NCBI GenBank assembly: GCA_013289705.1
Contig: JABCZM010000008.1
Location: 1 to 64,000 of the forward strand
Source of the DNA: Candidatus Saccharimonadota bacterium
GTDB taxonomy: Bacteria > Patescibacteriota > Saccharimonadia > Saccharimonadales > UBA4665
Length of the DNA: 64,000 bases
Reading direction: 5' to 3'
Part shown: positions 1 through 64,000 of the stretch, piece after piece
Layout of the letters: each line of letters opens with the position of its first letter
Position numbering within the stretch: the stretch's first letter is position 1
Program-made: the position numbers and the translations under genes
The notes under the pieces: model-generated
Database searches by the model: none
The model's input: the letters and a program-made list of their open reading frames with translations, nothing else
What the model was told of the DNA's origin: nothing

Positions 1-122
1 CCAAGAAGCACGTTTCATGGATTCGACAAGCTTACGAGTACTTCCAGCGAATACTCACGGGGCTCAGGGCCTTAACGGTGCTGACGCCCCGTTCCAGAGG
101 TCAGGTTTGAAGTGCATGTGGT
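1..122. other. unassigned edge sequence with two hairpins
   Basis: No gene is recognised here. On the minus strand, just downstream of the HAD gene, there are two potential hairpins: one with arms GGGGC...TCAG and CTGA...GCCCC (about 60-92), the other GAGTA/TACTC (about 36-56). Neither has a T-tract, so neither is a clear terminator. A 17-codon minus ORF with one Trp codon (64-117) overlaps the first hairpin. The plus strand carries TGGATTCGAC near position 18, resembling a tmRNA 5' end, but no matching 3' portion follows. Confidence 0.3.
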
Positions 123-878
123 TCAGTGAAATTCCTTTGCTAAAGCTGCCCTTTTATTGTCATCTGAAATAACTATAAGACCGGTAATTTCTGGACTGAA
201 TTGTGCTGCCAGCGCATCTTCACGGCCGTCTCCCGCATATAATATGGGGTAATGCTCTGGCCTACCAACTATCCGCGCGGCTAGGTATATCGAATAGTTG
301 GCGGGTTTGCAAAGTGAGTGCCGTATTTGGGGGTGCCTAGCATGTTCGCTTCTTAATTGATCCTGTCCGATAATCGCCCGGCTTGGGAAGGCTTGTCTTA
401 TGGGCAGAGCTTCTGAATCAATTCTTCTAAAAAATTCATATAACATCGATTCCGGACTTTGGGTCGCAATACCGGATCTTCGTTCCCTTTCGACAAGCAT
501 TTGTACAAGTGAATGGACACCTGGCATTAGGCGATCGATAGGATTAATGTCATCTCTCATTAGGTCGGTTATTATTTCTTCCTGTAAAGCACAGGCCCCG
601 AGTAATTCTTTGGCTGATAGTTCAGATAATCCTAGTTCTCTATGGATTACCTGAAGCACTCGTGCGGGGCTTTTGCCACGTAGTTTTTGTACTAGATCTT
701 GCGTGTACTTAATGGTAGAACCGGTTACTTGTTCCATGGTTGCGTTGAATGATGCGCTATGCAAATCACTTGTTTCGGCGAGCGTATGATCAAAATCAGA
801 CACAAACGTGACGTCCGGATCGTAGAACATGTCGCGTAGTGTATCAAGACTTCCGGCTCCCGCAAATATATTAGTCAT
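123..878 (-). CDS. HAD-superfamily phosphatase, last gene of the trp transcript
   Basis: This is a 251-residue haloacid-dehalogenase-type hydrolase, expected to remove a phosphate from a small metabolite in the cytoplasm; the substrate is unknown. Motif I is visible near residues 28-32 (DFDHT, the nucleophile and acid/base aspartates), and motif IV near the C-terminus as GDGREDA. An upstream ATG at 893 is possible, but I prefer 878 because AAAGGA lies about 7 bases ahead of it, and because it overlaps the end of the preceding trpC-kinase gene in an ATGACTAA arrangement typical of translational coupling. Its position after the TrpC-kinase fusion suggests it acts on a related sugar phosphate, but that is inference. 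Confidence 0.75.
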   Translation of the reverse strand: MTNIFAGAGSLDTLRDMFYDPDVTFVSDFDHTLAETSDLHSASFNATMEQVTGSTIKYTQDLVQKLRGKSPARVLQVIHRELGLSELSAKELLGACALQEEIITDLMRDDINPIDRLMPGVHSLVQMLVERERRSGIATQSPESMLYEFFRRIDSEALPIRQAFPSRAIIGQDQLRSEHARHPQIRHSLCKPANYSIYLAARIVGRPEHYPILYAGDGREDALAAQFSPEITGLIVISDDNKRAALAKEFH

Positions 879-2526
879 TACGTTTCCTTTCATATTGTTT
901 CCGATAAAATGAGTTATTTAATAGTACTTTTGCCGATTCGATTTGGGCAGCGTTGACAATAGTTTTTAGGTCTTCTTCAAGGCTCATGCTATTGGCGACC
1001 ATGCCCATAACGGTGCCAGCAAACACATCGCCGGCATTGGCAGGACTTAATGGTGTTATTTTTTGAGGTGGCACAAACTGTTGTATGTCATGACGCGACA
1101 AGACCGTGACGCCTGCGCTACCTTGCTTCCGAAATACAAACTGTAATTTCGGAAAGTTTGTGAGTAAGTCACCCTCTATCTTCGTAAGTACGTAATCATA
1201 TTCTTGTTGATTCAAAAATAAGTAGTCGGCCTTACTGATTAGTTTTAGCGAATCTTTAAGATTGTGACGCAAATGATAATGCAGCATATCGGTTGCTATA
1301 ACGGCTGGATGTTTCAGCTGTTCAAGGACTCTGAGTCCATTTGCTGGGTTCGATCCACTTAGTAGTACGTGTGTAGTGTTGCCAGAAAGGTTTTTGTTTA
1401 GCAATGGTTTGTAGTCTTTGTAGACGCCAAAATCAATCAATTCATCGCAGAGTTCAAAACTTACTGGATCATATGTGCCACTCCAACGAAACGTTTGTCC
1501 AGGTATTTCAGCTACATTTGCCACGCTTACTTTATCGCCAACAGATTGGCCTAATTTCGCAACCCCCAGGTCATTACCTATACCGCTCACAAGGTCAACG
1601 GGGACATGTCTGCTAGCAGCAATGCTGGCCAGCACACCGTTCCCTCCAATGTCAGGCTGTCCGTATGACTGGCCAATGAATGTGACGGTTGATAGCTCAG
1701 TAGCACCAAATACTAACAGTCGATTTATTGACCGTGAGTGAAGCTCGCTAAGCTTTTCGCGGATGTTGTCAGATTTCATCAGTACAGTCCCTATTAGTAC
1801 TGCATCGGCACCATTTTCTCGAGCAGATGCAATATCTTTAGCGCTGGTGATACCCGACTCGGCGACGAGTAGTACATTGTCTGGAACAGTGGCCGCAAAC
1901 TTTGAAAAAAGCTTGGTCTCCACAGTAAAAGTTCCCAAATCGCGACAATTAATGCCGATTATTTGTGCTCCCGCTTTAATACCACGATCTATTTCATCGA
2001 CTGAATGCACTTCTACCAAAGCGTACATCCCCAGTTCCGTACAGACCTTAAGCAGATCACACAATTGGTCTTGTGACAAAAGCGAAACAATCAATAAGAC
2101 TGCATCGGCCTCAGCAAGGTACGATTCATAGATTTGATATTGATCAAAAATGAAGTCCTTGCGGAGTATCGGGACGTTTGATTCTTGCTTGACCGTGGCG
2201 ATGTAAGACAAGTCACCCAGAAAATATCTACTCTCTGTTAAAACAGATATTGCATCTACAAACCCCGATTGCTCGTAGGTTTTACTAATGACGACAGGAT
2301 TAAAGTGCTTTCGAATTATTCCTTCTGACGGTGACGCTTGTTTTATTTCTGCTATCAGGCTACAGCGGCCAGCTTTAGTGATCCCTGCGCTAAAATCTCT
2401 TACCTCTGTTTTTCGCTTAGTCAAAGACTTTTTGAGTACGGCGAGGGGCCTTCGTTTCTTTAATTGTGTAAGCTCGTGTTGTTTGTTTGCTACTATATCG
2501 TCTAGGCTAATGCGCTCATCTTTCAT
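871..2526 (-). CDS. trpC: indole-3-glycerol-phosphate synthase fused to PfkB-type sugar kinase
   Basis: The 551-residue protein joins two enzymes. Residues 1 to about 262 are a complete TrpC beta/alpha barrel, which closes carboxyphenylaminodeoxyribulose phosphate to indole-3-glycerol phosphate. Its conserved residues are visible: EIK (60-62) before SPS, K123 in RKDF, E172 in VEVH, N193 in GINC and E223-S224 in AESG. Residues about 269-540 are a ribokinase/PfkB-like kinase with an N-terminal Gly-Gly motif (DIGGN) and a C-terminal anion-hole motif NAGD with the presumed catalytic D500. I know of no standard TrpC-PfkB fusion; the kinase substrate cannot be told. The start at 2526 has AAGGAG 8 bases upstream. 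The gene follows trpR and an attenuator, and overlaps the HAD gene by 8 bases. Confidence 0.88.
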   Translation of the reverse strand: MKDERISLDDIVANKQHELTQLKKRRPLAVLKKSLTKRKTEVRDFSAGITKAGRCSLIAEIKQASPSEGIIRKHFNPVVISKTYEQSGFVDAISVLTESRYFLGDLSYIATVKQESNVPILRKDFIFDQYQIYESYLAEADAVLLIVSLLSQDQLCDLLKVCTELGMYALVEVHSVDEIDRGIKAGAQIIGINCRDLGTFTVETKLFSKFAATVPDNVLLVAESGITSAKDIASARENGADAVLIGTVLMKSDNIREKLSELHSRSINRLLVFGATELSTVTFIGQSYGQPDIGGNGVLASIAASRHVPVDLVSGIGNDLGVAKLGQSVGDKVSVANVAEIPGQTFRWSGTYDPVSFELCDELIDFGVYKDYKPLLNKNLSGNTTHVLLSGSNPANGLRVLEQLKHPAVIATDMLHYHLRHNLKDSLKLISKADYLFLNQQEYDYVLTKIEGDLLTNFPKLQFVFRKQGSAGVTVLSRHDIQQFVPPQKITPLSPANAGDVFAGTVMGMVANSMSLEEDLKTIVNAAQIESAKVLLNNSFYRKQYERKRND

Positions 2527-2547
2527 TGATAGTTCTCCTTAGAAATT

Positions 2548-2640
2548 AAAAAACCTCCCGTGGTGGGAGGCATAAAGTTTTTCAAATTAACTTACATTAA
2601 TACGTCTTTAATTAGACTCCCGCGTAAAATTGGAAGTCCA
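2548..2640 (-). promoter_or_regulatory. trp attenuator (alternative hairpins and terminator)
   Basis: Between the trp leader peptide and trpC, the minus-strand RNA can fold in two exclusive ways. The terminator has arms CCTCCC (2570-2565) and GGGAGG (2559-2554), followed by six T's (2553-2548). The antiterminator pairs GGGAG (2621-2617) with CTCCC (2569-2565) and adds TAAAG (2610-2606) with CTTTA (2577-2573). A 1:2 stem pairs GACTTCC (2638-2632) with GGGAGTC (2621-2615). Segment 1 starts at the last base of the second Trp codon, so a ribosome stalled for tryptophan would mask it and free segment 2, as in the E. coli trp attenuator. Pairings were found by eye, not by folding software. Confidence 0.85.
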
Positions 2641-2691
2641 CCAGGCACCTTGTTGGCCAAAATTGGTGATAGTTGTGTGTAATTGGTTCAT
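2608..2691 (-). CDS. trpL: trp leader peptide with tandem Trp codons
   Basis: This is a 27-codon ORF starting at an ATG that overlaps the trpR stop as TAATG. AAGGAAAA lies just upstream as its ribosome site, inside the end of trpR. The peptide contains two adjacent tryptophan codons (TGG TGG, 2643-2638) at residues 17 and 18, placed directly before segment 1 of the attenuator. The rest is unremarkable (Asn, Gln and Thr rich). It is too short for ordinary gene finding. The position, codon choice and following terminator match the classical trp leader; it would sense charged tRNA-Trp, not make a functional protein. Confidence 0.88.
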   Translation of the reverse strand: MNQLHTTITNFGQQGAWWTSNFTRESN

Positions 2692-2945
2692 TACGTTTTC
2701 CTTAGTACCTGGAATCTGCCTTGGGCTAGTTCTTTTGATCCGCGAGTGACAGTGGCTACGCCGACGCCTAAATCGCTGGCGATTTGGTGTTGGGGTGATC
2801 CGCTGAGTAAACGCTTTACGATCTCAATCCTTCTGACGAATTCGGCGCGTTCATTATCAGTGGTAATACCTACCAATAGGTCTTCGAGTGTTGCCTCGTC
2901 TTTGATTGAATGAACTAATTGCACAAAGTCATGAAAATCAGGCAT
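2691..2945 (-). CDS. trpR: Trp repressor (TrpR) family regulator
   Basis: An 84-residue all-helical DNA-binding protein. The helix-turn-helix region reads as GVGVATVTRGSKEL, close to the E. coli TrpR segment GAGIATITRGSNSL, and the earlier RRIEIVKRLL matches the helix that carries the tryptophan-contacting Arg54. This is nearer to true TrpR than to the YerC/YecD branch, which ends in SRVNR-like sequence. It is shorter at both ends than E. coli TrpR (108 residues), and the residue equivalent to Ser88 appears to be Glu, so tryptophan binding should be tested. It sits directly after aroK with its own promoter and a TrpR-like operator, which implies autoregulation together with trpC. Confidence 0.9.
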   Translation of the reverse strand: MPDFHDFVQLVHSIKDEATLEDLLVGITTDNERAEFVRRIEIVKRLLSGSPQHQIASDLGVGVATVTRGSKELAQGRFQVLRKT

Positions 2946-2951
2946 GGGTAA

Positions 2952-2969
2952 ATACTAGCATACTAGTAC
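2952..2969. promoter_or_regulatory. TrpR-type operator overlapping the -10
   Basis: The minus strand contains the inverted repeat TACTAG-TATG-CTAGTA. The two CTAG cores are 4 bases apart, exactly as in the E. coli trp operator (ACTAG-TTAA-CTAGT), and the site covers the -10 of the trpR promoter, the same placement as in E. coli trp and trpR. The matching repressor gene begins 7 bases downstream. I saw no second copy of this spaced CTAG pair upstream of DAHP synthase. Confidence 0.8.
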
Positions 2970-2981
2970 GTTCTATGTCAA
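2952..2981 (-). promoter_or_regulatory. internal promoter of trpR-trpC
   Basis: TTGACA (2981-2976, overlapping the aroK stop codon) and TAGTAT (2957-2952) are separated by 18 bases. The ATG of trpR is only 7 bases past the -10, so transcription should begin at or next to the start codon, giving a leaderless mRNA; no Shine-Dalgarno sequence is present. Confidence 0.8.
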
Positions 2982-3514
2982 TACGGGGTTTTGTCCATGA
3001 GGTACAAAATTAAAGTTGCTGCTTGGTTGATGCTATTTCTTTCGGTGTCTATTCTCACGTCCATAACATCCAGGTATAGTCTGGTTCGTTGTTGTTCTAA
3101 AACTGTTAGTTCACTGAGTAATGTTGTCTCGCTCGTCAGCTTTGGGCGATTTGGGTCATTAGTAATTCGGCGTTCCAATACATCCGCCGGTGCGTGAAGC
3201 CACGCAACAAAACCCAGATTGCGAAGCGGCGGGATGTTTTCGGGTATGGTCACAATGCCGCCGCCTGTAGAAATGATGGCGTCCGTCGTATCTTCTAAGC
3301 TTGCCAACACAGCTGATTCGTGCGCACGAAAATAGCCCCAACCATGTGCCTCGACCGCGTCGGGGATTGACTGTCCCATAAGCTTTGCGGTCATCTTATC
3401 GGTTTCAAAGAGTTCTCTGCCGGTTATGGTGGCTAGGCGTCTGCCAATTGCACTCTTTCCTGTGCCTCGAAGGCCTACTTCGACGATGTTGTTGGGCTTT
3501 TGTGTGGTACTCAT
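2978..3514 (-). CDS. aroK: shikimate kinase
   Basis: 178 residues, a P-loop kinase that phosphorylates the 3-hydroxyl of shikimate, step five of the shikimate pathway. The Walker A motif GLRGTGKSAIG is near residues 14-24, the shikimate-binding GGG appears in STGGGIV, and the lid region carries RPKL. Length is normal for the family. The start overlaps the end of ilvE by 4 bases (ATGA). The stop codon lies inside the -35 of the trpR promoter. It is part of the aromatic operon read from the promoter at 7708. Confidence 0.92.
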   Translation of the reverse strand: MSTTQKPNNIVEVGLRGTGKSAIGRRLATITGRELFETDKMTAKLMGQSIPDAVEAHGWGYFRAHESAVLASLEDTTDAIISTGGGIVTIPENIPPLRNLGFVAWLHAPADVLERRITNDPNRPKLTSETTLLSELTVLEQQRTRLYLDVMDVRIDTERNSINQAATLILYLMDKTPY

Positions 3515-4421
3515 GACGGTACCTTTGTAAACAGTCCTGGATGTGTAGTTGGTAAATTGATGAATGATTCATGAAGTTTACGACTAATCGGCCCTTCTTT
3601 GCTGCTAATTTTAACATTATCAACCTTGGCGCACCACGAAATTTCTACGGCCGTACCGCAAAAGAATAGTTCGTCGGCAGTGTAGAGTTCGGTGCGGTTG
3701 ATTGTCCGTTCGACAACGGGGATGCTTTGCTCTTTTGCTAACTCAATAACAGTGCGCCGTGTAATGCCTTCCAGGATATCGGCATCGGTTGTGGGCGTAA
3801 TCAGCTCACCGTCTTTAACCATAAACAGGTTCATAACGGCGCCTTCGCCCACGTTACCAGCTTGATTAAGTAAAATTGCCGAATCGAACCCGGCTTGCTT
3901 GGCATCGTGAATGGCAAGTGACGAATTCAGGTAGCCACCGGAGGCTTTGGTACGCGGCGGCAGTGCATTATCGGCGTTGCGTTGCCAGCTTGACACGCAA
4001 ACGGATAGGCCTTTATCCGCTTCAAAGTACGAAGGCATACCAATAAGGTAGACGCTTAAATCGTAGTCGCCAGCGATGTCTGGCGAAAGCTGCAAGTCGG
4101 ATCGGTACACCAGTGGACGGGGATGTAGGTTGTACCAGTCGGCTTGTTTTTGGCTACCAATTCGACGATGGTACTTTTGATCGCCGCTTCGTCGAAATTA
4201 AATGGAAAGCGCAGTATTTTGCAGCTATTTTTCATGCGCTTTAGATGGTCGTCAAGCCGAAAGATGCCTACGGCTCCATCGGGCATTTGGTAGGCTTTGA
4301 TACCGGCAAACACACCTGCGCCGTAGTGTAGTGCATTTGTCATAACAGATACGGTTGCTTCTTCGATGGGCACAATGTTGCCACGGATGAAAGCGAAGGG
4401 GTATGGTTGAAATTCGGCCAT
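3511..4421 (-). pseudogene. ilvE: branched-chain/aromatic aminotransferase, frameshifted
   Basis: Two overlapping reading frames together make one class IV PLP aminotransferase. The N-terminal part runs from 4421 and the C-terminal part, which includes LVYRSD, GEGAVMNLF and EGITRRTVIEL, ends at 3511. Class IV enzymes usually read YIRPL here; the first frame reads YIPVH because of a run of four C's (4119-4122 on the plus strand as GGGG). Removing two bases restores the exact family sequence; adding one also restores the frame with an extra Pro. No classical slippery heptamer is present. It could be a consensus error in a homopolymer or a real lesion. In this operon the enzyme would transaminate the final keto acids to phenylalanine, tyrosine or branched-chain amino acids. 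Confidence 0.8.
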
Positions 4422-4423
4422 AG

Positions 4424-5488
4424 TTAGTTTCCTTTCGGGTATGATCCTAGTAGTTTACAGCTTTTTGCGGTGTTATTTAAGGCTTCGAGCGCTTTTGCCA
4501 CATTCGCGGTGTCTTTGTGACCTTCAAAATCAATATAGAATGCATATTGATGATCTGGGTGCGGCTGCGATTCCAAGCGAAGCAAGTTAATTCCGTTTGC
4601 TACAAAAATACCTAGCAGTTCATGCAGTGCGCCAGGTTTATCTGTAGTCGTGCAAATAACACTTGTTTTATCGCTGTCTGTAGGCTCAGTTGCGGCTTTG
4701 CCTAGTAGTACAAAGCGGGTTTCATTACTGACGTTATCGCTTATTGCCTTTGCTATAACCGGAAGTCCTACGATGTCGGCAGCCTTTTTGCTAGCAATTG
4801 CTGCGCTTGTTGGCTCATTGGCGGCTTGTTGTGCCGCCTGGCTGTTGCTTGATGCCGGTACTAGTTCGGCCTGCGACACGTGCGTACGGAGCCATTCTCG
4901 GCATTGGCCGAGTGCCTGGGGGTGGCCGTAGACAACTTTGATGTCGTCTAGCGTCTTTGCGCTACTTAACAGATTGTGTTGAATTGGTAGACGGACTTCG
5001 CCGATGATACTTAGAGCAGTGCTCAGAAGCAGCTTATGTGTCTCTGTTACTGAGCCTTCCGATGAATTTTCGATTGGTAGTAAAGCAACCTCGCTTGAGC
5101 CAGACTCGGCCGCCTTAAGCGCATCGCGTAGGGTAGCTTCTGGCACAAAGTTGGAGGTTGCGCCAAGCAGTTTCTGCGCTGCCTCGTGACTATAGCTTCC
5201 AGCAGGCCCCAGATACGAAACCCGCAGCTTTTCTTCCAGATTTCGCCCAGAACTGATGATTTCGGTAAATATGGCTCGAATCGAGTCGTCTGAAAACATG
5301 CTCGTATTTTGTGTAACCATTCGCTGTAGAATTGCAGCCTCACGTGCTGGGCGATAGATTTTGACGCCGCCTTTGACACGCTTCATCTCCACCCCACATA
5401 TGGCACGTTTGGCGAGCAACTGGTTGATTTCGTCATCGATTGCATCGATACGTGTTCGGATAGCTGCAATCTTGTCTGCCTCGTTCAC
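4424..5488 (-). CDS. pheA: bifunctional chorismate mutase / prephenate dehydratase
   Basis: 354 residues in three parts. Residues 1 to about 90 are an AroQ-type chorismate mutase (IRTRIDAIDDEINQLLAKR). About 93-270 are prephenate dehydratase, starting at VSYLGPAGSYSHEAA and carrying the catalytic TRF in NETRFVLLG. About 275-345 are an ACT domain (TTDKPGALHELLG, followed by ESQP in place of the common ESRP), the usual phenylalanine-binding site. It converts chorismate to phenylpyruvate. The start overlaps the tyrA stop by 4 bases, so the two branch enzymes are translationally coupled. Confidence 0.93.
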   Translation of the reverse strand: MNEADKIAAIRTRIDAIDDEINQLLAKRAICGVEMKRVKGGVKIYRPAREAAILQRMVTQNTSMFSDDSIRAIFTEIISSGRNLEEKLRVSYLGPAGSYSHEAAQKLLGATSNFVPEATLRDALKAAESGSSEVALLPIENSSEGSVTETHKLLLSTALSIIGEVRLPIQHNLLSSAKTLDDIKVVYGHPQALGQCREWLRTHVSQAELVPASSNSQAAQQAANEPTSAAIASKKAADIVGLPVIAKAISDNVSNETRFVLLGKAATEPTDSDKTSVICTTTDKPGALHELLGIFVANGINLLRLESQPHPDHQYAFYIDFEGHKDTANVAKALEALNNTAKSCKLLGSYPKGN

Positions 5489-6231
5489 AATTGTTTCCTT
5501 TCTAAACCTGCTTCAAGTTCAGTGAGTGTTTGCATAAACCGTTCTCTGACTTGTTTGGCGTATGGATTGCCAAGCTCCACCGTCTCGAATAGCTCTATGC
5601 TATGGGTCTTTTCTAGTTCAAACAAATCGAGCAGCTTGCGGTAGTAGCCGGTGTCGAGTGTCAAATTCGGCAAATCCATGTTTACTAATCCTCGGCCAAC
5701 GAAAAAGGTTAGCCCGTGCACCCAAGCCATTTGTTTATCATGATCTTCTGGCGTCATCTGTAGCAACTCAAGTCCAAGATTATCCGTAAACAATGCTTCG
5801 AGCTCTGGAAATGGTCCACCACTAAGCTCATGCCAGACCAGTTTAAAGCCTTTAGCGGTGTTGGGGTTATCTGCCACCGAGTTTGGTCCGAACATGGGGT
5901 GGGTTGCCAACAGTCGACACTTGCCTTCCAGATGCTGCTGCAAAATCTGTGAGGGCTTAACTTTTACGGAACAAACATCCATAACGATGGTTTGGGGCTG
6001 CACGAGTGGAGCTAACTGCTTGCAAATATCGTTTAGACTGGCAAGTTCGGTAGCGATAATTATTGCTGAACAATGAGCAACTTCTTCTAGGCTGCCGTGC
6101 CTTGTATTATCTGGTAGCATGTCTGCGCTAACATCCTGACGACTATGTATGAGAACCGGCAGGTGGGGTGCAATCAGGTCTGTGAGCAGTCTACCGAACG
6201 ACCCGAAGCCGATGATCCCTATCGTTTCCAT
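5485..6231 (-). CDS. tyrA: prephenate dehydrogenase
   Basis: 248 residues with an N-terminal Rossmann fold (IGIIGFGSFGRLL) for NAD(P), followed by the TyrA catalytic segment ATHPMFGPNS. It makes the tyrosine precursor from prephenate or arogenate. It is short: there is no fused chorismate mutase and no C-terminal ACT domain, so direct tyrosine feedback may be weak, which fits with control at the transcriptional leader. It follows DAHP synthase after 3 bases and overlaps pheA by 4. Confidence 0.88.
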   Translation of the reverse strand: METIGIIGFGSFGRLLTDLIAPHLPVLIHSRQDVSADMLPDNTRHGSLEEVAHCSAIIIATELASLNDICKQLAPLVQPQTIVMDVCSVKVKPSQILQQHLEGKCRLLATHPMFGPNSVADNPNTAKGFKLVWHELSGGPFPELEALFTDNLGLELLQMTPEDHDKQMAWVHGLTFFVGRGLVNMDLPNLTLDTGYYRKLLDLFELEKTHSIELFETVELGNPYAKQVRERFMQTLTELEAGLERKQL

Positions 6232-6234
6232 TTG

Positions 6235-7530
6235 CTAGGCCATCACTGCTTGCTTATTTGGTTTAGCCGTATTCTCTGCAATGATTTTTCGTCTTGTTTC
6301 GACTGCTTGCGATAGCAGCGTTAGCATTACAGTGGTCTCCTCTACGTCAACACAACTATCGGTGACACTTTTACCTTTTTCTAGGGTATCTAGTGGTCCT
6401 ATTTTTTGTGCGCCTTCGACCAAGTTTGATTCAATCATGACACCGCGTAATGCCAATTCACCTAATGCGATCTGTCCTGCGACCGATTCAATTACTTTTA
6501 TTTGGTTGCGGTAATCCTTTTCGCTGTTACCGTGGGATGCGTCAACCACAATCGCCTCGAGTAACGGTGACTTGTTATTTTTTATACGATCTGTGGTGAG
6601 CGCCCTCTTAGCTTCTTGGACCTTTTCGGTCGAGTAGTTTGGGCCACTCTTGCCACCACGAAGGATGAGGTGAGCCGTGTCGTTACCGGTAGTTTTGACC
6701 TTGCTTAGGTTTCCATCCATGTCGGAGCCAGGGTAGTTGTGGGGTGCGTTGACCGTTTCGATCGCATCAGCTGCGTCGCTAACACCACCGTCAGTGCCGT
6801 TTTTGATACCAATAATTGATGATGTTGCCGAGCCGTATTCGCGCGCGTTCTGATCGGCTACATTACGGGCACCAATTGCGTCGTATGCAACCAGACCGTT
6901 CAAGTACTGAGGAGTTAGGCCGTTCAAGCGTTCCATGGCGGTCGGTACACCCATGTCGGTAATCTTTCGTGCCAACATGCGCGTGAGGGTCAGGCCTAAG
7001 TTTATGTTACTGCTATTGTCAAGGAGCGGATCGTAGGTCATGCCTTTCCAGCCAATTGTGCTTCGCGGTTTTTCGGTGTAGGCACGCATAACAACTTCTA
7101 AGTTTGCGCCATATTCTTTGCGCCACCCAGCAACTCGTGATGCGTATTCTAGCGCGGCTTCTGGATCGTGAAGAGAACATGGCCCAACAATCACGAGCAA
7201 TCTGTCGTCCGTGCCTTTTATGATCTGCTCGGCAATAATTCTGCCCTGTCGAGTTGTGTCCGCAGAGTTTTGAGACAGCGGCAAGCGTCTTTCAAGCAAT
7301 CCGGGGGTGATAACTGGTGTTTTGCTGGCAATCCGCACATCTACCAAATCTGTCATGTCCACATTTGGCGTAGGCCACTGATCCACCAAGCTAGCTGCTT
7401 CAAGAAATTCTGATCCTTGATTTCTGGTTGTGGCGTTCATTTCCAGCTGTATGGCCTCAAGTTCGCCGGCAATCCGTAACGCCTCGTCTACCATTGTATG
7501 TTCATGTGTTGTATCTATTTCTGATGTCAT
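6235..7530 (-). CDS. aroG: DAHP synthase (3-deoxy-7-phosphoheptulonate synthase), AroFGH type
   Basis: 431 residues, catalysing the first committed step of aromatic synthesis from phosphoenolpyruvate and erythrose 4-phosphate. Family motifs are IVGPCSLHDP (metal-ligand Cys118), EKPRSTIGWKG, GIKNGTDG, LILRGGKSGPNYS, DASHGNS, MIESNLVEG and KSVTDSC. The enzyme has about 57 more N-terminal residues than E. coli AroG. Several blocks normally conserved in AroFGH, including the GEFLD and RTTESQ regions, are changed (AMERLN, RNVADQ), so its feedback behaviour may differ. It has AAAGGGAG ahead of the start and is the first full gene after the aromatic leader. Confidence 0.93.
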   Translation of the reverse strand: MTSEIDTTHEHTMVDEALRIAGELEAIQLEMNATTRNQGSEFLEAASLVDQWPTPNVDMTDLVDVRIASKTPVITPGLLERRLPLSQNSADTTRQGRIIAEQIIKGTDDRLLVIVGPCSLHDPEAALEYASRVAGWRKEYGANLEVVMRAYTEKPRSTIGWKGMTYDPLLDNSSNINLGLTLTRMLARKITDMGVPTAMERLNGLTPQYLNGLVAYDAIGARNVADQNAREYGSATSSIIGIKNGTDGGVSDAADAIETVNAPHNYPGSDMDGNLSKVKTTGNDTAHLILRGGKSGPNYSTEKVQEAKRALTTDRIKNNKSPLLEAIVVDASHGNSEKDYRNQIKVIESVAGQIALGELALRGVMIESNLVEGAQKIGPLDTLEKGKSVTDSCVDVEETTVMLTLLSQAVETRRKIIAENTAKPNKQAVMA

Positions 7531-7554
7531 CTCTTCTTCTCCCTTTATGATATT

Positions 7555-7635
7555 AAAAAACCGCCTTGGTGGCGGTTTGGTTGTTTCTTATTCGTTTGTG
7601 CTATACAGCAAAATATCCGCCACGGGTGGTGTCGG
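7555..7635 (-). promoter_or_regulatory. aromatic amino-acid attenuator before DAHP synthase
   Basis: The terminator has arms AAACCGCC (7578-7571) and GGCGG (7565-7561), followed by six T's (7560-7555). The antiterminator is a perfect 7-bp pairing of GTGGCGG (7623-7617) with CCGCCAC (7575-7569). A competing 1:2 hairpin pairs CCG and CCA (7635-7627) with TGG and CGG. The Trp-Phe-Tyr-Phe codons end at 7637, immediately before segment 1, so a ribosome paused on any of them would cover segment 1 and favour the antiterminator. Pairings were made by inspection. Confidence 0.87.
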
Positions 7636-7672
7636 TAAAATAAAACCAGTTAGTCTGTATAGTCTTTTTCAT
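7601..7672 (-). CDS. aromatic leader peptide (consecutive Trp-Phe-Tyr-Phe)
   Basis: A 23-residue ORF starting MKKTIQT and containing the run W-F-Y-F (codons 7648-7637) and a later Tyr-Phe. All three aromatic amino acids made by this pathway are read in four adjacent codons, so a shortage of any one should stall the ribosome. The ATG is 9 bases past the -10 of the promoter, so the message is probably leaderless. A longer ORF upstream in the same frame runs through the previous terminator and is not real. I do not know of a described leader with this combined W-F-Y-F run. Confidence 0.87.
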   Translation of the reverse strand: MKKTIQTNWFYFTDTTRGGYFAV

Positions 7673-7680
7673 ACCACTGT

Positions 7681-7708
7681 AATATATCACGTCTATTTGT
7701 ATTGTCAA
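7681..7708 (-). promoter_or_regulatory. promoter of the aromatic operon
   Basis: TTGACA (7708-7703), a 16-base spacer, then TATATT (7686-7681). The start codon of the leader peptide is 9 bases further, leaving essentially no 5' untranslated region. It lies just after the rpsI terminator. Confidence 0.82.
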
Positions 7709-7715
7709 ATAAATT

Positions 7716-7740
7716 AAAAAGTCCCGAGTTGCATCGGGAC
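7716..7740 (-). terminator. terminator after rpsI
   Basis: Arms GTCCCGA and TCGGGAC with a 6-base loop, followed by TTTTT on the minus strand. It closes the infA-rpsI ribosomal transcript and separates it from the aromatic operon promoter. Confidence 0.88.
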
Positions 7741-7763
7741 TTTTATCATGCGTAGAACTCGTA

Positions 7764-8165
7764 CTAACGCTTGGTGAACTGACGTTGCTTGCGAGCGCCC
7801 TTGAGACCGAACTTTTTACGTTCTTTGTCACGAGGATCGCGGCTTAGTAAGTCGGCGCGCTTGAGTGTTTGCTTGAGGTCTTCGTTCAAAACAACCAGTG
7901 CTTTGGCGATGCCAAGGCGAATTGCTTCGAGCTGACCATCGTGGCCACCACCGGCGACACGAGCACTAATGTCAAACTTACCAGCCATGTCAACAGCCGT
8001 AAAGGGCTCTTGCAATTTGGCGAGCAAGAATTTGCTGTCGGCAAAGTATGCTTCGGCTGGCTTGTCGTTGATGGTAATGACACCCTTACCGCTCATTAAG
8101 CGGACACGTGCTGTGGCGCTTTTGCGACGGCCAAGTGCGTAGAAATAGCTATCTGCTTTTGCCAT
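7764..8165 (-). CDS. rpsI: 30S ribosomal protein S9
   Basis: 133 residues, normal length. The start YFYALGRRKSATARVRL and the basic tail KKFGLKGARKQRQFTKR, which reaches the decoding centre, are typical. It is the last gene of the ribosomal transcript, 2 bases after rplM, and is followed by a strong terminator at 7716-7740. Confidence 0.96.
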   Translation of the reverse strand: MAKADSYFYALGRRKSATARVRLMSGKGVITINDKPAEAYFADSKFLLAKLQEPFTAVDMAGKFDISARVAGGGHDGQLEAIRLGIAKALVVLNEDLKQTLKRADLLSRDPRDKERKKFGLKGARKQRQFTKR

Positions 8166-8167
8166 AA

Positions 8168-8638
8168 TTATTTCCCTTCCTTATCTTGTATCTTTTCCGC
8201 GCCGCGGAGGGAGAATGTCTCTGGTTTCTGTGCTTCGTGCTTGTGGTCTGCATCGGCATAGATCTTGAGTCGAGCCAAGCGTGCATCACGGAGCTTGTTG
8301 ACAGGTAGCATACCGCGAATCGCGTGTTCCAGGACCTTTGTTGGGTCAAGGTTCATCTGCTCCTGCAATGTACGCTCACGGAGACCACCTGGGTGACCAC
8401 TGTGATGGTAGTACATTTTGCTTGTGAGCTTGTCGCCGGTAACCTTGAGGCTTGCGGCGTTAATAACAACGACGAAGTCACCGCAGTCGATGTGCTTCGT
8501 AAATTGTGGCTTACTCTTGCCGGTTAGCAGTACGGCAACCTGTGTCGCAACACGGCCAAGCGTAACTTCTGAGGCATCAACAACGTACCACTTTCGCGTA
8601 ACATCCGTTGGTTTTGCGCTAAATGTCTTCTGGGCCAT
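8168..8638 (-). CDS. rplM: 50S ribosomal protein L13
   Basis: 156 residues. HIDCGDFVVVINA and YYHHSGHPGGL with EHAIRGMLPVNKL are the L13 core; the C-terminus is slightly extended. The start overlaps the rplQ stop by one base. L13 is an early-assembling 23S rRNA binder; the rplM-rpsI pair here is attached to the end of the alpha operon. Confidence 0.96.
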   Translation of the reverse strand: MAQKTFSAKPTDVTRKWYVVDASEVTLGRVATQVAVLLTGKSKPQFTKHIDCGDFVVVINAASLKVTGDKLTSKMYYHHSGHPGGLRERTLQEQMNLDPTKVLEHAIRGMLPVNKLRDARLARLKIYADADHKHEAQKPETFSLRGAEKIQDKEGK

Positions 8639-9093
8639 TATTTTTTCTCCTTGGCGGCTGCAACCTTGGTTTTTGGTGCAACTGGAGCCTTCTTTTCGAC
8701 AAGAGTCGCAGCCTTGGCAACAGGCGCTTCGTTTAAGTCATCAACAAAGCTAATCTTTGCAAGTTGGGCGTTGTCGCCGCGTCGCAAGATAGTCTTGGTA
8801 ATACGCAAGTGACCGCTGTCGCGACCTTTGAGTTTTGGTGCAATTTCGTCAACCAGTTTGTGGGCACTTGCAACAGTTTGCAAGCCCTGGATAACCTGGC
8901 GACGGTTGTGCAAGTCACCCTTTTTAGCCTTTGTAATCAGTTTTTCGACGTATGGCGCAACTTCCTTGGCTTTGGGAAGTGTCGTTTCGATAGTTTCATA
9001 CTTCACGAGTGAATCAGCCAAGCCTTTTAGAAGGGCTTCGCGCTGATCCATTTCGCGATTGAACTTACGTCCTTTATATCCGTGCCTATGCAT
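8638..9093 (-). CDS. rplQ: 50S ribosomal protein L17
   Basis: 151 residues. The N-terminal MHRHGYKGRKFNREMDQREALLKG block is L17; the last 40 or so residues are an Ala/Lys/Val-rich extension not found in short L17 proteins. The gene is one base from rpoA, as in the canonical alpha operon order. Confidence 0.95.
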   Translation of the reverse strand: MHRHGYKGRKFNREMDQREALLKGLADSLVKYETIETTLPKAKEVAPYVEKLITKAKKGDLHNRRQVIQGLQTVASAHKLVDEIAPKLKGRDSGHLRITKTILRRGDNAQLAKISFVDDLNEAPVAKAATLVEKKAPVAPKTKVAAAKEKK

Positions 9094-9094
9094 G

Positions 9095-10039
9095 TTAGAG
9101 TTCCAGTTCCGCTAGCTTTTCTTTAACTTCATCTAAAGCTTTGCTGCCAAAACCTTTGAGGTCACGAAGCTCAGCATCATTCAGGGCAAACAAATCTTTG
9201 ATGCTGTGAATGTCGTTGTTGATGAGTGCATTTGTCGTGCGTGCAGATAGGTTCAGGTCTTCGATAGACGTGTTCAAGGCTGCGGGCTCATCGCTCAGGC
9301 CGCCTTCCAGGCTGCTGCTTGTGGCAACACCTTCGGTGACGGGAGCAACAACGCGAGTTTTGCCAGCAAGTGAAGTGTACTGGTTTACCAAAATGGCAGC
9401 AGCTTCTTCAAATGCATCACGTGGCGTGATTGAGCCATCGGTATCAACAGTTAGCAGTAAACGGTCAAGGTCGGTTATTTGTCCGACACGAGTGTTTTCA
9501 ACCTTGTAGCGTACTCGCAGTACAGGGCTAAAGATGGCGTCGAGTGCAACGAAGTCGCTTGCTTTCTTAGCAGTACCTTCTTCGATAGTGCGGTAACCGC
9601 GGCCGATTTCGACCGTTAAGTCCATGGTGAAGGTTGCTTTGTCATCATCCATAGTTGCAATGATGTGCTCAGGGTTAACAACCTCGACATCAGCATTGGT
9701 CTGAATGTCTTTGGCAGTAACAGTGCCTTTGCCTTTTTTGACAATGCGTAAGCTCTGCGCTTCGTCACCGTAGACGCGGAAACGAATACCTTTGAGGTTC
9801 AGCATGATGTCAACAACATCTTCTTTGATACCCTTAACAGTGGTAAATTCGTGACTAGCACCTTCGATTTTGAACGAAGTAACCGCAGCACCCGAAATGC
9901 TCGAAAGCAAAACGCGGCGCAAGGAGTTACCCAAGGTCATGCCATAGCCACTGTGTAGTGGTTCAACGGTAAAGGTTGCACTGATTGGGGTGTGATCGTC
10001 GACGGCGACGAGTCCTGGTGTGTGAATGTGGTTTGACAT
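9095..10039 (-). CDS. rpoA: RNA polymerase alpha subunit
   Basis: 314 residues. The N-terminal assembly domain carries FTVEPLHSGYGMTLGNSLRRVLLSSI. The C-terminal domain (about 250-314) contains the helix-hairpin-helix segment IEDLNLSARTTNALINNDI and LKGFGSKALDEVKEKL, used for UP-element and activator contact. Located between rpsD and rplQ in the usual place. Confidence 0.97.
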   Translation of the reverse strand: MSNHIHTPGLVAVDDHTPISATFTVEPLHSGYGMTLGNSLRRVLLSSISGAAVTSFKIEGASHEFTTVKGIKEDVVDIMLNLKGIRFRVYGDEAQSLRIVKKGKGTVTAKDIQTNADVEVVNPEHIIATMDDDKATFTMDLTVEIGRGYRTIEEGTAKKASDFVALDAIFSPVLRVRYKVENTRVGQITDLDRLLLTVDTDGSITPRDAFEEAAAILVNQYTSLAGKTRVVAPVTEGVATSSSLEGGLSDEPAALNTSIEDLNLSARTTNALINNDIHSIKDLFALNDAELRDLKGFGSKALDEVKEKLAELEL

Positions 10040-10058
10040 ACTCTTAAATTTCCTCCCT

Positions 10059-10676
10059 TTAGCGTGAGTAGTATTCTACGATTAATTGTTCGTTAATATC
10101 AGGTTCAGCGTCCTCGCGGGCAGGTAGGGCAACGATTTCTAAGCTAACTTTTTTACGGTTAACCTTTAGCCAAGCTGGAATTGATGCAGGTACTGGGCTA
10201 ATGTCATCGAGCTTCTTGAAATATTCGCTACCAGAGCTGTGTGGACGAACAACGAGTTCGTCGCCAACTTTGACACGGATTGAAGGAATATCGACACGAG
10301 TGCCGTTCAGCATAAAGTGACCATGAGTAACCAGCTGACGTGCGGCGCGACGTGATGGCGCAAAACCAGCACGGTAAACCGCATTGTCTAGGCGTCGTTC
10401 CAAGAGGTGTAATAGCACTTCTCCGGATTGACCTTGTTTACGACCAGCTTCAGCCATAAGGTTACTAAACTGCTTTTCGAGCAAGCCGTATAAGCGCTTG
10501 ACCTTTTGCTTTTCGCGAAGCTGCAAAGCGTATTGACTCTGCTTGCCCAAACGCATGTTGTTGCCGTGTTGACCAGGCTTGCCAGCACGCTTAACCAAAG
10601 CTTTGTGAGCCTTAGGATGCAGGGCGTAGCCTTCTCGGCGACTCATTTTTACAATAGAACTTGTATCACGAGCCAT
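10059..10676 (-). CDS. rpsD: 30S ribosomal protein S4
   Basis: 205 residues. The S4 RNA-binding domain is seen around RRLDNAVYRAGFAPSRRAARQLVTHGHFMLNG. The N-terminal region has no cysteines, so it is the zinc-free form. S4 nucleates 30S assembly. It lies in the alpha operon, 2 bases after rpsK. Confidence 0.96.
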   Translation of the reverse strand: MARDTSSIVKMSRREGYALHPKAHKALVKRAGKPGQHGNNMRLGKQSQYALQLREKQKVKRLYGLLEKQFSNLMAEAGRKQGQSGEVLLHLLERRLDNAVYRAGFAPSRRAARQLVTHGHFMLNGTRVDIPSIRVKVGDELVVRPHSSGSEYFKKLDDISPVPASIPAWLKVNRKKVSLEIVALPAREDAEPDINEQLIVEYYSR

Positions 10677-10678
10677 GA

Positions 10679-11146
10679 CTAGATCCTCCTAGCTTTCTTT
10701 GGTCGCACGCCACCGTGTGGAACGCCAGTGACATCTTTGATTGATTCAACATGAATGTCTAAGCCGGCAAGCACACGAACTGCGGCGTCACGGCCAAGAC
10801 CAACACCCTTAATAAAGACGTCTGCTTTGCTGAAGCCGTACTGTTGCTTTGCTGCTTGGGCTGCGCGTTCAGCGGCAACTTGTGCTGCATAGGCGGTGCC
10901 TTTTTTGGAACCACGGAAGCCGCAAGCACCAGAGCTGCAGCTTGTAAGCAGTGCGCCCGTGCTATCAGTAAATGAAATAATCGTGTTGTTGAAGGTTGCA
11001 AGCACATGGACCTGGCCATAAGCCACGCTGCGCTTGTTCTTCTTTTTCTTTGGTGCGGTTGCGGCTGCAGGAGCTTTGGCCGTTGCTGTCGTAGCTTTTA
11101 CTTCATCAGTTGAAGCTGTAGCTGTTGTCGTTGTTTCGTCAGTCAT
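10679..11146 (-). CDS. rpsK: 30S ribosomal protein S11
   Basis: 155 residues. The first 35 or so are a Thr/Ala/Lys low-complexity extension; the remainder is S11, with VHVLATFNNTIISFTD, SSGACGFRGSKKGTAYAAQ and the C-terminal DVTGVPHGGVRPKKARRI. It binds the 30S platform near the mRNA exit. Confidence 0.95.
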   Translation of the reverse strand: MTDETTTTATASTDEVKATTATAKAPAAATAPKKKKNKRSVAYGQVHVLATFNNTIISFTDSTGALLTSCSSGACGFRGSKKGTAYAAQVAAERAAQAAKQQYGFSKADVFIKGVGLGRDAAVRVLAGLDIHVESIKDVTGVPHGGVRPKKARRI

Positions 11147-11161
11147 TATATATTCCTATTC

Positions 11162-11548
11162 CTACGTCTTTGCCGCTACTTTTTTAGCTGTGCCACCAAC
11201 GGTGACTTTGCGACCGCGACGAGTTCGACCATTCGTCTTTGTGCGTTGACCACGTGACGGTAAGTTTGCGATGTGACGCAAGCCACGGTATGACTTGATG
11301 TCTTTCAAGCGTTTGATGTTGCCAGAAACAACACGCTGCAATTCACCTTCAACCACGTAGGTTTCGTTGATGATTTCTTGGATACGACCGATTTCGGCAT
11401 CGGTTAAATCTTTAACGCGGACGGTTGGTTCAACCTTTGCGCCCGCCAAGATAGTCTTGCTTGTCTTTGGTCCAATACCGTGCACATAGGTCAATGAGAC
11501 CCATACTTGCTTCTCGGTTGGAATAGTAACACCGGATATTCGTGCCAT
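11162..11548 (-). CDS. rpsM: 30S ribosomal protein S13
   Basis: 128 residues. MARISGVTIPTEKQVWVSLTYVHGIG and the basic tail with RGLRHIANLPSRGQRTKTN are diagnostic of S13, which contacts the P-site tRNA and the 50S subunit. Follows rpmJ by 4 bases. Confidence 0.96.
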   Translation of the reverse strand: MARISGVTIPTEKQVWVSLTYVHGIGPKTSKTILAGAKVEPTVRVKDLTDAEIGRIQEIINETYVVEGELQRVVSGNIKRLKDIKSYRGLRHIANLPSRGQRTKTNGRTRRGRKVTVGGTAKKVAAKT

Positions 11549-11552
11549 ATAA

Positions 11553-11669
11553 TTAGCCCTGCCTTTGCTTGTGCTTAGGTTTTAGCTTGTTGATAACGTA
11601 TAAACGGCCCTTGCGACGAACAATCTTGTCGTCGGGGCTGATTTTCTTGACACTTGCACGTACTTTCAT
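11553..11669 (-). CDS. rpmJ: 50S ribosomal protein L36
   Basis: 38 residues, found by reading between infA and rpsM: it begins MKVRASVKK and ends KPKHKQRQG. An AAGGAG site precedes the ATG. The three zinc-binding cysteines of the common form are replaced (Ser/Asp/Asn at positions about 11, 14 and 27) while the histidine near 33 remains, so this is the C-minus form. Confidence 0.93.
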
Positions 11670-11712
11670 ACGGATCACGCTCCTTCCAGAGTCTGACTCA
11701 CTGCTTAATTTA

Positions 11713-11934
11713 TTATGATTTGCGGTACGTAATCCGACCCTTACTGAGATCGTAAGGTGTCAACTCTACGGTAACGCTGTCGCCGGGGACAATGCGAATA
11801 AAGTGTTTTCGCATCTTACCTGCAACGTGGGCTATGATTTTATGGCCGTTTTCGAGTTCAACGCGAAATTGAGTACCCGGTAGGGTTTCCACAATTGTCC
11901 CTGTCAACTCGATAACTTCTTTATTGGATGCCAT
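11713..11934 (-). CDS. infA: translation initiation factor IF-1
   Basis: 73 residues, a single S1-like OB fold ([36 protein letters not shown], then [21 protein letters not shown]). It blocks the A site during initiation. It is the first gene of the transcript infA-rpmJ-rpsM-rpsK-rpsD-rpoA-rplQ-rplM-rpsI, with its own promoter 18 bases upstream and no clear Shine-Dalgarno. The usual adk and map genes between secY and infA are absent. Confidence 0.96.
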
Positions 11935-11951
11935 AAATATAACTAGTGTAA

Positions 11952-11981
11952 ACTATAGCAGACATGACAACAGTTTGTAAA
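11952..11981 (-). promoter_or_regulatory. infA operon promoter
   Basis: TTTACA (11981-11976), 18-base spacer, TATAGT (11957-11952). The ATG is 18 bases downstream, leaving a very short untranslated region. The rest of the 168-base gap back to secY holds only a weak hairpin (arms ACTCG/CGAGT near 12003-12022) without a T-tract. Confidence 0.7.
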
Positions 11982-12102
11982 GAGTTTTTATGAAGATAAC
12001 CCTACTCGACCAACCGAGTGGATACAGTACTTTTAGAATAGCACGAAATGATTAAACGACAAGTACTATAACGGGAGCTCTTAAACAGGATTGCGAGAGG
12101 AT

Positions 12103-13599
12103 CTACTTCTTGGCTGTTTTGCGCCTAAGACGGGGAATGAAGCGACTTTTACCGGTTTTGGCTGACGCGTCTTCCTCTTCATCGTTAGAGAAGAAGTCTG
12201 ATCGCGAGTATTGATCATACGTAACCATGAGTGAGCGCGATTCTATAGCACGCAGCGTCTGTAGTGCGACAGATACCAAGATCAAGACACTAGTACCACC
12301 AATACTAATGTTCTGGCTAATAAACACCTGTGCAACGATTGGTATGAGTGCCAGCACGCCGAGTGCCAATGCTCCAAAGAGCGTGAGGCGATTTACAACG
12401 CCCGCCAGATGCTTTTCCGTTTGAATGCCAGAACGAACGCCCTCCAAGAAGCCGCCTTGCTTCTGCAAGTTTTCGGCAATTTCTTTGGAGTTAAAGGCAA
12501 TGCTGGTGTAAAAGAACGTAAAGATAAAGACCAGCAAGAAGTACGTAACCGGATAGATATACGGCGTAAAGCCTGGTTGCGCAAAGGTTGTAGGGCTTGG
12601 TGCCTGGAAGTACTGGTACATGTGTGCGCCAAGATGAGCGAGCCGCACGCTGTGGTTGTTTGCCAGTAATTGACCAACATAGGTAGGCACGCTCAAGAAC
12701 GCCACCGCAAAGATAATCGGCACCACGCCAGCGGTTATGAGCTTAACCGGCAGCACCGTGGTAATGCCACCGTAGGCACGATTGCCCTGCACACGTTTGG
12801 CATAATTGACAGTCAGGTTACGCGCCGCTTCGTTCAGCATCACAACCGCCCAGGTAATAAACAGTACCGCAATAAGGATAATAAGACCTAAAAAGAACGA
12901 CTTTTCGTTGATAGGCAAATCGTGCCCAAAAATTCTCCAGTGTGAGTTTTTGCTGTAGATAGAGCTGCCAATTGAAGCAATGTTTGCCGGCAAGCGGCTG
13001 ACAATACCAACTGTAATAACTAACGAAATACCGTTACCAATGCTCTGCTCTGTAACTAGTTCCCCAAGCCACATCAATAGCATTGAGCCACCAGTGAGCG
13101 CACCCACCATCAATACCCACTGCAAAATGGATGTATGTGCCGTGATATCGCCAACACCACCAACCTGGGAAGCGTATTGTCGGATAAGGTAAATAGATCC
13201 AATAGACTGCACGATTGCCAGCGGGAAGGTCAAAATACGGGTGTATTGGTTGATCTTTTTCTGGCCAAACTCGCCCTCTTTGTGCAGTGCTTCGAGCCGT
13301 GGGATTGCCTTGGTTAGTAGCTGCATAATGATAGAGGCGTTAATATACGGCCCAAGACCAGCAATCAGAATAGAGAAGTTTGACAGCGCACCACCAGATA
13401 AGACGTTTAGATAACCAAGGAAAGATGACGAATTGGAGTTAAACGAGTTGGTTAGGACTTGCTTGAGCGTCTCGGAGTTGGCAATTGGAACAGGTAGTTG
13501 GGCCAAGATTCGGAATACCAGCAAAATACCAAGCACCGCAAAGATGCGCTTTCGCATGTCTTTATTGCCAAGACTTCTCCAAATAATTTTCCAGTTCAT
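12103..13599 (-). CDS. secY: preprotein translocase subunit SecY
   Basis: 498 residues, a multi-span membrane channel protein. The start MNWKIIWRSLGNKDMRKRIFAVLG and the segments GLGPYINASIIMQLL, YAKRVQGNRAYGG and VVNRLTLFGALALGVLALIP are SecY. The C-terminus has a basic and acidic tail of about 40 residues. It forms the pore for secretion and membrane insertion. In most bacteria it directly follows rplO; here an ABC exporter and a small gene lie between. Confidence 0.95.
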   Translation of the reverse strand: MNWKIIWRSLGNKDMRKRIFAVLGILLVFRILAQLPVPIANSETLKQVLTNSFNSNSSSFLGYLNVLSGGALSNFSILIAGLGPYINASIIMQLLTKAIPRLEALHKEGEFGQKKINQYTRILTFPLAIVQSIGSIYLIRQYASQVGGVGDITAHTSILQWVLMVGALTGGSMLLMWLGELVTEQSIGNGISLVITVGIVSRLPANIASIGSSIYSKNSHWRIFGHDLPINEKSFFLGLIILIAVLFITWAVVMLNEAARNLTVNYAKRVQGNRAYGGITTVLPVKLITAGVVPIIFAVAFLSVPTYVGQLLANNHSVRLAHLGAHMYQYFQAPSPTTFAQPGFTPYIYPVTYFLLVFIFTFFYTSIAFNSKEIAENLQKQGGFLEGVRSGIQTEKHLAGVVNRLTLFGALALGVLALIPIVAQVFISQNISIGGTSVLILVSVALQTLRAIESRSLMVTYDQYSRSDFFSNDEEEDASAKTGKSRFIPRLRRKTAKK

Positions 13600-13703
13600 G
13601 CGTCTCTAAATGTCTCTTTCGGTGGTTCCCTACAATGTCTATCAATAAAACTTTACCTTAGTATACATGGTTTGGCCTCTCAAGGTAAGACATGCTGTAA
13701 AAG

Positions 13704-15509
13704 TTACTTACTAGTAGTCTCTGCAACAATGTATCCACCGCTTTGGTGAGCCCATAATTTGGCATAAATGCCGGCTTTATCGTTAAGCAATTCTTTATGG
13801 GTGCCGAGTTGCACGATCTTGCCTTTGTCCATGACCGCAATCCGATCCATGCGTTGAATCGTACTTAAACGGTGAGCAATCACGATGGCTGTTCGGTGTT
13901 CCATGAGATGGAACAATGCTTCCTGAATATACTTTTCACTTTCGCTGTCCAATGCAGAAGTGGCCTCATCAAGTACTAAAATCGGTGCGTCTTTAAGCAG
14001 TGCCCTAGCAATAGCTACTCGCTGTCGTTGCCCACCCGACAATTTAACGCCGCGTTCACCCACAAATGTGTCGTAGCCGTTTGGTAATTCATCCACAAAT
14101 TCATCAACATAGGCTAGTCTGGCAACCTCTTGAATGGTTTTCTGTGACACGTTTGGTTTTGCATAAGCAATATTTTCGCCAATACTACGATGAAACAGTA
14201 AGGGCTCCTGAGGAACATACGAAATGATCGATCGAAGGTCCGCTTGTTTAAGGTCGCGAATATCGATACCATCAAGTGTGATACTGCCCGAACTAACATC
14301 CATAAATCGCAGGATAAGCTTTGTTAGTGTGGTTTTGCCGCTGCCAGAATAGCCAACAAAGCCAATTTTCTCACCTGGACGAATAGACAAGGAAAGTTTG
14401 CGAACCGCATATCTATCTTCGCCTGCTTCGTCATAGCGGAAGGAAGCATCTGAGAAAATCAGGCTATATTGGCTTTTTCGTGTGATTTTTTGAGCATCAG
14501 GTTTATCGTTTACGAAGCCTTGAATGAGCATGGTTTTTACGGGCTCATACGCACTGCCCATGATTTCTTCGTAGCGCTTAATAATTTCGGCAATGTCGAG
14601 TGTCGAAGCAACCAGTTTAATCACGTATAGCTGAATCAGGACGACGATAGTTATCGATATTGTTCCCTGCTGGTAGAGGTGGGCCGAAACAAGTAATAGA
14701 ATTGCCGTGGCAACCGATGCAAGTAGCATCCGCCCCGTGTCGGCTGGAAAGGCAGAAATCCAAGCTTTGTATTGGGCTTTGCCCCAGACTTGCATGGTTT
14801 TTTCTAACCGAGCCTCCTCGTAGGATTCACTTGCAAAACTTTTTATCGTTGCGCCGTGTGTTAAGGCATCACCTATGTTCCCGGAAACTACACTACTGAC
14901 TTCACTGACTTCGCGTCGGAACCGTAAACGCCAAGTGCTACTGGCGATTGTAAAACCTAGTACTGCGATCATGGCAATTAGCGTAATTCCAGCGAGTAGT
15001 AGCGACTGAGAAGCAATAATGAGTATGCTGGTGACTACGATCGTAACCTGTTTAGGTAAGGATAACGTTACAAGCACTGCATAGTTATTGTAGGCTTCAC
15101 GAAGACCCGTTGCCTTTGAGCCGAGGGCACCAAAGTATGTATTGGCATAAAAGTCATAATCTTTCGCTAAAAAATTTGCAAAAACTGTCTGCTGTATGTA
15201 TTTACACCCCTGGAGCGCATTTTTATTAATAGCAAACTCGGCAATGATCGTAAAAACGGTATACGCAATACCAAGCCCAATAACAAGTAACGCGTAGTGG
15301 CCAACTTTGTCAAAATGGCGTTGTAATATCGCCTGTACACCATACGCACCAGCTAGTGGCATAAGGGTGTTCAGCGCTGCATAGGCCGGGATTCTACCTG
15401 CATAGGTAATAAATAAGTTTTTCTTGTCTCTAAAGTTGGCACGCCAAAAGAGACGATGAATCTCGTGTGTTACCAGCCGATCACGGTGGCGTTGTTTGCT
15501 CCGTTGCAT
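13704..15509 (-). CDS. ABC-type multidrug/lipid exporter, fused membrane and ATPase domains
   Basis: 601 residues. Residues about 30-325 form a six-span transmembrane domain; about 360-590 are the ATPase, with Walker A (GYSGSGKTTL), signature LSGGQ, Walker B (ILVLDEATSAL) and the H-loop (IAHRL). It should act as a homodimer at the membrane. The substrate cannot be predicted. Its position between the spc ribosomal genes and secY is atypical, and it has no visible partner gene. Confidence 0.88.
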   Translation of the reverse strand: MQRSKQRHRDRLVTHEIHRLFWRANFRDKKNLFITYAGRIPAYAALNTLMPLAGAYGVQAILQRHFDKVGHYALLVIGLGIAYTVFTIIAEFAINKNALQGCKYIQQTVFANFLAKDYDFYANTYFGALGSKATGLREAYNNYAVLVTLSLPKQVTIVVTSILIIASQSLLLAGITLIAMIAVLGFTIASSTWRLRFRREVSEVSSVVSGNIGDALTHGATIKSFASESYEEARLEKTMQVWGKAQYKAWISAFPADTGRMLLASVATAILLLVSAHLYQQGTISITIVVLIQLYVIKLVASTLDIAEIIKRYEEIMGSAYEPVKTMLIQGFVNDKPDAQKITRKSQYSLIFSDASFRYDEAGEDRYAVRKLSLSIRPGEKIGFVGYSGSGKTTLTKLILRFMDVSSGSITLDGIDIRDLKQADLRSIISYVPQEPLLFHRSIGENIAYAKPNVSQKTIQEVARLAYVDEFVDELPNGYDTFVGERGVKLSGGQRQRVAIARALLKDAPILVLDEATSALDSESEKYIQEALFHLMEHRTAIVIAHRLSTIQRMDRIAVMDKGKIVQLGTHKELLNDKAGIYAKLWAHQSGGYIVAETTSK

Positions 15510-15549
15510 TAAGAAAAGTATAGCATGAGGTTATGCTGTAACTAGTGAC

Positions 15550-15783
15550 TCAAGCGACGGAGGGTGGCTGGATATAAACGCTGTGGTCAATATTGACACC
15601 AGCCTGGACTGCAAGCTGTGCAAGAGCTTGCTTTGCGCCACCATAAGTTTCGTGACCTAGTGTAATCCCATCAACTAAACTTTCACCCTCAACGGCTATT
15701 GGGGGCTCAATATCTACCCGCCAATCAAGTGTCCCGTAATTTATGACACGGCCAACCGGCTGGGTTTCGGTGTCAACAGTCAT
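15550..15783 (-). CDS. small protein of unknown function after rplO
   Basis: 77 residues, not recognised. Soluble, acidic, with no membrane span; it has a Gly- and Ala-rich middle (GGAKQALAQLAVQAGVN). Its start overlaps the rplO stop by one base, which suggests genuine translation coupled to the ribosomal operon. Confidence 0.55.
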   Translation of the reverse strand: MTVDTETQPVGRVINYGTLDWRVDIEPPIAVEGESLVDGITLGHETYGGAKQALAQLAVQAGVNIDHSVYIQPPSVA

Positions 15784-16274
15784 TAGGCTTCTTTTTTGGT
15801 GACTTTTTTAGGGTTAGCGCTGGTAACTGGGCGACCAACACGAGGGACAACTTCGAATGTGCCACCAGCTGCTTCAACGGCGGCTAAGGCAGTTTCGCTA
15901 GCGCCTTGCAGTTTAACGGTTACTTTTTTCGTAACGTCGCCTTTGACAATCAACTTTACGTTGACGTAAGGGCTGCTGATGATACCGGCGGCGGCCAAGA
16001 CTTCGCTATCGATAGTTTTAGCGGCAAACTGATCAAGTTGTCCAGTATAGACGTTTTCGGCAGGGGTACGCAGACTACGGAAACCAGGTAGTTTTGGCAA
16101 GGCTTGCATTAGTGGGTTTTGACCACCGGCGAAACCTGGCTTAGCTTTTGAACCAGTACGAGAGCCGTAACCTTTGGTACCACGACCAGCAGTTTTACCC
16201 TGTCCAGCGGCAATACCGCGACCAACACGCTTTGGTGATTTAGCCTTTTTAACTTTAAGATCGTTATATTTCAT
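15783..16274 (-). CDS. rplO: 50S ribosomal protein L15
   Basis: 163 residues. The Gly/Arg-rich start (KRVGRGIAAGQGKTAGRGTKGYGSR) and GFAGGQNPLMQALPK are characteristic. It follows rpsE after only 4 bases: rpmD (L30), which usually lies here, is absent, as is typical of CPR bacteria. Confidence 0.95.
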   Translation of the reverse strand: MKYNDLKVKKAKSPKRVGRGIAAGQGKTAGRGTKGYGSRTGSKAKPGFAGGQNPLMQALPKLPGFRSLRTPAENVYTGQLDQFAAKTIDSEVLAAAGIISSPYVNVKLIVKGDVTKKVTVKLQGASETALAAVEAAGGTFEVVPRVGRPVTSANPKKVTKKEA

Positions 16275-16278
16275 AGGA

Positions 16279-16899
16279 TTATTCCTTGTCCTTAGCTACT
16301 TTTTTTGCAGCTGGTTTCTTGTCAGCGGGCTTTGGAGCTTCTTCGGTCTTTGCTTCGGCGGTTACTTTGGCAGCAGCTTTTGGCTTACGTGCTTCGGCTG
16401 TCACCCATTTGTCGGCAGAAACCATAGATTCTAGGGCTGCAATGGTTGCATATGCGGTGTTGGCCTTGTTCGATGAACCGAGTGATTTACTCAAAGCGTT
16501 TTTAACACCAGCGACATCAAGGATAGTACGGATAACACCACCAGCGATCAGGCCGGTACCAGCACTGGCTGGGCGAAGTAAGATGCGTGCACCAGAAACT
16601 TTGGCTTCGGTTTCGTGCGGGAAGCTACCTTTATATAACTTGACGGTAATGAAGTGTTTTTTGGCGACTTCGGTAGCTTTGGTTACGGCAGCCGTAACAT
16701 CAGCACCCTTGGCCATACCAATGCCGACTTTGCCTTTGCGGTCACCAACGACCACAAGTGCGCGGAAACGGAAGCGGCGGCCACCTTTTACGACACGGGC
16801 AACGCGGTCGATGTGCAAGGTTCGCTCATCGAACTGTTTTTCTTCTTGAACCATTTCGGGGCGACGCGGACGTCGTTGTTCTTGTGTTTGTCCAGGCAT
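16279..16899 (-). CDS. rpsE: 30S ribosomal protein S5
   Basis: 206 residues. The double-stranded-RNA-binding-like N domain (FDERTLHIDRVARVVKGGRRFRF) and the C domain with ARILLRPASAGTGLIAGG are S5. There is an extra 40-residue Lys/Ala/Pro tail. S5 guards decoding accuracy and the mRNA entry tunnel. Confidence 0.95.
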   Translation of the reverse strand: MPGQTQEQRRPRRPEMVQEEKQFDERTLHIDRVARVVKGGRRFRFRALVVVGDRKGKVGIGMAKGADVTAAVTKATEVAKKHFITVKLYKGSFPHETEAKVSGARILLRPASAGTGLIAGGVIRTILDVAGVKNALSKSLGSSNKANTAYATIAALESMVSADKWVTAEARKPKAAAKVTAEAKTEEAPKPADKKPAAKKVAKDKE

Positions 16900-16901
16900 A
16901 A

Positions 16902-17258
16902 TTAGAACTCCAATCCTGCGTTACGGGCTGCATCTGCCAAAGCCTTGACACGGCCGTGGTAGAGTTTACCGCCACGATCATAGACAACTTTACTAAGCTT
17001 TGCTGCCTTTGCTTTCTTAGCGATTTCGGTACCAACCCAAGCGGCTTTTTCGGTCATTGTACCGGTTGCAGCTTTTTGGCCGATAGTCGAAACGGCTGCC
17101 AATGTTTGCGATGTTTCGTCGTTAATGATCTGCGCGCTGACGTGCAAGTTACTAACATGAACACTCAAACGAGGGCGTTCACTGGTGCCAGAAACGGTGC
17201 TGCGCGTGCGGTTTGCGCGTTGTAGCTGGTTTGCTTGTTTACGTGTAAGTTTACTCAT
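16902..17258 (-). CDS. rplR: 50S ribosomal protein L18
   Basis: 118 residues with [20 protein letters not shown] and the C-terminal [26 protein letters not shown], typical of L18, the 5S rRNA binder. Spacing to both neighbours is 2 bases. Confidence 0.95.
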
Positions 17259-17260
17259 GG

Positions 17261-17800
17261 CTATTTTTCCTTACCTGACTTACCGGATTTCCGGATAATG
17301 CGTTCACCTTCGTACTTGATACCCTTGCCCTTGTAAGGTTCTGGCTTCTTGAGTGCGCGGATTTCGGCGGCAATCTGACCAACTTGTTGCTTGTCGATGC
17401 CATTGATGGTGACGGTGTTTTGCTCAATTGTTGCGGTAATGCCGGTGGGCAGTTTGTAGATAACATCGTGCGAGAAGCCAAGGTTGAACTTAAGGTCGGT
17501 TCCTTGGGCGGCAACACGGTAACCAACACCGACGATTTCTAGCTTCTTGCTAAAGCCAGTTGTCACACCCTGAACTAGGTTGTTCAGTAGGGCGCGCATC
17601 AGGCCGTGCTTGGCACGAACCTTTGGTTCGTCGTTAGCACGAGTTACGATTAATTCGGTACCCTCTTGTGTAACGGTAATGTCAGGCATCGTAAATTGCT
17701 TTAGCGTACCTTTGCTCCCCACGACGGTAATTTCGTCTGGGTCGACAGTGATTGTCACACCGCTCGGGATGGCGATTGGTAGTTTTCCTACTCGACTCAT
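17261..17800 (-). CDS. rplF: 50S ribosomal protein L6
   Basis: 179 residues, two repeated L6 folds. [15 protein letters not shown] at the start and the end motif [24 protein letters not shown] are conserved. It binds 23S rRNA near the factor-binding site. Confidence 0.96.
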
Positions 17801-17824
17801 ATTCTTTCCTTTTCCTTAGCTTTC

Positions 17825-18223
17825 TTAGTAGACTTTACAGATTAATTCGCCACCAACGTGTTGCTTCTTGGCTTCAGAGCCAATCATCATGCCTTTGGAG
17901 GTCGAGACAATAACCACGCCACGACCACGCTTGACGACAGGGATTTCCTGCGCGTTGACGTAATAACGACGACCTGGTTTGCTCAGGCGCTTGATTTCGG
18001 TAATGCGGGCATTTTCGTGCTCGCCATTGATGGTAATGACCAAGGTCTTGCCAACGGTTGCATCAGTAACTTTAATGTCGGTTAAGAAATTGCTCTTCTG
18101 CAACAGGCGTGCAACAGATTCTTTGACATTTGAGTGTGGCATGCTTACTTCGCGCTTACGAACGGCAATAGCGTTACGAATACGAGATAACATATCGGCG
18201 ATTGGATCAGTAGATGTAATCAT
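17825..18223 (-). CDS. rpsH: 30S ribosomal protein S8
   Basis: 132 residues. DPIADMLSRIRNAIAVRK at the start and VVIVSTSKGMMIGSEAKKQHVGGELICKVY at the end are S8. In E. coli S8 represses the spc operon by binding its mRNA; I did not see a clear equivalent site here. Confidence 0.96.
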   Translation of the reverse strand: MITSTDPIADMLSRIRNAIAVRKREVSMPHSNVKESVARLLQKSNFLTDIKVTDATVGKTLVITINGEHENARITEIKRLSKPGRRYYVNAQEIPVVKRGRGVVIVSTSKGMMIGSEAKKQHVGGELICKVY

Positions 18224-18233
18224 ATATTCCTTT

Positions 18234-18503
18234 CTACCAGCTGGCTTTCGTTACGCCAGGGATTTCGCCCTTGACGGCATGTTCGCGGAAACTAATACGG
18301 CTCAAACCAAACTGACGCATATATGCGTGTGGTCGACCGGTTTCGATACAACGATTCTTCCAGCGAGTTGGTGATGAGTTGCGAGGCAACTTGGCCAAGC
18401 CTTCTAAGTCACCAAGCTCTTTGAGCTGTGCACGCTTAGCCGCGTACTGCTTGATCATCTTCTGTCGCTTTAAATCGCGAGCAACGATTGATTTCTTAGC
18501 CAT
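18234..18503 (-). CDS. rpsN: 30S ribosomal protein S14 (zinc-free form)
   Basis: 89 residues. [37 protein letters not shown] is the S14 core; the CxxC pairs of the short zinc-binding type are absent. Overlaps the rplE stop by one base. Confidence 0.95.
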
Positions 18504-19132
18504 TACTTGTTCTCCTTTTCGAATGGTACGCCAAATTTGATGAGCAATGCCTTGGCATGAGCTTGCTCGTGTGCGTCAATAACAAACACAACTTGTAGGC
18601 CGTGCGGCGTGGTGGTCTCATCAAATGACAGCTCTGGGAAGACAGATTGGTCGGTAAGACCAAGGCTGTAGTTGCCAGCTTTGTCGAAAGCCTTGTTGCT
18701 AACACCGTGGAAGTCACGAAGACGAGGTAATACGATGTTGATCAGGCGATCAGCAAATTCGTACATCTTGTCACCGCGAAGGGTAAGCTTGAGGCCGATC
18801 ATGTTGCCCTCACGAAGCTTAAAGCCTGCGATCGACTTCTTGGCGATCGTCTGGACGGGTTCTTGACCAGTTATTTTGCGAAGTGTGTTTGTGGCGGCTT
18901 CAATGACCTTCTTGTCATCTTTTGCACGACCCAAACCAACGTTAATAACGATTTTCTCAAGTCGTGGCAGCTGATGTAGGTTTTTGAGGCCTAATTCTTT
19001 TTCGAGTTCAGGCACGAATTGATTCATGTACTGAGCACGGAGACGAGCAGAGCTAGTTGAAGCTGATGCAGTTTTCTTTGTAGCTTTTGCTTTCACAGCG
19101 GTAGCCCCATTTTTGGAAGTTGAATCAACCAT
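18503..19132 (-). CDS. rplE: 50S ribosomal protein L5
   Basis: 209 residues. L5 motifs include [39 protein letters not shown] and [12 protein letters not shown]. About 25 extra Ser/Ala/Lys residues precede the usual start. It binds 5S rRNA with L18. Confidence 0.95.
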
Positions 19133-19134
19133 AG

Positions 19135-19473
19135 TTACTTAATCTCCTTTCCGCTCGTCTTGTAAACACGAGTTTTCGTACCGTCCTTAGCAACATTCAT
19201 GCCAATGCGCGTTGCCTTCTTGCTGGTTGGGTCAATGACCGCAACTTTACTAACCCAGATTGGACGAGTTAGTTCAACAATTGCACCTTGTGGGTGAACC
19301 TTGTTTGGCTTGACGTGCTTTTTGGCAATGTTGATGCCTTCGACAGTTACCTTGTTCAGCGTAGGATGGGTAGCGCTAATCTTACCGGTCTGGCCCTTAT
19401 ATTTGCCAGCCCGAACGACGACGGTGTCACCCTTCTTGAGCTTGATCTTATATACCTTTTCGACGTTTTTCAT
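19135..19473 (-). CDS. rplX: 50S ribosomal protein L24
   Basis: 112 residues with a KOW motif (KKGDTVVVRAGKYKGQTGKI) and the L24 segment INIAKKHVKPN. Assembly initiator for the 50S subunit. Confidence 0.95.
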   Translation of the reverse strand: MKNVEKVYKIKLKKGDTVVVRAGKYKGQTGKISATHPTLNKVTVEGINIAKKHVKPNKVHPQGAIVELTRPIWVSKVAVIDPTSKKATRIGMNVAKDGTKTRVYKTSGKEIK

Positions 19474-19475
19474 AG

Positions 19476-19844
19476 TTATAGTACCTCCGGTGCGAGTGAA
19501 ATGATCTTGGCATAACCCATATCACGAAGTTCGCGTGGTACTGGTCCAAAGATACGCGTTGCTTTTGGCAATTTGTCATCGCCAATAATAACGGCGGCGT
19601 TGTCGTCAAAACGAATGGTTGAACCGTCCTTGCGGCGAATCTTTTCGTTGGTGCGAACAACAACTGCCTTGACGACTGTCTTGCGCTTGACGTTACCACT
19701 TGGGTTTGCCTGCTTTACGGTAGCGACAATCACGTCACCAACACGGGCGTAGCGCTTGCGAGTACCGCCAAGTACGCGAATGCACAGAATTTCTTTAGCG
19801 CCAGAGTTGTCACAGACACCCAGGCGGGTTTCTTGCTGAATCAT
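19476..19844 (-). CDS. rplN: 50S ribosomal protein L14
   Basis: 122 residues, standard length; [27 protein letters not shown] and [23 protein letters not shown] are fully conserved. Contacts 16S rRNA at bridge B8. Confidence 0.97.
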
Positions 19845-20179
19845 TAGGCGTTCTCCTCTTCTGCTTTTTCGGCCTTCGCAGTCACCTGCTTCTTGCCGTT
19901 GTCGTCAGATGCGGTAGCAGCCAATGAATCGGCACGCAAAGCTGGCTTTTCAAGAATCTTGCTCAGAATGAAGCGCTTGCGAGCACTCAAGGGGCGAGTT
20001 TCTGCGATTTCAACTTTGTCGCCAACCTGAGCTTCGTTCTGCTCGTCGTGAGCCATAAACTTCTTACTGACAGTGTACTGCTTGCGGTACAACGGGTGGG
20101 TTTTGCGGGTGTGGACCGTTACGATAATGGTCTTATCGGTCTTGCTCGATGACACGACACCGGTAATTGTTTTTGCCAT
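19844..20179 (-). CDS. rpsQ: 30S ribosomal protein S17
   Basis: 111 residues. The OB-fold core ([30 protein letters not shown], then [21 protein letters not shown]) is S17; the C-terminal 30 residues are an acidic and basic extension. One-base overlaps join it to rpmC and rplN. Confidence 0.95.
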
Positions 20180-20379
20180 TAGACGGTCTCCTTTGTGAGC
20201 TGATCGCTCAGTACTGTTAGGACGCGGGCTAAGTCTTTGCGCTTGCCACGAACTAAACGAACGTTCTGCTGTTCGCCACTCAAGATGCGACGTTTTAGCT
20301 CGGCAATTTCTTCGCGAAGCTTCGTGCTCTCGGTGGTGAGATCAGCGGTTGATAATTTGCGGATTTCTGCGATTTTCAT
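20179..20379 (-). CDS. rpmC: 50S ribosomal protein L29
   Basis: 66 residues, a two-helix protein, with MKIAEIRKLSTADLTTESTKLREEIAEL and NVRLVRGKRKDLARVLTVL. It sits beside the exit tunnel, where trigger factor docks. Confidence 0.94.
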   Translation of the reverse strand: MKIAEIRKLSTADLTTESTKLREEIAELKRRILSGEQQNVRLVRGKRKDLARVLTVLSDQLTKETV

Positions 20380-20383
20380 AACG

Positions 20384-20797
20384 TTACGCCTCCTCTCGAA
20401 CCAAAAACTTGGTTTTGACGGATAGTTTGTGACCAGCGAGACGCATAGCTTCGCGGGCGGTTTCTTCGGTTACACCCTGCATTTCGAACAAGATAGTACC
20501 AGGCTTCACCTTGGCGACGAAGAATTCCGGGTTACCCTTACCGGAGCCCATCTTAACGTCAAGTGGCTTGCGAGTAACGGGTGTGTGTGGGAAGATACGG
20601 ATCCAGATTTTACCACCACGCTTGATGTAGCGAGTCATCGCCTGTCGGCTTGCCTCGATCTGACGACTTGTTACGCGGTCATGACCTTGGGCCTGTAGGG
20701 CAAATTCACCAAAGGCAATGTAGTTACCACTGGTGGCGACACCACGGATTTTGCCTTTGCGCACTTTACGGTGCTTGGTTCGGCTAGGAACTAACAT
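20384..20797 (-). CDS. rplP: 50S ribosomal protein L16
   Basis: 137 residues. [19 protein letters not shown] and [40 protein letters not shown] are L16. It helps form the A-site tRNA pocket. Confidence 0.97.
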
Positions 20798-20798
20798 C

Positions 20799-21428
20799 TT
20801 AGGCTACCTCTCCTTTGTAAATCCATACTTTCACGCCGATAACACCGGCTTGAGTCTTGGCTTGGACGCCAGCGTAATCAATGTCTGCACGAAGTGTGTG
20901 AAGTGGTACGGAACCAGCAACTTCCTTTTCGCGACGTGACATTTCTGCACCGTTAAGTCGGCCGGCAACTTCAATACGAATACCCTTGGCGCCAGCACGC
21001 ATGGTTGCGGCTGCACCAGATTTGATAGCACGACGGAAGCTCATGCGGCGCTCTAACTGGTGGGCGATGTTCTCGGCAACCAGCTTAGCGTACAATTCTG
21101 ATTTTTTAACTTCTTCGATGTTGACGCGGACAGGTGCCTTATAGATCTTTTCGATCGCGTCTTTGAGCTCTTGTGCACCAGAACCACCACGACCAATGAC
21201 CACACCAGCTTTAGCGGTAGCAATTGTTACCGTGACCAGGTTAGGCGTGCGGTTAATATCAACCTTATTGATTGCGGCACGTGAGCCAAGCTTAACGTGA
21301 ATAAGGCGGCGAACTGCCAAGTCTTCACGCAAGTACTTTGCGTAGTCGCGCTTGTCGACAAACCATTTGCTGCGCCAGTCCTTGTTGACCTGGAGGCGGT
21401 AGCTAATGGGGTTAACTTTTTGTCCCAT
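20799..21428 (-). CDS. rpsC: 30S ribosomal protein S3
   Basis: 209 residues from [14 protein letters not shown] longer in-frame start at 21548 lies inside rplV and is rejected; the chosen ATG has GAGGAG close upstream. The KH domain contains [16 protein letters not shown]; the C-domain has [24 protein letters not shown]3 lines the mRNA entry site and contributes to helicase activity. Confidence 0.96.
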
Positions 21429-21429
21429 G

Positions 21430-21816
21430 TTACTTCTCCTCTTTCTTAGCAACAGCTTTGGCTGCAGGTTTTTTAACTTCACGCTTCTCGCCATCAACAA
21501 CAACGCGGATGTGAGAAGTACGACGAACGAATGGTAGTGCACGACCATGCGCAGCAGGACGGTAACGCTTCAGGCGAGTGCCGTGTGACACGCTAATTTC
21601 GATAATCTGCAGGGTTGCTGGCTTGAGGCCATGATTGTGATCGGCGTTAGCCTTGGCACTTTCAATAACCTTTAGAACAGGTAATGCGCTGCGGCGAGGT
21701 GTGTTCTGCAAGATAACTAACGCATCTTCAACACTACGACCGCGTACAAGGGCTGCAACAACAGCAACTTTACGGGGGCTCATGTTGACACCCTTAGCGA
21801 TTGCTTGGACAGCCAT
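21430..21816 (-). CDS. rplV: 50S ribosomal protein L22
   Basis: 128 residues. [26 protein letters not shown] and the tunnel-lining loop RLKRYRPAAHGRALPFVRRTSHI are L22; a short Lys/Ala tail follows. Macrolide resistance often maps to this loop; nothing unusual is seen. Confidence 0.96.
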   Translation of the reverse strand: MAVQAIAKGVNMSPRKVAVVAALVRGRSVEDALVILQNTPRRSALPVLKVIESAKANADHNHGLKPATLQIIEISVSHGTRLKRYRPAAHGRALPFVRRTSHIRVVVDGEKREVKKPAAKAVAKKEEK

Positions 21817-21818
21817 GA

Positions 21819-22094
21819 TTATTTACCTCCCTTAGCAAGCTTACCGCCATGTGAGCGGAACTTGCGGGTTGGGCTAAATTCGCCGAGCTTGTGTCCAACC
21901 ATGTTTTCGGTGACAAATACAGGGACGTGAACTTTACCATTGTGCACAGCGATAGTGCGGCCAACGAAATCAGGAGTGATAGTAGAAGCACGTGCCCAAG
22001 TCTTGATGATCGTGCGATCGTCATTACCCAGAGCAGCAACCTTCTTCGCAAGCTTGAAATCGATGAATGGACCTTTTTTCAGTGAACGACTCAT
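21819..22094 (-). CDS. rpsS: 30S ribosomal protein S19
   Basis: 91 residues, standard: [19 protein letters not shown] and [34 protein letters not shown]. Binds the 30S head with S13. Confidence 0.97.
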
Positions 22095-22104
22095 AACTTA
22101 CTCC

Positions 22105-22941
22105 TTATTTCCTCTTAGCCGCATGGCGGCTTCTTACAATGAACTTAGTCGTAGACTTACGGCTGCGGGTCTTGAAGCCCAAAGTCTTCTGGCCCCATGG
22201 AGTTCGCGGGTCTTTACCCATACCGTGACGACCACCGTCACCACCACCATGCGGGTGATCGGCCGCGTTCATAACAACACCCCGGACGGATGGGCGCTTA
22301 CCCAGGTGGCGTGAACGACCAGCTTTACCGATTTTGACGTTTTGGTGCTGTTCGTTACCGATGACGCCAAGTGATGCCATGCATTCTTGGTTGATAAGGC
22401 GAACTTCACCACTTGGCAGGCGAACCTGGGCATATTGGCCTTCTTTGGCCATTAGTTGTGCGCCATTACCGGCACTACGAACCATCTGAGCACCACGGCC
22501 AGGTTGGATTTCGATGGCGTGAATAGTACTACCGATTGGGATGTTTTTGATCTGCAAACGGTTACCAGCATCGATAGCAGTCTCAGAATCAGAGATAATC
22601 TTTTGGCCAACAGCCATATCTTTGACGGCTAGAATGTAGTGGTACGTACCATTTGCCTCTTTAATACGTGCAATACGAGCTGAACGGTTTGGGTCATATT
22701 CGATGTGCTCAATGATAGCTTCAGTGCCAACAGGCAGGTTGAAGTTAACCTTACGGTAGAATTTCTTGGCGCCACCACCTTGGTGACGAGTCGTAATACG
22801 ACCTTGGTTGTTGCGGCCACTACCACGGCGCTTGGCAACTAACAGTGAGCGCAAAGGCTTGCGAGTCGTGATGTCGCTGAAGTCCTGGCTGGACATGCCA
22901 CGACGGCCGGGAGTAGTTGGCTTATACGTTTTAATAGCCAT
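22105..22941 (-). CDS. rplB: 50S ribosomal protein L2
   Basis: 278 residues. NNQGRITTRHQGGGAKKFYR and the peptidyl-transferase-region motif MNAADHPHGGGDGG, including the conserved His in DHPHGGG, identify L2. The block usually reading AMNPVDHPHGGGEG is slightly changed. Confidence 0.97.
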   Translation of the reverse strand: MAIKTYKPTTPGRRGMSSQDFSDITTRKPLRSLLVAKRRGSGRNNQGRITTRHQGGGAKKFYRKVNFNLPVGTEAIIEHIEYDPNRSARIARIKEANGTYHYILAVKDMAVGQKIISDSETAIDAGNRLQIKNIPIGSTIHAIEIQPGRGAQMVRSAGNGAQLMAKEGQYAQVRLPSGEVRLINQECMASLGVIGNEQHQNVKIGKAGRSRHLGKRPSVRGVVMNAADHPHGGGDGGRHGMGKDPRTPWGQKTLGFKTRSRKSTTKFIVRSRHAAKRK

Positions 22942-23330
22942 TATTTGCTCTCCTTGCTAGTCTCTTTAGCAGACTTCTTATCCTTCTTGGCAGCCTTTTC
23001 CTCGGCCTTAGCGGCTTTGGCATCAGCTTCTTCTTCGACTGCAAAGATTGGCAAAACATGGCCTTCGGCCAACGTTACATAAGCTTTCTTATAGTCAGCT
23101 TCGCGACCTTTAACAGCTTTTCCGCCCTTGCGAACGGTTCGCTTGGCTTTACCAAGGAAGTTAGCCACGTTCACGTTGCTAACGACAACTTCATACTGCT
23201 CTTCGACAGCGTGAGCGACCGTTTGCTTGTTCACATTAGTAGGTACTTCGAAGATGTACGTACGCGTTAGCTGGCTTAGTCCGTAGGACTTTTCGCTCAG
23301 ACGAGGCTTGAGTAAGATAGATTTGTACAT
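22941..23330 (-). CDS. rplW: 50S ribosomal protein L23
   Basis: 129 residues. The first 90 or so are L23 (ILLKPRLSEKSYGL, then YIFEVPTNVNKQTVAHAVEEQYEVVVSNVNV); the rest is a charged Lys/Ala/Glu tail. It is the docking site for trigger factor and SRP at the tunnel exit. Confidence 0.95.
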   Translation of the reverse strand: MYKSILLKPRLSEKSYGLSQLTRTYIFEVPTNVNKQTVAHAVEEQYEVVVSNVNVANFLGKAKRTVRKGGKAVKGREADYKKAYVTLAEGHVLPIFAVEEEADAKAAKAEEKAAKKDKKSAKETSKESK

Positions 23331-24055
23331 TACTTATCACCTTTCTTTGCCGCAATAGTTTTCTTGGCGTCAGCAGCCTTTGTGTATGAAGCTGCTTTTG
23401 CGGTCAACCATTCGGTGATTGTTGTGACGGCTGCGTTGGTTAACACAATAGTGTCAGCATTCAGCGTGTCGTAAACGTTCACGTAGTTAGCAGCGACTAG
23501 TTTGACATTGCCAAGGTTGTTGGCAGCACGTGTTAGTTCGTCGGTCTTATTATCAACAACAAGCAGAACATTCTTGGTAACGTTGATTTTTGTAAGCAAT
23601 GCGGCGAGTTCAGCTGTTTTGCCAGCTTTAGAAGTAAGTTCTTCGATCACGATGATTTTGCCAGCTTCTGCAGCCAGGCTCAGTGCTTGACGAATTGCCA
23701 GGCGCTTTGCTTTCACATTGATAGCCTTGGAGTAGTTTTCTTGGCCGGTTGGACCAAAAGCGATACCACCGCCACGCCAGATTGGGTTTCTTGATGAACC
23801 AAAACGTGCGCGGCCAGTTCCTTTTTGCTTCCATGGCTTCTTACCGCCACCGCTGACAAGACCACGAGTCTTAGTAACGGCGAGGTTTTCACGGCCATTA
23901 GCCAGGTAGGTAACGTAGGCTTGCTTTAACAGCTCGTGATTTTCAGGAACAACACCAAAGACGTCAGTGCTGAGCTTAGCGGCAGTCGTAGCCTTAGTAC
24001 CAGACTTAGTATACGTAGCAATGGTAGCCCCATTTTTGGAGATAGTAGTTGCCAT
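23330..24055 (-). CDS. rplD: 50S ribosomal protein L4
   Basis: 241 residues. L4 motifs: TRGLVSGGGKKPWKQKGTGRARFGSSRNPIWRGGG and the Rossmann-like C-domain. In many bacteria L4 represses its own S10 operon by binding the leader. Confidence 0.95.
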   Translation of the reverse strand: MATTISKNGATIATYTKSGTKATTAAKLSTDVFGVVPENHELLKQAYVTYLANGRENLAVTKTRGLVSGGGKKPWKQKGTGRARFGSSRNPIWRGGGIAFGPTGQENYSKAINVKAKRLAIRQALSLAAEAGKIIVIEELTSKAGKTAELAALLTKINVTKNVLLVVDNKTDELTRAANNLGNVKLVAANYVNVYDTLNADTIVLTNAAVTTITEWLTAKAASYTKAADAKKTIAAKKGDK

Positions 24056-24056
24056 A

Positions 24057-24686
24057 TTAATTTGCCCCCTTCACGATAACAATGCTCTTGCGTGGGCCAG
24101 GGACTGCACCGGTCACACCAATGACACCCAATTCCATATCAACAAATGCAACTTTAAGGTTCTGGACAGTCACTTGCTCGTGACCCATTTGTCCGGCCAT
24201 TTTCTTGCCCTTCAGGATGTGCTGTGGGTACATCGAACCAATTGAACCTGGCTTACGGGTGTCGCCCTTACCACCGTGCGTTTTGCGCTGGCGATGGAAG
24301 TTGTGGCGCTTGATAGTACCGGCCCAACCCTTACCCTTGCTGGTACCCGTAACATGGACAACGTCGCCAACTGAAAAGACCTCTGGGCTGATGGATTCTC
24401 CAACCTTGAGGTCTTCTGTTAACTCTGATGCGTCTTTGAGACGGAATTCGCGGACGATCTTTGGCATGGCGCCAGCGGCCTTAAAATGTCCTTTTTGCGC
24501 CTTAGGAGTATTTTGCTCCTTTGACTCTTCAAAACCGACCTGGATAGCGCTGTAGCCATCAACTTCGTCGGTTTTCACTTGCGTAATGACGCAAGGACTA
24601 GCGGAAAGCAAGGTTACAGCAGTCACAACACCATCTTCGGCGATAGTGCTTGTCATGCCAACCTTACGGGTGATCAAAGCTTTCAT
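24057..24686 (-). CDS. rplC: 50S ribosomal protein L3
   Basis: 209 residues: MKALITRKVGMTSTIAEDGVVTAVTLL and TGTSKGKGWAGTIKRHNFHRQRKTHG. First gene of the rplC-to-rplO run, with its own promoter and a roughly 130-base leader, so it is separated from rpsJ, unlike the usual rpsJ-rplC pair. Confidence 0.96.
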   Translation of the reverse strand: MKALITRKVGMTSTIAEDGVVTAVTLLSASPCVITQVKTDEVDGYSAIQVGFEESKEQNTPKAQKGHFKAAGAMPKIVREFRLKDASELTEDLKVGESISPEVFSVGDVVHVTGTSKGKGWAGTIKRHNFHRQRKTHGGKGDTRKPGSIGSMYPQHILKGKKMAGQMGHEQVTVQNLKVAFVDMELGVIGVTGAVPGPRKSIVIVKGAN

Positions 24687-24822
24687 AGTTAACCTTTAGT
24701 TTAGTCCTGCTGTTCATTTTGAAGCGTGAGCATAAAAATGCTTGGTTGCTTGCGGTTTCTACCCCTGTTAGGGACAGACCTTCCAAACTCACCAAGTGCT
24801 AGGTTTTAATAAATACCATTAC
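24687..24822 (-). promoter_or_regulatory. structured 5' leader of rplC with a 10-codon ORF
   Basis: The 136 bases between the promoter and rplC contain a perfect small hairpin AGCAT-TTTT-ATGCT (about 24730-24743) and a short ORF (ATGCTCACGC...TAA, 10 codons) starting within it. It is a candidate site for ribosomal-protein autoregulation, for example by L4 or L3; no known leader family was recognised. Confidence 0.4.
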
Positions 24823-24852
24823 AGATTAGCACAACAATCTAACTCCTGTCAA
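24823..24852 (-). promoter_or_regulatory. rplC promoter
   Basis: TTGACA (24852-24847), an 18-base spacer and TAATCT (24828-24823) on the minus strand. Bases 24853-25029, further upstream, hold no convincing gene. Confidence 0.65.
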
Positions 24853-25029
24853 CCTGTTGCAAATTCTACTATAACGTCAGGTTGTGATAAATATCCCACG
24901 CTACAATATATAGCCGCCAGCAGCTTGGCATGTTCAATGTTACGGTCCAATCGAGAGTGATCGTGTGAAGTACTTATTTTAGACATATAACAGCCGAGTG
25001 TAGAGTATGCATACGCTGGTAGTTGAAAT

Positions 25030-26235
25030 TCACGCAGCAAATCTGTCGTGGAATTGTGCTCCTATAATGCGATGTCTAAAGATAATACCGGCCCCTCGCT
25101 CAGCCTCCCGTTGCAGACGGAGATCTTCATTGGTGTTAGTCTTGAGACGTTTACTTCTTTCAAGAAGACAGGTATCTCCGAGTCTTGCGATAGCTCTTGA
25201 AATTTGCGCATCGGCTGCGCGATAGTCACTGGCCTTACGTATTGCTTTATTACCTGCAGGAAGAGGTTCCTGGATCCAATTGTTATATATATCTGTATCC
25301 TTTGGAATCAGCCAGAGTTCACCCGCCTCCTCGTCGACAATGCCATCGTTTATGTAACGCTTGTAAGGGGTTCTGTTGCCTAAATCGTCTTTCGCGCGAG
25401 TCATACGGCGAAGTGCACGGGCAACCCGTCTCGCCTTTGGGTTGCCAAGTTGTAGTAACACTTCCTCTGCCACAAGAGGTGATGCAACTGGCAGACCTCG
25501 GCTTAGATAGAGCATCATATCTTGCGTGGAATTGTGAAAGGTTTTCTCTAATCCATCATGCTCACGGCCAACAAACTTTAGTAGGTCGCGTCTAGATCGA
25601 TCGGCATCGTCGAGCGGCACACCCCAACCCGTATGAATGTTTCTGGCTATATCATCTGTGTGCATATAGTAGTCACGCATACTTCGGCGTTTTTCTGGCT
25701 TATGTGTAAATCCTTCGTAACGGTGAGCAAATGCGGCGGTTACCATGGCTGCTACGTCAATCGCGCTCGGCAATAGCTCGGCTGAGCCTTGCACTGATTC
25801 AGCCTGTTGTGCTTGTATCTCTTGTGTCATTTCAACGACGAGATTGGCTGTTTTTTTGGCGTACGCATGTGTATAAGCAATAATTTCCAATTGGCGGTCT
25901 GTATCTATAGTTGCTAGCGGTTCGGCCCTGGCATAATCAAGCTCTCCCTGTCTCGCGTCTTCCGCAACGTATAAGCCCGTCACAAGCATAATTTCACTGC
26001 CGGTGAGTCGGCCTAAGCCTTCTATGACTACTGGCCGCCGAGTTGCCGCAATGGTGGTTAAAAATTCTTCGTCAGACCTTTTGTGGAGCGTTGGGGCTGG
26101 GTCAAAAAGATCTCGAAAGCCTTGCATAGGAAAAACTGGCAACTCTGCAACACTATGAGCTGCAGTAGTATCGGGGGGAAATGACTCAGCCGGAGGCGCT
26201 ATATTCAAATTTCTATCCTGCAATATAAGTACCAT
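25030..26235 (-). CDS. unknown 401-residue protein inside the S10 region
   Basis: Not recognised. Soluble, mostly helical by composition, with no signal peptide or membrane span. The central part has a His-Asp-rich stretch (YYMHTDDIARNIHTGWG, then KFVGREHDGLEKTFHN) that could bind metal, but I cannot place it in the HD superfamily with confidence. It sits between rpsJ and rplC with a unique neighbour upstream; codon use looks native. Confidence 0.6.
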   Translation of the reverse strand: MVLILQDRNLNIAPPAESFPPDTTAAHSVAELPVFPMQGFRDLFDPAPTLHKRSDEEFLTTIAATRRPVVIEGLGRLTGSEIMLVTGLYVAEDARQGELDYARAEPLATIDTDRQLEIIAYTHAYAKKTANLVVEMTQEIQAQQAESVQGSAELLPSAIDVAAMVTAAFAHRYEGFTHKPEKRRSMRDYYMHTDDIARNIHTGWGVPLDDADRSRRDLLKFVGREHDGLEKTFHNSTQDMMLYLSRGLPVASPLVAEEVLLQLGNPKARRVARALRRMTRAKDDLGNRTPYKRYINDGIVDEEAGELWLIPKDTDIYNNWIQEPLPAGNKAIRKASDYRAADAQISRAIARLGDTCLLERSKRLKTNTNEDLRLQREAERGAGIIFRHRIIGAQFHDRFAA

Positions 26236-26342
26236 ACCCTATCTTGTACAAGATTCAGCAACCAAGTGCTGTAGGATTTTTCAGCAATTGCCTACTACAT
26301 ATTATTCTTGCTACGCAGTCACTGTCAAAGTAGCAACTTGGT

Positions 26343-26771
26343 TTATAAGTCGGTTGTATCTTGTGGCTGAGGGTGCAGAGCGTGCAGTTCTTGAACCATG
26401 TCTGTAAGCTCAAAATGGAGTTCTGGATCAACCTGCGATAGTGGCGGTTCTTGGACTAGACCAGCCTGTAAAGATGCCTGACCAAGTGAAAGTGCTCGAC
26501 GTTCTAGAAAAGATCGTCGTCTTGGGTCAGCTTCGCTCTCTGCGAAGCTTCCCATACCTAAAGCAGTGTAGCCAGCAAGCTCGGGAGTCAACTTAGTTAT
26601 ACCCCTCGCGTCTGGCTTTGGGATAGCATCAGCGTCAAGAAAGCCCTCACTAATAATAGCCTTGAGGACACCTGTAACAGCCCTTCGATCCCACCGGCTT
26701 ATAATAACCGTATCTTCTGTCACTTCAGGATGAAAATGGCCGAAATTAACTGCTTTGTCTGGATTAGTCAT
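26343..26771 (-). CDS. unknown 142-residue protein with a palindromic promoter
   Basis: Not recognised. Acidic C-terminus rich in Glu, Asp and His, and an N-terminal half with WDRRAVTGVLKAIISEGFLD that could be a small helical DNA-binding region, but this is weak. The ATG is 6 bases past a good -10, so the mRNA is likely leaderless, and the promoter is embedded in a long inverted repeat, which suggests autoregulation. Confidence 0.6.
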   Translation of the reverse strand: MTNPDKAVNFGHFHPEVTEDTVIISRWDRRAVTGVLKAIISEGFLDADAIPKPDARGITKLTPELAGYTALGMGSFAESEADPRRRSFLERRALSLGQASLQAGLVQEPPLSQVDPELHFELTDMVQELHALHPQPQDTTDL

Positions 26772-26806
26772 GACAATATTCTACATTATTTAGTAGAATA
26801 TGTCAA
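26771..26806. promoter_or_regulatory. promoter within a long inverted repeat
   Basis: On the minus strand TTGACA (26806-26801), 17 bases, TAGAAT (26783-26778). The same stretch is a near-perfect palindrome: TGACATATTCTAC and GTAGAATATTGTCA around an 8-base centre, 13 paired positions with one extra base. Both -35 and -10 lie within it, as expected for a repressor operator. Confidence 0.75.
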
Positions 26807-26817
26807 ATTTAGGGGGT

Positions 26818-27147
26818 TTACATCTTAATTTCAACGTCGCAGCCAGCTGGAAGGGAGAGGTTCATGAGGCTGTCGATGGTCTTTGGGGTAGGCTCGAAGA
26901 CATCAATAAGACGTTTGTGAATGCGCATTTCGAACTGTTCACGGCCTTTTTTGTAAACGTGTGGGCTTTTAACCACGGTAAAGGTGCTTTTGCGCGTTGG
27001 CAATGGGATTGGGCCGGCAAGGGTTGCACCCGTGCGTAGTGCGGTGTCAACAATCTGCTTTGCAGCTTGGTCAATGACTTTGTGATCGTAGGCTTTTAGA
27101 CGAATACGAATCTTCTGTTTGCCTGCTTCTGTTTTGGCGTCAGCCAT
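26818..27147 (-). CDS. rpsJ: 30S ribosomal protein S10
   Basis: 109 residues. [46 protein letters not shown] and the loop residues [16 protein letters not shown] are S10 (NusE), which also serves in transcription antitermination. TAGGAGA precedes the start. It is detached from rplC by two unknown genes. Confidence 0.96.
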
Positions 27148-27270
27148 AAAAAATATCTCCTACCGACGTTATTCGGCCTGGTGCTGTAACATCATCATAT
27201 CCGTTATATCAACCTATACGACGACTTTTAGTCAGCACAATTAGTTTATAAGAGTATTTTACCTTATTTT
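27148..27270 (-). promoter_or_regulatory. rpsJ promoter region and leader
   Basis: A possible promoter is TTGATT, 16 bases, TAAAAT. Downstream the leader can close through GTGCTG (27236-27231) and CAGCAC (27186-27181), enclosing a small ACT-AAA-AGT hairpin. This looks like a candidate autoregulatory fold, but no known family was recognised. Confidence 0.45.
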
Positions 27271-27299
27271 TGCCAAAAATCAAAAGGAACCAGGTTATT

Positions 27300-27581
27300 T
27301 CACTGCGGCGCAGTAGTAGTCCCGAAATGCCTTTGCACAAAACCACGTACTAACGCTTCAGCTTGCCGATCGTTTTCAACGAGTTCGCGGATGCCATCTT
27401 CTGTCACTACGCCACCTTCAGCAAACCCAAATTCCTCTTCCTCTTTTCTAGGGGAGTCTGCAATTACAAGACCCTGGTAATTAGAATCATCGCGCACCGT
27501 AATTAGTGCCCCTGTCACTGGCGGCTTGTCTACTGTAAAGCGACGGTCGCCATGCTCTGCTGGGTGTAAAGTAATCTTCAT
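27300..27581 (-). CDS. unknown 93-residue protein
   Basis: Not recognised. Acidic, soluble, with an Arg/Asp-rich beta-like first half (RFTVDKPPVTGALITVRDD) and a helical C-terminus. It is upstream of rpsJ in the same direction. Confidence 0.5.
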   Translation of the reverse strand: MKITLHPAEHGDRRFTVDKPPVTGALITVRDDSNYQGLVIADSPRKEEEEFGFAEGGVVTEDGIRELVENDRQAEALVRGFVQRHFGTTTAPQ

Positions 27582-27629
27582 TCAGTACTTATTTTACACC
27601 AAACTACGTTGATAAGCTGGGCTATTGGC

Positions 27630-28022
27630 TCAGAACAGTTCGCGGATTTTCTTAAGCAGAGTTGGCTTGGGTTTCGGTTGGTTGTGGTATTCGGCGAATA
27701 TACTGTCAAGAAAATCATCTATTTCGTCATCTGATAGATCATCGGTCGCTTCCCCTTGCGAACCAGTGCCAGTTTCGCGATATTTTGATACGGTGCTCCC
27801 CGTATGAAAGTCATGAAGCTTGTCGTAGGCTTTTCTACTAGACGATGTCATAAGCGTACGATAAGCGGTGTTGAGTTGCTGCATTGCCGAATTTGAGCCT
27901 CCGGCGTCAGGGTGATGTAGCTTTGCTAGTCGAATGTACGCAACTCTAATTTGGCCAGGTCCGGCATTTGTAGGCACTGCCAGCAGCTCATAGTAGTCAA
28001 CAAAACGCGCGTTCTCACCCAT
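27630..28022 (-). CDS. J-domain protein
   Basis: 130 residues. The N-terminal 65 or so form a J domain (YYELLAVPTNAGPGQIRVAYIRLAKLHHPDAGG, with the essential HPD), the part that stimulates DnaK ATPase. The Gly/Phe, zinc-finger and client domains of DnaJ are missing; the rest is an acidic linker and a Lys-Pro tail. The ATG is 7 bases past a TATACT -10, so the mRNA is probably leaderless. Confidence 0.8.
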   Translation of the reverse strand: MGENARFVDYYELLAVPTNAGPGQIRVAYIRLAKLHHPDAGGSNSAMQQLNTAYRTLMTSSSRKAYDKLHDFHTGSTVSKYRETGTGSQGEATDDLSDDEIDDFLDSIFAEYHNQPKPKPTLLKKIRELF

Positions 28023-28029
28023 TACTTCA

Positions 28030-28035
28030 AGTATA
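28030..28035 (-). promoter_or_regulatory. -10 of the J-domain gene
   Basis: TATACT 7 bases before the ATG; the -35 is poor. Predicted leaderless transcript. Upstream to 28160 nothing else is seen. Confidence 0.5.
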
Positions 28036-28160
28036 CAACAGATTCAACCGACTTGAATGACAGCGCTACACTTGTACTTACGATTGGTTAAGTTCCCAAT
28101 GTAGTCCCCAACAAGCCAGTCCTTGACATTAGCGAGTAAAGACAAGCACGCCGCGGGAGC

Positions 28161-28529
28161 TTATTTATACAACAACGTACCTCGCATTAGTGACTCGGCT
28201 GTCGAGCCCATCCTAACGAGCAACCCTACATCTTGGCCTACGGTGGCGGATTGCAGTTTCTTGCGAAACTCTTCTACGCCCGCAACTTCAATTACGGCAC
28301 CGTTCGCATAAATGACATCACCTACCGACACTGCACCAGACTTAATTTTGCCGGTTACAATTGTGCCGCGGCCCTTAATGGTAAAGACATCATCGATGAT
28401 CATTTCAAAGCCGCCCGTGCTAGCCGTATTCGGTTGGCGGAGGCTTCGTACGTCTGTAGCTTCAGTAGCAACCTCTTTCGAGCCCTCAACGGAACTGTTG
28501 TCGTTGCGTTTCTTTGAAAACCAGCTCAT
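28161..28529 (-). CDS. orphan EF-Tu domain II-like protein
   Basis: 122 residues. Residues about 42-122 align with domain 2 of EF-Tu: IDDVFTIKGRGTIVTGKIKSG corresponds to [21 protein letters not shown] in the tuf product of this window, followed by the GVEEFRKKL, GQDVGLLVR and RGTLL equivalents. There is no GTPase domain and no domain 3. The first 40 residues are a charged Ser/Glu linker. Function is unknown; a free OB-like domain could bind tRNA acceptor ends or mimic EF-Tu contacts. Located two genes downstream of tuf. Confidence 0.8.
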   Translation of the reverse strand: MSWFSKKRNDNSSVEGSKEVATEATDVRSLRQPNTASTGGFEMIIDDVFTIKGRGTIVTGKIKSGAVSVGDVIYANGAVIEVAGVEEFRKKLQSATVGQDVGLLVRMGSTAESLMRGTLLYK

Positions 28530-28532
28530 GGA

Positions 28533-28772
28533 CTAGTACTCAAGTGTCACGCCGGTTTTTTGGGCGACTTGTTGGATCCAGCGCTCTAGGCGATCGACTT
28601 TGTGGGCTAATAAGAGAAGTTCCTGGTGATAATCTTTGAGATTGCCGGCTAGTTCACCAACTGAAAGCTTGGTTTCACGGATCTCATTATCGACTTTGTC
28701 AAAACGTGTCTCAACGTCTTTTCTAAACTCCTGGAGGTATTTGAATAGCTTTGTGAATTCGTCCTGACTCAT
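28533..28772 (-). CDS. small coiled-coil protein
   Basis: 79 residues, almost entirely helical with heptad-like pattern (FRKDVETRFDKVDNEIRETKLSVGELAGNLKDYHQELLLLAHKVDRLERWI). No catalytic motif. An extended -10 (TGCTAGAAT, TAGAAT at 28787-28782) is 9 bases before the ATG with no Shine-Dalgarno. The EF-Tu domain gene follows by 3 bases, so the two may form a pair. Confidence 0.65.
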   Translation of the reverse strand: MSQDEFTKLFKYLQEFRKDVETRFDKVDNEIRETKLSVGELAGNLKDYHQELLLLAHKVDRLERWIQQVAQKTGVTLEY

Positions 28773-28845
28773 AGTCCTATTATTCTAGCACATTACCAAA
28801 AAACTGTTGTTGGACGCAATCAGCACCGTTTCAACATGCCAAACT

Positions 28846-28873
28846 AAAAGACCCCCTCGAAAGGGGGTCTTTT
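28846..28873 (-). terminator. tuf terminator (bidirectional)
   Basis: Arms AAAAGACCCCC and GGGGGTCTTTT with a 6-base loop give a strong hairpin with A/T flanks on both sides, so it can stop transcription in both directions. It closes the tuf transcript. Confidence 0.9.
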
Positions 28874-28892
28874 GAGTCACGTAGGTTGTAAC

Positions 28893-30080
28893 CTATTTGT
28901 CGATTTTGGTTACAACACCGGCACCAACGGTACGGCCACCTTCGCGGATAGCGAAGCGTAGACCTTGTTCCATGGCGATTGGCTGTAGTAACTTAACCTT
29001 GAACGTGATGGTATCACCAGGCATGACCATTTCTTTATCAGCTGGAAGTTCAACTTCACCAGTTACGTCCGTAGTACGGAAGTAGAACTGAGGCTTGTAG
29101 CCCTTGAAGAAAGGAGTGTGGCGACCACCTTCTTCTTTGGTGAGGATATAAACTTCGGCATCAAAGTCGGTGTGTGGTGTCACGGTACCTGGCTTAGCCA
29201 AGACCTGACCACGCTCGATGTCGTCGCGCTCAATACCACGGAGCAGGATACCGACGTTGTCGCCAGCCTGACCTTGGTCGAGGTTCTTTTTGAACATTTC
29301 AACACCGGTCACAACAGTCTTACGAGTGTCGCGGATACCGACGATTTCAACTTCTTCGTTGATCTTAACAATACCTTGCTCAATACGGCCAGTAGCAACG
29401 GTACCACGACCCTTGATTGAGAAAACATCTTCGATAGGCATCAGGAATGGCTTATCGAGTTCGCGCTTAGGCTCTGGAACGTATGAATCAAGCGCAGCAA
29501 CCAATTCCATGATTGCATCTTCACTTGCGGCGTCGCCAGCGAGTGCCTTGGTAGCAGAACCCTTAATGATAGGTGCATCGCGGTCAAAACCGTTCTTTTC
29601 GAGTAACTCGCGGATTTCTTCTTCGACGAGTTCAACAAGGTCAGCATCTGCAAGGTCCATCTTGTTCAAGAAGACCAAGATGCTTGGAACGCCCACTTGC
29701 TTGGCAAGAAGTACGTGTTCGCGAGTCTGAGGCAATGGACCATCGTTGGCACCAACGACGAGAATTGCGCCATCGATCTGTGCAGCACCGGTAATCATGT
29801 TCTTAACGTAGTCGGCGTGACCAGGCATGTCGACGTGGGCGTAGTGGCGCTTTTCTGATTCGTATTCCTGGTGAGAGGTTGCGATGGTTATACCGCGAGC
29901 TTTTTCTTCAGGAGCGTTGTCAATTTCGTCGTAGTTCTTTGGAACGTTGACTTTGCTTGGAAGGCGCTTTGCAAGCACGTGAGTGATTGCTGCGGTTAGC
30001 GTTGTCTTACCGTGGTCGACGTGACCCATAGTACCAACGTTGACGTGAGGCTTAGTACGGTCAAAATTATCTGCTGCCAT
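28893..30080 (-). CDS. tuf: elongation factor Tu
   Basis: 395 residues. G1 [11 protein letters not shown]3 [12 protein letters not shown] and G4 NKMD are intact, followed by domains 2 and 3. It brings aminoacyl-tRNA to the ribosome. AAGGAG precedes the start. It has its own promoter and terminator, so it is transcribed separately from fusA. Confidence 0.97.
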
Positions 30081-30132
30081 TAAAATGACTCCTTGTTATT
30101 AGCTTATATTGCTGTTTAGTAGCATGAGAATA

Positions 30133-30188
30133 CTAGAACTCACACGAGTTACTAGAGATAGTATAGAAAATCCTACCTGCTTTGTAAA
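30133..30188 (-). promoter_or_regulatory. tuf promoter with inverted repeat at the start site
   Basis: TTTACA (30188-30183), 17 bases, TATACT (30165-30160). Around the expected start site there is an inverted repeat CTAG(T)AACTC-GTGT-GAGTTCTAG (30155-30133), which could be a 5' hairpin stabilising the mRNA or a regulator site. It lacks the 4-base spacing of TrpR operators. Confidence 0.75.
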
Positions 30189-30194
30189 GAGTAA

Positions 30195-30464
30195 TTATCG
30201 AGCCAAGAAGCCCTGAGCGTTCGTAATTTGGATCGTTGGATTCGTACGCTGATCTGGTGCAGGTATCGGGCTGCCTATAGCACGCAAACCCCTGACAGCT
30301 TCCATGGCTTCGGCAGCTTCCCAGTAATTAACGGCAGCTGCTCTGTCTCCCGATTCCCTTGCAGCATGCAAGCCCTGGATACAGATTTCCAGTGACTTAT
30401 CTAGCACGCCTGGTTCAAGGTCTCCATAATCAGCTAAGAACGGTGATTCTGTATGTTCTACCAT
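30195..30464 (-). CDS. unknown 89-residue protein
   Basis: Not recognised. Acidic, helical, with AVNYWEAAEAMEAVRGL in the middle. A similar Tyr-Trp/Ala pattern occurs in the broken small ORF just upstream, so the two may be related copies. Confidence 0.5.
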   Translation of the reverse strand: MVEHTESPFLADYGDLEPGVLDKSLEICIQGLHAARESGDRAAAVNYWEAAEAMEAVRGLRAIGSPIPAPDQRTNPTIQITNAQGFLAR

Positions 30465-30499
30465 GTTTGTCTTGGTCTATGCCTTTACCCGTTGTACCA

Positions 30500-30709
30500 C
30501 TAGTCTGCTAGTTCCGCAAGATTCTGTTCGGCAAGCAAGGCCTGATTGGCGGCTAGATCTTCTCTACGAAGTCACTGCGCCATTGCCCAATATTTTCCCG
30601 CCTCTTCACGCAAGCTATCAGCCCCAGCCTCTAAATGTCCTGCCATAGTTATCGCATGTTTGACTTGGCCATCAACAACTGCTTCGGGGCTTAGATCTCG
30701 TTCCATCAT
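30500..30709 (-). pseudogene. small ORF with an in-frame TGA
   Basis: A 69-residue reading frame starts at 30709, 4 bases after fusA, and runs to a TAG at 30500, but codon 46 is TGA (30574-30572). Sequence on both sides looks coding: the first part is acidic and helical (SPEAVVDGQVKHA, then EEAGKYWAMAQ) and after the TGA an amphipathic Leu/Ala/Glu helix continues (REDLAANQALLAEQNLAELAD). TGA is a true stop elsewhere in the window. A recent nonsense mutation, a sequence error or natural readthrough are all possible. Confidence 0.5.
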
Positions 30710-30712
30710 CTG

Positions 30713-32800
30713 TTACTTCGCATTCTTGGCGATAATGGCCTCAGCGACGTTGTTTGGTACATCGGCGTAGTGATCGAGCTCCATGCTGGAGCTGGCGCGA
30801 CCTTGGGTCGAGCTACGGAGGTTAGTGGTGTAGCCAAACATTTCACCAAGCGGTACGAAAGACGTAATTTCCTTGATACCAACCGTCAGATCTTCCATCG
30901 ATTCGATACGGCCACGCTTGCTGTTCAAGTCGCCAATAACGTCACCCATGAATTCTTCAGGAGTAACAACAACAACTTTCATGACTGGCTCTAGCAGTAC
31001 TGGGCCAGCTTTTTTCACACCTTCTTGGATCGCCATAGAACCGGCGATTTTAAAGGCCATTTCGTTGGAGTCAACTTCGTGGTAGCTTCCATCGTAGAGT
31101 TCGGCCTTAACATCAACCACTGGGTACCCAGCGATAACACCGTTGGCAAGAGCTTCTTTAATACCCTGTTCAACTGGCTTGATGTATTCGCCAGGAACAA
31201 CACCACCCTTGATAGAGTTAATGAATTCGAACCCAGCACCTTGCTCATTCTGAGATACGCGGAGCCAAACATCACCGTACTGACCACGACCACCAGATTG
31301 ACGGATGAACTTGCCTTGGACCTCAACACCGCTCTTACGGATCGATTCGCGGTAGGCAACCTGTGGCTGACCGATGTTTGCTTCAACCGTAAACTCGCGC
31401 TTCATGCGGTCGACAATGATTTCTAGGTGGAGCTCACCCATACCGCTAATGATGGTCTGGCCCGTTTCATCATCGGTGCGGACACGGAAAGTTGGGTCTT
31501 CTTCGGCCAGGCGTTGCAGGGCGATAGACATCTTTTCTTGGTCGGCTTTGGTCTTTGGTTCAATGGCAATCGACACTGGAGGGTCTGGGAAGGTAATGTT
31601 TTCCAGGACAATGGGGTTAGCGGGGTCACAGAGTGTGTTACCGGTTGTGGTGCCTTTGAGGCCAACGATGGCAGCAATGTCGCCAGAACCGACTTCTGTG
31701 ACATCGGTACGCTTATCAGCTTGCAAACGAACAATACGACCAACACGCTCTTTTTCGCCCGTAGAGCTGTTAAGAATGTATGAGCCAGCGGTGATCTTAC
31801 CAGAGTAGACACGGAAGTAGGCTAGCTTGCCTACAAACGGGTCAGTGGTAATCTTGAAAGCTAGCGCAGAAAATGGCTCGGTTTCGTCGTGCTTGCGCTC
31901 GATTTCGTCGCCGGTCTTTGGGTGAGTACCCCATGTGTTGGAGCGATCGTTTGGTGCTGGCAAGTAGTCGTTAACAAGGTCTAGAACTTTTTCGACCATC
32001 ACGCCACGACCATCACCACCAGTAACCACAAAGAACTTACCGGTGAGTGTTGCGACACGAATAGCGTGCTTAATTTCGGCTTCAGTCAGACCTTCTTCAC
32101 CAACTTCGAAATATTTTTCGAGGGTTGCTTCATCTTCGGCAACAGCGTTTTCGATCAGCAAAGAACGGTATTTTTTAACCTGATCCATCATGTCGGCTGG
32201 GATTTCACCTTCGACCATTTCGTGATCAGTAAATTCCTTGTAGGTGTAGGCCTTTAGGGCAACCAGGTCAACGATACCGTTGATGCTCTGCTCAAAGCCG
32301 ATTGGCAAGTGGATTGGAAAAGCGCGCTTAGAAAGACGTGCGTGGATGGTATCGAGCGATTTGTAGAAGTCACCACCAGTTTGGTTGATTTTGTTAATAA
32401 AGCACATACGAGGCGTGCCATACTTATCGGCCTGGCGCCAAACGGTTTCAGACTGAGATTCAACACCCATCTTACCGTCGAAGACCACAACAGCACCATC
32501 AAGCACACGCAGTGAGCGCTCAACTTCTGCCGTGAAGTCGATGTGACCCGGGGTGTCAATAATGTTGATCTGGTGACCTTTCCAGAAACAAGTGACAGAG
32601 GCAGCGACAATCGTAATACCACGTTCGCGCTCCTGAGCCATCCAGTCGGTCGTCGTTTCACCGTCGTGCACCGCACCAATCTTGTGGTTTAGGCCGGTTC
32701 GGTACAGAATACCTTCGGTGGTAGTGGTCTTACCGGCATCAATATGCGCGATAATACCGAGGTTACGAATCTTGTCCATTGGTGTTTTCTTGTCTGCCAT
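30713..32800 (-). CDS. fusA: elongation factor G
   Basis: 695 residues. G1 AHIDAGKTTTTE, G3 DTPGHIDF and G4 NKINQ lie in the GTPase domain; domains II-V follow, with the tip region GGVVPGEYIKPVEQGI and the C-terminal VPLGEMFGYTTNLRSSTQGR. It drives translocation and, with RRF, ribosome recycling. Part of the rpsL-rpsG-fusA (str) operon. Confidence 0.97.
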   Translation of the reverse strand: MADKKTPMDKIRNLGIIAHIDAGKTTTTEGILYRTGLNHKIGAVHDGETTTDWMAQERERGITIVAASVTCFWKGHQINIIDTPGHIDFTAEVERSLRVLDGAVVVFDGKMGVESQSETVWRQADKYGTPRMCFINKINQTGGDFYKSLDTIHARLSKRAFPIHLPIGFEQSINGIVDLVALKAYTYKEFTDHEMVEGEIPADMMDQVKKYRSLLIENAVAEDEATLEKYFEVGEEGLTEAEIKHAIRVATLTGKFFVVTGGDGRGVMVEKVLDLVNDYLPAPNDRSNTWGTHPKTGDEIERKHDETEPFSALAFKITTDPFVGKLAYFRVYSGKITAGSYILNSSTGEKERVGRIVRLQADKRTDVTEVGSGDIAAIVGLKGTTTGNTLCDPANPIVLENITFPDPPVSIAIEPKTKADQEKMSIALQRLAEEDPTFRVRTDDETGQTIISGMGELHLEIIVDRMKREFTVEANIGQPQVAYRESIRKSGVEVQGKFIRQSGGRGQYGDVWLRVSQNEQGAGFEFINSIKGGVVPGEYIKPVEQGIKEALANGVIAGYPVVDVKAELYDGSYHEVDSNEMAFKIAGSMAIQEGVKKAGPVLLEPVMKVVVVTPEEFMGDVIGDLNSKRGRIESMEDLTVGIKEITSFVPLGEMFGYTTNLRSSTQGRASSSMELDHYADVPNNVAEAIIAKNAK

Positions 32801-32823
32801 TGTCTAACTTTTCCTCTCGGTTA

Positions 32824-33195
32824 TTACAAATGTTCTCTTAAAAGTGTCGCTAGTTTGCCATACAGACGCTCAATCTCTTCTACGCTTCGATGTCCGCCGA
32901 GGTTTAGTTCAACTCTTGCATGTTTTGATTTGTCGGGAGGATATTCAACCTCTACGCTTGATTTTTCTGGATCGGTACGTGCCATGGGGCCGCTGACTTT
33001 AATAGTGGTTTGTGGTAGTAGGTCTTTGCCGAACCCAAAGTCTTGATGTCCATGACTAAAAGTTGCCTCGTATCTGTTATATCTATCATCTGGGAATACA
33101 ACCTCAGTGCCAACAACTGCCCCTTCATCCACGTTATCAATTCTAGTTTCTATTGTAAACGGGAAGTCTTCTGGACCAGATGCCATGTCTGTCAT
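32824..33195 (-). CDS. unknown 123-residue protein in the str operon
   Basis: Not recognised. A beta-rich, acidic protein with no membrane span, placed 2 bases after rpsG and 23 bases before fusA. The tight spacing suggests co-translation with the ribosomal genes; the function is open. Confidence 0.55.
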   Translation of the reverse strand: MTDMASGPEDFPFTIETRIDNVDEGAVVGTEVVFPDDRYNRYEATFSHGHQDFGFGKDLLPQTTIKVSGPMARTDPEKSSVEVEYPPDKSKHARVELNLGGHRSVEEIERLYGKLATLLREHL

Positions 33196-33197
33196 GA

Positions 33198-33677
33198 TTA
33201 GGTCCGAGCGAAGTGAGCGAAGGCGCGGTTGGCTTCTGCCATCTTGTGCACGTCTTCACGTTTTTTGACTGCGGCACCTTGTCCATTGTAGGCGTCCATA
33301 AATTCAGCTGCAAGGCGATCGGCCATACTCATACCCTTGCGAGAACGAGCGGCAGCTACGAACCACATAAGCGTAAGGTGGCTTTGGCGCTGGCCTTTTA
33401 CTTCAAAAGGGATCTGGTAGTTGGCGCCACCGACACGACGAGAACGAGTCTCGACCTGTGGCTGGACGTTCTTCCAGGCTTGCTCAAATACTTCGAGCGG
33501 GTTTTCTACTTTGAGCTTGCTAGCGGCTTTTTCAAGACCAGTGTATACAAGCTTTTCTGCCAATTGCTTCTTGCCGTTCAACATAACACGGTTAATAAGA
33601 CGCTGAATTGGGACGCTGCCGTACAAACGGTCAGCTGGAATATCACGAACTAATGAGGCGGTCTTTTTACGTGGCAT
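33198..33677 (-). CDS. rpsG: 30S ribosomal protein S7
   Basis: 159 residues. VPIQRLINRVMLNGKKQLAEKLVY, VGGANYQIPFEVKGQRQSHLTLMW and REDVHKMAEANRAFAHF are S7, the primary organiser of the 30S head. One-base overlap with rpsL. Confidence 0.96.
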   Translation of the reverse strand: MPRKKTASLVRDIPADRLYGSVPIQRLINRVMLNGKKQLAEKLVYTGLEKAASKLKVENPLEVFEQAWKNVQPQVETRSRRVGGANYQIPFEVKGQRQSHLTLMWFVAAARSRKGMSMADRLAAEFMDAYNGQGAAVKKREDVHKMAEANRAFAHFART

Positions 33678-34090
33678 TATTTGCTCTCTTTCTTGGCACC
33701 GTATTTCGAACGGCCCTGCTTGCGGTTAGCGACACCTTGAAGGTCAAGTGTGCCACGGACAATGTGATAACGCACACCAGGAAGGTCCTTGACGCGTCCA
33801 CCACGAATCAGTACAACGGCGTGTTCTTGTAAGTTGTGACCTTCGCCACCGATGTAAGCCCAGACTTCGTAACCATTGGAAAGGCGTACACGTGCAACCT
33901 TACGCAAAGCTGAGTTTGGCTTCTTTGGAGTCTTGGTTGTAACCTTGACACAGACACCACGCTTTAGTGGTCCTGGCTTTTCATAGTTTTTGGTCTTGAG
34001 GTTGTTTGTCACGCGCTGCAAAGCTGGTGACTTACTCTTATCGTTCGCACGCACGCGTGGCTTACGAATAAGCTGGTTAATTGTTGGCAT
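33677..34090 (-). CDS. rpsL: 30S ribosomal protein S12
   Basis: 137 residues. [27 protein letters not shown] and [17 protein letters not shown] contain the decoding loops; the Lys of KKPNS, changed in streptomycin resistance, is wild type. AAGGAG lies upstream. Confidence 0.97.
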
Positions 34091-34187
34091 TTATGCTCCT
34101 TGTATCTGTAATCTACTGCTGCGGGAAGCAAATGCCGGCTTCCTGGCTCAGACTACTTAGTTTTACGATATTACTACTTTAACAGGT
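34091..34187 (-). promoter_or_regulatory. rpoC-rpsL intergenic leader
   Basis: Contains a perfect 6-bp hairpin (GGAAGC...GCTTCC, 8-base loop) in the leader before rpsL and no convincing T-tract. No strong promoter was found, so read-through from rpoBC is likely. Confidence 0.4.
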
Positions 34188-37100
34188 TTAGGCGGCTAGT
34201 TCAACTGTTTCGTCTTCTGAAACAACCTCGGCGTCTGGATCACTCCAACCGGTACCAACAGGAATCTTGCGACCCAAGATGACGTTTTCCTTCAGACCGT
34301 ACAGTTTATCGACGCGACCACTAGTGGCGGCAGCGATCAAGACACGAGTGGTGTCCTGGAACGATGCAGCACTTAGGAATGAGTCAGTCGACAACGATGC
34401 TTTGGTAATACCAAGCAACAATTGTACTGGCTTAGCTGGCTTCTTGTTGTCAGCGACCAATGCTTCATTGGCTTCGGCAACGGCTAGCTTAGAAACCACA
34501 TCACCCGTTACGAAGTCACTGTCACCAGCTTCTTCGACCTGAACACGGCTAAACATCTGGCGAACGATGATTTCCAGGTGCTTGTCGGCGATGTTCTGGC
34601 CTTGACCAGCAAAGATCGACAAGATCTGGTTCATGATGTAGCGCTGGGTTGCTTCAACGCCCTGCAAGCGCATAAGGTCTTGCAAGTTCATTGAACCGTT
34701 CGTCAGGCGCTGACCGGCAACAACTTTGTCGCCGTCCTTAACTTGAAGCTGCTTGAATCCAGGAATTTCATAGCGCACAACACTTTGTTTGGTTGGCGTA
34801 ATGATGACTGCTTTGTCGGTAATTTCCGCACTACCGGCCATTGGCGCAATCAGTGGTTCTGAGCCATCTTCTAGGGCCGCAACAACGTCACCGATGGAAA
34901 CGTCCGAACCGCTCGCTAGGTGCGGCTTGCGCTCACCAAGCTTCAGGGTGATGTTTTCGCCATCGTCAGCCGTAACAGATACGACGTAGTGATCGCCTTC
35001 TTCCCAAACGTTGGCAATACCAGCGATTTCGGTCATGTAGGCTTGACCCTTTGGCGTACGAACTTCGAACAACTCTTCAATACGGCTCAGGCCTTGCGCG
35101 GTATCATCAGCTAGGACAGCACCAGAACGGTGCTTGGAGTCCAACGATAGCTGGGTACCAGGCTCACCGATAGACTGAGCGGCAATCACACCAATCGGGT
35201 GATGTTCGGCAACAATATTACCAGTTGCTGGGTCAACACCGTAAGATTTCTGAGATACGCCGCGAACTGATGTACAGCTCAGGGCACTCATGATCTTCAC
35301 TTGGCTGATGCTTTCGTCGGCATCGAGCCTATCAGCAATTTCCTGAGTAATCGCTTCTTCGCGCTTTAGGTAACCCTTGATGTCTTCGGCGACGTAACGG
35401 CCAACTAAACGTGAACCAAAGCTCACACCGATTTCGGCAGCGTCTTCGCGGGTCATAGCAAAGCCAGGATCCTGCGTTTCGTCTTCGAGCGTAAACACAT
35501 CTTGTGATACGTCGACCAAACGACGAGTCAAGTAACCGGCGTCGGCGGTCTTCAGGGCGATGTCGATCAAGGCCTTACGGGTACCACGAGTACCGGTAAA
35601 GTATTCGAGTGGGTCAAGACCCTTGATGTAGCCAGATTTAATAGGCAATTCAATGGCCTGACCAGAAGCATCCTGGAACACACCGAGCATACCAACGGAC
35701 ATTTTCATCTGAGAAATGTTACCACGAGCACCAGAAGTGATCGCAATGGCCATTGATGAGTCTTTGCCAACCATTTGTGTGGCAAGCATGTCTTGTACGT
35801 GGTCATCCAGTTTGGTCCAGTTGTCAACGGTCAAACGGTAGCGTTCGTCTTCAGTGATGAAGCCTTGCTCGAACTGCTCAGAAATAGCAGCTGCACGAAC
35901 TTCGCCACCTGCGACAGCTTCATCCATGCCAATGATTGGTTCGAAGTCACCCATGCCCATGGAGATTCCAGAGCCGGTCGCATAGCGGAAACCAATATCT
36001 TTAAGATCGTCGGCAATTTCGGCAGTTTTATCCTGACCGTACTGAGCGTAGACGGCAGCCATAACTTTTTGCAGGCGCTTCTTGGTCATTGGCTCGTCTT
36101 GGAACGCAAAGTCTTCGGGGAAGATTTCGTTGAACAGAATACGACCAAGCGTCGTGGTACGAACTTCGCCACGGAATGGCATACGGACGGCACTTTGCAG
36201 CCTTAGTTTCTTGGCATCAAGAGCCATGAAGGCTTCTTCAACACCGGTGAATGACTTAACATCCTTTTGGTCGATACCAGGGCGGTCATAGGTTAAGTAG
36301 TAACAACCGAGGACGATATCTTGTTCGATGTGCAGAATCGGTGAACCATCGGCTGGCTTCAACAAGTTCTTGTTGGCGGCCATGATGTCACGCGCTTCGG
36401 CCTGAGCTTCGTCGCTCAATGGAAGGTGGACGGCCATCTGGTCACCGTCGAAGTCGGCGTTAAAGCCCTTACAGACGAGTGGGTGCAACTGGATAGCACG
36501 ACCTTCGATCAGTGTTGGCTGGAAAGCCTGAATCGACAGACGGTGCAGTGATGGCGCACGGTTCAAGAGCACGTACTTGCCCTTAATGACTTCGTCTAAT
36601 GCATCCCAAACGATGGTTTCGCCGGTTTCAATCAAACGGCTAGCCGAGCGAATGTTGTGCGCTTGTTCGCGGGCGATCAGTTCACCAATCACAAATGGCT
36701 TGAACAGTTCAAGTGCCATCATCTTTGGCAGCCCACACTGGTGGATCTTGAGTTCTGGGCCAGCCACAATAACTGAACGACCAGAGTAGTCCACACGCTT
36801 ACCAAGCAAGTTCTGACGGAAACGACCCTGTTTACCTTTGAGCATGTCACTCAAAGACTTCAAGCGGCGGCGTTGACCAGTTGCGGCTACAGCGCGGCCA
36901 GAACGAGCGCTGTTGTTGTCAATCAGGGCATCAACAGCTTCCTGAAGCATGCGCTGTTCATTGCGACGAATCACTTCGGGAGCGTTTAAGTCCATCAACT
37001 TCTTCAAACGGTTGTTACGGTTGATGACACGACGGTATAAGTCGTTCAAATCGGATGTCGCAAAACGTCCACCGGTAAGCTGCACCATTGGGCGAAGGTC

Positions 37101-38009
37101 TGGAGGAATGACTGGTAGTACCGTGACACACATCGAACCTGGTTCGATGTCAGCGCGGTCCATTGATTCCAGCAAACGCAGGCGCTTCATGAGCTTCTTC
37201 TTGCGTTGACCCTTGGCGTCTTCTGACTCCTTGGCAAGGTCGGCAATGAGTTGCTTTAGATCGATCTCGTCGAGTAAGGTCTTGAGCGCACCGCCACCCA
37301 TACCAACCTTCACGAGTTCGCGAACGTCATCGGGTAGGTTACGATAATCGGTTTCGTTGATCAGGCTCAGCTTGTTCAAACCAGTCAGCTGGGTCTTGAG
37401 CTCATCAAACTCTTTGCTCACTTCTTCGATTTCCTTGGTTTGCATTTCGGCTAAAGCTTTAACGTTGGCGTTTTCATCCTTAGCTTCTTGCTCGTAACGG
37501 AGCTTAATCGCTTCCTGAGCAGCCTTGAATTCGGCTTCTTTGTCAGTTAATTTCTTGTCGCGCTTTTCGGTATCAACATTAATGATGATATAGCTGGCAA
37601 AGTAAGCCACGCGCTCCAAGTTCTTGACAGTCATGCCAAGCAACAAGCCCATAGCACTAGGAGTACCACGAAGGAACCAAATATGACCAACTGGTACAGC
37701 AAGGCTAATGTGGCCCATGCGTTCACGGCGCACAATGCTGCGGGTTACGAGCTCACCGTTCTTGTCGACAGCGGCTTCGCGTGAACGAACACCCTTGTAT
37801 TTAGCGTCGTGTGGGTTAATGTCTTTCACCGGCCCAAAGATCCGCTCACAGAATAATCCGTCGCGTTCTGGTTTTTGGGTTCGGTAGTTAATCGTTTCTG
37901 GTTTTAAGACTTCGCCGTAGCTCCAGTCTAGAATGTCTTTTGCGCTAGCAACTGCTAGGCGAACAGCGTCAAAGTTGGCAATATCACTGCCGTAGGCATA
38001 TCGTCGCAT
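34188..38009 (-). CDS. rpoC: RNA polymerase beta' subunit
   Basis: 1273 residues. The active-site [15 protein letters not shown] is intact, as are [18 protein letters not shown] and [15 protein letters not shown]. Both zinc sites appear lost: in the N-terminal site (about 59-90) the usual CxC and CxxC are replaced ([16 protein letters not shown]), and in the second site the CxxC ahead of YG reads SQKS. This fold can exist without zinc, but it is a notable departure. Its start overlaps the rpoB stop. Confidence 0.96.
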
Positions 38010-41000
38010 TATTTTGCCTCCTCATCGTTATCGTCATCTGTGGCGTCAGCCCCAGAATCGTCAGTACTATTATCTGCTGCAACTAGAGCTGCTTCGTTAT
38101 CGGCAAGTTCGTCACTAATATCAACAACCGCAAAGTCTTCAACGGTATCGGCATCTTCACTGACATCAACATCAGAGATTGCGGGTTGTGGTACATCGAC
38201 TTCGGCAGGATGCTCGGCTTCATCACGGATGTTGCTGGCCAGGACTGCTTCAGCGTCAACCAAGGCATCAGATGCAACAAGGTCAACCTTTAGGCCAAGA
38301 CCCTGCAATTCTTTGACAAGCACGTTGAAGCTTTCAGGAATCTTTGGACCAACAATGGCAGCTTTCTTAATGATCGATTCGTAAGCCTTTGAACGACCGT
38401 AGACGTCATCGGATTTAATAGTAAGCATTTCTTGCAACGTTGTAGCGGCACCATAAGCTTCGAGAGCCCAGACTTCCATCTCTCCAAATCGCTGACCACC
38501 GTTTTGAGCCTTACCACCAAGCGGCTGCTGGGTAACCATGGTGTATGGACCAGTCGAACGGGCGTGGATCTTATCCGTAACCATGTGGTTTAGCTTAATC
38601 ATGTACATGCTGCCGACTGTAGTGCGTTCGCGGAATGCATCACCGGTGCGGCCATCGTACAATTGTTGCTTACCATCTGTTGGCAGACCAGCTTCCTTTA
38701 GAAGTTCTTCGATCTTTGGCACAGGCACACCGTTGAATGATGGGCTGGCAACATGCATACCAAGTACGCGAGCAGCCATACCGAGGTGCGTTTCAAATAA
38801 TTGTCCAACGTTCATACGTGATGGCACACCTAGTGGGTTCAGCACGATGTCGGTAGGAGTACCGTCTTCCATGAATGGCATGTCTTCTTGTGGCAAAATT
38901 CGGGCAATTACACCCTTGTTACCGTGACGACCACCGAGTTTGTCGCCAACGCTAATCTTACGCATCTGAGCCACAAAGACCTGGATTTGCTTGATAACGC
39001 CAGCCTTGAGTTCGTGGCCATTTTCGCGGCTAAAGATTTTGACACCCACGACTTTACCGTGTTTGCCGTTGGACATACGCTGTGAAGTATCGCGAACTTC
39101 TTTGGCTTTTTCACCGAAGATAGCGCGCAGTAAGCGCTCTTCGCTCGAAAGTTCTTGTTCGCCCTTTGGCGTGATCTTTCCAACCAAGATATCTCCTGGG
39201 TGAACTTCTGCACCAATGCGCACGATACCTTCGTCGTCGAGGTGACGCAGGACGTCTTCTGATACATTTGGAATGTCACGAGTAGTTTCTTCTGGCCCTA
39301 ACTTGGTTTCGCGAACTTCAATCATGAAGTCAACGATGTGAATCGAGGTCAACGTGTCATCTTCAACAAGCTTACGAGAGATGATGATGGCGTCTTCAAA
39401 GTTGTAACCGCCCCATGGCATGAATGCCACGCGAAGGTCCTTACCAAGTGCAAGCTCACCGTTCTGAATTGACATACCTTCGATCAATACATCGCCAGCC
39501 TTCACTTTGTCACCGGTGTTGACCACAACCTTTTGGTTGATGCTGGTGCCTTCGTTACTACGCACAAAGTGCTGTGGCTGATAGGTCACACTGCCTTCTT
39601 TGTACTTAACGACGACTTCGGCGGCTTCTGCCTTTGTAACTTCACCATCGGCTTCAGCCAAGATAACCTGACCGGTGTTGCGAGCGGCTGAAGTTTCCAA
39701 ACCAGTACCAACAATTGGTGACTGTGGCTGAATCAGCGGCACTGCCTGGCGTTGCTGGTTACTACCCATCAAACTTCGGTACACGTAGTTCTTTTCAATA
39801 AACGGAATCAGGCCGGCTGACGAACCAATAATCTGGTTACGACTGGCATCCATGAATGTGACATCGTTGGCGTCAACTTCACTTGACTTCAAGTTCTGGC
39901 GAGCACCAACACGATCGTTCACAAAGTAACCGTCAGCGTCAACAGCGTTACCACCACCGGCAATAACAGCAATTTGCTCCTCGTAGGCGTCCATGTAGAC
40001 AACATCGGTGGAGACTTTTGCTTTGACTGGCCAGGTGATCTGTGACTTGACGGCTGCAAGTTTGGTAGCATCGGCAGCGGTGACTTTTGCACCGGCCTTT
40101 ACGATTACTTTGCCCTTTTCGTCTTCGTAGTCAACGGCAGCAATGTGACCAACAATATCTTTGGCTGTTGCGGCGTTAATAACCTTACGGTAAGGAGTTT
40201 CAATAAAGCCGTAGTCGTTCACACGAGCGTAATTAGCCAAGTTTAGTACCAAACCAATGTTGGCGCCTTCTGGCGTTTCGACAGCACAGATACGACCATA
40301 GTGTGTTGCGTGCGCATCACGGACTTCAAAACCGGCACGTTCACGAGACAGGCCACCAGGACCCATCGAGCTCAAACGTCGTTTGTGAGCAAGTTCAGAC
40401 AGCGGGTTAATCTGGTCCATGAACTGTGATAGCTGTGAGCTGGCAAAGAATTCACGAACGGCAGCAACCACTGGGCGAGCGTTAATGAGCTGCCCTGGAG
40501 CAACTGTTTCGATTTCGCTCATGCTCATGCGGTCCTTGGTGTTTCGTTCCATGCGTAGCAGTCCAATGCGGAACTGACGCTGCACGAGTTCGCCAACCAA
40601 TTTAACACGGCGGTTTGCCAAGCTATCGATGTCGTCAGCTGGTTCCTGAGTGTTGTTGAGGCGAATGATCTCAGCGATGATTGCCTGTAGATCTTCCAAA
40701 CGCATTACGCGGTTTTCGGCCACGTTTGGCACGTCCAAATCAAGGCGCTTGTTCAGTTTGTAGCGGCCGACGCGCGAAAGGTCGAAACGCTTAAAGTTGT
40801 AGAACATGTTTTCAAGCAACGAACGGGCATTATCGACTGTTGCTAAGTCACCAGGGCGCAAACGTCGGTAGACTTCGATGAGCGCGTCGTTTTGGCCCTT
40901 TGTTGGGTCTTTTTCGAGGGTTGCGTCAAGGTAGCTGAGCTTGCCTTGGTCAACGTGCTTAAAGACGTCACGCATGCCACTTTCGGTGACACCAAGTGCG

Positions 41001-41587
41001 CGAAGCAAAGTGGTAACAGCAATTTTGCGCTTACGGTCAATCTTGACGTACAACGCACCACTACTGGCAGTTTCGAACTCTAGCCATGCACCACGACCAG
41101 GGATAACCTTGGCACCGTACAGGCTGCTGGTACCGTGCTGGTCGGCAGTAAAGAATACGCCAGCTGAACGGATCAGCTGCGATACAACGACACGTTCTGC
41201 GCCGTTGATCACGAAGGTGCCGCGAGATGTCATCCATGGGTAGTCACCTAAGTAGATTTCTTGCTCTTTGACTTCACCAGTGACTTTGTTAGTTAAGATG
41301 ACCGTCGCCTTGAGTGGCGCATCATAACTGACGTTGTTTTCACGGGCATCGGCTTCGCTCATCTTTGGTGCGTCGAAGTGATAGTCTTTAAAACTTAGTG
41401 ATAATTTTGCACCGGTGTAGTCGTCGATTGGACTGATTTCGGCAAGTAATTCGCCCAAACCTTCATCTACAAACCACTGGAATGATTTATTCTGGTGATC
41501 AACCAGACTTGGTAATTCTAATGCGCTGTCATCAGACGTGAAATACACGCGCTGCGCAGCTTTTGCGTTGGTAGTCTTTGTAGCCAT
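38009..41587 (-). CDS. rpoB: RNA polymerase beta subunit
   Basis: 1192 residues. The rifampicin region SQLSQFMDQINPLSELAHKRRLSSMGPGGL is near-standard, and GVIARILPQEDMPFMEDGTPTDIVLNPLGVPSRMN and the C-terminal GGQRFGEMEVWALEAYGAA are present. A highly acidic tail of about 70 Asp/Glu/Ala-rich residues extends the C-terminus. It has its own promoter and a structured leader. Confidence 0.97.
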   Translation of the reverse strand: MATKTTNAKAAQRVYFTSDDSALELPSLVDHQNKSFQWFVDEGLGELLAEISPIDDYTGAKLSLSFKDYHFDAPKMSEADARENNVSYDAPLKATVILTNKVTGEVKEQEIYLGDYPWMTSRGTFVINGAERVVVSQLIRSAGVFFTADQHGTSSLYGAKVIPGRGAWLEFETASSGALYVKIDRKRKIAVTTLLRALGVTESGMRDVFKHVDQGKLSYLDATLEKDPTKGQNDALIEVYRRLRPGDLATVDNARSLLENMFYNFKRFDLSRVGRYKLNKRLDLDVPNVAENRVMRLEDLQAIIAEIIRLNNTQEPADDIDSLANRRVKLVGELVQRQFRIGLLRMERNTKDRMSMSEIETVAPGQLINARPVVAAVREFFASSQLSQFMDQINPLSELAHKRRLSSMGPGGLSRERAGFEVRDAHATHYGRICAVETPEGANIGLVLNLANYARVNDYGFIETPYRKVINAATAKDIVGHIAAVDYEDEKGKVIVKAGAKVTAADATKLAAVKSQITWPVKAKVSTDVVYMDAYEEQIAVIAGGGNAVDADGYFVNDRVGARQNLKSSEVDANDVTFMDASRNQIIGSSAGLIPFIEKNYVYRSLMGSNQQRQAVPLIQPQSPIVGTGLETSAARNTGQVILAEADGEVTKAEAAEVVVKYKEGSVTYQPQHFVRSNEGTSINQKVVVNTGDKVKAGDVLIEGMSIQNGELALGKDLRVAFMPWGGYNFEDAIIISRKLVEDDTLTSIHIVDFMIEVRETKLGPEETTRDIPNVSEDVLRHLDDEGIVRIGAEVHPGDILVGKITPKGEQELSSEERLLRAIFGEKAKEVRDTSQRMSNGKHGKVVGVKIFSRENGHELKAGVIKQIQVFVAQMRKISVGDKLGGRHGNKGVIARILPQEDMPFMEDGTPTDIVLNPLGVPSRMNVGQLFETHLGMAARVLGMHVASPSFNGVPVPKIEELLKEAGLPTDGKQQLYDGRTGDAFRERTTVGSMYMIKLNHMVTDKIHARSTGPYTMVTQQPLGGKAQNGGQRFGEMEVWALEAYGAATTLQEMLTIKSDDVYGRSKAYESIIKKAAIVGPKIPESFNVLVKELQGLGLKVDLVASDALVDAEAVLASNIRDEAEHPAEVDVPQPAISDVDVSEDADTVEDFAVVDISDELADNEAALVAADNSTDDSGADATDDDNDEEAK

Positions 41588-41756
41588 ACGTTAAAAGCAA
41601 TGCCCCTCTTAAACTTAAGAATAAGGTTAATAAATTGTAGAATTTATATCTGTTAGTAGTTTGTTCGCGCGAAGATCCTAAGCAAGGGGAATATTTTGTC
41701 CCCAGCTTACACTACTTCTTGAATTTTAGTATACGCACTAATTCTTATATCGTCAA
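41588..41756 (-). promoter_or_regulatory. rpoB promoter and structured leader
   Basis: TTGACG (41756-41751), 17 bases, TATACT (41733-41728). The following leader of roughly 130 bases can form a hairpin (AAGC-TGGGGA with TTCCCC-TT-GCTT) nested between AGTAGT and ACTACT, and then a TTCGCGCGAA palindrome. It resembles a regulatory leader for RNA polymerase or ribosomal genes but matches no family I know. Confidence 0.65.
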
Positions 41757-41764
41757 CACTCTAC

Positions 41765-42100
41765 TCAGGTCTGAGCTTCGTAACGTTTTCTTTGCTCATG
41801 CATGCCACGACGGAATATGACTTCAAAAGCGCTCATCCTACTATCCCAAACTTCGTCATTATCTTTACCGAGAAAAGTAGGTAACGTAAGCCGTACAAGA
41901 GCCTTGCGTGGCTCATCTTCAATTTCATGGACGTAACCAAGGGTATGTTCTGGCTCAACCCAACTTGGCAATTCAATTTCACTAAGAACAACATCGACCA
42001 TATGCTGCAACGCCTCTTTATTAATATGTTCAGGTAGACTCACCCTGTATTCGGCACATATTGCGTGAGCTTGAGTATCGTCAACTCTGTCAAATTCCAT
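41765..42100 (-). CDS. unknown 111-residue protein
   Basis: Not recognised. Acidic, soluble, mixed alpha/beta by appearance, ending in a basic segment. Lies 12 bases after clpP and just before the rpoB promoter; probably co-transcribed with clpP. Confidence 0.5.
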   Translation of the reverse strand: MEFDRVDDTQAHAICAEYRVSLPEHINKEALQHMVDVVLSEIELPSWVEPEHTLGYVHEIEDEPRKALVRLTLPTFLGKDNDEVWDSRMSAFEVIFRRGMHEQRKRYEAQT

Positions 42101-42112
42101 GAGACCTCGGCA

Positions 42113-42706
42113 TTAAGCTTTCGGAGGCGTCGTGATGACTGCGTCGACAATGCCGTATTTTTTGGCCTCATCGGCGGTAAGCCACTTGTCGCGCTCCATA
42201 TCTTGGTGAATAACCTCTGGCTTTTGGCCGGTGTTGCTGGCCATAATGCCTTCCAGCAGCTTCTTAATACGAAGTGATTCGCGTAAATCAATCTCTTGGT
42301 CGGTAACTTTACCACGGGTACCGCTTGATGGCTGGTGGATCATAATAGTTGCGTTGGGCAATGCGAACCGCTTGCCTTTGGTGCCAGAACTGAGCAAGAA
42401 TGCAGCAGCTGAGGCCTGCACGCCAATACCGACAGTCTGCACATCATTGGTAATGTATTGCATGGTGTCATAGATGGCGAGCGCATCATAGACACTACCG
42501 CCAGGACTGTTAATGTAAAAGAAGATGTCTTTTTTGGCGTCTTGTTCCTGTAGCAACAACAGTTGCGCCACAATTGCATTAGCGCTAGCCTCGTTCACAT
42601 CACTTCCTAAGAATATAATGCGATCCTTGAGTAAACGACTGTATATATCGTAGGCGCGCTCGTAGCGGCCTTCGCTTTCGATAACGGTTGGAATAAGTAC
42701 GCTCAT
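42113..42706 (-). CDS. clpP: ATP-dependent protease subunit ClpP
   Basis: 197 residues from [33 protein letters not shown]; an earlier in-frame ATG at 42751 lies in the promoter and is rejected, while AAGAAGG precedes the chosen start. The catalytic Ser is in [11 protein letters not shown] (family usually has AASMGA), the His in MIHQPSSG, and the Asp in the [18 protein letters not shown] region. Forms a barrel with ClpX or ClpC. Under HrcA-type heat-shock control. Confidence 0.95.
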
Positions 42707-42733
42707 AGAAATACCTTCTTTCTGTATGGTTCC

Positions 42734-42771
42734 ATAATAAGAAATTAGCACTCTCGTGTCAAGAGTGCTAA
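42734..42771. promoter_or_regulatory. CIRCE element over the clpP promoter
   Basis: TTAGCACTC - 9 bases - GAGTGCTAA (42745-42771) is a perfect CIRCE, the operator for HrcA. On the minus strand the clpP promoter TTGACA (42762-42757), 17 bases, TATTAT (42739-42734) has its -35 inside the CIRCE centre. HrcA itself is not in the window. Confidence 0.93.
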
Positions 42772-42796
42772 TTTCCTTGCCATAACTCGCTCGAAC

Positions 42797-43465
42797 TTAT
42801 TCTATATAACCGGGCTGTTCTGGGAAATGAGCACCGATAAGGTCAGCTATATAGTCAGCACACAATCCAGCTTGTTCGGGCTTACCGTATTCCGGATGAA
42901 GCCCTAAGGACGCAACACCTAGAACAGCCTCTCGATCTACACCTTGTCTGAGCGCAAAATCAGCATTCACGTATAAACGCCATTGCTCAGGCGTGCAGTT
43001 TTCTTCTGTTACTTGCTTCGTCGGCAAGATTCGCCGTGGGTCTGGAGGCTCATCGACAAACATTTCTATAGAATCATCTAATAATGCAGGCCTATTATCA
43101 ACAAAATCTCCATCACCACCGTCCCTCACATGAGCGTCCAACCACATGTCCGCAGTGTCTCTGACCTTGCAATAAACACTTTGCGTACGGGGCAACGCCC
43201 CGGCACGAAGTGCCCGACGACCGTAGACACCGACGGCAACAGTACCTACCATAAATTCAATGACTTCAGCATCACCAAAGTTAGCTTCTATGCTGTCGAG
43301 AGCCGACGGTCGACCAGCTTCAGTAAAAAGCGACTCGTTACGATGCTCATTAGCAAAGTGATTTCCCGTCAAATGAGTACCAATAATCAGACCTGCACCA
43401 ACGGCAGCCGCGCCCCACGCTTGCTTAATAGCCCCACGCTTTGCTACTTGAATACTCTCAGACAT
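42797..43465 (-). CDS. unknown 222-residue membrane-anchored protein
   Basis: Not recognised. A hydrophobic N-terminal segment (AWGAAAVGAGLIIGTHLTG) and a second one near 67-85 suggest membrane association; the rest is acidic and soluble. It has a leaderless-type promoter (TTGATA, 17 bases, TATAAT; ATG 8 bases later). Confidence 0.55.
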   Translation of the reverse strand: MSESIQVAKRGAIKQAWGAAAVGAGLIIGTHLTGNHFANEHRNESLFTEAGRPSALDSIEANFGDAEVIEFMVGTVAVGVYGRRALRAGALPRTQSVYCKVRDTADMWLDAHVRDGGDGDFVDNRPALLDDSIEMFVDEPPDPRRILPTKQVTEENCTPEQWRLYVNADFALRQGVDREAVLGVASLGLHPEYGKPEQAGLCADYIADLIGAHFPEQPGYIE

Positions 43466-43473
43466 GATATCTG

Positions 43474-43502
43474 ATTATAAACTAATTAATGGAATCTATC
43501 AA
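43474..43502 (-). promoter_or_regulatory. promoter with leaderless start
   Basis: TTGATA (43502-43497), 17 bases, TATAAT (43479-43474). The ATG at 43465 is 8 bases beyond the -10; no Shine-Dalgarno. Confidence 0.78.
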
Positions 43503-43503
43503 G

Positions 43504-44790
43504 CTACTTGGCGGTGGCGTATTCAGATAGCTTGGCGATAGTCTTTTCGCTCAAAAGGCGTGATACTAGGTCGCGACGGACGGCTGGCTTGTCGAGTTCA
43601 GCTTGCATACCTGGATCGGTGTATTTACCACGAAGTAGTTGCACCTGTAGTTCAATTTCGTCTTCACTTACGTCGATCTTTTCGGCATCGGCGATTTCGG
43701 ACAGCAATAGGCCGGCTTTAACGCGCAATTCGGCAGCAGGACGCTGTTTTTCACGATGCTCAGCCTCGGTGATGCCCTCTTCTTTAAGGTGTTCTTCCCA
43801 GGTTTGGCCACGATACGTTAGGTTCTGGCGTTCATCGGCCTCGTGACGATCAATTTCTTCTTCGACGATTGAGGTGGGAATGGCAACGACAGTCTTAGCC
43901 GCAAGCTTTTCCAGTAGTTCGCTTTCGTATGCACGGCGAGCTTCGTTTTCTCGTTCAGCGCTGAGCTGTTTTTTGATGTCGGCCTTTAATTCGGCAAGCG
44001 TTTTGAATGGACCAACAGTAGACGCAAAGGTGTCGTCTAGCTTTGGTTCAACTAGTTCTTGCACCTTGTGGACAGTTACAACAAATGTCACCTTTTTGCT
44101 TTGCAGGGTGGCAACACCGTAATCTTTGGGGAATGTAATGGTGAAGGTTTTTTCATCACCAGCTTTTAGACCGATTAACTCTGGTTCAAAACCAGGGATG
44201 AAGCTTTTGCTACCGATGATCAGCGGATAGTCTTTACCATCGGCACCGTCGATTGCATCGCCAGTCTTGGCATCAGTGCCAGCAAAATCGATGGTTATTT
44301 GATCGCCGTCTTTAGCGGCCCGATCTACGTCTTCTTTGGCGGCAGCACGAGTGCGCAGGTTCGCAATAACGTCATCAACCTCTTTTGCTTCAACCTTAAC
44401 CGCTGGGCGAGCCAGACGGAACTTCTTGTAATCTGGTAATTTTAGGTCGCCAACGACTTCGACTTCTATATCGGCTTCAACGGTGGTAAATGGCACAAAC
44501 TTGCTCACAGAGACCTTAGGCTGGCTCACAGGACGTAGTTTTTCCTGCTCTAATGCATCGGCGTACACGGCATTAAGCACAGCATCAATGAATTCAGACT
44601 GTAGCAGATTTTGGTCGACACTTTTTTCGACCATAGCCAAAGGCACTTTGCCAGATCGGAAGCCTTGAATTTTGACTTCTTTGCGCAAGCGGTTAAGCAC
44701 TGCTGTCTTCGTTTCTTCGAGCAGCGCGCCGTCTGCAACAATAGTTAGTTTGACGCTAGTTGGGGTGAGTTGTTTTTTGGTGATTTGCAT
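43504..44790 (-). CDS. tig: trigger factor
   Basis: 428 residues: ribosome-binding N-domain with GFRSGKVPLAMVEK, a central FKBP-like domain (DGDQITIDFAG ... PGFEPELIGLKAGDEKTF) and the helical C-domain. Chaperone for nascent chains at the L23/L29 exit site. An extended -10 (TGTTATAGT; TATAGT at 44804-44799) is 8 bases before the ATG. Confidence 0.95.
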   Translation of the reverse strand: MQITKKQLTPTSVKLTIVADGALLEETKTAVLNRLRKEVKIQGFRSGKVPLAMVEKSVDQNLLQSEFIDAVLNAVYADALEQEKLRPVSQPKVSVSKFVPFTTVEADIEVEVVGDLKLPDYKKFRLARPAVKVEAKEVDDVIANLRTRAAAKEDVDRAAKDGDQITIDFAGTDAKTGDAIDGADGKDYPLIIGSKSFIPGFEPELIGLKAGDEKTFTITFPKDYGVATLQSKKVTFVVTVHKVQELVEPKLDDTFASTVGPFKTLAELKADIKKQLSAERENEARRAYESELLEKLAAKTVVAIPTSIVEEEIDRHEADERQNLTYRGQTWEEHLKEEGITEAEHREKQRPAAELRVKAGLLLSEIADAEKIDVSEDEIELQVQLLRGKYTDPGMQAELDKPAVRRDLVSRLLSEKTIAKLSEYATAK

Positions 44791-44850
44791 AGTTGCCTAC
44801 TATAACAGATCAGATTACGTAATGCGAGCCCTGATTACGAGCAACAAGCT

Positions 44851-46176
44851 CTACAGTTCATCTTCGTTGTCGGGGTGACGATAGTCTTTAACAATGCTAA
44901 CAATACGCTCCAAGCCGTGTTTTTCTTCAACACCAGTTTTTAAATTCTTGACCGTAAACTGGTCATCTGCAAGCTCGTTTTCGCCAATAATAATCACAAA
45001 ATGAATGCCTTTTTTGTCGGCAAGCCGTATCTGGTCACCAACTTTCTTGCCGCTCAGATCCACTGCCAAGTTCAAACCCATTGCACGCAAATCGGCGATG
45101 ACTTTCTGAGCCTGGCCAAAAACGTCGCCAGCTAGTACGACATAAGCGTTAGTCTCTGTACTGAGTACGGGTGCAAGTTTGTGACCTTTCAAAAACTCGG
45201 CCAACACCGCGTCACCCATAGCGTACCCAACAGTAGGAACTGGCTCAACGCCAAATGCACCAACTAGGCCATCGTAGCGACCGCCGCCACACATTGCTCG
45301 ATTATTATCCGGATCGTTATCAAACACTTCAAAGACAATATCGGTATAGTAATCAAAGCCTCGCATGAGTGCTATGTCAAACACTGCATTAGTAATACCT
45401 AGTGCTTCAAGCTGCTCAAGTGTTTGCTTGATAGGTTGCAGCGATTCGTGCGCCTGGACTTCTTGCGGCAGCGCAGCAAAGTCTTTGGCAGCCAAGATGC
45501 TGAGCAACCTGTCGACAGTGCCAGCTTCGCGCTGCGACGGACTACAAAGCCCATCGAGTTGAGTGACAAAATCTGTTCGCTCAATCTTGTTTATGCGGTC
45601 AACCAACCGAATGACACTTGTCTGCTGGACTCCGTCGAGCCCAAGATAGTCGCCCAGAATGAAGTTTACAAACTTACGGCCATTAACCTTAATGGTGTAC
45701 ATGTCGTGTTTTGCGCCAAATTCTCGAAAAATCTGGTCGGCAACCGTGATGATTTCAACATCTGCCTCAACACCAGCCACGCCAAAGATATCGACATTTA
45801 ACTGCCAGAACTCGCGTAAACGACCCTTTTGGGGACGCTCGTAGCGCATTAGGTTTGGAATACTATACCAACGAATTGGATAGGCCAATTCCTGGCGTTT
45901 TGCGGCCACCATACGGCTGACGGTTGGCGTCATTTCGGTACGAATGGTCATACTACGGCCGCCACGATCGGTGAAAGTGTAGGTTTGCTCATCAATAATT
46001 TCTTGATTGCCTTTGCTTAGATACAAATCGGTTGGTTCCAGAATTGGTGCATCGTACTCTTCATAGCCAAACCGTTCGCAAACGGTGCGAATCTTGGCAA
46101 ACATAAAGTTTCGGAAGCGCATGTCTTCCGGGTAAAAATCCCGTGCGCCTTTGTAGGGTTGTGTGCTTAGTGCCAT
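44851..46176 (-). CDS. hisS: histidyl-tRNA synthetase
   Basis: 441 residues, class II. Motif 2 (RYERPQKGRLREFWQLNVD), the histidine-specific GRYDGLVGAFG and the C-terminal anticodon domain are present. It follows the HAD gene by 53 bases. Confidence 0.95.
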   Translation of the reverse strand: MALSTQPYKGARDFYPEDMRFRNFMFAKIRTVCERFGYEEYDAPILEPTDLYLSKGNQEIIDEQTYTFTDRGGRSMTIRTEMTPTVSRMVAAKRQELAYPIRWYSIPNLMRYERPQKGRLREFWQLNVDIFGVAGVEADVEIITVADQIFREFGAKHDMYTIKVNGRKFVNFILGDYLGLDGVQQTSVIRLVDRINKIERTDFVTQLDGLCSPSQREAGTVDRLLSILAAKDFAALPQEVQAHESLQPIKQTLEQLEALGITNAVFDIALMRGFDYYTDIVFEVFDNDPDNNRAMCGGGRYDGLVGAFGVEPVPTVGYAMGDAVLAEFLKGHKLAPVLSTETNAYVVLAGDVFGQAQKVIADLRAMGLNLAVDLSGKKVGDQIRLADKKGIHFVIIIGENELADDQFTVKNLKTGVEEKHGLERIVSIVKDYRHPDNEDEL

Positions 46177-46229
46177 ATTTCCTCTATCTTATGTTATTTG
46201 GGATAAATTTTCCATCTGTTAATTTTGCC

Positions 46230-47057
46230 TTAATGCCTTGAGCTCGGTACTTCTCGCTCAACCAACTGTCGTAGGATGCTCACACACCCTGTCGTGAGCG
46301 ATTCGTCAACAACCACACTGGCTGCTTGTTTAAAGTCGAGCGAAGCATTACTTACTGCAACCTGTTCGGCGATATCATTACCTATAAAATCGCTCATCGA
46401 GTTGCCCACCATGATACATCTCGATAGCCCTATGCTACTCATCAACCTCAGCACTCCAGCACGCTTTGTAACTCCTCTTCTTGACACAATCAAAAGTCCA
46501 GAAGCCGGGTTATTGTCTTCTTCTAGGCTATCGAAAGCCGGAAAGAACTGTCGACAGTCTTGGATAACTTGTTGCGTGCGAACATCGTCAAGTTGCAAAT
46601 TACCGTCCACATCCACAGTTCGAACAAAAAAGCGCAACGAACACCGGCTCAGCGTATTTATGAGCATGGCCGTTTGACCAGGCTCACCTACGCGCAAGCC
46701 TGTTCGAATGGCCTCAACGGGGTTTCCAGACCAGACAGCGATACCTTGTTTAGCGGCATAGCAACCAATATTCTCTCTGGCGTCAAGAACAGCCGCAACA
46801 TCGCCGTTATCGCACGCAGGCATACCATCCAGCTCCACCACAGCACCTTTCTCGGCAATAATCGGGCCTTTCATTCCAAAGCGCTCGCGCCATACCTCAA
46901 GTGCCTCGTATGGCGTGTCTGAGTTAAGTCCGACCTTCCAACCCACATCTTGGGCTTCTGCGACCGCACTGTATATTGACCGGTCTGTTATTTGGTAGTT
47001 GTCATCAATAAGGGTGCCGTCCAGATCGAATAGGGCAAGCTTTTCTGCATTACTCAT
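46230..47057 (-). CDS. Cof-type HAD hydrolase
   Basis: 275 residues from MSNAEKLALFDLDGTL. Motif I is DLDGT (11-15) and the C-terminal motif reads GNSMSDF. An earlier in-frame ATG at 47114 lies within the preceding gene; the chosen start overlaps the nucleoside-hydrolase stop as ATGAGTAA. It may remove phosphate from nucleotides or sugar phosphates released by its neighbours, but the substrate is unknown. Confidence 0.8.
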   Translation of the reverse strand: MSNAEKLALFDLDGTLIDDNYQITDRSIYSAVAEAQDVGWKVGLNSDTPYEALEVWRERFGMKGPIIAEKGAVVELDGMPACDNGDVAAVLDARENIGCYAAKQGIAVWSGNPVEAIRTGLRVGEPGQTAMLINTLSRCSLRFFVRTVDVDGNLQLDDVRTQQVIQDCRQFFPAFDSLEEDNNPASGLLIVSRRGVTKRAGVLRLMSSIGLSRCIMVGNSMSDFIGNDIAEQVAVSNASLDFKQAASVVVDESLTTGCVSILRQLVEREVPSSRH

Positions 47058-47949
47058 AGCTCGCCCCTTGAAATATGATGTCAAACATTTTCCTGGCAAC
47101 AAAATCTGGGTCAAGAACTCTTACCGCAATATCACAAGATGGTTTACTGCTATCTAACACTGTTTGACCCCGACGCTTACCTCTCGGAATAACCCTCACC
47201 CCACTCCGGCGCCAAGATGCGTAGGCCGGATAGAATGCCAAGAATACGGCCAGCGGATCATAAAGTTCGTTACTTACAGTATATCGACCATTATCGTAAC
47301 CTGCTAGCAACAACTGCTTCAGCCAAATATTGGTAGTGGTTGTTTCCGGGATTGATTGGACCATTGCTCGTGACCAGCCAACATCAAAGGCGACCTCAGC
47401 TGGCACAAGTTTCACATCTGTTTGAACACAGTTTTCGAATACCCATTTTGCCGCTTCAACATCAAATCGGATATTAAGCTCGGCAGGGTTGCCGTTTTCT
47501 TCAAATCTATCAAAAAGGCCTCCCATGATAAGCAAATTATCGACTGGGCCTCGCTCAAAAAGCGTAGCAACCTCTGTTAGCGTAGCAAGCGATATAATCG
47601 ACCTATAGCCCGCACTTTTCGCCTCCACTCTAGGTGTTTTGCCCATTGTAGGCCGAACATCCCAAAGTCCATTTGCACCTTGTTTTTCATCTATCCAAGC
47701 TTCGTTGACTTTGCCGTTCTGTGGCAACGACGGCCCAGACCTGTACTGCCAAGATCGGCCCGCAAGTGACACAAAATCTTGCGCATTTTGAGCAGTTACC
47801 TCTGCACTCATATTGCCAAATGTCGACACGAGCTGTTTCGGTGTATTTTTGGTTAATTTATCAAGCAATGTGAGCGCTAGCAGATCGTCTAGACCTGGAT
47901 CAGAGACAATCGTTATGCCGTCGGTTATGCTATCTTTCCAGCTCTTCAT
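47050..47949 (-). CDS. inosine-uridine-type nucleoside hydrolase
   Basis: 299 residues. The calcium-binding DPGLDDLLAL (17-26) and STFGNMSAEVTAQNA match the nucleoside hydrolase family; the C-terminal Asp ligand appears in YDPLAVFLAF. It would split nucleosides to base and ribose. It overlaps the phosphoribosyltransferase by 4 bases and the HAD gene by 8, so the three form a translationally coupled set. Confidence 0.82.
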   Translation of the reverse strand: MKSWKDSITDGITIVSDPGLDDLLALTLLDKLTKNTPKQLVSTFGNMSAEVTAQNAQDFVSLAGRSWQYRSGPSLPQNGKVNEAWIDEKQGANGLWDVRPTMGKTPRVEAKSAGYRSIISLATLTEVATLFERGPVDNLLIMGGLFDRFEENGNPAELNIRFDVEAAKWVFENCVQTDVKLVPAEVAFDVGWSRAMVQSIPETTTTNIWLKQLLLAGYDNGRYTVSNELYDPLAVFLAFYPAYASWRRSGVRVIPRGKRRGQTVLDSSKPSCDIAVRVLDPDFVARKMFDIIFQGASYE

Positions 47950-48645
47950 ACTCGTGTCTCCGCCTGGGCAATTGCATCACAAAATGCCGCCTGACTACCT
48001 TCAAAGTACCGTTCAGCCAAAGCTTGGCTGCGTTCGGGAAAGTTTTGCAAGGAAGCCAGCGAGTTAATTGGCGGCCTACCACCGCCTTCACGCTCGTAAA
48101 TCATGGCAGCCCGAACATCCGTAATATCAATCAAGCGGCGCGTACTTGAGCTTTTAAAAAGCATCCCCACCCCAACACCTCGTGCCCCAGGAGTTACATA
48201 GTCATTTGCAACGGCAAGTGTACGTCCGCTGACAGCCAGATCGTCAATTAGAAACGGGGGCTCTTGGCATTGCATGTCTTGGGACACAAGATCTCGCTTC
48301 TCGCGCTCCCTACTAAAGCCAATGGTGGTCATCGGTAGCTTGGTACAATCTTTAGCAAGTTTAATTGCAAAATTGTAGCCACTTTCGCCCACGGCGACCG
48401 CCGTATTCAACTCTTCATCAGCTATTTGCGAGGCAAGTTTATTTGCCAACCGCACTAAATCAACACAGATGAAGTGACCTCCTCGAAACGTACATCAGCT
48501 CATCCAACTCCGACGTTGTAACATTACCCAACTCACCCTCAACCAACAGTAAATTAGCATTGGCAGGTAACCGAGCATCTGTCGCAACATTCGTTTCCAA
48601 AAAATTATTCATTTCACTCGTAGTAGTTATTTCAAACTTGCTCAT
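47946..48645 (-). pseudogene. type I phosphoribosyltransferase, frameshifted
   Basis: Two frames belong together. The start (48645, with AGGAG upstream) gives about 53 residues to ELMYV; the second frame continues RGGHFICVDLVRLANKLA and then the PRPP loop FLIDDLAVSGRTLA. The full span is 700 bases, one base more than 233 codons, and a run of three T's (48488-48486) is where one extra base would sit. It could be a sequencing error, a lesion, or a downstream GTG start at 48455 may still make a truncated 169-residue protein. With the nucleoside hydrolase and PRPP synthetase nearby it suggests base salvage. Confidence 0.75.
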
Positions 48646-48683
48646 ATATTTCTCCTAATTAATTATCTTCAATTCATACAACA

Positions 48684-48710
48684 AAAAACGCCAGCGACGT
48701 GCTGACGTTT
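48684..48710 (-). terminator. terminator after the TrpR-like regulator
   Basis: AACGTCAGC and GCTGGCGTT pair over 9 bp (one G-T) and are followed by TTTT(T) on the minus strand. It separates the regulator from the phosphoribosyltransferase operon, or attenuates it, because no strong promoter is visible between. Confidence 0.85.
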
Positions 48711-48732
48711 GCTTGTTCGAAAGAATAGCTAA

Positions 48733-49059
48733 CTATGCAGCACGAGCTGGCAATATATGGCTGTGGTGCTCAGTTTTAAGAACAGCTTCGTAGCCACCCA
48801 TGCCGTTTTGCATCCAATCGCTAATACGTGCAACCGTGCGACTGGAAAGCTTGGTTTTGGCGATAATTTCGGTGTATTTGGCACCACTTTGGAGCATTTT
48901 TGCTGCTTCTAAGCGCGCACCAACCTCTGTTATTTCTTTTTCGGTCATCACATCGCGCAAGAAGTTTTGCATGGTTTTAACATCATCAATAGCAACCAAA
49001 GCAGAAGCTAACTGCTTGGCCTGTTCTGTCTGCAACACCGATGAAACTTGTTTTAACAT
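48733..49059 (-). CDS. TrpR/YerC-superfamily transcription regulator
   Basis: 108 residues from MLKQVSSVL. TMQNFLRDVMTEKEITEVGARLEAAKMLQSGAKYTEIIAKTKLSSRTVARISDWM matches the YerC/YecD branch of the TrpR fold. Longer in-frame ATGs at 49065 and 49209 fall within or before the promoter. The start is 8 bases past the -10, so the mRNA is leaderless, and a palindromic operator covers that -10, implying self-repression. A ligand is unknown. Confidence 0.82.
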   Translation of the reverse strand: MLKQVSSVLQTEQAKQLASALVAIDDVKTMQNFLRDVMTEKEITEVGARLEAAKMLQSGAKYTEIIAKTKLSSRTVARISDWMQNGMGGYEAVLKTEHHSHILPARAA

Positions 49060-49064
49060 GTCCA

Positions 49065-49095
49065 TTACTTTAGCAAAGTAAAGTAAGCTTGTCAA
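49065..49095. promoter_or_regulatory. promoter and palindromic operator of the TrpR-like gene
   Basis: On the minus strand TTGACA (49095-49090), 17 bases, TAAAGT (49072-49067). Over the spacer and -10 lies a perfect inverted repeat TTACTTTA-(6)-TAAAGTAA (49065-49086). Confidence 0.8.
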
Positions 49096-49181
49096 ACTTT
49101 CCGTCGCTTTGTCGAATACACCTAAGCGTAAGTTCTGGTTTGTTTTTTTCAAAAAATGCATTACAAACGGCGTATGAAAGC

Positions 49182-49220
49182 TTGACCACAATGCATTATG
49201 TAAGTACAATAGTAATTACT
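49182..49220 (+). promoter_or_regulatory. mazEF promoter
   Basis: TTGACC (49182-49187), 17 bases, TACAAT (49205-49210), followed by the palindrome AGTAATTACT (49211-49220) and the ATG. The palindrome is a possible antitoxin operator. No Shine-Dalgarno. Confidence 0.72.
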
Positions 49221-49466
49221 ATGCAGTCAACTATTATACAGATCGGTAATTCAAAAGGTATACGTCTCACCAAAGACATACTTATACTAAGCGGCATCCA
49301 AAAAGATGTAGATATTCAGGTTAAAAAAGGTGAAATTAAAATTGTGCCCGCAAAAAAATCCATAGAGGTGCCTGAGTTTGCCTCTGTTTCTGAGGCTTCG
49401 TTTGCTAAAGACTGGCTACGTCCTGAAGAGGAGGAAGCATGGAAAAGCTATCAATCGGACAAGTAG
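49221..49466 (+). CDS. mazE: MazE/AbrB-type antitoxin
   Basis: 81 residues from MQSTIIQIGNSKGIRLTKDIL, an AbrB/SpoVT-like DNA-binding fold typical of MazE; the earlier ATG at 49089 precedes the promoter. The acidic C-terminus (RPEEEEAWKSYQSDK) should wrap the toxin. Overlaps the toxin gene by 28 bases. Confidence 0.82.
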   Translation: MQSTIIQIGNSKGIRLTKDILILSGIQKDVDIQVKKGEIKIVPAKKSIEVPEFASVSEASFAKDWLRPEEEEAWKSYQSDK

Positions 49467-49774
49467 TACTGGCTACGTTTCCTTTCTCTAATCTTGAAAG
49501 CAATAAGTTACGACCATGTCTTATCATTGGCATTGCAGAATTTGAAAATATCGTTCTCTGTCAGATTACCAGTAAGCGCTACCATAGTAAGCGAGCAATA
49601 TCCTTGAAATCTAGCGACTTCGCCAAAGGCTCTATCGTGACAGATAGCTTTATTAGGCCCGACAAAATAGCTACGCTCGATAAAATGATGATTAAAAGAG
49701 TGCTAGGCACTCTTTCCAACGACAAGCTATCTGAATTTAAGCTTGGGCTCAAAGCATTTCTGGAAATCAGTTAA
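49439..49774 (+). CDS. mazF: MazF/PemK-type endoribonuclease toxin
   Basis: 111 residues. GQVVLATFPFSNLESNKLRPCLIIG and the TDSFIRPDKIATLDK segment identify the PemK/MazF fold, an mRNA-cleaving toxin. The pair is divergent from the TrpR-like gene, both promoters lying between 49065 and 49220. Confidence 0.82.
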   Translation: MEKLSIGQVVLATFPFSNLESNKLRPCLIIGIAEFENIVLCQITSKRYHSKRAISLKSSDFAKGSIVTDSFIRPDKIATLDKMMIKRVLGTLSNDKLSEFKLGLKAFLEIS

Positions 49775-49861
49775 TTTGGTGCAACTAATGCACAACAGCC
49801 CTACAAGACGTTCTGGTTTTATAGAGCCTTGCCGTAAATAGCCTCAGATCTCTCTTAATTC

Positions 49862-50896
49862 TTACGAATAGTTACCGCCCTGTCCTTCATACAGCCCAGA
49901 TACCGAGCCGCCAATTAGTATTTGCTTGAGACCGTCTGCTATTAGCTCAGCAGATGAGACTATTTGCAGTTTGTTACCGAGTCGTTCTTGTACCTCGTCA
50001 CGGATAGGCAGTGTATCGGTCACAATGATCTGCTCGATGGGTGCATCCGCTAGGCGCTCGGCAGCTGAACCCGAAAACCAAGGATGTGTCGCGGCTACGT
50101 AGATCCTCTTGGCACCGGATTCATGCAATTTTTCTGCTGCCGATGCGACCGTACCACCAGTGCTAATCATATCGTCCATGATGAAACAGGTCTTGCCTTC
50201 CACGTCACCAACCCGACCAACATGCGATACCACTTCTCTATGTTTATCTCTCGTTTTCACCATATCTTTTAACTCTACGCCAAGCAGCTCGGCCTGTGCT
50301 CGTAGGATTTTCGAGTGTCCTTCATCGGGAGCAATCATGATATAGTCATCCTGATCACCGATCATAAGTTCGGCAAGCTTGGCACGCAATGCCGGCTGTG
50401 CAGTTAAATGATCATATACTCCTGGTTTTCTGAACGAGGTCAGTGTGTGGGTGTCGTGTATGTCAACTGTTACAAAATGGGTTGCGCCTGCGGATCTCAA
50501 TAGATCGAGATTTAGATCGGCCGATACAGCCTCTCTTGGAAGAACTTGCCGATCTTGTCTTGATCCTGCCATACAAGGTGCCACCGCCATCACTTTGGCC
50601 GCACCGCCACGAGCACCTGCATCAATCATTTGAAGATGCTGATAGAAAGAATCGGCAGTGGAGTTGCCATCCACTGGGGCATGGGTTTGGAAGGCGACTA
50701 AGAGCTTACCTCGTACCGACTCCTCATGCCGCACGTACGTTTCTGTGTCGGCGAATCTAGCAAATTTGACAGGCGATAATTCAATCCCTAACAACGCAGC
50801 AACCCGTTTACCCAATTCTGGGTGCGTGTTACCGTTTGCGAAGGCCACGTTCTTGGCTATATCTGGAAATTCAGCTAGCGACACCACATACCTCAA
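49862..50896 (-). CDS. prs: ribose-phosphate pyrophosphokinase (PRPP synthetase)
   Basis: 344 residues, somewhat longer than the usual 315. Motifs: FADTETYVRHEESVRGK, SRQDRQVLPREAVSADLN (catalytic loop), the divalent-metal VDIHD and the PRPP loop IMDDMISTGGT. The reading frame begins at a TTG (50896); a GTG at 50884 with GAGG upstream is a more likely start. It supplies PRPP to nucleotide, histidine and tryptophan synthesis, and to the phosphoribosyltransferase nearby. Confidence 0.9.
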   Translation of the reverse strand: MRYVVSLAEFPDIAKNVAFANGNTHPELGKRVAALLGIELSPVKFARFADTETYVRHEESVRGKLLVAFQTHAPVDGNSTADSFYQHLQMIDAGARGGAAKVMAVAPCMAGSRQDRQVLPREAVSADLNLDLLRSAGATHFVTVDIHDTHTLTSFRKPGVYDHLTAQPALRAKLAELMIGDQDDYIMIAPDEGHSKILRAQAELLGVELKDMVKTRDKHREVVSHVGRVGDVEGKTCFIMDDMISTGGTVASAAEKLHESGAKRIYVAATHPWFSGSAAERLADAPIEQIIVTDTLPIRDEVQERLGNKLQIVSSAELIADGLKQILIGGSVSGLYEGQGGNYS

Positions 50897-51010
50897 AGTT
50901 ATTCATTTAGCCTTAATGTAGCATATTGTTGATAGATATAAAATATTATGTTCGGTAGACATTATTGCTGCGTGCCCACACTGCCAGTTCTTCGTCGTTC
51001 ATCTGAAGAC

Positions 51011-51289
51011 TCAGTCACGGCAAACCAAGCCACCAATCTTGGGGGCCGCTTCAACAGGCTGGTCAGGAAGTTCGGCGGTGATAAGGATAGCCTGGGAATA
51101 TACTTCCGGCTCCTTTTGTCGTCCAATGGGAGGCAAGGCTGGCCCATCAATCACACACTGAGCAACAACGTGGCCACCAGCTTTCGCAACTTGTTCATAT
51201 ATGCTAGTAACATTTTCCGCGATAGCCTCAAGTTCTTCATAGCGCGAAACGTTAACAGTCCTCACGATGTGCGTTTCAAATGGAGGCAT
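51011..51289 (-). CDS. unknown 92-residue protein
   Basis: Not recognised. Mixed alpha/beta, soluble, with VVAQCVIDGPALPPIGRQKEPEVYSQAILITAE. It has GGGAG ahead of the ATG. Last native-looking gene before the foreign block. Confidence 0.5.
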   Translation of the reverse strand: MPPFETHIVRTVNVSRYEELEAIAENVTSIYEQVAKAGGHVVAQCVIDGPALPPIGRQKEPEVYSQAILITAELPDQPVEAAPKIGGLVCRD

Positions 51290-51345
51290 AGAGTACTCCC
51301 TTTATTGTATAAAGTGTATCGTTCATCTATTCAGGAGGCAAGCAT

Positions 51346-51450
51346 ATGAATAATCCACTAATAGCTGTCAATCAAAAAGACCCCGATAACAGAGGTCATA
51401 ATAAATCTGAAATTCCTTCAGAACTGCTTCATACTTTATGGTGCACCTGA
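51346..51450 (+). pseudogene. small ORF cut off by inserted DNA
   Basis: AGGAGG lies 6 bases ahead of an ATG at 51346; the frame encodes 34 residues starting MNNPLIAVNQKDPDN and ends at a TGA (51448-51450) that falls just inside the GC-rich block. The strong ribosome site and AT-rich native codon use suggest the 5' end of a gene whose remainder was displaced. Confidence 0.45.
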
Positions 51451-51932
51451 GAGACCAGCTCTCAAACTTCTCTCCGTCCCTGGTGCGCCTAACCACCGCG
51501 CTGGCATCGGGTAGCCGTTCGGGTCGTGGGGCGGCTTCGGCTGCGGTGGCCCAGTCGGGCTCAGTGGGGGAAGAGGCAGCTCGTGTCCGGCTGTCACTGG
51601 TCCGCGTCAACCACAAGCTGACCGTCAGCGAGATCGATGAGCTGGTTGCTGCCTACGAAGGTGGTGCGTCGATGCGGTCGTTGGCTGCCAGGTTTGTGCT
51701 GCATGAGCAGACGGTGCGGGCGCATCTGAAACGGCGCAAGGTGGTGACGCGGCCGGTGGGCTGCTTACTGACCCAGGCGCAACGATCGAACCTGATTGAG
51801 ACGTATCTGGCCGGATCGTCAATGAATGCCCTGGCCCGAACTTACGGCGTGTCCGTCGACACGGTGCACCGCTGGCTGGTCAAAGCTGATGTGCCGATTC
51901 GGCCCCGGAACTGGCGACCACCGACGTTGTGA
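51438..51932 (+). CDS. double helix-turn-helix protein, foreign-looking
   Basis: 164 residues. Two helix-turn-helix repeats are visible: KLTVSEIDELVAAYEGGASMRSLAARFVLHEQTVRAHLKRRKV and LTQAQRSNLIETYLAGSSMNALARTYGVSVDTVHRWLVKADV. This is like the C-terminal part of actinobacterial recombinases or resolvases; the catalytic part is absent. GC content is visibly far above neighbours, so recent transfer is likely. The true start is unclear. Confidence 0.6.
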   Translation: MVHLRDQLSNFSPSLVRLTTALASGSRSGRGAASAAVAQSGSVGEEAARVRLSLVRVNHKLTVSEIDELVAAYEGGASMRSLAARFVLHEQTVRAHLKRRKVVTRPVGCLLTQAQRSNLIETYLAGSSMNALARTYGVSVDTVHRWLVKADVPIRPRNWRPPTL

Positions 51933-51962
51933 AACATGAAGCTGGGTTGCCTGCTTTTGGAG

Positions 51963-52466
51963 TCAGGCTGCGGCCTGCTCGTCAGGTGCGACGTCCGTTG
52001 GCTGGTTCTGTGTGGTCAGTTGGTCGGCGAGTCGTAGCAATGCCTGGGCGAGCAACTTGCCGTTTGGTTCTGGCTTGGCGACCGCCGCAACCGAGAAGAT
52101 GCGGGTTGAGCCATGGGCTGGCTCATAGCGGACAGTTCGACGGGGGTGACTGGCGACGTAGTCCGGAACGGCGCTGCCGGTCAGCACTGTGTCCAGGCCG
52201 TAGGTGTCACAGATGTGGTTGAAGGTCTCGTGTAGAACGGCGTAGTGCTTGCCGGCACGGGCACCCAGGGATGGCTCCGACTGATCCAGGTGGCGACGGT
52301 GCTGGCCGAGCTGATCTAGGGTCAGGTCAGTTGATGGCAGGTAGTAGCGGTGCAGTTCTCGTTGCTGGGTGGGTGACAGTAGGGCGAATAGCCGCCGGTC
52401 GTTCTCCCATATACAGCTTAGGAAGTCGTGACGCCATAGATAGGTGTCGGTTGATAGTCGGGGCAT
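51963..52466 (-). CDS. unknown 167-residue protein, GC-rich
   Basis: Not recognised. Has many Arg, His, Leu and Thr residues and GC-rich codons as in Actinobacteria. It converges on the helix-turn-helix gene. An inverted repeat GATCCTC/GAGGATC lies just upstream (about 52474-52498). Confidence 0.45.
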   Translation of the reverse strand: MPRLSTDTYLWRHDFLSCIWENDRRLFALLSPTQQRELHRYYLPSTDLTLDQLGQHRRHLDQSEPSLGARAGKHYAVLHETFNHICDTYGLDTVLTGSAVPDYVASHPRRTVRYEPAHGSTRIFSVAAVAKPEPNGKLLAQALLRLADQLTTQNQPTDVAPDEQAAA

Positions 52467-52504
52467 AGCGGTTGATCCTCGTTTAATTGGTGAGGATCAC
52501 TATA

Positions 52505-53411
52505 ACCCGAATCACGAATTAACTCCCATCTGGTAACCGAGTAACGTACGTAGGTAGTGCACAAAGTAGCCCCTGACACTTCTGGGGAACGAAGTGACCA
52601 AGAAGTGTTGTTCTTTGAGCTTGCCAAACGTAGCCTCAATCTTTGGGCGCATATGGAGCAGTAGTAGCTGCCAATCTGTTATGAGCTTCTTTCTTTGGGT
52701 GTGGTGTGGCGGAGCCACAACAATGGTTCTGTACTTCTTCCACAGACGTTTTCGCATGACACTGCCGCCGTAGTGACTGTCACCAACCAGTATTCTAGTC
52801 TGGCTATTCACGAGCCGTTCCATGACTTGGTTGTCATGCTCGTTGGCTGGCGTAAATACGAGTGCAGCTAGTCTGTTCGGGTGGTCAATGGCCGCGTGCA
52901 GCTTGAAGCCGTAGTGCCAACCCTGCCAGTTCTTGCCGAACTGAGCCACCCCTTTGGCTACCTTGTGCCGGTCAGCCCGAATGGGCCTGCAGACCGGCAG
53001 CATGGTAGAGTCGGCAAAGCGGAGTGGTGCACCACTAGCTAGTAACGAGCTTAGAAACCATACCAATTTGGGTAATAACCGGTGGCAGTGAGCCCCAAAG
53101 TTCTGGTATTTCGGTAGTTTCGGAAAGTAATCCTGGTACTCACGCCCAATCCACGAGTACACAGCCGACAGATTTTTATGGGGTTCGTTGAGCCCATCCC
53201 AGATAAGAATGGTCAGCAGTTCACTGTCGCGAAGGACTGGTTTGACCCCCGGTTTCACTTCGGTGGGCAGACAGTCGTCTACCCAAACGTAGACATCTAC
53301 GATATGCTGTTTTTGTAAAGCACGCATTGCTTTTCTCCTGTTTGTTTTAAGCGATTTACAAGAGAAAGTGTAGCGTGCTTTATCTATTGGGGGTTAATTC
53401 GTGATTCGGGT
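52505..53411 (-). mobile_element. IS982-type insertion sequence
   Basis: Terminal inverted repeats begin ACCCGAATCACGAATTAAC at the left (52505) and its complement at the right end (53411), continuing with one mismatch for about 24 bases. The single transposase gene fills the interior. Flanks ACTATA (left) and ACTATG (right) could be a target duplication with one mismatch. Confidence 0.9.
52512..53327 (-). CDS. IS982-family transposase
   Basis: 271 residues, a DDE transposase: first Asp in RFADSTMLPVCRPIR, second in LVGDSHYGG, Glu in KIEATFGKLKEQ. The HYGFKLHAAID segment is also typical. Appears intact. Confidence 0.88.
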   Translation of the reverse strand: MRALQKQHIVDVYVWVDDCLPTEVKPGVKPVLRDSELLTILIWDGLNEPHKNLSAVYSWIGREYQDYFPKLPKYQNFGAHCHRLLPKLVWFLSSLLASGAPLRFADSTMLPVCRPIRADRHKVAKGVAQFGKNWQGWHYGFKLHAAIDHPNRLAALVFTPANEHDNQVMERLVNSQTRILVGDSHYGGSVMRKRLWKKYRTIVVAPPHHTQRKKLITDWQLLLLHMRPKIEATFGKLKEQHFLVTSFPRSVRGYFVHYLRTLLGYQMGVNS

Positions 53412-53420
53412 ACTATGTAC

Positions 53421-53450
53421 TTGACGTTCAGGCCAACTTGGCGCTAAATA
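53421..53450 (+). promoter_or_regulatory. promoter of the single-span protein
   Basis: TTGACG (53421-53426), 18 bases, TAAATA (53445-53450), then 9 bases to the ATG; leaderless-type. Confidence 0.55.
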
Positions 53451-53459
53451 AAAGTACTA

Positions 53460-54116
53460 ATGAGCGTGACTTCATACATATTTGACTCTAATGCAACTGT
53501 CGCGGTAGCGACGATTATTACAGGTCTCGCAGCATTTTTTGTCTACCGGAGGCAGCGTAGGGATGCTAAGCGAGACGCAGCGAACACGGTATTGATGGAA
53601 ATTAAGAGCGCCGAGCGCAAGCTGATAGCCATTAAAGACAGGGCCGCACGAGACAAGATGCTGCCTGAGAACGAGTTCGTAATGAGATCTGAGAGTTGGA
53701 GTCGCTACAAGTACCTCTTCATCAGCGACCTTGACCGGGATGACTGGGACTCAATATCCGAGTTCTACTACAACTGTCAGCTGTACGATGAAATTCTGCG
53801 CAAGAATGGTGACGCGTTCGGGAAAAATGAAGAACAGATCCGATCCACTGGACATCGCTTACTGGAGATTGCGGCTGGATCGATGATAGATGAAATCATT
53901 GACAATCCAACAGTTGAGGCGGCAGCAACTGCCAAATACAACCAGCGTGCTGCGCTAGTAAACGACTTGTATCTCAGTTCCAGGGTTCACAAGGCGCTCT
54001 ACACGCCGCAAAAGTACTACGAAGATGGCCAGTTCTTCTTGGATGCCCTACCTACTGATATTTCCCAGAAATCTCCCGGTGCCATACTAAAGCATATCGC
54101 CAGACTTGACGACTGA
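53460..54116 (+). CDS. unknown single-span membrane protein
   Basis: 218 residues. One transmembrane helix near the N-terminus (ATVAVATIITGLAAFFVYRR) followed by a basic stop-transfer segment and a long helical, charged cytoplasmic part. Proteins of this shape occur in defence and phage-related islands, but I cannot assign a family. Confidence 0.6.
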   Translation: MSVTSYIFDSNATVAVATIITGLAAFFVYRRQRRDAKRDAANTVLMEIKSAERKLIAIKDRAARDKMLPENEFVMRSESWSRYKYLFISDLDRDDWDSISEFYYNCQLYDEILRKNGDAFGKNEEQIRSTGHRLLEIAAGSMIDEIIDNPTVEAAATAKYNQRAALVNDLYLSSRVHKALYTPQKYYEDGQFFLDALPTDISQKSPGAILKHIARLDD

Positions 54117-54289
54117 GGTTGTCATTAGCACAACGCCACCAGTACATGCGGTCTGGGCTCCACAGAGGTCGCCAACGCAGTCTTCCAGCCCAAAAACGTG
54201 TACCGGTCGGCAGTGACCTTGAGAGGATTAAAACTCTCTGACAGAGGTCAATGATCACGGACACGACGAGCGTCGAGTACCGGTGCAAG
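54117..54289. other. non-coding or decayed segment
   Basis: 173 bases with no intact gene. One minus frame (ending at a TAA near 54125) reads LKVTADRYTFLGWKTALAT and looks like a decayed GC-richer gene end; GTACCGGT occurs twice. Confidence 0.3.
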
Positions 54290-54319
54290 AAAAAGGTCAC
54301 GATCTAGCTGTCGTGACCT
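54290..54319 (-). terminator. terminator after tRNA-Leu
   Basis: Perfect 9-bp stem AGGTCACGA/TCGTGACCT with an 8-base loop, followed on the minus strand by TTTTTC. It ends the rsmD-tRNA transcript. Confidence 0.88.
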
Positions 54320-54348
54320 CTGTTACCTATATACCCCTAATATACCAA

Positions 54349-54432
54349 TGGTGCGCGAGAGAGGACTTGAACCTCCATGCCTTACGGCACTGGCTCCTAA
54401 AACCAGCGTGTCTACCATTCCACCACTCGCGC
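54349..54432 (-). tRNA. tRNA-Leu (anticodon TAG)
   Basis: 84 bases on the minus strand. Acceptor GCGCGAG pairs with CTCGCGC, and A plus encoded CCA follow. Anticodon loop TTTAGGA gives TAG, reading CTA and CTG codons. A long variable arm (GCC-GTAA-GGC) marks a class II tRNA; GGTTCAAGTCC is the T-arm. It follows rsmD and is the only tRNA in the window. Confidence 0.96.
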
Positions 54433-54456
54433 GGAATAAGTTTAACTCGATGTATT

Positions 54457-54990
54457 TTACTGGGTTTTGCGGTAAAACACCAGCTGCGCATTACCAAATC
54501 TTTTGGTGTCGATGTGTTCGACGCCTTCGAAGGGGCGGATTGGTTCGCTGCTAGGCCACGATACTACGAAGAGGCCGCCAGGTTTTGTTTGCTGGGACAG
54601 TTTTTGTAACAGATCGGGGCGAATGTCGTTGTAGGGTGGATCGGCCAGAACTAGATCGAACGTTTTGTGCTGGTTATTGCGGGTCCAGCCACCGACATTT
54701 TTGCGCAGTACCATGATGCCTGTTTCAATGCCTAATTTTGCCACGTTGGCAACAATGGTTTCGTAAGCTTCCTTGTCAATATCAATCGCCACGACGTTAC
54801 TGGCACCCCTGCTAATTGCCTCAAAACTGAGCGCGCCGCTACCAGCGAACGCATCCAAAACAGTTAAGCCATGAACATCACCCAATGCATTGAACAAGGC
54901 ACCAATGTTTTTACTGGCCATGGGGTGGGTACGATGACCACCAGGGCTATCAAAAATCCGACCACCAAGTGTTCCGGCTATAATTCTCAT
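54457..54990 (-). CDS. rsmD: 16S rRNA (guanine966-N2)-methyltransferase
   Basis: 177 residues. MRIIAGTLGGRIFDSP, SAM-binding VLDAFAGSGALSFEA and the catalytic DPPY in LADPPYND are RsmD. It methylates G966 near the P site. Confidence 0.92.
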   Translation of the reverse strand: MRIIAGTLGGRIFDSPGGHRTHPMASKNIGALFNALGDVHGLTVLDAFAGSGALSFEAISRGASNVVAIDIDKEAYETIVANVAKLGIETGIMVLRKNVGGWTRNNQHKTFDLVLADPPYNDIRPDLLQKLSQQTKPGGLFVVSWPSSEPIRPFEGVEHIDTKRFGNAQLVFYRKTQ

Positions 54991-55099
54991 AACGTATTTA
55001 ATCGATGATGTGCAATACTCATAACCCTAGCTTAGCAAACACTGCCCCTTGCCGGAAATGAGCTTTACAAAGATTACCTCGTTCGTCAAACTAACCACC

Positions 55100-55819
55100 A
55101 TGACTGTTATAAATTGTGGACATCGCGGAGCATCGGCCAGCTTTCCAGAGAACACAATTATCGCCTTCAAACAAGCGCTGCGTATGGGTGCAAGTTCGGT
55201 AGAGCTCGATGTACGTCTCTGTAAAACCGGTGAACTGCTGGTCGTCCACGATAAAAATCTAAAACTATCGATCAATGGCCAAAAGGAGCTTTCTAAATTA
55301 GAGTTTTCAGAGCTTCAAACGGCTATCCAGGAGGGGCGGCTAGCCACCTTGGAACTAGTACTGACAGAGCTCCAGGGCCAATATAAAGGCGTAAATCCCA
55401 TTATTTATATTGAACTCAAGGGCGCCCAAGGAGCTATTGCAACAGCAGTTGCCGATGTGATTGCAGCATATTGTTCAGATCATCGTTATAAGATGAATGA
55501 GCTTCGGGTCATTGGGTTTAATCGTAAACATCTAAGAATGATTCACGAGCTCCTGCCGGAAAGCATCACTGGCCTTTCGTGCTTTCCGTTACCCTTCTTT
55601 TACCACCTTACTGTTTGGAGGGCTAAGCGTTGCCAAGCGTCCGGTATAAACCCCTACTATACACTTATAACGACCAGGCTCGTGCAGCTAGCTCACAAAA
55701 ATGGCCTTGCGGTGAACGCTTGGCCGGTCAACAGCGGCCGTGCAATGGACAGACTTATTGTATCCAATGTTGACTGTATAATGACAGATTTTCCGGATCT
55801 ACTACAGCAAAAACTGTAA
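55100..55819 (+). CDS. glpQ: glycerophosphodiester phosphodiesterase
   Basis: 239 residues from MTVINCGHRGASASFPENT; an ATG 51 bases earlier has no support. The catalytic HRGA with PENT, ELDVRLCKTGELLVVHD (Glu, Asp, His) and the C-terminal NAWPVN are the GDPD family. Releases glycerol phosphate from lipid head groups, useful to a lipid scavenger. No signal peptide. Confidence 0.88.
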   Translation: MTVINCGHRGASASFPENTIIAFKQALRMGASSVELDVRLCKTGELLVVHDKNLKLSINGQKELSKLEFSELQTAIQEGRLATLELVLTELQGQYKGVNPIIYIELKGAQGAIATAVADVIAAYCSDHRYKMNELRVIGFNRKHLRMIHELLPESITGLSCFPLPFFYHLTVWRAKRCQASGINPYYTLITTRLVQLAHKNGLAVNAWPVNSGRAMDRLIVSNVDCIMTDFPDLLQQKL

Positions 55820-55837
55820 AAACTCTGGGTTAGTGGC

Positions 55838-56686
55838 CTAGACAGCCCTCTGTTGATGACTTTTAAGTGCTTTCTTTGCGTCCATGACCGCACCATACCA
55901 AGCAAGCGTTACGGTATTTACGATCAGTGGCATGAGTTCTTTTCGGGCCTGTTTTGCAAGCTTTGGGGTCCAGCCAGATTTGTAGAAACTCTCGTACATA
56001 TCTAAGTTAGCAATCTGACAAGCTCGCTTTTTAAACAGCTCTGGGAGTCCATTCTGACGGAGTTCAAGAAGCTCAACATCGGTTGGCACGCCTCTCCTGA
56101 AACGTAACGGTGAAACCATAACCGCAATGCCCATTTCAAAGGCGACATGCGTGGTCAACAACCCTTTATCACCCCACATTTTCCAGTTGTTGCCTAACCG
56201 TTCGGCGATTGTGTCACCGTGCATGAATACCTTTTCTTTAATACTTGTCCGCGTGTCTATGCCCTGCCCACTACGGAGCTTTAAAAGCTCTTTTTCGTAT
56301 GGATAATGATGGGCCGGTGTTAAACCGTCGACAAGAGCATGGGCTAACCAAGCCGCCTCAAACGCCGCCCGTGTTTGATTGTGCTCGCGCAGAGCCTCGA
56401 CAAGCAACTTGTAATGGTAATCGATGACTGTCAGCAACTTTTTATCATCTGGATCGCGAGGGTCGTAAAAGTGCCATGGCTCATCTTGTCCGGGGGCCTT
56501 TCGCTTAATGCCATCCGGCCCGTTCTGACCTTCAAATTTAGTCATCTGATTGACCGACGGAAAGTAGTAGCCAGAACCTTCAAAGAGACCAGCAAGGTGC
56601 CTTCTAGAGACTCTATTAATTTTTTGGTGCGCGCCGAACCAAGCATCAAAATATTTTAGAGGAGTTAAAGTGGTTCCAGAATACAT
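55838..56686 (-). CDS. unknown 282-residue protein, possible zinc-dependent hydrolase fold
   Basis: Not firmly recognised. Histidine- and aspartate-bearing helices WHFYDP, WLAHALVDGLTPAHHYPYE and FMHGD recall the P1 nuclease/phospholipase C metal site, but the family cannot be confirmed by eye. Two bases from recG in the same direction. Confidence 0.5.
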   Translation of the reverse strand: MYSGTTLTPLKYFDAWFGAHQKINRVSRRHLAGLFEGSGYYFPSVNQMTKFEGQNGPDGIKRKAPGQDEPWHFYDPRDPDDKKLLTVIDYHYKLLVEALREHNQTRAAFEAAWLAHALVDGLTPAHHYPYEKELLKLRSGQGIDTRTSIKEKVFMHGDTIAERLGNNWKMWGDKGLLTTHVAFEMGIAVMVSPLRFRRGVPTDVELLELRQNGLPELFKKRACQIANLDMYESFYKSGWTPKLAKQARKELMPLIVNTVTLAWYGAVMDAKKALKSHQQRAV

Positions 56687-56688
56687 AT

Positions 56689-58728
56689 TTAATTTAAGTT
56701 CGTCACGGCTTGCAACCGCCGAACGTTTGCTTGTAACTGAGGATAGTGTAGCAAATTTTCACCCCTGTCGATAGTGGCCTGGGCGGCAGCGCGGGCTTCG
56801 GCTATTAGTTTTACGTCTGTTAACTTGGCAATCCTTAGGTCTAACTGACCGTGCTGTTCGCGGCCATAAATTGCGCCTGGACCGCGCAGCTCAAGATCCA
56901 ACTCGGCAAGCTTGAAGCCGTCACTACTACGCTCCAGAGCCCTGAGTCGCTTGCTGGGTGCCGTAGAGTCACTCATCATCAAGTAGCAGTAGCCTTGGTC
57001 TTTACCTCGTCCAACGCGGCCACGTAATTGGTGCATCTGAGCCAAACCAAAGCGCTCGGCAGCTTCAATCAGCATAATCGTCGCGTTTGAGACATCAACA
57101 CCTACTTCAATGACGGTGGTAGAAACTAGGATATCAAGCTTGTGGTCGACAAATTGCTGCATGACTTCGTTTTTCTCGTCAGGCTTCATTTTGCCGTGTA
57201 GCAAGCCAATTTTCCGGTGTTTGAAGTCACGTGTGCTGAAGTCTTCGTAGATTTTTTCGGCAGAGTTAACGGCTAGCATAGTTGATTCAGTAATTAGTGG
57301 GCAAACCACGAACATTTGGCGGCCAGCAGACAATTCGGCATCGATTTTTTGATAGAGCTGGGCCCGTGAGTTTGGCGACACAATTTCGGTAATGATGGTT
57401 TGGCGGCCAGGCGGCTTCACGTCCAGTACCGATATATCAAGCTCGCCGTATAGTGTTAATGCCAGACTTCGCGGTATAGGCGTGGCCGTCAGACTGAGTA
57501 CATGCGGCATGTGGCCGGCTTTGGCCTGTAACGATTTACGCTGATCAACCCCAAAGCGGTGTTGTTCGTCGATGATGATTAGTTCCAAGCCACGCATATC
57601 GACCGACTCCTGAATCAGTGCATTGGTACCAACCATCAAACGAATTTTACCGGCTGCGATCTGTTCGCGGGCAGTTGTTTTTTGCTTGGCGCTCATGCCG
57701 CCCACCAGCAAACCAACCTGATCGGCAAAACCGAGTGGCTCCAGCAGCTTATAAAGCGTATCAGCGTGCTGACGGGCCAGCAACTCCGTGGGAGCCATCA
57801 GTGCCACCTGGTGCCCGTGGTGCAACACCATGACTGCCGCCATGGCAGCCACCACCGTTTTTCCAGAGCCAACGTCACCCTCGACCAAGCGGTTCATGGG
57901 CTGTGATTTTTGCATATCTAGGAAAATTCGCCAGACGACTTTGCGCTGGGCGTTGGTTAGGTCAAATGGCATACTGCCGACAAAATCCTTGGCAATTACC
58001 TCGGTGAATGGCACTGGTGGAGCATGTTTGGCCATCAGTTCGTTTTTGTTGAGCAGGCTCGCCAGACTTAATTCAAACACTTCTTCGAATCCAAGGCGAC
58101 GCCGAGCAGTTTCGAGCTGCTGGCTAGTTTCGGGAAAATGAATCGCTTTGATAGCTTCGGCTCGGCTCAACAACGCATGATCTGTTACGAGCCATGCGGG
58201 CACTGTTTCGGGTAACTGTTCAATCGCGGCAATTTCTTGTTTGAGTGCGTTGCGAATCAACCGCGAATTGAGGCCTTTTGTTTCGCGGTAAATTGGCACA
58301 ATCCGAGCGGTGTTAATCGGGAATTCGCTCGATAGCTCGGTTGAGGGATTTTGGATAGCAAAATGCTGGTGGCTGAGCTCAAAATTGCCTGAAATAAAAT
58401 AGTTTTGGTCGCGTTTCATACCCAGTTCACGATATGGCTGATTGAACCAGACTAACCGGGTGCTCCCCGTATCATCTGTCGCTACTGCCTCTGTTATGTG
58501 CATGCCACGGCGGACATATCGCCCTTTGATACTCGTAATTCTAGCCTCAATCGTCACAGGACCCGGTTTGGTAAGTTTTTTGATTGGTGTTATTTGCGAA
58601 TAATCGTCGTAGCGACGTGGGTAATAATTAATTAAATCGGCAACGGTTTTAAGCCCAAGTATGGTGAATTTGGCTGCTACCGCTGGCCCAACACCTTTAA
58701 TCTCCGTTAATGGACGTTCAAAACTCAT
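56689..58728 (-). CDS. recG: ATP-dependent DNA helicase RecG
   Basis: 679 residues. N-terminal wedge domain, then superfamily 2 helicase: Walker A GDVGSGKTVVAA, DEQH box IIIDEQHRFGV, TATPIPRSLALT, and LRGRVGRG in motif VI. It remodels stalled forks. The ATG is 6 bases past a TATACT, so possibly leaderless. Confidence 0.95.
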   Translation of the reverse strand: MSFERPLTEIKGVGPAVAAKFTILGLKTVADLINYYPRRYDDYSQITPIKKLTKPGPVTIEARITSIKGRYVRRGMHITEAVATDDTGSTRLVWFNQPYRELGMKRDQNYFISGNFELSHQHFAIQNPSTELSSEFPINTARIVPIYRETKGLNSRLIRNALKQEIAAIEQLPETVPAWLVTDHALLSRAEAIKAIHFPETSQQLETARRRLGFEEVFELSLASLLNKNELMAKHAPPVPFTEVIAKDFVGSMPFDLTNAQRKVVWRIFLDMQKSQPMNRLVEGDVGSGKTVVAAMAAVMVLHHGHQVALMAPTELLARQHADTLYKLLEPLGFADQVGLLVGGMSAKQKTTAREQIAAGKIRLMVGTNALIQESVDMRGLELIIIDEQHRFGVDQRKSLQAKAGHMPHVLSLTATPIPRSLALTLYGELDISVLDVKPPGRQTIITEIVSPNSRAQLYQKIDAELSAGRQMFVVCPLITESTMLAVNSAEKIYEDFSTRDFKHRKIGLLHGKMKPDEKNEVMQQFVDHKLDILVSTTVIEVGVDVSNATIMLIEAAERFGLAQMHQLRGRVGRGKDQGYCYLMMSDSTAPSKRLRALERSSDGFKLAELDLELRGPGAIYGREQHGQLDLRIAKLTDVKLIAEARAAAQATIDRGENLLHYPQLQANVRRLQAVTNLN

Positions 58729-58745
58729 AAAAACAGTATAGCCTG

Positions 58746-59072
58746 TTATTGTTTGCTGGCTTGTGTTTGCCTTATTTTTAATTGGTGGTCAAGCTTGGCA
58801 AGTACTACCGCCGATGCTGCTGCCATAATAATACCGCCAGCCATAATAAATTCTCCAATGTCACGCCCCCTTGCCAGTGCGTCAAACTGCTTCGTCAGTG
58901 CTCGATCACAGCTTGAACTAGAGGTACTAGCAGTGAAACATGGTTCGCCAGCTATGCCATAGATGCCAAGGAAATTTTTCATCCAAATGCCAGCCCCGAT
59001 AGCAAAGCAAACACAGCCGAGCACCAGCACAGTTAACACCAGTTTCTGGGCCATAGTCTTTTTGCGCTTCAT
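58746..59072 (-). CDS. small two-span membrane protein
   Basis: 108 residues. Two hydrophobic helices (LVLTVLVLGCVCFAIGAGIW and IMAGGIIMAAASAVVLA) flank an outside loop with two cysteines that could form a disulphide. Function unknown. Confidence 0.55.
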   Translation of the reverse strand: MKRKKTMAQKLVLTVLVLGCVCFAIGAGIWMKNFLGIYGIAGEPCFTASTSSSSCDRALTKQFDALARGRDIGEFIMAGGIIMAAASAVVLAKLDHQLKIRQTQASKQ

Positions 59073-59074
59073 TA

Positions 59075-59878
59075 CTATTTAGATTTTTTGACCAAAAAGA
59101 AGATGCTTGGGCCAAAATACATGCCGGCAAATGGGCGTTGCATGGCTTTTTCGACGGCAAGCATAACGCCCTGCGGCAGATTCTTCTTTAGTGTTGTGCT
59201 ACGCAGATTAGAAACCGACAAGACACGCTCAACCTCAAGTCCGGCATGTTGCAGCTGTCGTATAACTGTTTTTGGATTGTGGTTTACGAACGGTATTTCT
59301 TCTTTTGTTTGGTGCGCCTTTGAGCGAATATCAACAGGTTTGGTTGGCATTTTTTTGGCACGCAATATGTGCTTAAGGCGGTTGCGGGCGTGTGCATAGT
59401 TGGCAAACTCCATCAAGAAATAGCCGTCAGGAGCGAGCACACGGGCAATTTCCTGAAATTCGGCGTTAGGATCTGGAATGTGGTGCAAAATCCGCACGAT
59501 GGTAATCAGATCTACAGAGCCGTCTGCAAAATCCAAGTTTGCAGCCTGCATGAGTTTACGGTCAATTTCTGGATGATCGATCAGGAATTCTTTGCCGATA
59601 TCCAACTGTTGACGTGACGGATCGGTGAGCGTCACTTTGTCAGCGTAGTTTTCGAGAAAAATACACAAACGTCCATAACCACCGCCAATATCGACGGCGT
59701 GGCGGAAGTGCTTGTCTTTTAGTAGACGCGAAATAGCGATCTTTTCGGCTGCGTCTTCGTAGTCTCTTCCTTGCCAGTAGTGCAAATAGTTGTGCTTGGG
59801 GTCGTTGTACTGATCGGCTTTGCGATGGGATGTTTTTGCTGAAGTAACTGGAGCGGCGACTTGTTTGGTTTGAGGCAT
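59075..59878 (-). CDS. SAM-dependent class I methyltransferase
   Basis: 267 residues. Motif I AVDIGGGYGRL, then LTDPSRQQLDIG and post-I motifs; ILHHIPDPNAEFQEIARVLAPDGYFLME is typical of small-molecule methyltransferases. The substrate is unknown. Confidence 0.78.
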   Translation of the reverse strand: MPQTKQVAAPVTSAKTSHRKADQYNDPKHNYLHYWQGRDYEDAAEKIAISRLLKDKHFRHAVDIGGGYGRLCIFLENYADKVTLTDPSRQQLDIGKEFLIDHPEIDRKLMQAANLDFADGSVDLITIVRILHHIPDPNAEFQEIARVLAPDGYFLMEFANYAHARNRLKHILRAKKMPTKPVDIRSKAHQTKEEIPFVNHNPKTVIRQLQHAGLEVERVLSVSNLRSTTLKKNLPQGVMLAVEKAMQRPFAGMYFGPSIFFLVKKSK

Positions 59879-59897
59879 AATGTTCTCAGTATACCAG

Positions 59898-61148
59898 CTA
59901 AACCTGCACTTCGACCAGTGCTGAGTCTTTAAAGGCCTTGCCGCGACGCAACAGCAACCGGCCGTTTTGAAAGTCAGCTGCTTCGAAATTGCTGCGGTTT
60001 AGTTTTTGGCCGTTGACAGCGATAGCATTACCATCAATAAGACGTCGGGCTTCGGTGTTGGAGCTCGCCAAACCGGCAGAAACCAAGGCTTCGATAACGG
60101 AACCCGTGTTGGAAGTTTGGACAACGGGTATTTCATTGCTGATGATTGCAAGGACTTCGGGTTCGATCGCGTTTACTGCGGTTTCACCAGTTAAAACATT
60201 GGTCGCAACGCGGGCCAACTCTGCTGCTTTTGATCCGTGGACAAGCTCAGTCACTTCATGCGCCAGGCATCTCTGAGCTGCTCGTTTACTGGGATCCGCC
60301 ATCTGTTCGGTCATAACGTGGCTAATTTTGTCTGGGCTTAAGGTTGTGTAGACCTTAAGGTAATCTTCGACACCGGCATCGTCGCAGTTAATCCAGAACT
60401 GATAGAACTGAGTTGGGCTTGTCTTGGCTGAGTCTAGCCAGACAGCACCGTCTTCGCTTTTGCCAAACTTGACTCCTGTGGTTTTGTTGACGATGAGTGG
60501 CGTCGACCAAACATGGGTTTCGGCACCATCGATCCTTCGAATCAGATCAACTCCGGCCAGGCTATTACCCCACTGGTCAGCACCACACAGCTGCAGTGTT
60601 ACACCTTTGTCGCGGTACAGTTGCAAGAAATCGTAACCCTGCATTAATGAGTAGCTAAACTCGGCGTAGCTAATACCCGTGCCTTCTTCGCCCAATCTGC
60701 TTTGCACGAATTCGCGGCCCAGCATCTGACGCATTGGCACGTGTTTGCCAACTTCACGCAAAAACGTCAAGTAACCCATGTCTTTAAACCAATCGTAGTT
60801 ATCAACGATTTCGAAGTCCTTACCGGCAAAGATCGTTCGGTATTGGGCGCCGATGGCCGCTTTATTGTGCGCAACGTTATCGAGCGACTGAAGTGTGCGT
60901 TCTTGTTTTTTGCCATCCGGATCACCAATCATCCCTGTTGCACCACCAACGAGCAGGTACGCTTTATGACCGTGGTCGATAAAATGACGTACCATCATGG
61001 CTGCCGCAAGATTGCCAATGGTCATGGAGTCGGCACTAGGGTCAACGCCAAAGTAGAATGCAATCGTTGGGCCGTCGAGGGCCGTAATATCTTTGTAAGT
61101 TGTTTGGTTGACGAAGCCTCGCCAGGTTAGTTCTTCTGAAAGTGTCAT
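59898..61148 (-). CDS. tyrS: tyrosyl-tRNA synthetase
   Basis: 416 residues, class I. KFGKS in VKFGKSEDGAVW is the KMSKS loop, and an S4 domain (RRLIDGNAIAVNG) closes the protein. The HIGH motif is degenerate: DPSADSMTIGNL reads TIGN at 43-46. Confidence 0.93.
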   Translation of the reverse strand: MTLSEELTWRGFVNQTTYKDITALDGPTIAFYFGVDPSADSMTIGNLAAAMMVRHFIDHGHKAYLLVGGATGMIGDPDGKKQERTLQSLDNVAHNKAAIGAQYRTIFAGKDFEIVDNYDWFKDMGYLTFLREVGKHVPMRQMLGREFVQSRLGEEGTGISYAEFSYSLMQGYDFLQLYRDKGVTLQLCGADQWGNSLAGVDLIRRIDGAETHVWSTPLIVNKTTGVKFGKSEDGAVWLDSAKTSPTQFYQFWINCDDAGVEDYLKVYTTLSPDKISHVMTEQMADPSKRAAQRCLAHEVTELVHGSKAAELARVATNVLTGETAVNAIEPEVLAIISNEIPVVQTSNTGSVIEALVSAGLASSNTEARRLIDGNAIAVNGQKLNRSNFEAADFQNGRLLLRRGKAFKDSALVEVQV

Positions 61149-61183
61149 ATAAAGCAGTCCCTCGTAAATAGTATTATTTAAAT

Positions 61184-61249
61184 TTATATGTCGAGTTTCG
61201 AGGATCTACGATACCGATATTGATGTAGTAGTACGTGTTTTGTGCTCAT
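61184..61249 (-). CDS. possible Tyr-rich leader peptide upstream of tyrS
   Basis: A 21-codon ORF beginning MSTKHV with Tyr-Arg-Tyr-Arg at 11-14. A TATACT lies 10 bases ahead. It would match the leader logic of the aromatic operon, but no terminator with T-tract is seen between it and tyrS, so this is speculative. Confidence 0.35.
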   Translation of the reverse strand: MSTKHVLLHQYRYRRSSKLDI

Positions 61250-61362
61250 CTTAAGCACCAGTATAACGCATGGGAACTTTGGCGCATAGCCACCGAAAGG
61301 CACAGCTGAGCAACGACTGAGAAAGCATGAACTTTTTGTCTATTGTGCCGCGAGAATTTTGC

Positions 61363-61368
61363 TATAAT
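61363..61368 (+). promoter_or_regulatory. promoter of the penicillin-binding protein
   Basis: Extended -10 TGCTATAAT with a poor -35, 40 bases ahead of the ATG. Confidence 0.65.
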
Positions 61369-61408
61369 ACCTGGCAGACATTCTTATGAGGGGAAACATA
61401 CACAGTTA

Positions 61409-64000
61409 ATGAGCGCTTCTAGTAAACTCAAGAGACCATCAGGCCAAAAACGTCGGAACACAGCTAACAGTTCTCTCGGTAGCAGCGCCAAGACGATGAA
61501 GCTCAACCAAAGCTTTAGTGAAAAGCGAAAAGCCAAGAAGTCTCTTCGCGCCACTCGCAAAGCTGAGTATTTAAGTACCCTACCTAAGGACCGCTGGAAG
61601 CGAATCCTGTACAGAATGCACCCACGCCGCGTTTTCCACTACTGGTTTAGCCGGGAAGGTGCGATTATGGCGCTGAAGATCACTGGCGTTGGTATTGTGG
61701 CTATGTTCTTGATTGTTATTGGCTTGTTTGCGTATTTCCGCAAGGACTTGCCGTCTATCAAAGACATCTCTGGTGATAAAATAGGTGGCAGCAACACCTA
61801 CTACGACAGCACTGGCCAGACCGTTTTGTGGCAAGATTACGATGCCGTGAAACGTATTCCTGTTGAAGGTAAGGACATGTCACCATTCATCCGTGAAGCC
61901 ACGGTAGCTATTGAAGACAAGGACTTTTACAAGCACGGTGCATTCGACGTTCGTGGTATTTTACGTGCTGGGGTGCACGATGCCATTGGTGGCGGTGGCG
62001 GCACACAAGGTGGTTCAACCATCACGCAGCAACTCGTGAAGCTTAATGAACAATGGACAGACAACCGAACCATTACTCGCAAAGTAAAGGAACTCATCTT
62101 GGCGGTTGAGCTGGAGCGAGAATACTCGAAGGATGACATATTAACTGCCTACTTAAACGTTGCGCCGTACGGTGGCGTTGAAAATGGTGTCGAATCGGCC
62201 GCTCGCGACTACTTTGGGGTTGGTGCTAAAGACTTAACACTACCGGAAGCCGTTATGTTATCTGCGATACCAAAATCCCCAACAGCCTATTCGCCTTATG
62301 GCAGTACACAGTTTAACCCTGCCGCTGGAAACACGTTCGACAAAAGTGCGCTTACCGCACGCATGGACTACATTCTTGACCAGATGGTAAGCCAGCACAT
62401 GATCAGTGAACAGCAGGCAAGCGACGCGAAAAAAGTTGACGTCCTGGCACTCATTAAACCATTGCAACCGAAGTATCAAGGCATCAAAGCACCGTATTTT
62501 GTACTTGCAGCCAAGCAGGAGCTAGAAAATAAGTACGGCACCACAACTGTTCAACGTGGTGGCTGGAAAATCATCACCACGCTTAATCTCAGCCTACAGA
62601 ACACTGCAGAAAATCTGGTTGCTAGTAATTTGCCAAATGTTACACGGCTAACAGCAGGAACAGCTGACGAGGAAGCGACAGTATTAGAGGATGTTCAAAC
62701 CGGACAAATTCAGGCACTAGTCGGCGGAACAGACTTTAGCAATCCGGATCATGGCCAAAACAACTATGCTTCAAGCGTTCTGATACCACCGGGCTCAAGC
62801 TTTAAGCCGTACGATTACACGACGCTCATCAACAACAATAACAATGTTGGCGCTGGCTCCGTGTTGTACGATAGCAAAACAGCACTGCCAGGCTACCCAA
62901 ATACCTGCGACCACAACCCCTTCGCCAAAGGCGCGGCCCCGTGTCCAGCCGGCACAGCACCAGCCGCCTACGACTATGACAATCAATTCCCTGGTCCGGT
63001 TACGCTTCGCTACGCACTTGGTGGCTCACGTAACGTACCGGCCATGAAGGCGATGCTCGAATCTGATCCAACGGATAAATCGAGCCCGACTACAGGTCGT
63101 ATCCAGTCAATCAACAAGACAATCAGCACGGCAAGCGCCATGATGGACAATCCCTATGTCAAGGGCAACACATACAATTGCTACGCAGATGAAGCACTCA
63201 CTGAAGTTAACCAATGTAACACTGCCGCAGCCATCGGTGACGGCGCATTCCTGCACTTGGACGATCATGTTAATGGGCTGGCGACACTGGCTCGACTGGG
63301 CAGTGCCATACCAAGAACATACATCTTACAGATCGACGACTCAAGCGGGAAAACTCTGTACAAATGGCAGCAGCCCAAGGGCACGCAGGTTGTCAAACAA
63401 GACGCCGCCTATATTGTTGACAACATGGCCTCCGATCCAAATGCCAGCTACCTGCCAGGTAGTTGTAGCGCCACAAACTGTACCAAACTCTCGTCTTACG
63501 GCTACAAATTCCAACGTGATAACGGCTGGGACTTTGCCGTCAAGACCGGCACCACCAACAACGGCTTCGACGGTCTAATGACCAGCTGGTCAACCAAGTA
63601 TGCTGTGGTGTCGTGGGTTGGCAACCACAACCGTAACATCAACATCCAAGCACCACGAGGTGCACAGATGGAAACACTGACCGAACCGATGACACGGGGA
63701 CTCATGGAAGCCGCTCATGCTGGTAAAACTCCGGTTAACTGGGTGCAACCGTCTGACATCAAGGTTGCCCCTGCCTACGTGCTTAATCACAAGATCTCAA
63801 GCAATGGTGAGATCCCACCAAGCCCAACCAACGACATCTATCCATCCTGGTATGTCGGTGGTAGCACTACTAAAACAAACACCTCACAAACTATGGACAA
63901 GGTTTCTGGCAAAGTTGCGACCAGCTGTACGCCACCACTTGCCAAAGACGTCCAAACAAACAGTAATGCAGCGTCATGGAACATCGACTTCTTTAACGGC
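61409..64000 (+). CDS. class A penicillin-binding protein, 3' end outside the window
   Basis: At least 864 residues, open to the window end. A basic cytoplasmic segment and one membrane helix (near 95-115) precede a GT51 glycosyltransferase (EDKDFYKHGAFD, GGSTITQQLVK) and a transpeptidase: SxxK at S463-K466 (SSFK), SRN in GGSRNVPAM, KTG at 712-714. It polymerises and cross-links peptidoglycan. AGGGGA lies upstream of the ATG. Confidence 0.93.
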   Translation, partial: MSASSKLKRPSGQKRRNTANSSLGSSAKTMKLNQSFSEKRKAKKSLRATRKAEYLSTLPKDRWKRILYRMHPRRVFHYWFSREGAIMALKITGVGIVAMFLIVIGLFAYFRKDLPSIKDISGDKIGGSNTYYDSTGQTVLWQDYDAVKRIPVEGKDMSPFIREATVAIEDKDFYKHGAFDVRGILRAGVHDAIGGGGGTQGGSTITQQLVKLNEQWTDNRTITRKVKELILAVELEREYSKDDILTAYLNVAPYGGVENGVESAARDYFGVGAKDLTLPEAVMLSAIPKSPTAYSPYGSTQFNPAAGNTFDKSALTARMDYILDQMVSQHMISEQQASDAKKVDVLALIKPLQPKYQGIKAPYFVLAAKQELENKYGTTTVQRGGWKIITTLNLSLQNTAENLVASNLPNVTRLTAGTADEEATVLEDVQTGQIQALVGGTDFSNPDHGQNNYASSVLIPPGSSFKPYDYTTLINNNNNVGAGSVLYDSKTALPGYPNTCDHNPFAKGAAPCPAGTAPAAYDYDNQFPGPVTLRYALGGSRNVPAMKAMLESDPTDKSSPTTGRIQSINKTISTASAMMDNPYVKGNTYNCYADEALTEVNQCNTAAAIGDGAFLHLDDHVNGLATLARLGSAIPRTYILQIDDSSGKTLYKWQQPKGTQVVKQDAAYIVDNMASDPNASYLPGSCSATNCTKLSSYGYKFQRDNGWDFAVKTGTTNNGFDGLMTSWSTKYAVVSWVGNHNRNINIQAPRGAQMETLTEPMTRGLMEAAHAGKTPVNWVQPSDIKVAPAYVLNHKISSNGEIPPSPTNDIYPSWYVGGSTTKTNTSQTMDKVSGKVATSCTPPLAKDVQTNSNAASWNIDFFNG

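Follow-up and report, generated by a model that had tools for sequence, protein, structure and literature searches.

The trpC::pfkB gene and its HAD neighbour

The window, a stretch of 64,000 nucleotides, opens with the first base of contig C8, which belongs to a 13-contig assembly (1.24 Mb) rated 97.4% complete. Positions 871..2526 hold a trpC::pfkB fusion gene, which encodes 551 amino acids in a single open frame without a stop. An earlier note on this DNA had described one ORF at 871-2526 that joins TrpC to a PfkB-type kinase, and the uninterrupted 551-codon frame bears this out. Its coordinates were exact and the sole correction concerns the strand, the plus frame over this interval being full of stops and the coding strand being the minus strand. 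The ORF starts with an ATG behind an AAGGAG Shine-Dalgarno sequence and has 0 internal stops.

The first part of the protein is an indole-3-glycerol phosphate synthase (TrpC) domain (residues 8-262, positions 1741..2505, minus strand). It matches PF00218 (IGPS) of Pfam over model positions 1-254 with 257 bits against a cut-off of 27, and the TrpC equivalog NF001377 of NCBIfam with 295 bits against a cut-off of 260. The motifs AEIKQASPSEG, LRKDFIFD, ALVEVHS, INCRDL and VAESGI are all present (residues 59, 121, 169, 190 and 221), in agreement with the earlier description of a complete TrpC barrel with its catalytic residues. The second part, from about residue 267 to residue 551 (874..1728, minus strand), is a PfkB/ribokinase-like kinase domain. 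PF00294 (PfkB) covers residues 394-529 with 34.0 bits against a cut-off of 25.8, so that both domains of the fusion pass the Pfam check that had been proposed for it, while NCBIfam gave only weak matches, of the ribokinase type, in this half. The best match among solved structures was 3kd6 (phmmer, E 1.3e-10; next match 0.011), and the alignment with it widens the kinase homology to residues 283-515. The kinase motifs GGNG, NQQE (439), RKQG and NAGD (497) are all there, including the intact NAGD motif reported before.

TrpC homology stops at about residues 262-264, and the first kinase strand, RLLVFG, begins at residue 269 in the same frame after a spacer of about 4 residues. The GC content is nearly equal in the TrpC domain and the kinase domain (43.3% and 43.5%), as is GC3 (41% and 39%), and codons 256-290 contain no ATG, GTG or TTG that could serve as the start of a free-standing kinase. 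Given the common frame, the near-equal composition and the lack of a start codon at the junction, the fusion frame bears no trace of a frameshift; a frameshift or missing stop at about residues 262-270, which would point to two separate genes, thus finds no support. On this reading of the sequence, the gene is almost certainly a genuine fusion of TrpC and a kinase.

Downstream lies a HAD hydrolase gene (123..893, minus strand) that overlaps the stop of the fusion gene. Its likely start at 878, behind an AGGA Shine-Dalgarno sequence, sits within the last codons of the fusion (ATGACTAA) and would give a protein of 251 amino acids. PF13419 of Pfam matches with 30 bits, over the cut-off, and the four HAD motifs are present (DFDHT 33, TQS 144, K196 and, as GDxxxD, GDGRED 221). 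A HAD phosphatase next to the fusion, as the earlier note had it, is thus found in the same operon. It had no match among solved structures (PDB), and no relatives of it were found in viral contigs. AlphaFold models from single sequences of the fusion and of the HAD protein reached a pLDDT of 35-37 and were discarded.

An operon with tryptophan control elements

Upstream of trpC::pfkB, at 2691..2945 on the minus strand, is a gene for a TrpR-like repressor of 84 amino acids. It matches PF01371 with 57 bits and TIGR01321 with 52 bits, the latter below the equivalog cut-off of 67, and in G020, another genome of this family, the same gene is found upstream of trpC. The promoter of trpR (TTGACA-18-TAGTAT, 2952..2981, minus strand) contains at 2952-2969 the trp-operator-like palindrome GTACTAGTATGCTAGTAT with its central CTAG. 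An operator pattern, allowing up to 3 mismatches, had 6 matches in the window, of which 2 are the two strands of the trpR-promoter site, against 1.4 expected; it should be noted that the pattern was composed after this site had been seen, so that the exact match there is by construction. The core CTAGTNNNCTAG also occurs ahead of the TrpR-like gene and trpC in G020, and at a single further site in the set of loci compared. The layout of a TrpR regulon, with a TrpR-family gene and a CTAG operator in the promoter, is therefore found both here and in G020. A second ORF of the Trp-repressor family with a long N-terminal extension (PF01371, 52 bits) lies away from the trp genes at 48733-49209 of the window, minus strand.

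Between trpR and trpC::pfkB, the minus strand encodes a leader peptide of 27 residues, MNQLHTTITNFGQQGAWWTSNFTRESN (2608..2691), with tandem Trp codons at 2638-2643 (codons 17-18), followed by an intrinsic terminator at 2553..2571 with the stem GCCTCCC/GGGAGGT and a T-run. In the predicted fold, a 1:2 hairpin (GACUUCC/GGGAGUC) directly follows the Trp codons and precedes the terminator stem (GCCUCCC/GGGAGGU); an alternative 2:3 pairing, of GGGAG in the 1:2 hairpin with CUCCC of the terminator, can be read from the sequence. Judged from these mutually exclusive pairings, the leader is a classical Trp-Trp attenuator. Its position in an operon with both a TrpR-type operator and this attenuator places the kinase and the phosphatase under predicted tryptophan control. 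A Trp leader peptide, MKRNCNSVKSWWSSL, and a terminator-like hairpin also precede trpE in G047 (L048:6800-7100), which suggests that another genome of the order uses attenuation as well.

Further upstream, and likewise on the minus strand, are genes for aromatic amino acid synthesis: aroK for shikimate kinase (2978..3514, Pfam), an ilvE-like aminotransferase gene read by eye (3511..4421), pheA for chorismate mutase/prephenate dehydratase/ACT (4424..5488, Pfam), tyrA for prephenate dehydrogenase (5485..6231, Pfam) and aroG for DAHP synthase (6235..7530, Pfam and NCBIfam). The ilvE-like gene is broken into two overlapping ORFs near 4110 (CATCCCCGTCC), which would reflect decay or a sequencing error. 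Upstream of aroG, at 7601-7672 on the minus strand, the leader peptide MKKTIQTNWFYFTDTTRGGYFAV is followed by a terminator-like hairpin and a T-run; this region is probably a second attenuator that answers to aromatic amino acids, ahead of aroG-tyrA-pheA.

The beginning of the window is the end of an insertion sequence (1..126, inverted repeat 104-126), recognized by the identity of bases 1-127 with the first bases of contigs C9 and C13. The element has 23-bp inverted repeats, makes 9-bp target duplications and is present in at least three copies; its traces lie at window positions 1-135, L029:1-127 and 8528-8661, L025:1-127 and L026:1-126. The duplication at 127..135, GGAATTTCA in minus-strand reading, recurs at the end of C13 just before trpB, and C13 ends in the same sequence with which C10 starts. 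The 9 bases outside the repeats pair up, GGAATTTCA at the C8 start with the C13 end and GTTGTTTAG at the C13 start with the C10 start, from which it follows that C8, C13 and C10 are consecutive with one element at each junction. This places two copies. For the copy at the C9 start, none of the contig ends supplies a partner flank, so that at least one flank is absent from the assembly.

Read on the minus strand from its far end, C13 carries trpB, trpA and trpS with overlapping gene ends (TrpB and TrpS identified by eye, TrpA by a search). When the empty site was rebuilt at one copy of the duplication, the HAD frame had 279 codons, compared with 256 now, and ended in a TGA overlapping the trpB start codon (ATGA). 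The present 3′ end of the HAD gene was accordingly made by the insertion, which cut off the original C-terminal end and split trpB from had. The IS junctions and the restored had/trpB overlap lead to a pre-insertion operon trpR-trpL-trpC::pfkB-had-trpB-trpA-trpS, in which every gene from trpC onward overlapped the next and in which kinase and HAD were embedded between trpC and trpB. The present order is trpO-trpR-trpL-trpC::pfkB-had-IS-trpB-trpA-trpS. A location of trpE, trpG, trpD and trpF in the gap between had and trpB is rejected by the inverted repeats and the 9-bp target duplication.

Relatives of the two domains and missing pathway genes

With the whole fusion as query, no second TrpC-kinase fusion was found in three sets that overlap, namely 60 relatives, 392 class genomes and 93 family genomes, nor with the kinase domain as query in 379 genomes of the phylum. 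A pattern scan across 84,980 genomes turned up relatives with TrpC only, and plasmid, phage and viral-contig records as well as the literature searched yielded no such fusion either. The remark in the earlier note that a fusion of TrpC to a sugar kinase was not known thus holds across all these sets. TrpC itself is rare in this lineage, with a match in 7 of the 392 sampled class genomes and 3 of the 93 family genomes. Three small genomes have an orphan trpC without adjoining trpA or trpB (L047:9727-10539, L049:8801-9640 and L050:9508-10284), and no similar kinase or HAD gene lies beside the orphan trpC of G013, G054 and G073.

Free-standing relatives of the kinase domain in the phylum share 24-29% identity with it and, among the 379 sampled genomes, occur only outside the class. 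We aligned the fused domain with 12 relatives of the 3kd6 group, numbering residues by domain position. The fused kinase retains G10, G30-G31, N175, E178, K203, G205, G235 and D236, among which G235, D236, N175 and E178, that is, the catalytic Asp, the preceding Gly and the NxxE motif, are invariant across the alignment. The TFRWxGxY motif of the 3kd6 group is also kept (T81, F82, W84, G86 and Y88, all invariant). Changed in the fusion are D15, D91, N93, N152, W154, D230 and G233, the first five of which are nearly invariant in the 12 relatives and would line the substrate pocket. The substrate-side D15 has become Ser, as has D230, and G233 has become Asn, so that motif 2 reads SPANAGD instead of the usual DPTGAGD; two marks of PfkB kinases, the N-terminal substrate-binding Asp and the D of DxxGAGD, are thus absent. 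We read this as an intact phosphoryl-transfer core behind a changed pocket, the alternative being a damaged kinase.

In 4 of 14 fetched neighbourhoods of the relatives, genes for SAH hydrolase and SAM synthetase adjoin the kinase gene, and in 4 others an adenosine-deaminase-like gene lies within a few kilobases of it. These neighbours suggest that the 3kd6 group is one of nucleoside (adenosine) kinases, which its members probably are; we take 3kd6 itself to have been solved as a nucleoside kinase with AMP. Viral contigs and phages contained no relatives of the kinase domain, and the single plasmid match, from Agrobacterium vitis, is a kinase gene beside a nucleoside phosphorylase gene.

TrpF (PF00697), TrpD (PF00591) and TrpE (PF00425) had no match in the fusion's own genome, 97.4% complete as rated, and neither had chorismate synthase AroC (PF01264), in searches that covered these four families and whose positive controls matched in 14 of 14 genomes. 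For PF01761, only an AroB-like (DHQ-synthase) protein on contig C1 was found, below the aroB cut-off. Its gene stands in a row with an SDR gene and a heptose-kinase-like gene (L092:7181-10178), a cluster that possibly belongs to a cyclitol or heptose pathway rather than to the shikimate pathway. Either the organism truly lacks the upper pathway or the assembly has a gap there. That AroC is missing beside aroG, aroK, pheA and tyrA argues for a gap, while the resolved IS junctions indicate that, wherever the missing genes may lie, it is not in the trp operon. Among relatives, G020 has the operon trpC-B-A-E-G-D-F and G047 the order E-G-D-F-C-B-A-S, while G156 and G352 encode TrpD-TrpC-TrpF triple fusions. 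The triple fusions follow trpG, in two genomes of the order (L015:553-2772, plus strand, 739 amino acids; L016:988-3201, minus strand, 737 amino acids).

Possible roles of the fused kinase

The best explanation of the locus is that the fusion encodes a bifunctional enzyme that would act within a Trp-regulated operon. In trp operons, fused enzymes as a rule pass an intermediate from one to the other, as in TrpC-TrpF, and the simplest link between the present domains would be that the product of the kinase is the substrate of TrpC. The kinase would phosphorylate the terminal hydroxyl of a nucleoside-like or Amadori pentose. Its likeliest substrate would be 1-(o-carboxyphenylamino)-1-deoxyribulose (CdR), which would be converted to CdRP, the substrate of TrpC and the 5-phosphate of the anthranilate-ribose Amadori compound. 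Culture fluids of trp mutants are known to contain dephosphorylated CdRP; CdR might arise here from anthranilate and ribose or leak from other bacteria, and we know of no transporter or CdR source for this organism. The attached TrpC would turn CdRP into indole-glycerol phosphate for TrpA and TrpB, so that tryptophan synthesis would be entered at the TrpC step without TrpE, TrpG, TrpD and TrpF. With such a kinase the operon would make sense as a self-contained unit, given that trpE, trpD and trpF were not found and trpB, trpA and trpS are present. That the kinase converts CdR to CdRP is a tentative proposal, which we put forward as possible rather than probable. We are more doubtful still about an undescribed route into the pathway in which a kinase for CdR or N-ribosyl-anthranilate, fused to TrpC, would lead a scavenged or spontaneously formed unphosphorylated intermediate to tryptophan without the upper enzymes.

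The earlier note had suggested that kinase and phosphatase may act as a pair on a pentose or anthranilate-ribose intermediate. The anthranilate-ribose intermediate is chemically sensible, and the idea gains from the location in a Trp-regulated operon and from the searches in which trpE, trpD and trpF were not found. The pairing is unsupported: the HAD gene was coupled to trpB, and its product may just as well supply serine or have some other task. More tentatively, the HAD protein might be a small-molecule phosphatase for the same operon, for example one that converts phosphoserine to serine for TrpB; this is a guess.

The main rival to a CdR kinase is a complete tryptophan pathway, with trpE, trpG, trpD, trpF and the aro genes that were not found all located on a contig left out of the bin. 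The kinase would then add a separate activity, for example the recycling of a ribosyl or nucleoside by-product, or favour another step of the pathway. We regard this as a serious possibility, if still short of probable. The lack of AroC despite aroG, aroK, pheA and tyrA, with earlier and later aromatic genes thus at hand, suggests that some aromatic genes are simply unassembled and weakens the case for a CdR kinase, as does the C9 element end without a partner, for which at least one flank lies outside the assembly. The sub-cut-off AroB-like protein, placed beside an SDR and a heptose-kinase-like gene, fits the same picture, and G020 and G047, the two relatives with trpB-trpA beside trpC, carry E, G, D and F in the operon. 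Against this stand the 97.4% completeness of the genome, the IS junctions, which leave no place for these genes between had and trpB, and the position of trpS after trpA, so that the missing genes are not in the places that they occupy in G020 and G047.

The pocket changes bear on a second alternative, in which the kinase domain has little or no catalytic activity and plays a structural or regulatory part for TrpC. The replacement of the almost invariant D15 by Ser and the SPANAGD version of motif 2 speak for it, and the loss of D15, D91, N93, N152, W154, D230 and G233, which could mean such a kinase, weakens the CdR proposal, as does the lack of a homologous fusion that could show conservation. 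A structural relic, however, would not need the catalytic Asp, the preceding Gly, NxxE, KxG and a near-full domain length, all of which were kept, and we consider this alternative unlikely. We think it distinctly unlikely that the domain is a plain kinase of adenosine or other nucleosides, fused to TrpC by chance and at work in adenosine or ribose recycling instead of tryptophan synthesis. The SAH hydrolase and SAM synthetase genes beside relatives (4/14 neighbourhoods) would fit, as would an SAH-hydrolase-like gene on contig C11 of the own genome, read by eye, and the lack of any second match to the kinase domain in this genome at E ≤ 0.001, but the gene's place in a Trp-regulated operon and the loss of the group's pocket residues count against it. 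Very improbable is a two-step sugar phosphate salvage by kinase and HAD that feeds ribose-5-phosphate/PRPP or serine into the making of tryptophan, since TrpD, the consumer of PRPP, was not found and no PDB match points to a HAD substrate, even though the ORFs of kinase and HAD overlap, as did those of HAD and trpB before the insertion. Finally, an assembly or sequencing artefact that merged two genes, for example through one wrong base that conceals a stop near residues 263-267, is hardly credible: the fusion is present in one genome only and the broken ilvE-like gene nearby demonstrates that errors or decay do occur, but 551 codons without a stop, homology regions that meet within a few residues in one frame, a uniform composition and a junction without a start codon stand against it.

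Tryptophan synthesis is among the best-mapped pathways and has few known ways in. If the fused kinase does phosphorylate CdR, a kinase-TrpC protein accompanied by only the lower-half genes would point to a new way in, through CdR salvage, and to a metabolic dependence between reduced-genome bacteria and their neighbours; the fusion would be much more interesting if this salvage holds.

The proposed chemistry has a counterpart in FrlD, the fructoselysine 6-kinase, a PfkB kinase that phosphorylates the Amadori product of an amine and a sugar. The likeness is one of chemistry only, and no PRK09813 match is listed for the fusion. By contrast, 3kd6 (PDB 'Carbohydrate kinase, PfkB family'), the best solved-structure match, shares TFRWxGxY with the fused domain but is free-standing, and its relatives keep the pocket residues that the fusion has lost. 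The TrpC-TrpF protein of the E. coli type (PRK09427) has the same TrpC domain, fused C-terminally to another enzyme; there the partner is TrpF, which was not found in the present genome, and here it is a PfkB kinase. TrpC is likewise N-terminal in the two-domain TrpC-TrpB protein (PRK13802), whose C-terminal domain is unrelated to the kinase. The pairing of TrpC with a kinase, of which the searches gave no second example, is thus a new form of a known type of event: fusions of trp genes to non-trp genes are already known from marine metagenomes (PMC2395257), where trpF-truA and trpE-PLPDE_IV likewise join a trp gene to a non-trp gene, with a trp gene and a partner that differ from those described here.

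Follow-up and report, generated by a model that had tools for sequence, protein, structure and literature searches.

A predicted TrpR operator and trpL attenuator in a trpR-headed operon of a Candidatus Saccharimonadota bacterium

Organization of the trpR locus

The window (the entire 64,000-nucleotide stretch analyzed here) carries near its first position a minus-strand trpR gene, which lies between an upstream run of genes ending in aroK and a downstream trpC fusion. In the direction of transcription, the features of this region are as follows.

2978-3514, minus strand: aroK, shikimate kinase, the last gene of an upstream aroF-tyrA-pheA-ilvE-aroK run
2976-2981, minus strand: -35 hexamer TTGACA, overlapping the aroK stop codon; the same hexamer is present in most relatives
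2951-2970, minus strand: predicted TrpR operator CGTACTAGTATGCTAGTATT, with core TACTAGTATGCTAGTA at 2953-2968, assigned from sequence and conservation
2952-2957, minus strand: extended (TGC) -10 hexamer TAGTAT, overlapped by the operator's 3' CTAG box
2691-2945, minus strand: trpR, 84-aa tryptophan repressor, assigned by Pfam, profile, predicted fold, and tree
2608-2691, minus strand: trpL, leader peptide MNQLHTTITNFGQQGAWWTSNFTRESN, whose ATG overlaps the trpR stop codon (TAATG)
2638-2643, minus strand: tandem Trp codons TGGTGG of the leader
2617-2621, minus strand: antiterminator segment GGGAG, lying 16 nt beyond the Trp codons and pairing with the terminator CTCCC
2553-2571, minus strand: intrinsic terminator GCCTCCC-ACCAC-GGGAGGT with a T run behind it
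871-2526, minus strand: trpC, encoding indole-3-glycerol phosphate synthase with a fused PfkB-family kinase-like domain

The promoter, TTGACA-N18-TAGTAT, occupies 2981-2952 on the minus strand, and the 16-base palindrome core (TACTAG-TATG-CTAGTA) lies over its spacer and -10 hexamer; the preliminary description had noted the overlap with the -10. Only 32 bp separate the aroK stop codon (2978) from the trpR ATG (2945), and the operator lies within them; the reverse complement of 2941-3000 includes TATTGACATAGAACGTACTAGTATGCTAGTATTTACCCATG, with both the promoter and the palindrome. Among the 12 members of the Saccharibacteria clade to which this trpR belongs, the -10 hexamer ends 6 to 7 nt 5' of the trpR ATG in at least 9, a distance from which the trpR transcript is predicted to start at or next to the ATG, giving a leaderless mRNA. 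The aroK run may also read through into trpR. Given that a distance of just 32 bp separates trpR from aroK and that the two genes share a strand, the site could be imagined to act mainly as a roadblock to transcripts from the upstream aro operon, the local promoter being minor. We regard this as very unlikely, since the near-consensus extended -10 promoter stands at a fixed 6 to 7 nt from the ATG and is kept where the relatives' upstream sequences differ. Within the upstream run, the ilvE-like aminotransferase (3511-4421) is split over two overlapping frames (4056-4421 and 3511-4110), which suggests a frameshift or an assembly error.

Control of trpR-trpC by the operator, as originally proposed, is supported by position and conservation, with the qualification that the trpC in question is a trpC-PfkB fusion. 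The fusion is an unusual one of 551 aa, with the PfkB part C-terminal. No trpE, trpD, or trpF domains were found in the draft host genome; these genes may lie in an assembly gap or be absent, and the pathway looks either incomplete or interrupted by the end of the contig at position 1. A trpB-trpA-trpS cluster is located at the end of another contig (C13), with no operator in front of it at 2 mismatches. These genes may continue the trpR operon, whose own contig (C8) ends at window position 1; no end overlap between the two contigs was found, and continuity from trpC to trpB-trpA-trpS is a guess.

The trpR product groups with TrpR rather than with HisR/YerC regulators

The host protein matches the Pfam Trp_repressor family (PF01371) at 57.1 bits, above the cut-off of 27, and a profile built from the TrpR alignment matches Escherichia coli TrpR over residues 18-89 (E = 3e-12). 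Its AF2 model has a pLDDT of 89.7, and the top PDB matches are the E. coli TrpR-DNA complexes 1trr and 1tro (TM 0.80-0.82). In a tree built from 84 columns, which is poorly resolved at depth, host TrpR groups on the TrpR side, within a Saccharibacteria clade of 12 rows, and the YerC/HisR clade is separate with support of 99/92. The NCBIfam TrpR equivalog model TIGR01321 matches with an E value of 7e-14 at 52.1 bits, short of its cut-off of 67.25; a second Saccharibacteria TrpR (L096) clears this cut-off at 70.4. TIGR02531 gave no match at E = 0.001, and the protein lies outside the HisR clade. The name TrpR is thus supported by clade, fold, and operator and not by the NCBIfam cut-off, and to this extent the original identification of the gene was upheld.

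The recognition helix reads ATVTRGS in the host and ATITRGS in E. coli, a likeness already pointed out in the preliminary description. Residues kept in the alignment with E. coli TrpR are T44, R54, R84, and G85 (the Trp-site positions), Q68, G78, A80, T81, and T83 (helix positions), and I57. Changes at DNA- or ligand-contact positions are R69H, K72A, A77V, and S88E. A77V, a super-repressor substitution in E. coli, offers a possible lead for the host protein.

S88E, together with changed 41/43 positions in the ligand pocket, raises the possibility that the repressor binds its site with histidine, indole, or a different aromatic metabolite as corepressor, in the manner of HisR, a member of the same fold family; Firmicutes members of the TrpR family respond to histidine (PMC9413887), and the host has no detectable trpE, trpD, or trpF. 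Several observations make this alternative improbable. The four Trp-site residues are kept, the tree and NCBIfam both set TrpR apart from the YerC/HisR clade, and the neighbors of trpR are trp genes and a leader with Trp codons. Moreover, the window's own YerC/HisR member has a different, HisR-type palindrome. HisR/YerC regulators share with host TrpR the family (PF01371), 20-bp palindromic operators, and autoregulation, but they form their own clade and have the consensus cacTTTAnnnnnnTAAAgtg (PMC9413887), a type represented in the window by the gene at 48733-49065 and not by trpR.

That second TrpR-family gene (48733-49065, minus strand) is YerC/HisR-like, with a TIGR02531 match of 53 bits, and is preceded by ACTTTACTTTGCTAAAGT at 49067-49084. 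In about 15 Saccharibacteria genomes, the orthologue likewise has a palindrome of the same ACTTTAC-N4-GTAAAGT type, matching the published HisR motif, in its promoter; this pattern suggests that the product is an autoregulated HisR-like repressor.

The palindrome in the trpR promoter is conserved in position and spacing

We compared the host site with the E. coli trpL/trpE operator, which was retrieved from the annotated genome and checked to lie upstream of the annotated trpL-trpE. The two are identical at 14 of 20 positions, and the CTAG-N4-CTAG spacing is equal, as had been expected from inspection of the sequence. The site has the form of a GNACT-N8-AGTNC palindrome placed over the promoter of trpR, agrees with GTACT-N8-AGTAC at 9 of 10 positions, and overlaps the -10 hexamer.

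A genome-wide scan, which had been suggested as a check, gave a divided answer. CTAG-N4-CTAG occurs 9 times in the 1.24-Mb host genome, against 8 occurrences of a reversed control pattern, and we rejected this count as evidence because it is at chance level; the remaining sites lie within ORFs or not beside recognizable trp or aro genes. The perfect 16-mer TACTAG-N4-CTAGTA, on the other hand, occurs once in the genome, at the trpR promoter, with one further site at one mismatch, inside an ORF. A loose scan allowing 3 mismatches returned 394 sites compared with 473 for the control, and a wider regulon based on it was likewise rejected, the sites being no more common than in the control. Given the single perfect copy, the host regulon is predicted to consist of trpR's own operon, narrower than that of E. 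coli. Since CTAG-N4-CTAG is not enriched, the significance of the site rests on its position and conservation.

Genomes of the family (93) and of the order (392) were searched for TrpR, a strong TrpR being defined as a match with E below 1e-30; 12 of the 392 genomes of the order have one. A CTAG-N4-CTAG pair lies within about 30 nt upstream of the trpR start in all 12 same-clade genes, with invariant spacing, and GTACT-N8-AGTAC with at most 2 mismatches is found upstream of the same 12 genes, compared with an expectation of 8.5% from dinucleotide shuffles. We also searched the 392 genomes for the extended palindrome TACTAGTNTNCTAGTA without reference to trpR. It was present in 11 of the 12 TrpR genomes and in 1 of the 380 others of the order (Fisher P = 2e-19), and the locus of the twelfth TrpR genome (L102) is one base off this sequence. 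At the same-clade loci, the sequence farther upstream of the operators is visibly not conserved. The absence of the palindrome in relatives had been named as the outcome that would speak against an operator; instead, it precedes every trpR of the clade and many distant Patescibacteria trpR genes.

These data bear on the view that the palindrome arose by chance or reflects promoter shape in an AT-rich -10 region and is no repressor site. The background frequency of CTAG-N4-CTAG and the overlap of one half with the -10 hexamer agree with that view. Conservation in 12 of 12 genes at invariant spacing, amid upstream sequence that has otherwise diverged, and the co-occurrence with trpR argue against it so strongly that we give it almost no weight.

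The relatives also show variations on the site. L089 and L100 have three tandem CTAG boxes in 8-bp steps, and L102 has the same arrangement with one diverged box. Three tandem CTAG boxes are also found directly before a separate trpC-like gene in one genome (L158; G074:C1:56148-56171), where TrpR may control more than its own operon. In another genome (G194; L155, L163, L164, and L095), the TrpR-type palindrome is found, in addition to its trpR site, at three intergenic positions that are not next to trp genes, within longer perfect palindromes of about 26 to 32 bp. We counted this against the operator reading; the long palindromes are possibly a repeat or terminator family. A second TrpR type heads trpE-containing operons at L096, L097, and L098 with a CTATTG-NN-ATAG-type palindrome, and two of the genomes concerned also have a CTAG-type trpR. 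Finally, in G122 (L093 and L013), TrpR is fused in frame to TrpB (tryptophan synthase beta) with a CTAG operator upstream, a possible self-regulating enzyme.

A trpL leader and a predicted attenuator follow trpR

The preliminary description had named an attenuator which, with the operator, would make up both layers of trp control, and the parts of such an attenuator were found. trpL is a 27-codon ORF containing GAWWTS. A Shine-Dalgarno-like AAGGA lies inside the 3' end of trpR, and AAGGA or GAGGA occurs there in most relatives, whose leader peptides (SFGEQGAW, GFGQQGAWWNS, and similar) have the same layout. The GGGAG segment is kept in the aligned leaders while the encoded residue before it varies between W and R. 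In the fold of the host leader region, GGGAGUC has a second partner in GGACUUCC, which comes directly behind the Trp codons, so that the host leader follows the same 1:2, 2:3, and 3:4 pairing logic as the E. coli attenuator.

Both parts are present at 16 loci. There, the segment with the best pairing to the terminator arm starts 10 to 23 nt past the Trp codons; in 12 of the 16 leaders this segment outperforms shuffled sequences (P below 0.04), with starts 13 to 20 nt past the codons. No significant antiterminator was detected by this simple shuffle test in L104, L108, L109, and L110. Helices were scored per sequence, as counting column pairs in a single register undercounts them (the host stem is shifted by one column). 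Loci with a leader and terminator/antiterminator fall into about ten anonymous families, and no Rfam family matched within 2400-3100. The locus thus contains a leader ORF with tandem Trp codons, an antiterminator, and a terminator.

Taken together, the palindrome is very probably a TrpR operator in trpR's own promoter, with the trpL attenuator as a second layer; Trp-dependent binding is predicted from the sequence. In the proposed mechanism, the Trp-loaded 84-aa TrpR would bind CTAG-N4-CTAG over the spacer and -10 hexamer of its own promoter and exclude RNA polymerase, so that abundant tryptophan would keep trpR and the trpL-trpC operon behind it repressed. Once tryptophan runs low, the apo form of TrpR would leave, and the operon would be transcribed as a leaderless or nearly leaderless mRNA from the trpR ATG, the 27-codon leader being translated directly after trpR. 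Stalling at TGGTGG would leave GGGAG free to pair with CTCCC, forming the antiterminator and allowing readthrough, whereas completion of the leader would cover GGGAG and let the terminator form.

Relation to known trp regulatory systems

The host locus shares with E. coli trpEDCBA, trpL, and TrpR the CTAG-N4-CTAG operator over the -10 hexamer, the TrpR fold and recognition helix, and a tandem-Trp leader with antiterminator and terminator. It differs in that trpR is a separate locus in E. coli but heads the attenuated operon in the host, where the leader begins on the trpR stop codon, a leaderless mRNA is predicted, and the genome shows a single operator. The host arrangement, with trpR in first place and the attenuator between it and the enzymes, comes nearest to Chlamydia trachomatis trpRBA, in which trpR is likewise the first gene of an autoregulated operon and the trp genes come after an intergenic region (PMC6504234, PMC7755916). 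The chlamydial TrpL is doubtful, being long with nonconsecutive Trp codons, and YtgR has been proposed as its replacement (PMC6504234, PMC7755916). The host leader, in contrast, carries its Trp codons in tandem and belongs to an attenuator that is competent for pairing.

A survey of Proteobacteria regulons found TrpR to be conserved in gammaproteobacteria and absent from the other classes (PMC5343134). Searches of open-licence papers turned up no description of TrpR or of trp attenuation for Patescibacteria, which is not proof of absence. The comparisons, made at the level of sequence, support a familiar TrpR/TrpL mechanism in an unexpected lineage, in a compact arrangement and with strong comparative backing. 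What is distinctive is the presence of both layers in one trpR-headed operon, the predicted leaderless trpR mRNA, and the tandem CTAG boxes of some relatives. Gene regulation in Patescibacteria is little known, and many members have lost biosynthesis. Here, the two layers of tryptophan control known from textbooks provide a testable repressor-operator pair and attenuator, and homology to E. coli makes the DNA code readable. The operators also form a natural series, with single, tandem, CTAG, and CTATTG types, that gives access to the evolution of TrpR specificity and the age of the TrpR/TrpL combination.

TrpR and its predicted operator across Patescibacteria

A profile search (E = 1e-12) identified TrpR-family genes in 38 of 379 Patescibacteria genomes. 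Of 40 trpR-family loci outside the Saccharibacteria clade, 16 have GTACT-N8-AGTAC with at most 1 mismatch just upstream of trpR, compared with 0.27% expected from dinucleotide shuffles. Several of these sites are perfect, among them TGTACTATTGCAATAGTACA, TGTACTAGTACAATAGTACA, and TGTACTGTTGCGGCAGTACA, and the Patescibacteria sites fit the TrpR motif published for gammaproteobacteria, TGTAcTnGTnnACnAgTACA (PMC9413887). The predicted operator thus recurs next to trpR over much of the phylum, in many cases together with the leader attenuator. The genes after trpR are trpE, trpC, trpB, trpA, or trpS in many loci.

A trpR-headed operon combining TrpR repression with an intercistronic TrpL attenuator may be an old, phylum-wide Patescibacteria design, a proposal that we make tentatively and hold at somewhat below even chances. 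If it is true, TrpR and the CTAG code would have a far greater age or mobility than one would judge from gammaproteobacteria and Chlamydia, where they are known, and the leaderless autorepressed trpR mRNA and the tandem 8-bp CTAG arrays would be local elaborations.

Most loci without a site are members of different branches of the family, among them a group adjacent to hisS. In L133, L136, and L138, the TrpR-family genes lie directly 5' of hisS and are perhaps a histidine-responsive branch. At L108, trpR is followed by a Trp leader and then by trpS.

Follow-up and report, generated by a model that had tools for sequence, protein, structure and literature searches.

The window, as the whole 64,000-nt stretch of DNA analyzed here is called, carries an operon for aromatic amino acid synthesis on its minus strand, comprising a class I DAHP synthase gene, tyrA, pheA, a class IV aminotransferase gene, aroK, and trpC fused to a gene for a PfkB-type kinase (Table 1). 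The two reading frames of the aminotransferase overlap at 4056–4110 (minus strand), which indicates a frameshift, either real or due to a sequencing error. Neither chorismate synthase (PF01264) nor a TrpE-type protein (PF00425) was detected in the window genome, whose assembly is 97% complete, and both were detected in 14 of 14 control genomes. The pathway of the operon is incomplete in this assembly, and since chorismate synthase and TrpE were undetected, the operon may not make all three aromatic amino acids. The genes trpB, trpA, and trpS lie on another contig (C13), which ends 204 nt before trpB. An attempt to join this contig to that of the window (C8) as one possible large operon gave no exact end overlap, and on C13 trpB is preceded by a GC-rich, terminator-like hairpin. 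Similar inverted stretches (CTGAACCAC[AG]TGCACTTCAAACC) were noticed at both contig ends, beside the operon at 1–122 of the window and before trpB at 8458–8661 of L142, and may represent a repeat at which the assembly was interrupted.

Table 1. Genes and regulatory features of the aromatic operon and its leader region (window positions)
Feature	Position	Strand	Basis or remarks
Terminator of the upstream rpsI unit	7717..7744	-	Leader opens its own unit
-35 box TTGACA	7703..7708	-	Sequence read
-10 box TATATT, preceded by TG	7681..7686	-	Ends 8 nt before leader ATG
Leader ORF, 23 codons, MKKTIQTNWFYFTDTTRGGYFAV	7601..7672	-	ATG 7672-7670, stop TAG 7603-7601; conserved in family
Control codons W F Y F	7637..7648	-	TGG 7648-7646, TTT 7645-7643, TAT 7642-7640, TTT 7639-7637
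Segment 1, ACCGACAC, partner of segment 2	7629..7636	-	1:2 covariation
Segment 2, GTGGCGG, 5′ arm of antiterminator	7617..7623	-	2:3 covariation; each of the three frames occurs among relatives
Segment 3, CCGCCAC, 3′ arm of antiterminator and 5′ arm of terminator	7569..7575	-	2:3 and 3:4 covariation
Intrinsic terminator, AAACCGCC (ACCAA) GGCGGTTT + T6	7555..7578	-	Stem 7578-7571 / 7565-7558, T6 7560-7555
Segment 4, GGCGG	7561..7565	-	Within 3′ arm of terminator; 3:4 covariation
Shine-Dalgarno sequence AAGGGAG of DAHP synthase gene	7539..7545	-	Sequence read; gene ATG at 7530
DAHP synthase, class I (DAHP_synth_1)	6235..7530	-	E 7e-66
Prephenate dehydrogenase (tyrA)	5485..6231	-	PDH_N, E 9e-14
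Chorismate mutase - prephenate dehydratase - ACT (pheA)	4424..5488	-	Domain search
Class IV aminotransferase, two frames	3511..4421	-	4421-4056 and 4110-3511
Shikimate kinase (aroK)	2978..3514	-	Domain search
Indole-3-glycerol-phosphate synthase (trpC) fused to PfkB-type kinase	871..2526	-	Domain search

The region in front of the DAHP synthase gene contained every element of the original prediction at the coordinates given there, with a 23-codon leader containing four consecutive aromatic codons, a 7-bp antiterminator (GTGGCGG:CCGCCAC), and a terminator formed by GGCGG and six T residues. The terminator stem has eight pairs, five of them GC, and starts 22 nt after the leader stop codon (7601). 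Two elements had been overlooked, namely the promoter, with a 16-nt spacer and 11 of 12 consensus matches, and segment 1. As segment 1 pairs with segment 2, which in turn is complementary to segment 3 over 7 bp, the layout is that of a full four-segment attenuator. Since the -10 box ends so close to the leader ATG, the leader mRNA is nearly leaderless, and since the rpsI unit upstream has its own terminator, the leader opens a separate transcription unit. A short ORF with four consecutive aromatic codons followed by a strong terminator occurred once in the 64-kb window and in none of 40 first-order Markov windows; the conservation described below argues more strongly against a chance arrangement. 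The global fold of the leader was unremarkable (z -1.6), a value to be expected of a switch RNA. A tRNA was the sole match of curated Rfam models in the window at gathering score, with attenuator families and the T-box unmatched; a T-box was rejected on this ground and because the architecture is that of a leader ORF.

DAHP synthase is uncommon among the relatives, with any match in only 9 of 60. The three closest homologues of the window enzyme, in L003, L002, and L004, were all preceded by a leader of the same kind (MSRLSANSNQYWFTDSSRGGYFAVFA, MSTHRQSISNYWFTDFMEAVLL, and MSSNQQNCAYWFTPYYPSGYLAVSA, respectively), giving four of four loci with the window included. A search for the leader pattern Y-W-F-T-D retrieved the same leader from many genomes without that DAHP synthase, usually with the tryptophanyl-tRNA synthetase gene trpS downstream. 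A covariance model (R1) was built from 24 leaders, and it matched the window, itself one of these 24, with an E-value of 2.4e-15. In 393 genomes of the class, R1 found about 75 places besides the window at E < 1e-7 and about 85 at E < 1e-6; at E ≤ 0.01, matches came from 181 of the 393 genomes, with plain terminators included among the weak ones. Among 240 genomes drawn from the phylum, true members occurred only within the order (Saccharibacteria). R1 also gave a few matches in the phylum outside the order (L243–L247), which were rejected as members, having the look of plain terminators and lacking both an aromatic leader and a reference-gene match downstream. A separate scan of 30 trpS upstream regions, which used only the presence of a short ORF and a terminator and not the leader sequence, returned W/F/Y-rich leaders such as MKSMQQFVYWFYFTGKSLAV, MKALQNYFYFWFTTPQLAV, and MSSISRYYGFWFTNPYKGG, and many of the 30 loci yielded no leader. 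The window element is one member of an order-wide family, in which a Y-W-F core before trpS is the commoner arrangement.

About 80 leaders had a common layout of promoter, near-leaderless ORF, [Y/F]-W-F, and three mutually exclusive helices. Five to ten variable codons are followed by [Y/F]-W-F, segments 1, 2, 3, and 4, and the T tract, and the first gene begins about 20–30 nt past the T tract. In 55 of 67 leaders, the start codon followed the -10 box at a distance of 6–9 nt, and a Shine-Dalgarno core was present in 2 of 81 leaders vs. 55 of 68 first downstream ORFs. Among 81 leaders, an aromatic codon stood at W-1 in 81% and at W+1 in 84%. All of W, F, and Y were present in 63 of the 81, a figure in which W is inflated, as the search model and the pattern contain TGGTTT and the extraction script contains W.

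All three helices covaried in a MAFFT alignment of the 24 leaders (A2), which was not structure-fitted and on whose sequences the helices had been picked by eye. The covariation scores were 0.202 for 1:2, 0.183 for 2:3, and 0.242 for 3:4, compared with at most 0.046, 0.116, and 0.168 in the respective slid controls, and for each helix 0 of 500 shuffles reached the score. In the family f26, segments 1, 2, and 3 changed together from CAC/GTG/CAC to CAG/CTG/CAG, and in L058 a G was replaced by A in segments 2 and 4 together with C by T in segment 3. Cognate 2:3 duplexes were more stable than mismatched ones (-16.3 vs. -14.3 kcal/mol, p 1e-6). Counting against the attenuator, the 1:2 hairpin gained only modestly over shuffled sequences across all leaders (-6.5 vs. 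-6.1 kcal/mol). The conserved leader ORF and covarying stems in relatives, which the original prediction had proposed to look for, were found, the leader ORF with the pattern search and R1 and the covarying stems in the 24-leader alignment.

These data bear on two other explanations of the locus. The hairpin at 7578–7558 alone would terminate transcription, so that it could be a plain terminator between rpsI and the operon, or the site could be under translational or Rho-dependent control, with the leader ORF being incidental. However, the rpsI unit is already terminated at 7744–7717 and a strong promoter comes next, and both the covariation of the three helices and the conservation of the codons make such an explanation very unlikely. 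The leader peptide might alternatively act as a nascent chain in the manner of TnaC or SecM, binding an aromatic ligand or stalling by its sequence, and the tail TDxxRGGYFAV is indeed common to close relatives with synonymous changes (window and L003). In other members, however, the same DNA encodes RGGLFRV, VAVCSVRS, or TWRF. Segment 2 lies in leader frame 0, 2, and 1 in 34, 29, and 9 genomes, respectively, whereas [Y/F]-W-F stays in register as codons; since segment 2 is read in all three frames, it is the RNA segment that is conserved and not the peptide tail. The covariation accounts for the conservation, and nascent-peptide arrest was rejected on the basis of the three frames, keeping hardly any probability.

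What the original prediction proposed, attenuation by a leader peptide, is strongly supported by the conserved leader, the covariation of 1:2, 2:3, and 3:4, and the aromatic gene context, and the aromatic operon of the window is very probably governed by ribosome-mediated transcription attenuation as in the trp and phe operons. RNA polymerase would begin at the leader ATG or immediately upstream of it, so that the 5′ end on which translation starts would be almost leaderless. With ample charged Phe, Tyr, and Trp tRNA, the ribosome would reach the stop codon and cover segment 2, and the 3:4 terminator would form. With charged aromatic tRNA scarce, it would halt at W-F-Y-F and cover segment 1, blocking the 1:2 hairpin; the freed segment 2 would pair with segment 3, and transcription would enter the operon. 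The anatomy, the conservation, the covariation of the three helices, and the gene context are observed directly, and from these we infer the stalling, the termination, and the relevant amino acids. The leader ORF carries codons for end products, antiterminator and terminator exclude each other, and 1:2 would serve as a protector hairpin that a ribosome halted on the control codons frees from segment 2, with a caveat for W that emerged from folding.

The window leader was folded with the nucleotides under the ribosome masked, using assumed values for the limits of the footprint. With a ribosome at the stop codon, the terminator had a probability of 1.00. When the stalled ribosome had F 7645 in its A site, the antiterminator reached 0.89, and with Y 7642 there it reached 0.57. 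At equilibrium, a stall at W allowed 1:2 to form, with the terminator at 0.90, and a stall at F 7639 gave the terminator at 0.98. When segment 4 was left untranscribed, the antiterminator reached 0.67 for all four stalls of the window and dropped from W+5 on. In masked folding of the 81 leaders, the antiterminator held to W+2 and was gone from W+4. In these models, only the kinetic picture, with segment 4 not yet made, rescues the stalls at W and F 7639, and the geometry of the window is predicted to prefer F and Y over W. The expectation that the leader responds to a shortage of any of the three amino acids is plausible: antitermination is predicted at F 7645 and Y 7642, while a stall at W led to the terminator at equilibrium. 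That the window copy senses all three aromatic amino acids is, in our estimation, about evenly balanced.

A sensor of Phe and Tyr like aroR of Corynebacterium glutamicum, in which the W codon persists from the Y-W-F family but is too distant from segment 1 on the upstream side to count, is a tentative but serious alternative. In the window, segment 1 is preceded by F-Y-F at codons -3 to -1 and by W at -4, and the masked folding, in which F and Y led to antitermination but W to termination, points the same way, as does the identity of the next genes, tyrA and pheA. For aroR (F-Y-F), a response to Phe limitation and not to Tyr is reported (PMC11802643). On the other hand, W was kept in the window, in G011 (W-Q-W-F-Y-F), and in G006 (W-F-F-F); a stall at W also permits the antiterminator as long as segment 4 is unmade; and trpC belongs to the operon.

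The genes downstream of the family were nearly all aromatic, namely trpS, DAHP synthase I and II, chorismate mutase (CM), prephenate dehydratase (PDT), and prephenate dehydrogenase (PDH). Behind 54 leaders there was trpS alone, usually with one short variable ORF in between, and behind 21 there were biosynthesis genes, mostly followed by trpS. A divergent class I DAHP synthase was found in G016 and G006, a chorismate mutase in G309, and a class II DAHP synthase in G232, G013, and G018 (by Pfam in G232 and G013, by resemblance in G018). At L208, L039, and L205, the first gene behind the same leader encodes a class II and not a class I DAHP synthase, and the class of the enzyme has been swapped behind the switch at these loci. 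The short ORFs of about 50–110 codons that stand right after the terminator and before trpS (L042, L048, L049, L050, L055, and others) usually have a Shine-Dalgarno sequence and no obvious common sequence, and the idea that they are remnants of DAHP synthase was dropped, as no common sequence was recognized by eye. Several genomes have two leaders in series (G050, G048, G383, G041, and G226), and in such pairs before one operon (L185, L190, L198, L209, L210, and L188) the second often stands before the trpS part. At L192, L195, and L200, the leader precedes a protein without a Pfam match (L195) or similar-looking ones, followed by an M20-peptidase-like protein, and trpS was absent from the stretch read at L192 and L195.

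The number of F and Y codons per leader was 2.95 before biosynthesis genes vs. 2.22 before trpS alone (p 0.004, with relatedness ignored). In the trpS leaders of G209 and G374 (AWRT) and G321 (SWQS), W stands without adjoining F or Y, and the leader of G401 has Y-S-F and no W, with a prephenate dehydrogenase-like gene (assigned by eye) and PDT downstream. Judging by these sequences, the control codons appear to roughly follow the operon content. There may be a single leader type that senses all three amino acids, an attenuator kept order-wide while the operon was rebuilt or eroded and its control codons were re-tuned to what remained (W only before some trpS genes, rich in F/Y before Phe/Tyr genes, W lost once), and we give this view an even chance. 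The family would represent an RNA switch responding to amino acids in bacteria with small genomes, the majority of which do not have this DAHP synthase. It links DAHP synthase and trpS through one putative sensor, its leaders form a natural series for comparing codon with gene content, and it allows a direct test of whether a single attenuator can integrate three amino acids.

The E. coli leaders trpL and pheL respond to one amino acid each and have SD-driven leader translation. The window family shares their four-segment logic (1:2, 2:3, 3:4), with control codons that lie within segment 1 or immediately precede it, and differs from them in its mixed W/F/Y codons and near-leaderless start. The classical ilvGMEDA, ilvB, and thr leaders each serve several related amino acids, and the likeness lies in this multi-amino-acid sensing, although theirs is for branched-chain amino acids or Thr/Ile and not for aromatic ones. 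The DAHP synthase gene aroF of C. glutamicum is under attenuation by aroR (F-Y-F), which responds to Phe and not to Tyr (Neshat et al., 2014, as cited in PMC11802643; PMC4046766). The window resembles aroR-aroF in having an F-Y-F leader before a DAHP synthase gene and ribosome-mediated transcription attenuation, but aroR-aroF belongs to another phylum and one DAHP synthase operon, with no W reported, whereas the window leader adds W, an order-wide family, and use before trpS in relatives. Attenuators of trpS were predicted in Streptomyces (PMC1262725); that of S. avermitilis trpS2 is likewise a leader-peptide attenuator before a tryptophanyl-tRNA synthetase gene, but it is of the Trp type, while the Saccharibacterial family has a Y-W-F core common to biosynthesis operons. 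The Acholeplasma motif uORFC-13-1 upstream of aroF, a Phe uORF (PMC8632094), also has Phe codon(s), and a terminator lies between it and a DAHP synthase gene, but it differs in taxon and structure, has an RBS, and involves Phe only. Attenuators were also predicted before tyrA supraoperons in several phyla (PMC1173090).

Aromatic leaders outside the family were found before DAHP synthase in Burkholderiales (MRVSQSFYFWHFTRTGGLSVR at L106, with a terminator, about 2259–2400; also L107 and L115) and at the actinobacterial loci L222 (VQRVYFWFSKPARGG) and L228/L229 (MNVRFYYF), the latter unlike the window family in sequence. Terminator-like hairpins were seen at most of these six loci. Multi-aromatic leaders before DAHP synthase probably arose more than once. 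A horizontal origin together with an actinobacterial leader was rejected: the nearest non-Saccharibacterial DAHP synthases (Geodermatophilus, about 50% identity; L061, L063–L065) have no such leader upstream, and there is therefore no evidence that the leader travelled with the gene. In the open-access literature searched, leader-peptide attenuation was described neither for Saccharibacteria nor for any other Patescibacteria. The claim that no combined form was known has to be narrowed, given aroR (F-Y-F) before aroF and the multi-amino-acid ilv and thr leaders, and it stands for W+F+Y in this phylum within that literature. Ribosome-mediated transcription attenuation and an F-Y-F leader before DAHP synthase in C. 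glutamicum (aroR) are already known; the Saccharibacterial family, the combined W+F+Y leader, and the use of this leader both for biosynthesis genes and for trpS are new.
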